From contig NC_061774.1 in NCBI RefSeq assembly GCF_022458985.1, positions 14,064,616-14,128,615 on the forward strand: 64,000 nucleotides of DNA. Reading direction: 5' to 3'. The position numbers and the translations under genes are program-made. Positions within the stretch are counted from its first letter, which is position 1; every line of letters starts with the position of its first letter. Of this stretch, positions 1 through 64,000 are shown one piece after another. Source of the stretch: Mugil cephalus (taxonomy: Eukaryota > Chordata > Actinopteri > Mugiliformes > Mugilidae). A model generated the notes under the pieces. The model did no database searches. It was not told the DNA's origin and was given only the letters and a program-made list of their open reading frames with translations.

Positions 1-125
1 GCCTCGTGCCACTCTGTTCTTCACCCCTGCTTTAATGCTGTGCCTAAACTTTATACGTGAGTCATTCAGCTTTGTGAAAAAAAAAAAAAAAAACTCAAAG
101 TGGTGCTGCAATAAAGCATCCTGTA
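1..125 (+). other. Possible 3' end of an upstream gene
   Basis: An AATAAA hexamer lies at 110-115, and a T/G-rich stretch follows it. This would fit the end of a plus-strand transcript lying mostly outside the window. In other vertebrates the neighbour on this side of PDGFRB is CDX1, but nothing coding is visible here, so that identity is only a synteny guess. The A-run at 78-93 is a simple homopolymer. Confidence 0.25.
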
Positions 126-3100
126 CGGCTGCTCGTCCATCTGGCCTTCCGCTCGTTCTCCTTTTCTTTCCCTCCCTCCCACTCACGCGGAGCTGACAGG
201 CAGCTGCATCTCATCTTAAGTCAGGAGGCACAGCCACTCCTGCTGGATGAATCCTGCAGGAAACATTTATTTCATTTAGTTTCGTTTGCTGTAATATGAA
301 ACATTTTCGAGAGAATGACACGTAGCGTACAGAGAAAGGTTTCACTTTTACAAACATGTGGACTGAGAGGAGGATGTTTACCTCCATGTTGCTAAAAGAT
401 GAAATGTTTACACTTCAATATTAGCATATAAAAAATGGATATTGGGAATTTAATTTTTTCTGTACAGATGAAATTCGACTGATAATATTGTTATACTTCA
501 CTAACTATCAAGTCATTTTTATACATATGTCATTTGCACAGTATGAGTCATTGTAAGCACAAAGTTAATTCATTTTTCTCCTGTGTGGGTGGGACTAAGC
601 TAGAAAACCAAGATGTCACATTCTTGTTTGTGCCGATCGAGATCTTTCCTCACCACTGACACATATATATGATCAAACCAAACATATACTGTGTGCATGT
701 AGTATTTTTGCATTACAGTTTCCTCAGTTAACGGTTCCTCTACCAGTCTATAATATTAGAAAGGTGTCGTGAGTTACTGAATTTTAATGCATAAGGAACT
801 AAAAGATTTATAGCAGGAAGTTGTCAGATTCTTTCATACACCACACTTTCTCTCTGGAGTTTGTGCTGTATTCTCTCCAACAAAAACATGTTGGGAATGG
901 TGATACAGTGAGGGCGGAGAGAAGGACAAAGAAAAGCAGCCGGCTGCTTTTACAAGATAAGAATACTCTGCACAGTTGAAAATAGTGTCGAAGTTGACTT
1001 TTGTTCAGTTTTTACATTTATTTCAACTTCATTCATGTTACCCTCTATAAGGTGTAGTTATACCAGATATGTAAACCATACCGGAATTTGTCAAACAGCA
1101 TAAATTATCATCAGGATTTGTGATTCTGTGTCGCTGATATAGTCCATTTCCGGTTTCCTTAAAGTTCAGGGAAACGAATGAAATTTAAAGACTGTCCGTC
1201 GTAATTGCATTCAGCTGTTTCAGTTTGTGTCTTTATGGGGGTTGTGGGTGTGTAAGCGGGGAGGAACTCGAAGTGTGTGTGTGTAGGCGTGATCCATTTC
1301 TCCAGAGGTTCAGGTTTGTACAGTTTCTTCGGGATTGCCAGAGATCAGGAAAAATGAGAGCAGCACCACAAGGATGTGTGGAGAAGTCCCAGAAGAAAAA
1401 AAAAACCTGAGGATGTAGTGTGGCTTGTGTCAGCACATATATGTGCTTAAACTGTTGTGCTGACAGATGCAAAATGACATTCAGGCTGGTAGCAGCCCAC
1501 AAGTTTACTGCTCAGACAGGAGGGAAATTTACTTCAGTCACAGGATCTTTTAATATCTAAATGCCCTGTCATTCACTTAGGCTCCCAAACGAATAGTAAA
1601 CTAGATCATTAAACTGATATCAAACACCAACCACATCCAAGGTTGTCATTCTATAGCCCTCGTTTTTACCCAGAAGCCCCTTACACCCCCCCACCGCCAC
1701 TACAAACAGCATTTACAACTCTGTTTCAAAGGGAGAAAACCAAAATCCACAGTTTCCCCAAACACATGTTTCCTCAGCATGAGTACAGAGTCACTTTATT
1801 TTTCTGAGATAAGACCTCCCACACTCTGTATTCCAAAATACTGAAACAGAAGACTAAGTTGGAGATTTATGAACAGGAATAACAGTTGTCTTCCTTATAG
1901 CTGATTCTTAACGTGGCTTTAATGCAGCTTTTGCCTCTCGGGTTACAGTAGACAAGCAGTTTTTGTGTGACACAGAACTCTTCTAAGTTCAGTGTCCAGC
2001 TGTGTAACAATAAAATCTCGCAGGATCAGTGCGAGTGAGCCATAAATCTTGAGGAACACTTCCTATCAGCCAGATATTTTGTGGTGGTTTTACGTTTCTC
2101 GCGTCGAGATACGTATATGGAGCGGTGAATGAAATGGAGCATTTCGCTGCAGAAGAGTCAGATGTTTCACTGGTGATGGTGGAGGCCAAAAACAGAGCTA
2201 AAAGGAGAGCGAAAATTGGACTCATCATTTGCAGGCAGGCCTGCAACACATCCATTGAGATGCTGCATATTGTGAATAGAGAAGTAATTTCCTACCAGTT
2301 TGCGATGTCAGCTACAGTATATCATATCAACATGTAGAAGATTTTCTCTGTTTGGATGTCATCTGTCCTTTGAGACTTCAAGTACTGTGCCAATACAAAG
2401 TCTGGTCCTAGCCAAGAGCAGATCAAACAACAGGAAGTGTCCCTGCTCTGCTGGTTTTAACGATGGTGCTTTAGGCAATGCTCTATGGTATGTAAGTTGT
2501 AGAAACAGAGTAAGGTCCTCAGATGGGAGGTGGATCACTGACAAGTTTTCATCCTAAGAATGCTATTATATCACCATCACACATTCATTATTACACAGGA
2601 TAAGATGTTACAAACCCTTGTGCCAAGGTCCAAGGCAAAACACATTTAGAAGTCCAGTCCAGCTGAAAAACTGACCAGCAGACCAGCAGACAGCTACCAG
2701 CTAGCAACCAACAAGAAGACACCAGCTAACTAGCCTAGTCAACAGCAGTAGCCAACAGCCTTAGGCAGTATGCGGCACATCATTGAGGTTTTCAAGTGGG
2801 CACCTCCTTTCACTGATGTTTCGTTAAGTTAGGCCCACGACATCTCAAGAAGATTGAGTTCCAGTGTCCTGGAGTCACCCCCCTCCATGCTGCCACCGAA
2901 CAACCGTCTTAATATAACTGAGAGATTAGCTTAGCCCTACTCCTAACTACTAAAACCACTCAGCTAGCCTTACCTTAAGCATGCTCCCCAGCTAGCGTGT
3001 ACACAAACTTTATCATTTTATCACTTTATCACTTTATGTTTTCTGAGAAGTGCTTGAGCCTAGTCGGTAATCTCAGTAGCTAACAGCTCAGGAGATACCC

Positions 3101-6100
3101 GGCCGGTCAGTGTCCTTCATGATCCCAGTGAGTCTTATCTGACGAGGCTCCTTTTGGTTATTTATAGTCTGTCTCCGATGTCTGTCGCACCATAAGTTGT
3201 ACACCAAGATAACACTGGGCTGCAGAGTTGAAACATAACATAACATATACTGCATTGACCAAATGAGCACATGTGTCAACATCACTTGTCTTTTTTTTTT
3301 GTCCTATGAGTTTGTACTACACTGCTTTCCATGCGCAATACTCCTCACGCCGTCAGGAGTCTGGACTCTATGACTTGCCAAGTCCGACTGCCTAATAACA
3401 ATTGAGAATTGAGAAAGTCTTGTTGTGTGTAGTGCCTATTTCGCTGGCCCCAAGCACCAAGATAACTTTTACAAACAAAAAAAACCAAGGGGTGTGTGTG
3501 TATACATACACATGTATGTATATGAAATGACATAAACAGGCTCCATAAACAAACTGCACATTTAACCATTTCCTGCTTACAGTAACAGATTCTGACAGGA
3601 TGTTTTTTTTTCTTCTTACATGTACATAACAGCAGCTGAACTTTTCATGGACCTGCATTTTATCCCTCATCAGTACATCTCTAGTGATGTATAGTGTGTG
3701 TGTACTAGTCATGCTGCAGTTGGTGGAAGCTGACGGCGCATGTGGTGGAAACTGCATCACGTATCTGCGGCCGAGGGACCAGAAGGTTTTCCTTTGGGGG
3801 GGGGGTCGGTCAAAGACAAGTGATAAAAATGGGGGTTTGTTTTAAGAAAGACACGTCGGGTCATTTTTTTCCCACAGAGCTTGCCAAAGTCCCGCTGTTT
3901 TGAGATACATCAAGAAAACCGGGCATCTGTCTGAAAAAAAGACAAACAAGGCGTGTATATTTAGCTAGTCTAGTGATACGTCTTAAAAAGTGTGTCGTGT
4001 CAGTCACAGTTCACATTCTGTTGTATCTGAGCTATAATCGTTTGCATTGGAAAGAAGCGGCCACCAATTGGAGTTTTGGAGTTGTTTGTTTGGCAAATCA
4101 CAACTTCCTGAACACTTCAGCAGAGTAAACATGACTGTCTGTGATGAAAGACTGTTCTTCTTCTGCTGCTCCACTCAGTGCCTTGATGTGGAGTTTCCCA
4201 TAAAGTATATCCCGTATGTCTGCGTGCTGTTTTTTTTCCACTGTCTGGTGCTGTATTCTTGTTGTGTGCCGATGGTTTGTCATGCTTTGTCGTGGGTCTA
4301 ATTGGTCTGTACTGACAGTTGTTTTGTTTTTTTCTTACTTTGTTTCCTTCCGGCCTTGTTGTTGTTTTCCCCCATTCCCGATTCTTTTTTTTTCTGAGCA
4401 CCTTGTTGTTTAAAGATGGTTTTCTCTTCGTTGAAGATTCATTGTAGTTGGTCTTCTATTCATTGTGGCATGCTCCGTAAGCATTTGGTTAGCGGTTGTG
4501 CCGTACCACTGATGCATCAGTGCTTCACACCCACTCATGGCAAGAAAATGTTCACATACAGGAAGTCGGAGCTCTCCAGCTGCACTTGGGGAGTTTTTTT
4601 GGAAATCATCCTCTCTTTTGTTGTAGATTGCACTTCATCCCCTTTTTCCAAGTACAAGCTTTTGCTCCCTTGGGACACACTCAAGCAAACAGTTGGCTGC
4701 AAATATAGTTGAGCCAGTAGTTCCCACCTCATTGAGGATTCTTTTATCACTGCCAGATGTTTAAGTCAAACATGCAGCTACGCCATACATAGATAAAGTG
4801 GAATTACAGGCTGCTGAGGGACTGGCGTTTGCACGCACTAGCTGTATCCTGAGGGTGAGCGTGGGCTGCGTGCATCCCGCTGAGGTCGACTTTAGCAGCC
4901 TTCCTTGTTAGCTGGTGACACTTTGAGTGTAGCCGGGCTGTTTATAAAAACCGGGAAGGGTCAATCAGCCACCAGATTCCCAGCCTCTGTGGGAAAACTC
5001 TTACGGAGTGATAACAGTTTATCCCTCCTGGTGATTACCGTGCCATCGCTAACATAAACACATTTTTTTTTTCTCTGACCTCCAAGATTACTGCGGGTAT
5101 CCAATTTCTTAGATTAAAAACACGTCAATAAACATCAAATCCTAATAAGGTGCCCTGCCGCTTCTCATCCTTTAAAGCATCTCACCCCCAGGTTGAGAAC
5201 CACTTGACTCAACTTGACTTGATTTAGTGATGTTGTGGACAGTTGTTCCCGAAAATGTCTTTTGTTGTCTCTGTGGTTCAGACAAAGAGCAGCCTTGTGG
5301 TTCAGGGATCAAACTGCTGTGGTTATTATTAAAGTTACTGAAATGCTGCCAGACCATCTTGGCACATTCACCAGGGTCCCGGCCCTTTAATGCTTTATCA
5401 TTGTTCGTTCCCCTCTAGCCCACTGTCCTCCCCAGGACAAAGGTTTGAATAAAATGTCTGTTTTTTTCAACACTGTCAAGAACTGCTCTTAGGTGATGAG
5501 ATCATCCTCTTGTAGTGTTGGCGGAATAATATTTTGTAGAAGTCCTCTGGCTTTTTTTGCACCACGATCCTAGAAAGGACAGCCCATTTTTAGTTTTAGA
5601 TTCAAGGGCCTCTGTTCTTAGCTCCCCAATGCCCTTCGGTCAACATAAAAAACTTATCATGTTGCAGAAGCCAAACATTATTTCTCCTTCACTTTTAACG
5701 AAGCCAAAACACCTCAATTCCCATTAAACAAAGATGATTCTCTGCTGCTAGAGCTTAGATGCAAATCCACATCATGCAGTAGCCCTCACTGTAGCAGCTC
5801 GGCTCATTTTATCAAAAGTCAAATCAGCAGCTCGTTGAACCACGATTTGTTATTTTTTATGTCGCCAAATGATGCATGCCTTTGGCGTCACTGCGCTTGG
5901 CCGTTGCCGCTCAAAGTCATCAACGCTGACACCGAGGTGACTGGTACTTGTGTGCTGATCTATGGCTTCCTCAGTGGACGGGCCCCCGTCGCTTGGTGCC
6001 GGGGGCCTCCAGGGATGAGGTGACCCCTTCACTTCTGCCGTCGTCACCACTGGGGTCCCAAGTGTATCAGCGGTCCTGGGAAAGTTTCAGAATAACACTG

Positions 6101-7690
6101 TGGGAACGTGAACTGTACACAGACACCAGTGACAAAGAGGGGGGGGGGGGGTTGTGTGTGTGGAGGATGGGGGGGTTCAGCTATAGCGCGTGTCTGTGTG
6201 TACAGCATGCGCGAGCTCCGTGCATTATGTGCCAGTAAGAATGTTTTTCTGAAAAAGGAAAAAGTTACTCTCCCTCTGTCTTGCTCTCTGTCTGTCTGTC
6301 CTTCACCCCTTTTTATTAGAACCAGGAGGCGGGGGAGGAAATGGACTAGTCATGTTTTTGGAGCTCTGAGCTTTTCGTTTTGGGAGCGGAAGTGCCAAAG
6401 GCAGTTAATTTAGAGACAACACGAATCTGGTTTGAGTAACCGGCTTTAGATTAGTCCCATAACTTCTTGTGAGTCACCACCACTTTTGAACTGATTCAAG
6501 TCTTTCAGCTCGTTGATAACCTAAAATATAAAACTACTTTTTTACAACTTGACAGACAGGTCAAGATACGATGAAGAAATGTAACCTTCAAAACATGTGT
6601 TCTATTACGTAATGCCTTAAGTCATGCCAGTTTCTTAAAATAGGACATTGTTAAATCGGAGTGTGGTTATCAAGTAAAGATGGGGTAACATTTCTTGAGA
6701 TTTCACAATTTTTCCACTGGCTTCTCTTCCTCCTCCACCCTCGCTCTTCCCAAGACTCGCTCTTCCGTCCTCTCTCTCTTTCCCACCCTCTTGCATACAG
6801 GCCTGTGATCCATCCTTAACTGTTTCCAGACGTCTGTGTTCTGCAGGCCTTAACCCCCATCCTAAACATAACAACAAGCCACCCCACCCCTCCTCAGTCT
6901 GTTCCTCTGGCCCCTAACTGGGCTGTGAAATTAGGACCTCAGTGTCTAAATGTTAGTAATGGTGAACATTTGTCAACTTTGACCTCGATAGGCGGGATCC
7001 TCAGATCGGATATTGGTGTACAACGTGATACGCCATTAGCGTCGCAAAACCTTAGCAACCTTTCAAAACCGTGAGCACACTCCTCTGTCAGCAGCTTATG
7101 CGAATGCCCCCATTTTCACTTTTTGTTTACGCCAAAACCAATTAATGGCTCAGCACGGCTCTAAAATAGCTTGGACGCAGCATTGTTGCCAGTAAGCGTG
7201 TTGCAAATCCGCACACAGTGACCCGTTTGTTAGCAGGCAGAATGCTGGTGAACCAGGAACAAAAAGAGCCGGACATTGTTGCTCTGTCCTGGTGCAGTGA
7301 GGCATCAAATACCTCCCGAGTGAGCTGCATCTGCACCTCAGATGCCATGTGTCGGCCAGAACCCGCTGAAGAAAGCAACTTGACAACAAACTGAATACTT
7401 TGTTTTGTTTCCTTTTAGTTTGAGCAGAACATAGTTTTGTGTCATTTTCTTGTAGAATACACTGACGTTCAGTTTGATTTATCTCCTCGCTTACCCAGAC
7501 GCGCTGCAGCTCGCGGGGGCAGGAATCAATCCATCATGATGAGGAAGATCATCTCTCATGGACAGATGTTAACTAGTGAAATCAGAACTTCCTGTTGTTG
7601 TGCATTTTGAGTCTGCTAAACAGTTTGTGGATATGCAATTGTCTGTATTTGTTAACAGCTGACGAAGAAAATCTGTCTTTGTGTTTGCAG
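126..7690. other. Intergenic / 5' flank of pdgfrb, no coding gene seen
   Basis: No open frame in this 7.5 kb shows a recognisable family, phased splice sites or a conserved motif. It contains homopolymer G runs near 3797 and 6140, TG/CA-rich patches near 3490 and 6155, and a stretch of imperfect short repeats rich in agct/ccagc at about 2660-2760. Part of it should hold the pdgfrb promoter and untranslated first exon, because the first coding exon begins with an acceptor at 7689-7690. I could not place that exon from sequence alone. Confidence 0.5.
4935..4985 (+). promoter_or_regulatory. TATA-like element, candidate pdgfrb promoter
   Basis: A TATA-like tttataaaaa sits in a locally GC-richer stretch, about 2.7 kb upstream of the first coding exon of pdgfrb. 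Its position and orientation would suit an untranslated first exon followed by a long first intron. This is an inference from a short motif. No matching splice donor was identified with confidence. Confidence 0.2.
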
Positions 7691-7716
7691 AACCGAGTGG
7701 TTTGAAGGCTTCCACC

Positions 7717-22260
<14,544 letters not shown>

Positions 22261-22408
22261 CCACTCATAGGAACCCCCGAGAAAACAGAGGCCCTCTCTG
22301 GGGATTTCTTTTTTTTTTTAAACATGTCTGAAAAAGGGAACGTGTTTAAACTAAAATGTAGCAAAACTGAGACCGAGACAGCAATCTCTGTATTTCCACT
22401 AAGCACTC

Positions 22409-22414
22409 AATAAA
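22409..22414 (+). terminator. Proximal pdgfrb polyadenylation signal
   Basis: AATAAA lies 149 nt after the pdgfrb stop and is followed by a T-rich stretch. It would give a short 3' UTR. Confidence 0.4.
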
Positions 22415-23571
22415 TTGTGCCTTTTTTTTTTCTATAAACTAATAATGAACACAATGCCATCTTTTATAGCCTGCCATAACATAAATACGGTACTCTGATC
22501 ACACTCCTAGGCGGTTTCAGTAGGTAGAGACGTGTTTACTGTATTGTCCTTCTTAGCTGGAGACCTGCATCATGAGGCCTTAAGAGACACGTGCATTATT
22601 ATGTATCTATCCATATGTATGTTTGGCTGTCGTCACTGAAATCCCAACTCTTTGAAAAACGGGTTTATTTTTTAGTCAAAAGAATATAAAATTATTAACC
22701 AAAAGAAAGTAAAAATTAAGGAAACTGTCCATGCAGGAACAATTTGTATTTCAGTTTGTGCACGTGACATTAAATGGGAATTTGATAGCTGAATTCAATC
22801 TTATTAACAGCCATATTCATTAGATTAGATTTTCCCAATACCCGAAAAGCAGAAATTTTCCACGTGCACTGTTTTAATGTGAGATTTGATTTCCTTTTAG
22901 TGTAATTTGCCACAATGTCAGTATTTTTTTTATAATTTTTTTTTAGCATTGTGACTTTTGAATAGTTCTTTTATGTAGGCTTAGTTCATAGTTATGTGCC
23001 ATATTTGCACTTTATTTTGAAAAAAATGAGGATATATATATATACATACATAAACTTACACTATGTGAAAGACAGAAGGGTACAACTGAGGATCGTTAGA
23101 TTTGACTTAAATGTGGGGTTTTCTTGCGGTGACTCTATTTTCTAGTTCTCTGTGAAAGTCTAATCAGTAATCCAGTCTAGTGAAAATATTATGAACAGCG
23201 TATCACTGCCTTAGCACAAGATGGCACACATGAGTGCCTCTGTAGACGGATTTGTGTCTTGCAGCTATTGTTACTTGCCTACATGAGGGGTTTCCTGTAC
23301 TCGAGGCTTCTGGACAGCCGTACGTGCTCATGTAAAAAGGACGCTTTTAGCCTTGTGTCGCGTTCCGTAACATTTCACTTAACACTTACTTTGTTTCAGC
23401 GTTCGACACATAGCCCACCGTATAATACAGCACACTTTTGTTTTGTGTAGCCGTCAGTAAAATGCACAAGATCACTGTATCACACGCGCTATGGTACCAA
23501 AGCTCTTTACACGTTTAACGTTTACAAATGTATTTTTTTATATGTGGCATTTTATATGTTGTAAATGTGAC

Positions 23572-23577
23572 AATAAA
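23572..23577 (+). terminator. Distal pdgfrb polyadenylation signal
   Basis: AATAAA followed by a T/G-rich stretch lies about 1.3 kb after the stop, giving a UTR length closer to that usual for this gene. The 22261-23600 stretch contains no other gene. Roughly 0.6 kb further on the csf1r 5' exon ends, so the two genes are tightly packed. Confidence 0.5.
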
Positions 23578-24059
23578 TGTGTATTATCGTAGTATTCCTG
23601 GATCTCTGGAGTCTTTAATGTGAATCTGGGCGCCTTACCCTGTCCGCAGTTATTTTAAATGGCTTAAAATGTGGAAAGAAAACTTTTAAATAATAAATCA
23701 CTGCCCGGCATAGTCCCAGATTTCAAGCTCATAACTTAATTTACTTCAAAGGAGTTCATGATGTCCCACTCAGAACAGATCCTGTCCAGCATATATCTAC
23801 AGTGACTTTTCTCACTGTGAGCTCTCAAATCTCTTAATGACTTAAATCTGTCGGTGTCTTAAATGTGTCAGGGCTCTTTCCCACTTGTCCACGCCGCAAG
23901 ATAAAGGTAATTAGCCTCACCTCTGTGGATGTCCGTGGCCAATTGCCACTAGCTCATTAATTTGTAGAGCGTGATGTGCTGACACACACCACCTTCCAAC
24001 TTCCCCCTCCCTCCCTCCACACACACACACACACACCCACACACCCTCCTCCACTTGCT

Positions 24060-24186
24060 CTCTGAAAGATTCCGCGTTTGCTGTGTAACTGTGGTGGAGA
24101 CACTGTAATCAAGCAAAAAGGAGAAGAAGGGCAGAGGCAGCCAGGCTGGCTTTTATATCCCTCTGTCAAGCTGAAGACTTCAGCAG
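24060..24186 (+). other. Candidate untranslated first exon of csf1r
   Basis: A sequence ending cagcag|gtgagt (donor at 24187) lies 199 nt upstream of the acceptor (24384-24385) of the exon holding the csf1r ATG. It fits a non-coding first exon. Its 5' limit is not visible. A (CA)n-rich patch occupies about 24019-24045 just upstream. Confidence 0.4.
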
Positions 24187-24442
24187 GTGAGTTGGTTTGA
24201 AATGCTTGCTCAGATCATTAGTCTGTTTAACATTTTTGCGATCTGCATGTGAGTGTTCAGCTTTGATACATTTTCACTGTCAAGAGGTTCTGTGAGGAAA
24301 AGAGGAGAAACCAAAGAACGTATTGAGTGGTCACACTAACTTCTGAGCCTCTTTCTTTGTTTCCCTCTCCCGCGCCACAAATCAGACAAAGAGCGTTTCT
24401 TACGTATCAGTCTTCAAACTTCGCGTTTGGAGTTGATCCAGG

Positions 24443-32735
<8,293 letters not shown>

Positions 32736-34014
32736 AAGCCCCCGCCAGCCGCCACTCAAGCCGATAAACAAATCGCTCATCAACAAGCGCCAGGAAGAGT
32801 GGCATCAGCTTTACTTCGTGGCCACAAAGGCACCCCAGCTTGTTCGAAACCAAGTCGCAGAGAGTTGCCTCCTCAGCTATTTTTTGCCCCTCGCGTCTGC
32901 TCTCCAGACAGACCAGCAGCTGTGGCGAGCATGTGACCTGCTTCTTCGCAGACCATGACAAGAATTTGCCACGTCTAACTCCCGACTGCAGACATGAAAG
33001 GAGGAAACATGTCGACGAACATGACGAACCACACACTCCTCCAGAGCTGTACTTTATCCTAAATATTTCTCCCTGTCAGAATGCTTATCTCCCCGTTATT
33101 TCTGCCGAATGTGTCCTTAGTTGTCTATTGTACTCTGTTAGTGATTCGTATTGCTGCCTCATGAGATGGAGTGTCTTGTTTTTGTGGCGATTTAAGTCCA
33201 TTTTGTCAGCAGGTTCACTTCCTTTTCATCAGTTTGTTGCATGTATGGTTCCTCAGGAGGAAGCAACCGAGTATTTACAAACACTGGCTTGAAGCTATGA
33301 GAGCCGCCCGTGTCCACGCGTTGCAGACAACATGGGATTTGCACTCTGATCATGTTAACTGGACGTTTCCGATGCTATTTTTTTTCAAACATGTTAAATC
33401 GACTGTAGCCGGAGCCAAAGAACGACTGTGTTGTTTTCTTCCCGTAATTTAGTCATAGCTGTATTTCTTGTGACACACTTATAGCAGCTGTCAGTCGTTG
33501 GGGGGAGGCAACATGTGATTGTTCCACCGCAATTAAATTACCAGTGTTCAGGGCGATTTGGGAGCAGGGAATACAACTGAGCCGAGCAGGGATATCTGTG
33601 CATCCATTGTGGGTCAGATGAATATTTTATGTTTGACAGTGTGAACGTTTTTCCCCCCGTGTGTGTGTCTGTGTGTGTGTCTGGTTAAAATGTCAGCTTC
33701 ACCAACAGTTCTATGTAGCAGTCAGCCTTCACTGCCAACTGTATGAAGATTTCAGACTTACTCATAAGCTATGTGAGATGCAGACTGCAAATTTGCATGA
33801 CTCCAGGCATTTCAAACGTGCTTGCTTCTGAATGAAAAACGAGTAAGGTGTCGAATAATGTATATATCACGTAAATCAAAAACTATTTTCGCTGTTGTTG
33901 ATTGTAGAACATCATATACAGTGATTTGTGTGTGGGTTTTTTTTTTTTGTGTGCAACTGAGACAATCAATGCAAAAGCTCCAAATGAAGTCACCGACAAC
34001 CTGCAGACGCCTTA

Positions 34015-34020
34015 AATAAA
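34015..34020 (+). terminator. csf1r polyadenylation signal
   Basis: AATAAA lies about 1.28 kb after the csf1r stop. The 32736-34014 interval holds no other gene and is taken as 3' UTR. Confidence 0.5.
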
Positions 34021-34040
34021 GCTTTATCATTGATACTCCA

Positions 34041-35400
34041 GATTCTGATGTTTCTGTCGAGATTATATTCTGTACAAACATTAAATATTGAATGTCAGAT
34101 ACTTATCAAGTTTTTTTTTGTCTTGAAACTATGTGGTCTTCTCTTCTCCTCACTTCCTATTTTTACTGGATAACCTCCAATCTGCATTTCCTCTGGAACA
34201 TTTCCCACAGTATCTGTCAACATTGCGCAACTCGGAAATCTATGTGGGGAAGTATATTCCTGGCACCAAGGCTACAGAAAGTTTAAACGCCATCGCTCCT
34301 TTTTCAGACAAAAGTGCACTTTCGAATCTTGTTTTCGTCGTCCGTCGAGAAACCGTGATGTTACAGAGTTTGAGCAGAGCATAAATGCCCCCACAGTGCG
34401 CTCCCTGCCCCCTTTTCTGTCAGCTGCTCGGTGGAAAACGCTGTTTCACAGATGCCTCACAATTAATTTGTTCTGGTGACTGTGGCGTGTCCGGAGATGA
34501 TCACTTGATAGTTTAATGATCCTATTAACTACGGCACAAACAAACATCCCTAAGTTCAGTGTGTGTCTCTTCTTACGGTTTAAAGCTTTCTGTTTTTTTG
34601 TATTTAAGCCACGCATGACAAACTAACTCCAACTGTCATATGTTTGTGAACTTAAGGAACATTTATGTTTTTCCTAAGCCAAAGTAAATGTAAATACTAA
34701 CTATCAAGAGACTGTGTCATATTTTAAACTTATTTCATTATGCAAAAAAAAACCCCAAAAACTAAGTCCTGTTGGGGAGAATAACAAAGTGTTTTCCTTT
34801 GAAGCATCGTGGAGTCCCCTGATCACATAGTAAATCCAAAACAAAATTTCTTGAGGGGGAAAAAAAACATGATTAAAAAGCCTCTTTATCTCTCTTTATA
34901 TTTAACTTACAGGAAGCTCCAATGAAAGTAAAACATAAGACTAATAAAACAAGGCTATTAACACTCCTTATTAATCCACTTGGACAGAATACTGTATCTG
35001 CCCATTTTTATTGTGGAAAATGTATCATTTGATGCCATAAAGTTCTGCTCCTTACATCATGTGCAGCTCTGCCTCTAAAGATAACGCTGATAACGTCTGA
35101 ATGCTCCGTCATACAGCGACTGCGATAAGAATGATAACGATTCTGGCTGGTAGTTTCCACGAGGACCTGCGTAATAAAACTGTGACTGTGATGAGTTTCT
35201 CGATGGTTATAAGGGTTTCTGTGTTTCCCACATCCCGTCTGAAACTGTCGAGCATTTTTACAGTGAAGTAAGTATCTTTGTCACACTTTAGTGTTTTACG
35301 CGTAGTGTTAGCTAAGGACCAGTCATATCACTACACCAGACTATGATACATACATACATATATATATATCTCATGATATAACATCAAGACCACATTCAAA
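34041..35400. other. Intergenic gap between convergent csf1r and hmgxb3
   Basis: No coding evidence. It is AT-rich, with a short tacata/ta-repeat microsatellite at about 35345-35370. It separates the 3' ends of two genes transcribed toward each other. Confidence 0.5.
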
Positions 35401-35510
35401 TTATTATCAATAGTATATTTATTAGTTTCATTACCAGGTTAATTTACACAACATACATATTATTACTGTATCTACACAATATACATGGCAGCTCGGATAA
35501 CAGCCCGTCA

Positions 35511-35516
35511 TTTATT
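35511..35516 (-). terminator. Candidate hmgxb3 polyadenylation signal
   Basis: TTTATT on the plus strand (AATAAA on the coding strand) lies about 0.8 kb past the hmgxb3 stop. A second one is at 35418-35423. The interval 35517-36319 shows no other gene and is taken as 3' UTR. Confidence 0.4.
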
Positions 35517-36319
35517 CATTATATATCAACGAGCAAAGCATAAATTGACTTTTCAGAGAGAAAAAGGAGAATCTCTCTGAAGTAATTCATGCAGGTAGAT
35601 ATACTGAACATACTCTGTTATTTCTCTAAGGCGGACGGCTCCAACTCATCCCCAAGAAGGTGATATAAAGCAGAACTCAAGCAAAGGCCGCCAGCAAAAA
35701 GTCCATGACGGCGTTATGACACAGTACAGTCAACACATAAACACTGTATGTTTCCACGCTTTCCAAAAGCAAACATTAGTTCAAAAGGCAGCAAGTGGCG
35801 GTTAAGAGGTAAGAGTGTAAAACGCAGAAATGTGTCTGGTCACAAACTGGTAATCAATAAGTTATTCTAGCTTAAATATTTACATTTAGATTTGAAGCAG
35901 TTAATAAAAGTCCTGCTTACATTCCTTCTGTCAGAGGAAAGCAACGGTGCAGTTTATGTCATCTTCGCATATACAGTACACTGGTAAAATGCATACATTA
36001 CATTCTTTTAATCATTTGAGAATGATTGCTTTGATGCTTCGACTCCAACATATTCTCACATTCACTTGTTACAGATGGTTAAAATGGTCTCACACTGTAA
36101 CTTGTTACTGAACACACGGCAAACCTGTTTCAGTAACACCTGAAAACTTCAACACACCTGATCTTGTTTAAAACGTATCCAGGCCTAAAGTTTCCTCATT
36201 ACTCCTGTGTTTTCCTCATGGCTTAGTCTCGCTTTTCATGCAGCCATTTTTACGTCCAGTCAGTCGTTCTCCCTGACTATTTCTTTATCCGACTGTCCAA
36301 CATTTTTATTCAGGCAGGA

Positions 36320-39300
36320 CTAACATGTCTTTGTCCCTTCCTCCTGTGTCTGTCCCTCCATCCCACTCCCCTCGTCTTCTTCTTTCTCCGTGTTGATCTG
36401 TGCCACTCCCAGCCGGTACAGAGCGTCCCTGATCACCACCTCTCCGGGCTGACAGGCATTCACCACTTGGTTGATCTGCTGGCTCACGATATCTCTGCTA
36501 GTGAGGAAATCTACCAGGCGGTTGAACAGGTAATAATAAGCGGTGTTGTTGAAAACCATCGGTTGTTTACGTGCATGGTTCACTGATGCACAGGGCTCAG
36601 GTTTTTCTGTGGAGTCACTCTCAGATGTGTCTGGCTGTTCCTTCTGTTCTGGCCCTTTATCTCCCTCCTCTTCCTTCCCCGTCTCCATCTCGGCCACCAG
36701 GCCGACGTAAGGCTCCAGGTCTTTGCACAGGACCATGGAGTGGTGCTCTGGAGCGGGAGGCTCCTGGGCTCCTCCTGGGGCACGAACCAGCCAGCAAGAA
36801 GAGGATTTGGTGATGGGATGGACCTGCTGGGTCTCTGCTGCCAAGGACAGATCAGCGCTGTACGGCTGGTCTTGCAGCTCAGCACATGACACAAACTGAA
36901 GGGGAAAAAGGAGAGTTTTCCTGTGCAGCGTGCAGGGGCACATTTCCTCAACACAAAGTGACAAATTTGTCTCTTTGAACCTAATTCTTGAACAGGTGCA
37001 AACAAGGAGGGAGGTCTCACTAAAATTCCTTGTAACAACGACGCCAGTTTGACAAATGTAAGCAGTCACATTAACAATATTGTAAATTTTTTACAAGATG
37101 AACCAGGAACCATAAGGAAATAATCTCAAGGTCAACCGTCGCGTACTGAGGGTAAATCTTTGTTGATTAGACATTTTTCATATATATACTATTTTTTAAC
37201 TTTCCCCCCAAAATGAATGTTTTAGTGAAGGGATAAATCGAGGCTATCTTACAGTCAGCACTTCACTTATTCAGTGATGCAGGAAATGTCTCTACAGTGC
37301 ACCTTTTCACACAAAGCGCCAAACTAGACCTGTCAATCTAAGCCTCCTGTACACAGTAGGCCCCGCCCCCTATCACTGCTGATCCAATCACAAAGCCACA
37401 TATTACACACCGACTGACCACTGTCAGGTTCCCCGCGACTGGTTAAAGGTAAAGGTATGTATGTTTATGGCACAGACACCCTGCTGTTGGATGTTTGAAA
37501 TTTGAAGCTGTAGTATTTGAACAGCTTTATTTTGAATGCAACATGATAATAATAATGTAGATTTATAAATAGCACTAGGCCGAGCTTAATATAGAACACA
37601 TATAGTAGGTGTGGGGGTCCCTACTTAATCTTTCCAACAGTTTGGGAGTCTTGACCTAATAATTAAATAATTATTTTAATAATTAATAATATTTTAAATA
37701 ATTAATTAATATTTTTAATAAACACTTAATAAAACCAACGCATAATTATTATTATTAGTTTTGAAGTTACTTATGATTTGTTTTGTTTTTGTCAATATGC
37801 TTGTAGATTAAAATAATTATTCACTGGGCTTTAAATTGATTTAATTGCAGGAAATATTTGAGTCCTCTACTAGATAACTGGATTAGACTGAAATCACCCA
37901 CCTCTGGCTTTTCAAAGGGGTCTGAGAAGGAGCCTTGGTTCCTGCCCCACATCTGGGTCGCCAGTTCTGGGTACTGCAGGTCAGTACACAGAGCCACCTG
38001 CCGCGCACAGTCACAAACATAGACGGGGGGCCAGTAGCGGGAGGACACCAGCAAGTCGACGTGATCTCGAGCCGTCTCGCCTCTCACCAAGTACTTAGAG
38101 GCACACACCACCTGGGGACAGGTACAGGGGACAAGTCTTTACAAAAACACCAAGGCGTCTGTGTTTTGGCTCCTGCTTCACTAGGATTCAAGGATTTTTA
38201 TTTCATTCGCAACCATACAAGTAAGAGATGGAACGAAAATAAGCACTCAGGTCCTGGATTTCTACCCATAGTAACTATATAGAAACTAAGAAACTATAGT
38301 ATAGATACTAGTAAACAGTGACTAAACAAGACAAATAAAATAAAATAAATAAGGTAGAAATATAAATAAAAAAGGCAACAAGCAGCATGAATAACGCCAG
38401 TCGAGGAGCATGAATTATTATTACTTTCGTGCAGGGAAATAAATACGCAAAAAGGATTTACTTCGACATGAGTAGCTCACACACGTCAGTGCATCTAGTT
38501 CAACAATGAGAGGGCTGCTGTTTTTACCTTGTGGGGGCAGACCTTCGACAGCTTGCCGGCAGTGAGGTGTGGAGGGGGTTGAGGGGCAGTGGAGAGGCCG
38601 CTATGCACAACAGTGTACAAGGAGACCAAAGAGGCCAGCAGCTCATTCTAACATAGAGGGGAACAGAGAACCGGATTTTATTCATAGAAACTCGCACACA
38701 GATATGAGAACACTGAATAAGCAGCAGTAAAAACACAAATTAGCAGTAATTATAGAAAACATCTTTGCAATTGAATTAAAGCTCACATGCAAAGCATCTT
38801 GCTGAAATTGCCCAGAGAAAGACGCTGCGTCTAGCAGCCCCAGGGAGCGTTTGAGGGGACGAGGGTTTTCTGTTCTACAAACTTAGCACATGATTAGTGA
38901 GTTTCCTCTAACAGGCGTGCTCTAGCTAGTGTTAACAACTGCTATATTTACAGTCAGTGACATAAAAAAAGCAGAAATGTTAGAGCATAACAACCATGAA
39001 GACATCGGTTCCCCTCTCTCTCTGCCAAACACACACACCTTGGTGCAGCCTGGTGCCATAGTTGCCCCACAGCGGTCCAGTATTGTTCTCAACTCCTCCT
39101 CACTGTGATCTTCTATCTTGTCAAGTCTGAGCTGCCCATCATGAATGAGACGCACCAAAACAGACGGATCTCCTGAAACACAGTAAGTCAAGCGTATGTG
39201 TGTTTCCTGTGTCTTCATATTCTTGATGTATCCATGTTCTGTACCAATGTTATGGTAGGAGACAGTCACAGGGTGGATGCATGTTAAACTGTAAACAGCG

Positions 39301-42300
39301 TGTACCTGAAGGCGGCTGTACTTGTGACAGGACCTTGTCTTTCTCTGTGTTGATGACGGTGGGAGCCCTCATCAGGGGAGGGGTGAAGGGAGCGATGATG
39401 GAAGCGTCCACCCGTGTGATAGGGATGTCGGTGGGGAAAGCTGCCTGCTCGATGGCCTCGCTCTCCATCGTCAGCCAGAAGTCATCCACGTGAACTTCAT
39501 CCGACACCGAAAACTCGGGCCAGGTGAACTGCATAGAGTTCACAACAGCGTGGAATAAACACACGCAGTCAAACACCGGTAAAACAGCCTGTGAAACAGT
39601 CACTGCTTAGCAGCTCTCATTTTTATTCCATCACCAGCCTGTCACCTCGACATTCTTGAGCTCCAGGACGTTGTTTGTGTATCTCTGTGCAATCTCAAGC
39701 TTCGGAGCGATGCCACAAATGCCGCAGATCATATCGTTGTAATCTCGTACGGTCACACACTCGAAGGCCCAGTAGCCACTCAGGAGGAGCTCTTGGATTT
39801 GAGATGATTCTTCTGGACTAAGGGTGTGAACTGAGGCAAAGAAGCACAAAAATAGACATGATAGACCATTAAAAACATGTTCTAGACAAGAATACATTGC
39901 AGATGAGTGCAACCCAACACTTACGAGGATGATTAGGGACGTGGTCTAGTAAAGTCCTGGCTGCCTGGGAGGGGGAGTGGCCCAGTTTGATGTTGGCTCT
40001 AATCTTCAAGAACAGGTCAATGCTCACCAGGAGCCGGTTCCCAATGTTAAACAAACCTGTTTTATGAGAAATAAATAAATAAATAGGACCACAGCTCAGA
40101 AAGTTTATTTGAGCTCGATAAACTGAGCGTTACTGTTCCCATGAATACACAAGAAAATACTGCTTCTGTGTGTGATCTTCTGCAGATAAATGAAAGAGAC
40201 GAGTGTGTAAAGTCGCAGCTTATGACCCATCACTTATATTGCAAAAAGGCCACTAAAGATAGATAATGATGACCATAACTGTTTTTACGAGACTTATTTG
40301 TGTCCTGGAGGTCACACGTTTTGTAGACATAATTTACAGCTATGGCGCCCCCTTTTGGCCAATCAGTAAAATCAGTGAAATCACAAACAACAGACGATCA
40401 TCTCGGAACAATCTTTTTTTTTAAGACATAAATATATACCCACAATAAACACTGGGTATGCGTGTGCATGCGTGTGTGCTTGTGTGTGTGAGTGCATGAG
40501 CTGTATGTTTTTATTTTGTGTGAAGCACTCTGCAATGCATTTTATTTGATATATATGTGCCGCATAAATAGAGTTTGATTAGATTTGATTAACAGTGTCA
40601 CAGTCCGAAGTTAGGGCATTGGTAACATTGTATTGTCACAAGATGGTCGGTGTCATTTTAAATCTCCTGTCAGTGGTTTTAATATTGTGGCTGATGAATG
40701 TGAGCGTCCCCGTTTACCTGGATGCAGGTCAGTGAAGCTGTGCAGGGCCAGACACTGAACGTTGAGGCACACCTTGAGCTGCAGAGAGGCTGTCTGCATC
40801 AGTGTTTCAGTGAGCAGCCAACAGTCCTCCTGTCCCGCTACTGTGCTAGAATATCACAAAACATACACAGCAGCATATATTAGTATACAACAGAACATAC
40901 TGCTATTGGCATAATAAAACCAAAATCAGGACCGTTTTAAGGCCATAGACTCAAATCATTACACCCAACAATTCCTCTCACTTCTGCCCTCCTTTGAAGA
41001 GCGGGTAGCTACACAGGCCGCAGTGAGTAGCTGCCGATTCATAGAACTGAGGCCACCCAGACTCTACCAATGTCTCCGTCTCAGCTGTGTTTTCCTGCCC
41101 CTGGTCACTCAGTTGAACCAAGACTATTTGGAGGCTGTTGAGCTCTTGGATGAGGGTTAATATTTCCTGAAGCTCCGTCTCGCTCTCAGGAATCTGCAGG
41201 GAGCTGCGCAGGAGCTGCAGAGTATTTTGGCGCTGGGTGTCTTTCTGGGCAGGAGTAAGGGGCTGGTACGGATCCAGCAAGGTCTCCGACTGAAAAATAA
41301 TGAGCGCAATTTATCCACACTGAATGACGGCAAAGAAGGCTTTTAGGTAGCAAGGCAATGAATGAAGCTTTGTGTTTGCAGCTTTGTTCATGTGCTGCAA
41401 CAAGGTCAGAATGCTTCTTGAAGTAGTTGTAGCGGATATTTTGTGAGAATAGATAAATGCAGACGTGTGAGATTCTAATAAAACAAAACACTCACAAAGC
41501 GAATGAAGAAACAGGTGTTAAGGATGTAAAAGATATCAGTAATCAGTTCTACTTGCTTAAAAACCGTGAAGAGAGAACATCAAAGCCCCGTATTCAGGGT
41601 TAAATCTAGATTTAAGAGCCAACTGCTCAGGGATCCAAGTTTGTGCCGAGTCTCATAAAAGGGATCAAGGGGTCAGAGTTACAGCTGGAAACTAATCCTA
41701 CAACATGTGAAACAAAGCCTGGAGGAAACAATGTCTCCCTCACCTTTGTTGCCTTTTTCTGGGTCAGCTCACAGCCACATTTAGGACACACTGCAGGTTT
41801 GTGCCTGTTCTTATACATATAGTCACAAGACGGGTTCTTACAGCGACCCCTGCCTCGTGCTGTGGACAGCCCCAAGTCCTGAAGGGAATATAGGGCAGCA
41901 CAATTACCCCAACACAGTAGTCCAGAAGCAAAATGACAGTTTGAACATGAGCTGAATTAATAAGATTTAGAGCAAACTAAATTGCGATGAATATACTGAC
42001 AAAGCTGGAAACTGTGTGCTGTTTGAAAGGCACGACTGACAAGAGGTTCAGTCTCTTATCAGTCAGTGAAGACACAGGCTGGCCTCTGTCTGAAGGGGTT
42101 ACAGAGTCCTACAAGAGAGACAGAATGGATTTAATTTACATTTTCACTGTTTTCTACTCTAATATATATATATTTTTTCATTTAGTTTAGTGTGTGTTCA
42201 CCTGGTTGGCTGTGGTTGTTGGGACCATGTGGCCGAGCTGCTTCAAAGTGCTGGGTTTCAGACCTGAGAAACTCTCTCTGGGCACTGTGGTTAGAAAAAC

Positions 42301-45300
42301 AACCATACTAGCTAAGCGCGGAAACCTCATAAAGTACAGTCATGTATAAATATCACTGCCCTTCCGCTTCGTCAACAAGGCTCGCCTGCGCACGCCAATA
42401 ACAAGAACAGGACAGAAAAATCCCAAAGCGAAAGAACACACTTAAAGTGGGAAGTATAAAGAGAAATCAAATGCACAATACCAGGGGATTCTTTACTGCT
42501 GTTTGCAGCTGGGAATTTGGATTTGTCAGGTGGGACGGTTATGACCTGAAACAAAGCACGGCCTAAAACACAAACACAAACAAGCATGTAAATATGGTAT
42601 ATATAAGACATTGACTGTGCCTTATATTCATATATGCATATATGTTATTTCACCTGTGCTGTAGCAAGCAGGAAGTATGGGCCTCACGGGCTTCCTCAGC
42701 ATAGAGACACTATTTCTGTCCATTCCTTGGACTGCTGCTTTTTTAGGATTGTCTTTCACTTGTCTTCTCACAGGCAGAGGAAAAGTCAGATTAGACACAA
42801 AAACTGAAAAACTCAAAACTTAATTTGCAATACATAGCTGCTTTAAAAACACTGTCAGTGTCAATGTAGTCCTCCTACGTCCCTACTTTCTGATTTGGAA
42901 AACATATTTTTATCCACTGCAGCTCTTCATATAAACAGAAATATATTGTGTGTTTGGTCAGAATTGTGTTCTAGTAACAAATTATGGCCTCGGACTCACT
43001 TTATTTTAACCTGTGGTTTGGTGCTGCTGCCCTCTGGTGGTACACCAGATGAAGACGCACGCTGCTTTCTGGAGCACCTCTGAGCCGGCACTTCTTTGTT
43101 GCTCCCTGCGGCGTTTGTTTTACTACTATTCACATTCCCCTCCTGAGCAGGTGGTGGGGTGGTCTGACAGCTTTCGTTGACGGTCTGCGGCTGTTGCTTG
43201 GATGCAGCATCTTTCTCTTGCGTCCTCTTTGCCTGATTTGAAATAATGCAAAGTTTATGACACAAAGCGCAAATAAAAAGCAGACGTTTGCTCAGGATGC
43301 ACGGACACTTACGGCAGGAATCCATTTTCCGCCCAAATGGCTGCCACACTCTGGACATGTAGGCGGCTTGTGCCGGGTGACATACATGAAAGAGCAGCCA
43401 GGATTCAGACATCTCCCTCGGCCTCTCCTTGTGTACGTCTTCACAGACTGCAGACAACAACAAAAAGAAAATAAGATAAACTAAAAAGATTCCTACAATC
43501 TAATCTCTTAATTTCATACATGTTTTAGCCTGAGACTAGTAATGTGGCTGTTTACCATTTTATATGAAGGTTTTGCACTTTGTTCTAAGCTGGTTCCTAC
43601 GGAGACCATCATCACGGGGCCCACAGAGCTGACCCCCGCCAAAGACTTTGGCTCCAGCAGGTTCTTGAGTGAGAGAAATGAGTGAAATTGTTCTGTGATT
43701 AAAACAGTGACTGAACACAGATCATTCTAAGATCTGGTAGGAGGACATTTACCTGTGTGGACATGACAGTGACCACCTGCGTGGTTTCCCCCCCCTGTGT
43801 CTGCTGCACCATCGCGCCGCAAAAACTACCGCCGGCACCTCTCGTCTCATTTCCCGTCACTCCGTTTGTTGTAGAGTCGGCAGAAGCCTGCGGGACACAT
43901 GTGTCTGCAGAGGGCGTGTCTCTGGATGAGGAGGACGAGGAGGACGGGACCCCTTGGAGGACGATGGAGCGGGACACCACAGCGGTTTCATCGGCTATGT
44001 CATCGGCAACGATGGGGTGCTCAGACAGTTCCACCTCCCCAGAAAACCCAAAGGGCGTGAACTGAGGCTCCGGGTTAAGTGAGACGGAGGTCAGGCCTCC
44101 TTCAGCAGGACTGTCCAGAGACTCCATGTTCACCTCCGACTGAGAGCTTCCCGGCTGCTGATTTGAGGAGCAGCCTTTGGACAAGAGAAAGTAACTGGCT
44201 CTGGGTAGGATTTTACGAAAGCCTGGCAGGTCTTTGGAAGGGCTGAGAGATGACTGAGGGAAAAGCATAAACAAGATTGTTCATGGCTTTCCATTAATTC
44301 AATCTTACATTACACATGACACTAGTCAACTGGGTCCCTGTTCAATAAAGAGCTGACTTGCCTATGCTGTGAAAACTGAGACAAAAGGGTCATTTTATTC
44401 TTACTATATCTTACATGAGCTCTAGTCACTGCAACAAATAATCAATTGAGCTTACTACATAAATGCTTAGCAACGCGTAATCATTAATAAGACCTCTGAT
44501 ATACTTAAGAGCCGATACCAGCTCAAGCACTCTATCGTGGCAAATCTCTTAAAAGGATTTGGTTGGGCTGACTGCACAGCACTATAATTAATTTACTGCT
44601 GTTGGTTCGGCCGCTGCAACCGTTTTGTAACAAAGTAGATTAATCCCTGGAATTAATAAAAGAGGCAGAAAAGGAGGAAGAGGGTTCGGTAAATTCTAGC
44701 TTGCTGCTGGGCTTACATATAGTATAGTATATACAGTTCAGTACTGCCAAACTCCCAATGAAGCTGTTCTCATTTACATGTTTTTCTCTTTCTGCTGTTA
44801 GGCAAATCTAATATGTATGAAATAGTGACTAAAATGGGATTACAAATTTATCAGCTTCATTTAACAATTTTCCATGCCATTACTCTGCACTGCTACAAGG
44901 CTGAAATTATAAATGTAAACTGTAATGGAAACAGAAGAGGAGGGCCACCCACTTCTGATTACAAGGCTTTTATGTTATTTAAAATGTAATGGTATGAAGA
45001 AGTACCAAGCTGTCAGCTGTAGGTGGGCACTGGCCTTGAAACCCATTAGATTTTAGATTTTCATTCATTTCCTAGGAAGATGTGAGCCGCGTCAGCCACA
45101 CAGGAGCTTGTTTTGGTATCAACTATAATCGAGATTCTTCTAGTTCTTCTATTCTCTCTACATGTCCTGATCATGGATGGAAGGTTCAGAGGTTTATTTT
45201 GAGGATTCATTCAAAACATTCAAAATACGTTTCATTAGCTGATGTCGTGAGGTTGAGGATGTGGCTTACGGTATCCATGCCCTCCTTCTCCAGCCTGGCT

Positions 45301-45693
45301 TTCTCCAGATAGTAGCTTTTTTCAGCCACGCTGAGTCTTTTCCAGCTCTCGCTGATACGTTTGTTGATCTCTGACTGTGGCATATTTGGTATACCAAGTT
45401 GCATAACCTGGTGGACATCGAAGTAGTAAAGCAGGTAGGCTGATCTAGGAAAGGCAAGAAATTCAACAAGTGATAATGGGAGGGGGCGGTTTTGAATTTT
45501 CGAGCATCAATCGGTGATGGATTGAAAGCCTGTTAAGTTGTGCACGTTACCTGGGCTTCTTGGGTTTTTCCACATTGTCTTCTTGAGCTTTGCTCTTCCT
45601 CTTTTTTGGGGTGGCCGCCGCCTCCGTTTGGTTATATGTGCTCTCCACCTCTTCTGTCACTTTCGCTACCTCAAAGACCTCCACTTTGTCCAT
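36320..45693 (-). CDS. hmgxb3: HMG-box containing protein 3
   Basis: Nuclear HMG-box protein of poorly known function. Coding exons in transcript order: 45693-45551, 45444-45270, 44253-43753, 43663-43556, 43447-43313, 43232-43000, 42766-42654, 42562-42482, 42284-42202, 42108-42001, 41878-41744, 41289-40982, 40845-40718, 40056-39925, 39830-39646, 39528-39306, 39172-39039, 38647-38528, 38111-37902, 36895-36320. They total 3831 nt in phase (1276 aa; human is about 1290 or longer by isoform). A basic stretch PKKRK sits near 29-33. The HMG box is at about 45-105 (PRSAYLLYYF ... INKRISESWKRLSV). Two matching zinc-ribbon modules, GRC-x-NP-x-C ... RHKP ... CP-x-CG, lie at about 318-345 and 570-595. 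Cysteine-rich C-terminal half: CGLC 690s, CGICG about 820s, and VCPHKVVCASKYLVRGE near 1010-1025. For exon 6 the GTGAGT donor at 42999 was preferred over an earlier GTTAAA because only it keeps phase with exon 7. The gene runs tail-to-tail with csf1r. Confidence 0.93.
38183..38345. repeat. Retroposon-tail-like repeat in an hmgxb3 intron
   Basis: A non-coding stretch opening 'caaggatttttatttcatt' and running into an A/T-rich (aaata)n tail resembles truncated LINE ends common in fish. It lies between the exons at 38111 and 38528. Family and limits are uncertain. Confidence 0.3.
40521..40592. repeat. LINE-tail signature in an hmgxb3 intron
   Basis: The order 'tgaagcact ... cgcataaatagagtttgatt' followed by 'agatttgatt' matches the 3' end widely shared by teleost LINE/SINE copies (gctataaataaagtttgattt-like). 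It lies between the exons at 40056 and 40718. Confidence 0.45.
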
Positions 45694-46202
45694 GATCTCC
45701 AAATATCTGGGACAAACTTCAAAAACAGCTTTAGATACTAACCAAATGTACACAAATGTATATTAAATTGCATAATCACATCAATTCAGAATCATAATCT
45801 ATATACAAATTAATGTCTAAACACCGGGGCATGCTTCCCCTATCCGTTGTTGAATAATGAAATCATAGGGTTTCTCAACTTTATTATAGCTCATTGCACC
45901 ACTGTTCCTGTTTCAGTGTAAGAGAGGCATGCAGATACTATAACTAGAAGCTACAACTACCACAAACTGCAAAAGTAGGACAGTGTCACTACTGGCTAAT
46001 GCTTCATTAATATACTGCAAAAAAATAAAGTAATTTTGCACACTCGCCGTGCATGTCGCTCATGGAGAGGCTAAACCAGAGCGCTAACATGTTAAAAACA
46101 CGGCTCGCTCCCTGCTTTAAACGCAGGTTTAATTGCGTGTGTCAATACTGCCTGCACAGTCCGCCTGCTATCCAATGAAATGCCTTCTTATTGAAGCCTT
46201 AC

Positions 46203-46270
46203 CTACAATGGCCCGGGGAGCTACAAGCGGCTCTGAACTACGTTTAGAAGTCGCCGGAAATGTCACGCAT
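46203..46270 (-). other. Untranslated first exon of hmgxb3 (candidate)
   Basis: On the minus strand a strong donor (gtag|gtaagg, exon edge 46203) lies upstream of the acceptor (cccag, exon edge 45706) of the exon that holds the hmgxb3 ATG. The exon is GC-richer than its surroundings. Its 5' limit is approximate. Confidence 0.5.
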
Positions 46271-46419
46271 CATACCGGCGATGAGTAAAACTAAAATTCG
46301 CCCTTTCTACATATTTTAATCAAGAACTTGCGCTGCGTAAGTGTCAGTAAAGATGTAAAGTAGCTTCGTTTCTTGTCGTCTTGTAAAAAAGAAACATGGC
46401 GGTTTGTTGCCATGGTCAT

Positions 46420-46460
46420 TAGCCAATCACATCTCGGAATAAACAAGGGTGGGCCAATCA
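46420..46460 (-). promoter_or_regulatory. Paired CCAAT boxes near the hmgxb3 start
   Basis: Two CCAATCA boxes (CCAAT at 46423-46427 and 46454-46458 on the plus strand, i.e. ATTGG in gene orientation), 31 bp apart, lie about 150-190 bp upstream of the candidate first exon. They suit NF-Y binding in a housekeeping promoter. This is inferred from motifs only. Confidence 0.4.
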
Positions 46461-46644
46461 GCGAAGACGTTTTTGACACGTGGAAATAACGTGTGCGTCC
46501 CTTGTCTCCTCAGAGCAGAAGTCGAGGCCGCAAGTAGGCGCAGTTTTATTCTGAACACAATTTAGATTGCCGGTGTCTTCAATGTCAGGATCTGCTCACT
46601 GGTTTAGACACGAATGGATGTCAGACAATCCATTATACGGGGGA

Positions 46645-46800
46645 AGTAAAATAATAAATAAGATAATCCTTTTTTATCCCACACTGAGGAAATGTGCTGT
46701 GCTGCAGCAGCATGCAATTTAAAGGACAGTGCACACAAGAGATAAAAATAATTAAACAGAAAGAAAATATAATAAAAAATATTATGTTCTTGTTATGTAT
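46645..46800. repeat. Teleost retroposon-tail repeat
   Basis: It opens 'aagataatcctttttta' then 'tcccacactgaggaaat', a recurring percomorph repeat phrase related to the one at 21763. Then comes AT-rich sequence with 'aaaataataa'-type words. Non-coding. Confidence 0.4.
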
Positions 46801-47189
46801 GGTTTTCCAGAAATGGGCCACTATACAGTAACTGTATTGCAGTATAAGAATTACGCTAATGTATTAATGCCTTTCTTTGTATTTTGGCAAAGACACAGGA
46901 GGCTGTCTAGTGCAGGTCAAGGAAAGAAGAAACTTGCATGATGTTGTCACTGAGACACAGAAACTAGCTTCACCTCTTTGATGATTCCTGCAATTCCTCG
47001 CTAAGACGTCACCTTAGGCTCAACTCAAACTGTAGGTTGCTCAATTCGTACTAAAAAAAAGCAGTGTTAAATTACAGTCATATAATGAGTGTGAGCTGAA
47101 ACTGCAGACCCTTTTCCTATCTTTAATTGGAGTATATTAGAGTATATATAGATAGAGAAAACGTGTGGAATGAAACGAAAACGAATGTT

Positions 47190-47640
47190 GAATGAATGAA
47201 AGTTTATTTGAACACTGAAGAAAAGAATACAAAAAACAAACAAACAAACAAACAAAGGACAATAATCATAAGACAGCAAGGCAAAGTAAAACAACAAAAC
47301 TTAACACATTTTTATGTTCAAAAGGAGAGGGAAGAAGCTTATTAAACCCCACCTCTTCTCCCTATGTTAATTCAGTATATACTATAATAAGTTAGAAAAT
47401 AGTAATATGACATGTAATAACTGACATAATAGACTTTAACAATGATAACAGCAACCTGTATCATCCCTGTATCATAGAGACATCTTTATGGTTTACTTTG
47501 AACTGTTTTAAGTTTTGATATTGTTTTAATTCTTCACACATACCGTTGCACTCTGAATGAAATGAATAATCTTTTCTTATTTGTGTGTATTCTGGTGACT
47601 TGGAAGTTATTTGACCCCCTTAATTGATAACCTCCAACCG
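47190..47640. repeat. LINE-like 3' fragment
   Basis: 'gaatgaatgaaagtttattt', an (aaac)n run and 'ggagagggaagaagcttatt' followed by 'aaaccccacctc' match the end region of an abundant fish LINE family. No intact frame of a reverse transcriptase is present. Limits are approximate. Confidence 0.4.
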
Positions 47641-48062
47641 CGTTTAATAACATGGCAATAGTTTTGGGCTTCCTGGCTCTCCTTACAACTTCCGTGGTAC
47701 GAGCAAAACATTTCGTGCGCGCACTTGCCGCTGACCCATAGTCTGTATAAAGATTTATTTTTATTATTAGTAGTAGTAGTAGTAGTAGTATTTTATACAG
47801 TGTCTGAGCAAGCGTCCACTGCGCTATTATCAGGGGCGGGGCAACGGGGAACACAACGGACACGAAACCTCTAATAGAAAAAAAAAAAACACTGAACACA
47901 CACACATTGTACTGCTGTCATCGGTCACAACTTACAGTAAAAAACAATGCGCAGGCAAACAGAGAGACAGGTATTCTCTGGGCCCTCTCCATGCGCTCCC
48001 TGAACGCTAAAACCATCGGTTTTTAACTACCAGCGAGACACGCCGGACATAAGCTTTTCAGA

Positions 48063-48099
48063 CAAGACTAATCAAGCTGACGAAGCTCGATTAGTCTTG
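48063..48099 (+). promoter_or_regulatory. Long perfect hairpin before the slc35a4 first AUG
   Basis: caagactaatc (48063-48073) is followed by its exact reverse complement gattagtcttg (48089-48099). After one mismatch, four more pairs (agct/agct) extend the stem toward a 5-nt loop. It ends 42 nt before the AUG of the upstream ORF. If transcribed it would form a stable 5' leader stem. If it lies upstream of the start site it is a dyad promoter element. The sequence shows the dyad; the role is inference. Confidence 0.55.
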
Positions 48100-48141
48100 C
48101 CAGGCTTACGAGTCGATTCCCGATCAACCTACTGAGCAAAA

Positions 48142-49108
48142 ATGGCGGATGACAAGGTGAGTGAGTGAATGTGGTGTGTGCTGAAATAAATTAGTTTCAC
48201 GTGTCTCCTCTGACGTTTGGCAGCACTTCGGTCTGTCGTGTTGAAACTGATTTCTCGTGGCGAGGATGACTAAATAATCAGAACCGATGAGCTGGTTAAG
48301 TTGAGGCTCTACAGCTGAGCAGAAAAGTTGGAGTGAACAGTGTAGGTGTTAGGCTCCTCACGAGAATGCTGTCAGTGCGTTTAGATTATATTTTAAGAGC
48401 AAAGTCAGCTGTGTCATAGTTAGATTTACAACGACATTGCTTCTTAATCCAGATGTTGATGAACTGCTCTTCTTTTAGGATCCTCTGAAAAAGCTGAAAG
48501 ACTTAACGCAGCTCAAAAGTCAGTTGGAGGAGATTCAGAGGCGAGTAGAAAACGAAGTCTCTGCAGGAATCCCCCAGGTAAGTTAACATAAATGTTCCCG
48601 ATGAGCACGATATGAGTTGCTGAAGGCATAGTTCAGGTTTTTAAAGTGGGATTGCATGGTGTATTTTTACACATGTATTGTAAATCGATCACCATCTACT
48701 GCAACACAGTGGTTATGGAGAGACAAAACACATAAATACATATACTTGTAACATACAGTATAAAATTCTCACTGAATGCATGTAAAGTGGGACACGTGGG
48801 CCACTCATTCTCACATTTATAGTATTATATGTCTCCTCAGGCAAGATAATTGGACTGTGCTAAAAATCCTGCTGTTATTATTATACTTATTGTAGGTTTT
48901 GCTCTTGTAGGGAAGCTCTGTGCTGGGCTCTCCGTTTCTGAAGGGCTTTTTGGCCGGCTATGTGGTGGCCAAGCTGCGGTCCTCTGCCATCGCTGGGGTG
49001 CTGCTGGGAACAGTCACTGGCATATACGCGGCACAGAACTATCAGGTGCCCAACATCGAAAGGACCGTCAAAGAGTTAATGAACAGCTTCAAAAAAGGAC
49101 CAAAGTAA
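48142..49108 (+). CDS. slc35a4: SLC35A4 upstream-ORF microprotein (SLC35A4-MP)
   Basis: Coding exons 48142-48156, 48479-48577 and 48911-49108 are in phase and give 103 aa, the same length as the human SLC35A4 microprotein. It starts MADDKDPLKKLKDL, continues with a short coiled-coil-like stretch (LEEIQRRVE), then a glycine/alanine-rich hydrophobic segment (about 47-75: SPFLKGFLAGYVVAKLR, then GTVTGIYAAQNY) and a basic C-terminus ending KKGPK. Human work places this protein in the inner mitochondrial membrane. The AUG context (aaaATGg) is strong. The third exon has tandem acceptors: using the earlier tag at 48893-48895 adds 15 nt ending in an in-frame stop, so only the second acceptor (exon start 48911) yields the microprotein. 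The main transporter ORF lies further along the same last exon. Confidence 0.88.
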
Positions 49109-49651
49109 TTTGGGCTGACTGGCACATGAGGAAGAAACACTCGCGCAGCTGCTGTCTCGTGACAGGTTGGAATTCAAGGTTTCCTGCGTAGACGGGATCA
49201 TGGATATTATCATTTAAGTGGAACTTACTGTGAACTCGTTGAAAAAGACTGGGAGGGGGGTTTGTTTTTCTCTCTTTTTTTTCCAGGTTGAGTTTCCTGC
49301 TTTTATCTGTGCAGTGTTCATGCAAGATATTATGTGAGAGTTTCTGCCTACAAGGTATTAAGGTTTGGTCCTTCACGTTTCATAACCTGTGTCAGTTCTG
49401 CCTGGAGCAGCTATTTATAACCATAAGATTTTGAACCCATCCTGTGTAAAACAGACAACATTTCCTCCAGATATTTCCAGCGTTTTCATCTTAAAACAGA
49501 ATAGTACGTCTAAGTATTTTAATGAATATTTTAATGCTTGAAATTGCTCATCGTTTCAAAATAACCTTAATTATTTAATTGTTTTGCACTGTAGTGGGCA
49601 TTTAGATTTAGATTTTAGATTATTACAAGGGTTTGTTGCAAATCATCAGGA

Positions 49652-50629
49652 ATGATTGTGATCCAGAATGTGGGGCCCGGCTCCCCATCGAGGATCAAGA
49701 GACAGTGGGTGAAAAGGATTAAGTGGGGTGTCCTCTTGGGGCTGATGGTCCTCATCTACGGCTCTCATGCACCACTCATCACTCTCACCAAAGTAGAAGG
49801 TCAAGTCCCTTTCAGCTCCTCCTCGTGTGTTGTAATGATTGAATTAGCTAAACTCCTCATCTCTCTGGCGACGCTTGTTCTAACTGCTGGTGCATCAGCT
49901 TTACGCGCTCCTCCACGACTAGTCCTAGTGGCCCCATATGCTGTCCCCGCTGTGCTCTACGCCCTCAACAATAACCTGGTCGTTATTATGCAGGCCTACA
50001 TGGATCCCAGCTCATACCAAGTCCTCTCTAATCTTAAAATCGCCTCCACTGCTCTGCTGTACTCCCTCTGTTTGGGCAAAAGGCTGCGGCCCGCTCAGTG
50101 GTTTGCCTTGGGGCTCCTCATGGTCGCGGGGTTGTTCCACAGCTACAGCAGCTTGGATCTAGAGGACCCCGAGAGAGTTGAGTCTGAGGGAGGTCCCAGG
50201 CTTCACATCACAGCTTGGGGGCTTTTCCTTGTGCTAGTGTACTGCTCTCTTTCGGGGCTGGCAGCAGTTTACACAGAGAGGGTGTTGAAGAGCCAGAAGC
50301 TGCCCCTTAGCTTGCAGAATCTCTACCTCTACATGTTTGGAGTGGCCATTAATGGGCTGTCGTCCTTCTCCTCTGCAACAAGCGACAAGAGCTTTCTGGA
50401 GGGCTACTCGTGGGTGGTCTGGGTCATCATAGCAGGACAAGCGGCTAATGGACTCCTGATGTCTGTGGTTCTTAAGCATGGCAGCGGGATCACACGACTG
50501 TTTGTCATTTCCTCTTCCATGCTGGTTAATGCTCTGTTGTCTTGGGTCATGTTAGGTTTGCAGCTTACCCCTTCCTTCCCCTTACCTGTTGCTATGATTG
50601 GACTGGCAGCTTACCTCTATTACAGATAG
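49652..50629 (+). CDS. slc35a4: Solute carrier 35A4, nucleotide-sugar transporter family
   Basis: An uninterrupted 325-aa frame in the same exon as the end of the microprotein ORF, 543 nt past its stop. It is a multi-pass Golgi-type membrane protein of the nucleotide-sugar transporter family. Visible conserved stretches are YGSHAPLI near 38, NNNLVVIMQAYMDPSSYQVL near 108-127, SNLKIASTALLYSLCL, LALQ-type NLYLYMFG and SGITRLFVISSSMLVNALLS near the end. Human SLC35A4 has been linked to CDP-ribitol transport (from memory). The start is the first ATG of the frame, with G at -3. Several AUGs lie between the two ORFs (for example near 49126, 49199, 49319 and 49522), so simple scanning would not favour the main ORF. 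This fits the known dependence of mammalian SLC35A4 on special initiation. Confidence 0.93.
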   Translation: MIVIQNVGPGSPSRIKRQWVKRIKWGVLLGLMVLIYGSHAPLITLTKVEGQVPFSSSSCVVMIELAKLLISLATLVLTAGASALRAPPRLVLVAPYAVPAVLYALNNNLVVIMQAYMDPSSYQVLSNLKIASTALLYSLCLGKRLRPAQWFALGLLMVAGLFHSYSSLDLEDPERVESEGGPRLHITAWGLFLVLVYCSLSGLAAVYTERVLKSQKLPLSLQNLYLYMFGVAINGLSSFSSATSDKSFLEGYSWVVWVIIAGQAANGLLMSVVLKHGSGITRLFVISSSMLVNALLSWVMLGLQLTPSFPLPVAMIGLAAYLYYR

Positions 50630-50969
50630 TAGAGTCTTAATCAAAGGAGCCGCCCTCATAGAGCCCTCAGTACAGTCCGACACCTTCAGGTTTGGTTTAT
50701 TTTCTGCCTTCTTTCCATCTGCCTTGGACTCTTCATTCAGATTCCAACACGTGTTTGACTTGTACCACTATTTTTACCATTAGTCATAAACGATAATAGA
50801 GCTGATGAGTTCATTTAAAGTTATTATGTTACACTGTTACAGTAAATGTATTCCATGATGCAAGTAATTATTGTATTTTAAATCAAAACATTTCTTCTGA
50901 AAAGTGCTGCTACATTTTGTATCACATTCTCTGCCAAAAACGATGTCGGAGACAAAGTGTTACACAACC

Positions 50970-50975
50970 AATAAA
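50970..50975 (+). terminator. slc35a4 polyadenylation signal
   Basis: AATAAA lies 341 nt after the slc35a4 stop. It is only about 30 nt from the minus-strand signal of the opposing gene. Confidence 0.6.
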
Positions 50976-51001
50976 TGGTCAAAAAGTAACTTCAGTCAGC
51001 G

Positions 51002-51011
51002 TTTATTTATT
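51002..51011 (-). terminator. Polyadenylation signal of the kinesin-like gene
   Basis: Overlapping TTTATTTATT on the plus strand gives tandem AATAAA signals on the minus strand, 7 nt after the predicted stop of the kinesin-like gene. That 3' UTR would be unusually short and would overlap the 3' end of slc35a4. Confidence 0.55.
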
Positions 51012-51017
51012 GTGTAT

Positions 51018-54000
51018 TCATTGTTGCTGGGATATCAGGTCAGCCGTGGGATCACTTCGCACAGCTAGAGTATCTTTTATCTCTCCCAGTGCTGTAAATA
51101 ACAAAAACAGAAGGATTTGGAAAGAGTTTAGTGTCTGTCTTTAATATGCCTGCCTCCATGGTAGAGGTTAAGAGGCATATAATGACCTTTACGGAGTTGT
51201 TTGTTGTCAGCTTGGAGTTGCTGGTTCTGGGCAGACAAGTAGATGGCATCCTGCACGGCTTCCAGCAGCACGCTCCTGTACCTGCTCTCTGAGATCTTCC
51301 TCTGCTCCTCAGTCACCTGACGAAACACTCTGAAAACCTACAGAGCGGTAAAACGCAACAAAAACACCGGGGGGGCGATGCAGGATGGAGGTCTACTGAA
51401 AGAAGCCTTGAGTAAGCTTTTTGTCAAGCAGCCAGTTATGAAAAAAGGAGCAGTTATTTAATGAAACAACTCATATTTTACGAGCTTGCTCGGTTTTTTG
51501 TTTTTTTAAGTATTTTGTAGAATCAAACTAAGGTGCAATTTCAGTAGGAAACTGTTACTGTTTTGAAACCAAAAGTGTACTTAAATGTGCAACAGCTGTA
51601 GTTTTAACACAACAGGCAATTCAGACATCTAATTGAAAGTAATTATTAATTACGGAATGTATATGTGACATCTAATGTAAGTTTCTTTGCTAACCACACT
51701 AGCTCCCACCTGCAGGCTCTCCTCCCGCAGACAGTGCAGCTCTGCTTGGTGTCTGTGATATTGATCCTGGAGGTCTCTCTCAGCCTGCTGGGCCTCAGCA
51801 CGTAGGGCCTCTATCTGCAGCACCAGGACCTGCCTCTCTCTGGTCAGGACCAGCAGCTCTCTCTGAGGGCCTTCTGTCTAAGAGAGGAATGGATCCGAAC
51901 CACAAAAAAATGCAGGGTAATAACAGGATTAAGTTGCAAGTGCAGTCTTTCCGCTGCTCACCACAAATCCAGCCGTGCATGAATTTAAAATGACTCAGCA
52001 TTGGCAGCTAAGACAGATCACAAACGGAGTAATGTTAAACAGCGGCATATCTCATTATCTCACCGGTAGCTGTTCCTGTGCCAGTTCCCTCTCCATTTTC
52101 TCCACCTCCTCCCGAATTAATCTCCCATGATCCTCCTTAAGTAGCCTCCTCCGCTCCTCTGCTTTGTTGTATTCCAACTGAAACTACAACAACAATAACA
52201 ACTACAGCAAAATAAATGTCTCAGTGTGGGTTGAAAACTCTTGTACACATGAACTGATTTCAAAATATGCTCCAATCCCTTAACCTTTTCTGCACATTAA
52301 TGAATAACTTTAGACAAATCTAAAGAAGTCACTGAAGATCCAGGGCAAGAACTTGTCTCTAACGATCTGAACGCAGTGATCTCAATAACTCTCAAGTTTT
52401 CACTATTCCTTATGTGGTCGTCCATTAGGAGGGACAACAATCTCAGCAGCACTTTATCCCTCAGTGCTGTTCAGCTCCTGCTAACAACACCACCATCCCT
52501 ATGGTAGAGCACGGTGGTGGCAGCATTATGTTAAAGGGTGATTTCTCAGCAGGAGGGAGGGTGAGAGTGTCTTTCTAGACACATGCAGAAATGTCCTTGT
52601 GAAAAATCTGAGACAGTGGAAGAGTCTTGACTACTTGAATGAAGGAGAAATTTCAGTTTTTAATCTTTAACCTCCAGAGACCCTGCGTCGTCATATGGGG
52701 ACATTAAGTTTTAGGTTTTATTGCTGCTTTATTTAAACCCATTTTGTCATTAGTGGGCGCTTTAGTCTGCCATCTAGTGGTTGAAAAGGTTAAAACGTAT
52801 TTGTTTATGATTATTAACGTTTCTAGTTTGATATGACCTTGAATTAGCAATATTTGATAATTAGGAAGTGCTCGTTTCGAGGATGTTGGGACTTAATCCT
52901 TTGCAATTGTTGGTATTAAAATAAACAGTTTTAGATTTTGTCACACATTGGGGACTTCTGTATAATATAAATAATGTAATAATCAGAAATAATATAGAGA
53001 GTTTAAAATGGGAAATACTTGTTGACAGAGTGGAGATTTCCCTGCAGCGGCCCCACTCTTTAGGGTCTCCTCTCTGAGAGCTTCCTTCAGCTGCTGGATT
53101 CTCGCCACCCTCTCCTGGACTTTTTCTACATTCCCTTTACCTTCTGTGAATGTAAGAAACACGCAGATTATGCTGCTCATGACTGGTCCTACGTGTATAA
53201 AGTGAGATTTCTTCGAATCGCAGCATGCTACCCCTGATGTGTTCTTCCATCTCCCGTCTCAGCTGGTCCTGAAGGTATTTCGCTGCTTCTGTACTCTCTC
53301 TGTGCTCAGTGTGATGATCTCCAGGACACCGCTGACTGCCATTCAAGGACACGTTTTTCTGCCAAATTAATTAAAAATTAAAACATGGAACTCGTCTGCT
53401 GACACAAATTTAATGAGATTTCTTTTTTTACATTAACCTTGCAAATTAAAGTAAATAAGACTGAGACCTTTATTTTGACTTTCATCTTGTCTGACTCTTC
53501 CCTCCTCTTCTCCCATGACTGATTTTTCACAACCTGTTGTAGCGATTGCAGACAACATCAGCTACAAACTCAAATAGACCTCACATGACATGTGCCGTGA
53601 AAGCATTATTCAGTGTTAGTCTCATTGTGTCAGTTACCTGCAGGTTTTGAGTCAGCTCAGCTAGCTTGTATATGTGAACTTCGCTTTCCCCCTGTGACAT
53701 TATCACTCTTCTTAGATCTGCGATGTTATCACGAATCTCTCGCTCAGTTGTTCTTGGACTCCAGCGACCAGTGCTTGCTTTAGTTACCAAACGTCTCGCT
53801 CTGTAGGCCAAATCTAAGGCACAAGGTGTCTCGTCATCTAGAAGACCTGGAATCAGGTAACCAGAAGTCTGCTTAACATCAATTCAGCACCCGTTTCTAA
53901 GATAAACATGTGACACATTTGGCCCCGAGGACCACTTACCTTGAGGGCTGATGCAGTAGATGAGGACTGTCCTGCTATTTCCTGTTAAGGCCTCATTAAG

Positions 54001-56839
54001 AAGGAAAGGGAGAAGGTTGATGCTGAGTGTGGCGGTAGGATTTGGGATTTGGTCCAAAACCTTCACCAGTGGGCTGACACTGGAAAACACATAAATTAAA
54101 ATATTAAAATCATGGCAGAAGATCTTTGATTCATAAGAAAAATAATGTTGTCACAACAAGAAAAGTATAGGTGTTTCTAATGTGGTGAAGCCAGCAAGCT
54201 GCCACTTTCATATGGCACACCCCTTCAACACCACACATATCCACCCCCTAATTTATTCAGTACACCTTTTAATCATATTGTTATAAGCTGCTGTGCTCAT
54301 TACTTCCTTAAATGCCTGCGCACACCTCGTACTCAAAAGCTTTGCCGCTCCTTGCTGCCGCTGTTACTAACAGTGATTCAAAAGGCATGCATCCACCACA
54401 GCATCCACATTATTTTTCTCTAGCATTACCTTTTGAAATAACATTGTCACTCCGCAATCCTCGCAGTGTTGAATTTGATGTTTCCTTATCAAGAGAAACG
54501 AGGTCTGAGTCTAAAGTCAACACTGTAGTTATTCTACATTTCCATAATAATCCTCTCTTCTATGAGAGCTGACTGTCAGAAATAACATTAATGTCATATT
54601 ACTGGCCCATAGAGAGATGATGTGGCGTTAATAGGACTGCGTTTTTTTGTTCTTCTGGCACCGCTCTTACTCCCAGAACTCAATAGTAATGGGTTCCTCA
54701 TATCATTATAGTATCGATAAAGCAGTGTAAATGTTTAAAGAGACTCTATTACAACATGTTACTTGGTGGCTTTTCCACTGCCTAGATGAAGTTATGTGAA
54801 TGATGGATGACCACAATCAGAATAATGCTTTAGAAGTTGGTAGGTCACTTGATTATTAGCTCCTCTGGCCCATGTAATAGATAGCTCACTATATCTCACT
54901 GACCCTCTGAGGTCAGTCCTGCTGGCTCCTCCTGCCAGGCTGAACAGCTGCAGTCTGCTGCGGCAGACATCTGACTCCACCTCCTCTGGATGGAGTTTCC
55001 ACTCAACGGCCACTGAAAACAGGGAGCTGCATCTGGGACAAAAAAACACACACACACACACCATGAACAAGGATGGGCATCGATGCGATTTTATTGATGC
55101 CTACGTCACTATCGATTCTGCTTATCGATCCGATTCTTTATCAATTCTCTTATCAATTCTTCCTGTGAAATTGTATTGAGTTTCTAAACAAGAGGTAAGT
55201 TTTAAAAGTTTGTCCATAGCACAGTCGTCACTAGCATTGCCCTGCTGAGACTTAGTGGCAGCCGCACATGTTGACTGGAGATTGTTGAACACATGGCACT
55301 CTCAATGCCGTGTGTCGTTGACAAATGCTTAGTCATGTCGGTGGTGTTGTCACATTTTCTTCAATGATATTGAAGCATTGAACCTGTGTTCTTTTAAAAG
55401 AACCGGTTATCGATGCCCATGAACCATGAACAGGTAACAAGTTCCTTCATATAGAAATGTCAGAAAATGCCGAGCTGACTGACAGAAGGCAGAATAATCA
55501 GTGGGCTTTATTGTGATTAACTACTAATTAATCACTTAAAAGTAATACAGTTAATGGATCACATGGACAGAGTTTGTTTGACCCACCGGCTGGAAATTGG
55601 CCCCGCATTCGTCTTCAGAGCCTCCCTGCATGTTTCATACAGAGTGTAGGCTTCGTCTGCTGAGCATACACACACCTCACAAAGACCTCCTACAAGACTG
55701 AGCAAAACAACAAGGACTAATTCTTCACTTTATTTTTACATTTCATCCACTTTAACGTATACATGGGTTTTAATAGTGACATAAATAATACACTTCATTG
55801 TGACACACCTTCCGAGGACTGGATGTGTTACAGGTTGTAGAGTCTGTTTGGGGCTCAGCAGGTCCACCGCACCGCCATCTGGATAAAACTGACATTAAAA
55901 AACATTAGACTTTATTCTATATGGCAATGTGTGTATAACACATCTGTGTCATCAATCGGACAAACCTGAAGGAACGAGGCAGAAATGAATGACTCCTCTT
56001 TCACTTGTGACGCTATACAACTAAAAAGATTTGCCAAGACCTGAGATAGAGTCAAGAGGAAGATTAATAGTGCAAAAACATCAAATCTGCCACTGTTGCG
56101 TGTATTTTGGTTCGGGGCTCGACCTGTCTGATGATTCTGCAGTCAGTCAGAGCTGTCATCGGCTCTGTGGAGGCGCCGCATAGTACCACTGCTGCATTAT
56201 ACCCACTGGATACGGACTCGATGAGAGGCTGCAGGAGCTCAGAGTGCAGACTCTGCAGATTTATATTCAGGCGTTTAGCTCATCACAACATTTTCCAGTG
56301 AATATAAGGTTTGGTGAAGAGTATATCTCAGACAGACGTCAGTAGCTCTTTACCTCTATGTTATCAGCAGTCACAACTTGATCAAATGAGAAGGACTTTG
56401 CATCCTGATTGAAAAATAAAACACGTTTTAGAGGACAGGGAGGTTTTTAACAGCGGTGAACTAATTTAATCTTTTACCTCAACCTTTGCTGATTTGTAGT
56501 CAACGCCACGTCCTTCCTTACTAATAACCACACAGTCTCTACAATCTGTTTATTAAAGAAAACAACAACACTTGAACATTCCCCTGAAACAGCATGCCTT
56601 TCAAGCATTCTCAGATGTTTGTCTCTTTGTGTTTACCTGGGTTTGTAGTAAGTAACACTCCCACTCTTACTGCTTCAGATCCCTCACCTGTCTGTGGAAA
56701 GTTGGAGATCAAAGACTCAGACGAACCGGACTTCATTATCTTTTCCAGTATTCTGCCATAAGGTGCATTCACTGGCGCGGAAAAAAAAAACGTACAGACA
56801 AAATATACTCACAGGTGCATTCGTGTTTACAGTGGCCAT
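51018..56839 (-). CDS. Kinesin-like protein with degenerate motor, coiled coil
   Basis: I do not recognise a named orthologue. Exons in transcript order: 56839-56813, 56691-56637, 56545-56478, 56404-56354, 56252-56124, 56040-55966, 55888-55807, 55686-55587, 55032-54904, 54079-53940, 53846-53638, 53533-53468, 53358-53193, 53143-53019, 52183-52064, 51877-51710, 51337-51187, 51091-51018 (644 aa). Kinesin landmarks occur in order: VRVGVLLTTNP about 18-27, FSFDQVV about 55-61, GYNAAVVLCGASTEPM 84-99 where the P-loop GQTGSGKT should be, ISSRCSSLFSV 193-203 (switch I), LFSLAGG 225-231 (switch II LVDLAGS), then LLNEALTGNSRTVLIYCISP 265-284 (the SKLT..LGGNSKT..I..SP element) and a neck-like ALDLAYRARRL about 295-305. 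GKT and the switch II aspartate are missing, so ATPase activity is unlikely. From about 350 it is coiled coil rich in E/R/Q. The exon 7/8 junction and the last splice are the least certain. Confidence 0.72.
52330..52690. mobile_element. Degraded Tc1-like transposon fragment
   Basis: The words 'aacaatctcagcagcact', 'caccatccctatggtagagc' and 'acggtggtggcagcattatg' appear in the order of the Tc1-family transposase coding sequence of fish. Large parts between them are missing and no frame survives. It lies in the 0.8-kb intron between kinesin-like exons 14 and 15. Confidence 0.55.
55069..55423. mobile_element. hAT-like MITE with 8-bp target duplication
   Basis: ccatgaac occurs at 55061-55068 and again at 55424-55431, directly flanking the unit. 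The ends share atgggcatcgat in inverted orientation (left 55074-55085 region, right reverse-complemented at 55409-55420). An 8-bp duplication fits hAT. It has no coding capacity. It lies in the intron between kinesin-like exons 8 and 9. Confidence 0.7.
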
Positions 56840-57825
56840 CCTGCACGTATGTGAAACAACTCTGAAGCCGTCTCACCTGGATTTCCTTTCAGCGGGGTTA
56901 ATTATTAATGAGGCCGAATACTTTCACTGGTCTCAGTGATCAGGGTAGAGTTACAACCATCAGCCGAGAGGCCGCATCTGGGTTTATTTGTGAGGTCATG
57001 AAGGTGGATATCCGGTCGTCGTCATTTTAGGACATGTTATGCGCAGTTGAGAGATGATTCGCACACATTTAATTTTTTTTAGGTCATAGAGATGTTGTTG
57101 TACTATTAAAATTATATTCATTGGAAACTGATTCACTTATTGTTTTCCATTTTATTCACAGATCCGCTATAAACCATTAAAAACGAACCAATTTTCAGAC
57201 TAAGAAAATCTCATTGAATAATGTTAATATATTTTTATTCCCTCTGTGAAGACCAGTATTAATGTTGTCATTAATGGCTTGTAAGTGATCATCTGTGGCA
57301 AAACACCTTCTGAAACCTATACAAGTCCTGTGTTGGACCACCCACCAGTTTAAGATTTGTTCAATAAGTCAGAGATTCTCCAAGACTTCTGATTTTCTGC
57401 TATTGGTGTTCGTACCAAATCAATAACATCCTCAATCCTGTTGTCTGCTGTTGTCAGTCGGGTCTTCTGGACATCATTTCCTCAATGGACAGCAAACAGG
57501 AAGCAGCATAGCATACTGTTGTCTGGTAATAAAATGCGTCTCTCTTTTGTACGAGTATGAAGATGTGAACGAGAATTAAAGCAGAATGATTCAAGTGTGT
57601 GAAAAACTGATTGAATCTAGTACGCTTCACTGAAAACAAGAAAAAGATGCCACACAACCCATAAATGAACCACGTCACTGCATCTAATCAGGTCAAATTT
57701 TATTCAGGCCTTGTTACCACTACAGCTTTTAGCAGTTAAAAATGCAAACTGTGTTGTCAGGAGAACTTTATTTAACCATCCGAACACAAACACAGAGGTC
57801 AAGTCAGCTCGTGTGCTTACATTCA
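56840..57825. other. Intergenic, kinesin-like 5' flank to cd74 3' flank
   Basis: No gene evidence. The first 150 bp should hold the promoter of the minus-strand kinesin-like gene; no clear TATA or CCAAT was found. A TTTATT at about 57697 could serve as a distal cd74 polyadenylation signal. Confidence 0.4.
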
Positions 57826-58098
57826 TTAAAGGGTAGGTTCACCCAAATTACATTAAATGATAACTCATTCAAAAAAGTCAAACAGCCCCACCTCTTTCCA
57901 GAAACAGCGTCGCCTTCCCTCCGAACAATGGGGAATGGGACACCATTTCCGGAAAAAAAGGTGCTTTTGGCTGTTTGCATTTTTAAATGAACATTTCCAA
58001 TACTGCGCGCACCATAAGAATCTTCCGCTGAGTGTTGTTGGAACTCTTCCTCCTCTTTTTTTTTGTGTGTGTGTGATTGGGGTGAACTGACCCTTTAA
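57826..58098. mobile_element. TTAA-flanked MITE
   Basis: The unit is bounded by TTAA at 57826-57829 and 58095-58098. The inverted ends agggtaggttcaccc and gggtgaactgaccct differ at a few positions. TTAA targets are used by piggyBac and Kolobok-type elements. The unit is about 270 bp, non-coding, and belongs to a style abundant in fish. It lies just past the cd74 3' end. Confidence 0.65.
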
Positions 58099-58241
58099 GC
58101 TTTCTTTTACAAACAAACACATTTAACACTCACATAGTTTAATGTACTTAATGTAGATTATATGAACACTCCATAATAAATTCCCTTTAAAGGTAAAAAA
58201 TTAGAAAATGATTAAAAGCACTAACATGTAACAGGCCTCTG

Positions 58242-58247
58242 TTTATT
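58242..58247 (-). terminator. Candidate cd74 polyadenylation signal
   Basis: TTTATT on the plus strand lies 166 nt past the cd74 stop. This would make a short 3' UTR; later signals are possible. Confidence 0.4.
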
Positions 58248-58412
58248 TGATTTCAAGCAGCTAAGCAGTAAAGGGATTCAAATCAATGCAATATGTGGAG
58301 GAAAAGCTCACCAGGGAATCAAAACTGTCATTATGGGCAGGTAAGCAATGGGTTTATCATAACCAGTTAATTATATTTGCTGAGATTGCTGGTTGAAAAG
58401 AGACGCCGGGCT

Positions 58413-61400
58413 TCATGCTTTGTCTGGAAAGAAAAAAAAAAAAAAAGAAACACAGAAAGTGACGATGTGTGAAATGCTTTAAATAAACGATCATTTGGAT
58501 CTAGCAGTAGTCAGGTGAAAGGATTAATCTAATGCACTCACCCTCCTCTGGGTTGAAGGTCTTCTGCATCAGCATGGGTGGGACCATCATGCGGCGGCCA
58601 TAAGCGGGTGCGCCTAAAATTAACAGCAAAAAAAAACAAAAAAAACACCATCAGTCGTCATTCGCAATGCAGTCACCTAAAAGGTTTCTGAATCCGCGTC
58701 CTCTACCTCTGTGGCAGTCGGGGCGGCCGCGGATGGAGGTGCCCTCGATGGGGTTGCCGCTCTCGTCGACGCACCAGCAGAAGCCGGTGGCGTGCCAGCA
58801 CTGCATGGGCTTGTAGCGTCCCTGCTCGTCACACTGGGGCTTGTACGAGCCGATCTTGCTGCCTCCAGGTGCCGCCTCCATCTGGCATTTGGTCTTGATC
58901 AAAGGGGCTAACCGACGGGAAGGGTGGAGAACAGCGGGACGTTAAATGACGCAGATTGTGCAGCATGATGGACAATTTGCTTTTGTTTTGTTTTTTTGTT
59001 TTTTACAATAACAACCATAAAACCCCATAAACCTCCCAAGATCCTACAGTGCATTGACAATACTCCACAACTGGGGCCGCTCTGTATTTACCGAATGTCA
59101 GATTTCACTAGTTTGGACTACCTGTCTTTGCTAAATCTGGTTTGGCTGTTAATGAAACCCCAATGTTGACATTTTACATCTTGTTTCACTTATGAATTAC
59201 AAGCCCCTGTAATATATCACAGCGAGGGCCCTTTAATTCAATACTGCTGGGGCAGGAAATGCAATTTGCCCCTTTTGCCATAGAGAAAATGTGGGCCAGA
59301 GCATGAGCTAAATGCTGACGCATAAAGAAGAGAAAGTCGTAGTAACCTGACTGAGTGGGTGGGGCTGGAGGCTTCTGCTGTGCCAGCTGGAAGATCAGCC
59401 AGTAGCGCATCCAGGACTCAAATTTCTGCAGAGTGGAAAAAAACGAAACAAACATGACTGACGAGAACGCGTGATTTATGCCAGACGTGTTGGTCGTCAC
59501 AAGAGTGTGTGTGAGGCTTCACCTTCCAGTCGCTCTCGTTGATCTGCTGCTTCAGGCTCTGCAGGTTGTCCAGGAAGGTCTCATTGAAGTGTGGCATGCT
59601 GGAGTCCTGCAAAGAAAAAAAAATAAAATAAAATTATAGCGTTTACAGCGACAGCAGTGTATCAATGTGAGAACTGCTGACAGTTCATAGGACGCTGAGA
59701 GGAACACACACCTGCATGAGCTCCATCAGCTGTTTCTCCACACTAACGACAGCGGTCTCCTGCAATTACAGAGGGAACAGAGGAGTGAGACGGTATATTT
59801 GAAGGTTTCGCATTTGATCATTTTAAATTTACAGTTTGCAGAAGACACTCAGGCACAAATTAAATGTATTTGTTCCGAGAAGTAGACAATAACTCACTTC
59901 TGTGGGTTTCTTGGAGTCCTCATCTGGATTGAAGTCCATGAGCAGGGGCAGGGTCTTCATGGGCATGGCCATCCTCATTGGAGCACCAGCTGAAAGACAG
60001 AGACAACTTAACAACTGCAATCAAATCTAAGGAATGGGGGAAAATAAGTTCTAAGACAATATGTAACAATATAGATTATGACTGCGACTAATCCAGACAT
60101 GTGCAGGTTATTTTTATTGGCTGCTGTATGTGTGGTTTTGTGCTGCACATCTGTGTGTAGAAATTTTGGTATCAGATCAGTTATTACACCTGATCTGTCT
60201 CCGACTGAACGCATTCAGTTCATTATTTCCACTGAATATTCCCTATGTCCACACACATGCAATAAAAGCCTGATCACGCAGTCTAGTGAGATCTAATTCT
60301 TCTTTGTGACATTAAAAAAGTATGATTTCAAAACGACGATGACATCACCGCAAGACAAACTTTTACATCAGTGTCCAAAAAGTAAAATCTCACTTCCCTC
60401 TCCAACTCCTCCACTTCCTCTTTTCTGCTGATGGAAGACGCATCCCTATCTGGCCATCCCCCTGCCTGCCCTTAAGATTTCAATTCCCTCTTACCTCCCT
60501 GTGATGAGCGGGTCACCTGCTTGCTCATCCTCTCTGAGTTCTTCTGCAGCGTGTGGATCTGCTGCTTCTGGTTAAACACCATGTAGGCGGTGAAGACCTG
60601 GCTGGCCAGCAGAAGACATGCCAGGGTCGTCAGGCCGGCAATCTTCAGGGCGCGGCTGTTGGAGCCCCTGGGAGACGAATGGGAACAATGTATTATCACT
60701 TGAATAGGGTTAAATAGCAGGAGACGGGATAAGAAGTCTGTACGCGGGGGAGGGGGTGGGACGTGGGAGCAGCCTGACACATAGCAAAACCGAGTAGAAC
60801 TAAAAATGTAATTTAAACTTTTTGAATAAATTCCACGGTATCAAAGTGAATTAGGGGTATTTCCCAAAGTGCAGCCAGACAGTCGAGGACAACAAAAGAC
60901 CGTTGGTGTGAAGGGCATGGTCATAAACAGGCCCACGCATTTTATAATATCGCAGAAAAAGATCGACAATTATTGAGTAGTTTTACTAGTTCGGATGTGT
61001 GTGTATGTATATATATATATATATATATTATATTTATTTGGTTTAACATGTCCCTTTTAAAAGAAATATTAATTTCTTCCACCTTTATTCGATAACTGTA
61101 TTAAAGAGATGGACACGGGAAATGCAGGTAAGGAGAGTAGGGAATTTCTGAGGGAATTGTCCACCATAGCGGTATCCACATTAACCACTCTGTGACTTCC
61201 ACACTCCACATTTGATTTCTGTCAGTTCTGTAATAATTAGTTTTAAGATAATGTGGAGGAACATGTAAAAACGAAAGTATTTATCCACACGCCAGAAAAA
61301 AACACCACATCTAAATAAAATTGGGATATTGTTACTGTAAGTTTTATATTTAAAAAGAATAAAAACACACCAACAAGAAAAGAAGAAAAAAGGAAATGAA

Positions 61401-62200
61401 AAACAGAAACTTGGAATAGGGTTAATGATCATCCTGCCTCAGCCAATAGAACACGAGCGTCACTTGTTACTATGCAGACTCCTCCTGGGAGCTGCAGGGA
61501 AGTAGATGAAACTACATCTGAAACTTCATTTGAGAAATATAGACAGGTGTAAAAAAAATCGTCAAATCGTCAAATCGTTCATAAAATAATAATATCTGAC
61601 GCAAATTGAAAATGAAACTTTAACCAAGACATGTATTGATTTTCTAAGTGCCTGTAAATAATGTCTAATTAGACGCTTTTATAAACACTTCCCAAAGAGT
61701 GTTAAAGTATAACGCTCTTAAGTCTTAAATATTTTAACCTTGAGATGAAGAAAAATGACCAATGTTATTTTTTTTTCTACCGAACCATTGAAGAAAACCA
61801 ACGATAACGTCACTAGTTACTAGGCAGACGCCCTGTGAAGTGGAAAGCCCCTGTATGTCGCAGTCTGCAGTTGAGGTGTGAATTAAAAATTTTAAATTTA
61901 AAAGTTGTTAATTGCTAAATGAATAGAGTCAAACTATTAGTGCGTGTTTGCTACTAATTTCACATGTAAAAAATAACAATAATAATAATAATAACAGTTT
62001 AATCCGAGTCTAAGTTTTTCTGTGGTTTCTCTTTTATAGCTTGGCTAAAAATTAAACAAAATTATAGACAAAACACTTCTGCTAGTACCAATATGTTATA
62101 CTAGCTCCTCTCACCCTCTTATTGTAGGTCCCAGAAGGGCTTGTTCACTGCCTGTCAGGCTTCCTCTGGCCCTGGGCACTTCTTCTGCAGGATGCTCCAT
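58413..62200 (-). CDS. cd74: CD74, MHC class II invariant chain
   Basis: Type II membrane chaperone of MHC class II in the ER and endosomes. Exons in transcript order: 62200-62115, 60667-60495, 59989-59898, 59759-59712, 59606-59523, 59425-59347, 58907-58707, 58613-58542, 58423-58413. They total 846 nt in phase (281 aa), the size of the long (p41-like) form. The cytosolic tail has a dileucine after an acidic residue (SEQALLG). The TM segment is at about 36-60. The CLIP-like stretch [14 protein letters not shown] is at 91-104. The trimerisation region follows (about 118-180, with FNETFLDNL and [10 protein letters not shown]). The thyroglobulin type-1 domain is at about 188-255, with CWCV and conserved cysteines, carried on a single exon as in mammals where it is alternatively spliced. 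Here both flanking introns are phase 1, so skipping that 201-nt exon would keep frame. It ends EEDKA. The start has a clean ATG context (acaagATGg). Confidence 0.94.
61441..61479 (-). promoter_or_regulatory. X-box/Y-box-like module in cd74 intron 1 (copy 1)
   Basis: In gene orientation, gtctgcatagtaacaagtg then acg (X1/X2-like, plus-strand 61458-61479) is followed 10 bp later by ctattggct (Y/CCAAT, 61441-61449). MHC class II-type X boxes read CCTAGCAACAGATG with an adjoining TGACGTCA-like X2. The spacing to Y is shorter than in classical class II promoters. Confidence 0.4.
61808..61829 (-). promoter_or_regulatory. X-box-like element in cd74 intron 1 (copy 2)
   Basis: In gene orientation it reads gtctgcctagtaactagtg then acg, matching copy 1 at 20 of 22 positions and close to CCTAGCAACAG plus TGACGT. 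No clean ATTGG lies at the usual distance. Confidence 0.35.
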
Positions 62201-62358
62201 CTTGTCCAGTGAGTTTCTCTTGTGTCTTCGTCAAACCACCAAACTGAAGAAAGTAACACAGACCAATCTCCTAAATTGTGACTCAAATGAGGAAGGAGCC
62301 CCTAACAAATTCTAGAGAACGGTGAGAGATGCTGTGGGATGGATCAGCGGAGAGAGCT

Positions 62359-62403
62359 CTGATTGGTCGAATTTAACAGCGTCACTTGTTCACAGAGGCA
62401 GAC
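62359..62403 (-). promoter_or_regulatory. X-box-like element with CCAAT in the cd74 promoter (copy 3)
   Basis: It lies about 180-200 bp upstream of the cd74 ATG. In gene orientation, gtctgcctctgtgaacaagt then gacg (62380-62403) shares the 13-mer aacaagtgacgct with copy 1. A CCAATCAG lies 13 bp further toward the gene (plus-strand ctgattgg, 62359-62366), inverted relative to the usual Y box. It fits RFX/CREB/NF-Y and CIITA-type control, by inference. Confidence 0.5.
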
Positions 62404-63070
62404 TACAGAGAAAGGAGTTGGACTTGTTGTTATTAATCCCCGAACTCCTTCTATTGTCATGTACTAATATCGTTTTCGTTACTTCTAAGCCATCGTAGTT
62501 CATGAAATGAGTTTCTAAAGGTAGATTTAATTGTATAATAAGGTATTGCAAAATTTATACTTCGAACTTGGAATTTTCCTTATGTGAAGCTCAATAGTTC
62601 TTTAGTGAGTTTACCATTACTTTATAAAGAAAGTAAACGAAGGTAAGAAGGAACATATAAAACATATATATGTGTATAATATTTGCCATCCATTAGATTA
62701 ATTTCATCATGCACCAGTCATCTTTCTTTATTTTGAACACTGTTTATTTCCTGAAACAAGAGACGTGGCTTTCTTTTCTTTCTTATCAAGAAATTAAAAT
62801 GTACAAGTGCACACTTGGTTACCTTGCTTACCTTGGATTTGGTTAAACATCCACATAACATTTATTTTTAAATATATAATTATTCTTACGGCTGTTCACA
62901 TGTCAGATCTGTAGTAAGTAGTTTAATACGTCAGTCGTCTTTGTTGGGTATGACCAAGGTTTATTTCCTGGAATAACTACAGAGGAGGCTTCTTTATGTT
63001 TTGTTGTTGTTCGTTGGTGCGGTTAAATGAACAAGCATATAGTTCAGGTCCAGTTTGGATTCATTTGGAT
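62404..63070. other. cd74 upstream flank, no gene seen
   Basis: AT-rich, non-coding. Two related phrases ('tttatttcctg' near 62744 and 62961, and once more near 63566) recur around 'gaggct/ggctttctt'-type words, suggesting a diverged local repeat. Confidence 0.35.
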
Positions 63071-63097
63071 GAATAAAGTTATCTATCTATCTATCTA
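63071..63097. repeat. (TCTA)n after an aataaagt tail
   Basis: 'gaataaagttatctatctat' running into TCTA units is the usual 3' tail of a fish retroposon copy. Only the tail is recognisable. Confidence 0.5.
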
Positions 63098-63124
63098 ATT
63101 TAATTTAATAATTATTCTAAGGAA

Positions 63125-63544
63125 CAGTTGTCAAACATACGGCCCGTGGACTAAAAGCGGTCCGCCAGAGGTTCTAATCTGGCCCGCATTGTGAATTTGC
63201 AAAATGAGCAAATTACATTGAAGACTTTAGTTTTTTTTTTTGCTAGTCCTAATGTGTCCACTGCTTTAGAAAGGGAAGTGGACAGGACACAACACTGAGA
63301 CGCAGGACCAAACGGCAGACAGCAATATGCTCAAATTAAGCACATTTTCCCTTAAATAGATAGTTTATTCAAAGTGAACATTCATCTAATTTACTTGTTC
63401 TTCTTTGTACTAAAATAAATGGGAAAAAAAATATACAGGCTGTTGCCGATTATAGGTTATTGTGCTGTTATCTTACTGGTTTGGGCCACGAGATCAAAGT
63501 GGGCTGAATGCGACCTCCAAACTAAAATGAGTTTAACACCACTG
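63125..63544. mobile_element. hAT-like non-autonomous DNA transposon
   Basis: The left end is cagttgtcaaacatacggcc, and the right end in reverse complement is cagtggtgttaaactcattt, i.e. imperfect inverted repeats of the cag-x-gtcaaac type. The interior repeats 'ggcccg' and 'gggccacgagatcaaagtgg', as in an abundant teleost hAT-derived family. Non-coding, about 420 bp. No clear target duplication. Confidence 0.55.
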
Positions 63545-64000
63545 AACTAAAGAGTTGCGGAGTTTATTTTGTTTCCTGAACAGGCCGGTACTTTATGAAC
63601 ATGCAAAGTATTTAAGCGGTTTGTTTGCTGAAGTGAAACCAAATGAGAAACCAGTCTGCTCTTATACCACATGACTGGAATCTGGCAGGCTTCTAGAAAT
63701 CTCTGCAAGAAAAAAAAAAAAAAAAGCACTCACCATTATCCTTCCAGCTTTTAATGAGTAGCGACCCATGAAATAAAAACATATTACTATATAAATAAAT
63801 ATCATTATTATTCTATGGGAGCAGAAACTCTGATGAGTGAGGGGGAAGAAAAGATCCAGCTTGTGAAAAATACAGTGGTGTTTTATTTGCAAATTAAAAA
63901 GCACCGACAATATTAGTTACACTGTAAAAATTATTGACAACAATTACAAATCTTTATCATACAGTCCAGGAGATTAGTACCATCGTTGCTGTTATGTGTT
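63545..64000. other. Distal flank, no gene seen
   Basis: No supported coding exon. It contains an A17 homopolymer near 63709-63725. The window ends in AT-rich sequence. Confidence 0.4.

Follow-up and report, generated by a model that had tools for sequence, protein, structure and literature searches.

Kinesins with a dead motor seem to be few; that a kinesin head may be useful without ATP is seen in KIF26/VAB-8 and Cik1/Vik1. KIF26A, KIF26B and VAB-8 (kinesin-11) have no functional P-loop and are described as non-motile in the accessible part of the source (PMC12646758). Cik1 and Vik1, the partners of the kinesin-14 Kar3, combine a coiled coil with a motor homology domain that can neither bind nor hydrolyse ATP, and the available text describes these ATP-less heads as a foothold for Kar3 (PMC4338441). 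The name pseudoKinesin-21 denotes an orphan kinesin group, unique to fungal taxa according to the portion of the article that is available (PMC5076506). A Tetrahymena homologue of vertebrate CCDC78 carries a kinesin motor domain, as stated in the accessible section of another article (PMC11870508), and the available part of a paper on CCDC78 myopathy names kinesin only for KIF7 (PMC11394131).

Here we describe a gene of Mugil cephalus, called the pseudo-kinesin below, in a window of 64,000 nucleotides, the whole stretch of DNA that was analysed (contig C5 14064616-14128615). Judged from its sequence, it is probably a single-copy coding gene whose product, a kinesin-fold protein with a dead ATPase, would place or hold a partner instead of moving. 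A literature search, with subscription papers mostly beyond its reach, found no vertebrate case of an ATP-less regulatory kinesin head and no description of this fish gene. The latter result leaves room for an earlier description, and the gene may well be annotated in databases already.

Gene model and surroundings

The pseudo-kinesin gene lies on the minus strand between SLC35A4 and CD74 (Table 1); a preliminary description of the locus had named no strand. Its exons were chosen by hand for openness. In the resulting model all 16 introns (73-835 nt) are GT-AG with coherent phases, and the spliced frame runs through 651 codons with no internal stop and a single terminal stop, in agreement, at the sequence level, with the earlier view that the frame is open and the gene not a simple pseudogene. 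Counted from the first in-frame Met at 56736, the protein has 640 aa. The preliminary description had given 18 exons and 644 aa. Joining the alternative exon 1 (ATG 56839) in phase takes acceptors within exon 1 or introns shorter than 60 nt; 12 joins to the 17-exon chain are formally open, and one of them, with a 9-nt exon and a 91-nt intron, gives exactly 644 aa (length summed by hand). The longer version can thus be reached through one of the 12 joins, its extra exon being unproven, and our model remains the chain of 17 exons. The motor is unaffected by this ambiguity of the N-terminus, because its first strand starts 22 residues after Met 56736.

Table 1. Features of the pseudo-kinesin gene, in window positions
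Feature	Positions	Strand	Remarks
Pseudo-kinesin gene, 17 coding exons	51018..56771	minus	hand-spliced, all introns GT-AG, frame open
Exons 1-6	56771-56637, 56545-56478, 56404-56354, 56252-56124, 56040-55966, 55888-55809	minus	
Exons 7-12	55697-55587, 55032-54904, 54079-53940, 53846-53638, 53533-53468, 53358-53232	minus	
Exons 13-17	53143-53019, 52183-52064, 51877-51710, 51337-51187, 51091-51018	minus	
First in-frame Met (MKSGSSES), proposed start	56713..56736	minus	alternative first exon starts 56839
Beta-1 strand VRVGVLLTTNP, kinesin RxRP absent	56638..56670	minus	aligned by eye
P-loop position GYNAAVVLCGASTEPM, no GKT	56157..56204	minus	
Switch I NAGPISSRCS	55026..55609	minus	intron-split
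Switch II LQLFSLAGG	54927..54953	minus	Ser in place of Asp
Shortened L11/alpha-4/L12 (GVSPLVKVLDQIP) and kept stretch LLNEALTGNSRTVLIYCISP	53944..54905	minus	intron-split
Motor end, neck and first helix (DETPCALDLAYRAR ... REIRDNIADLRRVIMSQG ... SWEKR)	53468..53846	minus	weak kinesin-3 neck resemblance
Coiled-coil-like tail	51018..53358	minus	residues 428-469, 479-507, 526-575, 610-638 (NAPYG = 1)

The surroundings were surveyed by a Pfam search of ten chosen frames. Ig and tyrosine-kinase domains scored above the cut-offs at 8.2 and 18.1 kb, with weaker matches, below the cut-offs, at 26.0 and 31.8 kb; the stretch 8155-32135 (+) is read as two tandem receptor tyrosine kinase genes, a PDGFRB-CSF1R-like pair. 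An HMG box at 45.2-45.5 kb presumably belongs to HMGXB3, and the nucleotide-sugar transporter at 49.6-50.6 kb is taken to be SLC35A4. Thyroglobulin-1 and MHC2-interact domains at 58.7-60.8 kb are read as CD74, and the order after the receptor pair is HMGXB3-like gene, SLC35A4, pseudo-kinesin, CD74. The frame at 39250-39606, one of the ten, had no Pfam match. Before SLC35A4, frames at 48479-49108 (+) lie in two pieces, the second of which (48914-49108) matched Pfam DUF4535 (E 3.4e-11); we presume that they correspond to the conserved microprotein encoded upstream of SLC35A4 in mammals, which they resemble. By eye, positions 52440-52560 in the 835-nt intron of the pseudo-kinesin resemble what we take to be a Tc1/mariner-type transposon remnant. 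One short pair of inverted repeats was found in that intron and none in two others. There was no match in PHROGs up to E 0.001 or in Rfam above the gathering scores, and no tRNA was found.

Kinesin homology and the altered motor sites

The Pfam kinesin profile (PF00225) matched the protein at 77.5 bits (E 1.2e-21; cut-off 29.3), far beyond chance, and a sequence search of the PDB gave KIF1A (9e-15), Plasmodium kinesin-8 (8.8e-14) and OSM-3 (3.2e-13) as the best matches. Both results bear out the proposal that the protein is similar to kinesins and derived from a motor. The other Pfam matches of the whole protein were Microtub_bd (25.7 bits, below the cut-off) and a weak DUF7629; most matches weaker than about E 0.1 are removed by the HMMER filters in this search. 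We also built a profile from 35 kinesin motor loci stitched from this genome, leaving out the window gene. It scored 70.5 bits against the protein, with two significant segments in collinear order, at residues 75-252 and 284-332; another segment, at -1.9 bits, is noise.

Alignment with the kinesins of its own genome placed GASTEP--MT at the P-loop position of the pseudo-kinesin, where Walker A GK[TS] is absent. Switch I reads SSRCS, with SSRSH absent, and switch II reads FSLAGG against DLAGSE, with the Asp absent. The beta-1 strand, aligned by eye, reads VRVGVLLTTNP against VKVVVRCRPMN in the paralogue L009; the RxRP of kinesins is an adenine contact. The preliminary description had named a P-loop with no GKT, a switch II without the catalytic Asp and a switch I keeping SSR but not SSRSH, and all of these were located (Table 1). 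It had also counted seven kinesin landmarks in the correct order; those that it spelled out were found, the full seven never having been itemised there.

For a control we used the 35 stitched motor loci, chosen as strong PF00225 matches among the matches listed for the genome (634.8 Mb, 24 contigs), a set that does not include 20 further kinesin loci. GK[TS] is kept in all 35. The switch II Asp is present in 32, unrecovered in L034 and L039, and replaced by a divergent sequence in L018 that probably comes from the stitching; odd letters next to the L015 P-loop and within L018 probably stem from intron read-through. Switch I reads SSRSH in 29 loci and SSRR in three (L028, L033, L041) and was unrecovered in three (L040, L042, L043), so SSRSH is not universal. 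The control shows that ordinary kinesins here keep GK[TS]; it does not single out the window gene as the one exception. Its loci were selected for strong matches, and the window gene is itself absent among the PF00225 matches listed, so other degenerate kinesins could be missed.

The extent of the erosion was counted over 76 motor positions that are at least 75% conserved among the own-genome loci. The pseudo-kinesin keeps 29 of the 52 that are aligned, and 24 of the 76 are missing. With missing positions counted as lost, it keeps 2/10 in the P-loop, 3/6 in switch I, 3/7 in switch II, 0/14 in L11-alpha-4, 5/13 in L12/alpha-5 and 16/26 in the rest. Under a grouping made after seeing the table, the functional sites together (13/50 kept) differ from the rest (16/26) with a Fisher p of 0.003, and the nucleotide sites alone (8/23) with p 0.056. 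The 0/14 is in part an effect of the profile, which did not align this stretch; part of alpha-4 does align in BLAST. The PYRDSKLT of L12 is also unaligned in the profile comparison.

In BLAST alignments with L009 and L017, GVSPLVKVLDQIP falls on the latter half of alpha-4; the first half of that helix and most of L11 have no counterpart in the pseudo-kinesin. The L11/alpha-4/L12 stretch is about 17 residues shorter than that of L009, as counted by eye on the BLAST alignment, and the microtubule-binding elements L11-alpha-4 and L12/alpha-5 together keep 5 of 27 conserved positions. The catalytic parts and a large share of the microtubule contact are thus gone, and part of the core, with LLNEALTGNSRTVLIYCISP and DETPCALDLAYRAR, is kept.

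The tail was examined with COILS, using a matrix entered by hand. At a P of at least 0.5 it marked 150 of the 311 tail residues, a number that none of 100 shuffles reached (mean 45), and none of 340 head residues. In a cruder test of heptad periodicity, shuffles scored as high in 125/200 cases for the neck, 58/200 for the tail and 5/200 for the head, significant for the head but not for neck or tail, which either counts against a coiled coil or fails to discriminate. Against Pfam the tail gave weak matches only (Sas-6_C_CC and Mrr_N), and against the PDB no match up to E 5. The motor end and neck (98 aa) had no kinesin match in the PDB search. Neck matches among the own-genome loci were weak, the best being L015 at 0.76, which runs into the switch II of L015, followed by L023 (1.8), L022 (4.4) and L029 (9.0). 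The preliminary description had called the protein a scaffold or microtubule binder with a coiled-coil tail. As far as sequence goes, the lost nucleotide residues and the COILS result for the tail agree with this picture; the microtubule binder loses ground, because the erosion extends to the canonical microtubule face, and for this reason we think a scaffold or partner role more likely than microtubule binding.

Copy number, coding constraint and competing explanations

A search of the fish's own genome with the whole protein gave 26 matches (24 candidates scored). Seventeen are the gene's own exons (C5, minus strand, 66-98% identity by piece), eight fall at kinesin loci and one lies elsewhere (C7:18806882, 29%, E 0.16, three stops); the nine non-self matches have 27-36% identity. 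No close second copy was found among the 24 candidates scored. In a tree the pseudo-kinesin, with a branch length of 2.3 substitutions per site, stands beside presumed kinesin-3 loci and, with low backbone support, apart from L040, L042 and L043. The kinesin-3 position is unsupported, since its aLRT of 71.4 and UFBoot of 39 are too low, and with weak evidence from the neck as well it was rejected as a firm placement. Of six intron positions that were mapped, one (column 91, phase 0) is common to 6 of 33 loci; none of the six is presumed kinesin-3, and we take them to be kinesin-4/8-like. By a rough estimate, one common position in six is no better than chance.

Several measures bear on whether the gene still codes. 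The shifted frames of the exon chain hold 39 and 38 stops against none in the true frame, and the codon score is 0.011 in the true frame against -0.09 and -0.165 in the shifted ones, with an unweighted mean of -0.39 over the introns. Exon by exon, the coding frame scores best in 11 of the 17 (p 0.008) and not best in six. About 4.6% of single-base changes in the frame would create a stop, so a copy that had long been neutral would have accumulated stops. The changes in the nucleotide motifs were probably mostly later than the loss of catalysis, yet there are no stops or frameshifts, which argues, short of proof, for continued coding constraint. The same observations bear on a recent unitary pseudogene, a kinesin lately out of work in which stops have yet to build up. 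Several nucleotide motifs have changed separately and the protein has been shortened in frame with the 651 codons intact, and this, together with the clean introns and the share of point changes that make stops, renders such a pseudogene quite unlikely, even though the very long branch would suit it.

An error in the gene model would be another way to explain the lost motifs, the model having been made by hand, if an alternative exon gave back a normal P-loop or alpha-4. We consider this very improbable. The P-loop position lies inside a single exon, and its flanking residues align with kinesins on both sides. Scoring the 824-nt intron before alpha-5 (54080-54903) for a missed motor exon gave nothing beyond chance: the best candidate reached -4.5 bits, and 100 Markov resamples had a median of -4.2 and a maximum of 2.2. 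When 50901-57060 was searched for fragments in all six frames, LPFLLNEALTGNSRTVLIYCISPQG was the sole fragment at E 0.05; because the other motor exons of the gene escaped this search, it speaks more strongly against a normal GKT exon than against a degenerate one. We also considered GARRTKKRSPINATSSLYG (about 54660-54594), a resemblance spotted by eye, as a missed alpha-4 exon and rejected it, as its -5.0 bits are at the null level and its end, checked by hand, is out of phase.

Comparison with known kinesins and kinesin-like heads

Among active families, kinesin-3 comes closest in the PDB search, where KIF1A is the best match and the similarity to 7wrg and KIF13B extends beyond the motor. 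The 7wrg entry, titled 'Kinesin-like protein' and presumably KLP-6, is similar from the motor end through SWQQK, which corresponds to SWEKR in the pseudo-kinesin, and KIF13B matches over a comparable stretch. However, Plasmodium kinesin-8 and OSM-3 score nearly as high, and the pseudo-kinesin has no GKT. The FHA domain, which in kinesin-3 follows the neck, had no Pfam match in the protein or its tail.

The likeness to KIF26/VAB-8, as far as the accessible source describes them, lies in kinesin homology without a functional P-loop. We take L040, L042 and L043 to be KIF26-type loci from their LDLG-C signature; they keep GK[TS], whereas the P-loop sequence of the pseudo-kinesin is wholly lost. 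In these three loci GSCE or GSCD follows the switch II Asp. The pseudoKinesin-21 group is alike in name as an orphan kinesin and is set apart by its description as fungal-only, as given in the available text.

The CCDC78 domain, which we take to be DUF4472, is absent among the Pfam matches of the pseudo-kinesin protein and its tail, and is found instead on contig C16, where matches of 41.4 and 39 bits mark a CCDC78-type locus at 18.786 Mb (G000:C16:18786561-18787059). That the window gene is a CCDC78 with its ancestral motor kept, an identity for which the motor of a Tetrahymena homologue speaks in the part of that article available (PMC11870508), is scarcely credible on these grounds, and we rejected it.

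The reading that we favour is an ATPase-dead protein that places or holds a partner. Its head would fold as a nucleotide-free kinesin-like domain, with no ATP cycle and no stepping, and would serve as a rigid binding module. Neck and tail may form a dimer, with a second copy of the protein or with an active kinesin, and the protein could then position or hold its partner as a scaffold, anchor, brake or regulatory head.

Pairing by coiled coil with an active kinesin, which the protein would tune as Cik1 and Vik1 do Kar3, is a reading that we regard as rather doubtful. In kind the architecture is the same, an ATP-less motor-like head joined to a coiled coil, and the yeast proteins provide the precedent (PMC4338441). 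According to the accessible text, however, they keep a microtubule site, the canonical form of which is eroded here, and, as Cik1 truncations indicate, they carry the head at the C-terminus, whereas that of the pseudo-kinesin is N-terminal. The two are likened by architecture. It is unlikely that the gene encodes a vertebrate analogue of the Cik1/Vik1 kind, in which an N-terminal head, having lost its ATP site as well as the usual microtubule face, would convert or brake an active kinesin.

For annotation, a Pfam Kinesin label on this gene would wrongly imply a motor. Our best reading is that the pseudo-kinesin, as a protein that places or holds a partner, may act in a way comparable in kind to that of VAB-8/KIF26 or Cik1/Vik1. 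Lacking the nucleotide motifs and having a shortened microtubule face, it would be a more extreme case than either, and would raise the question of why a kinesin fold persists once both of its known jobs are lost.
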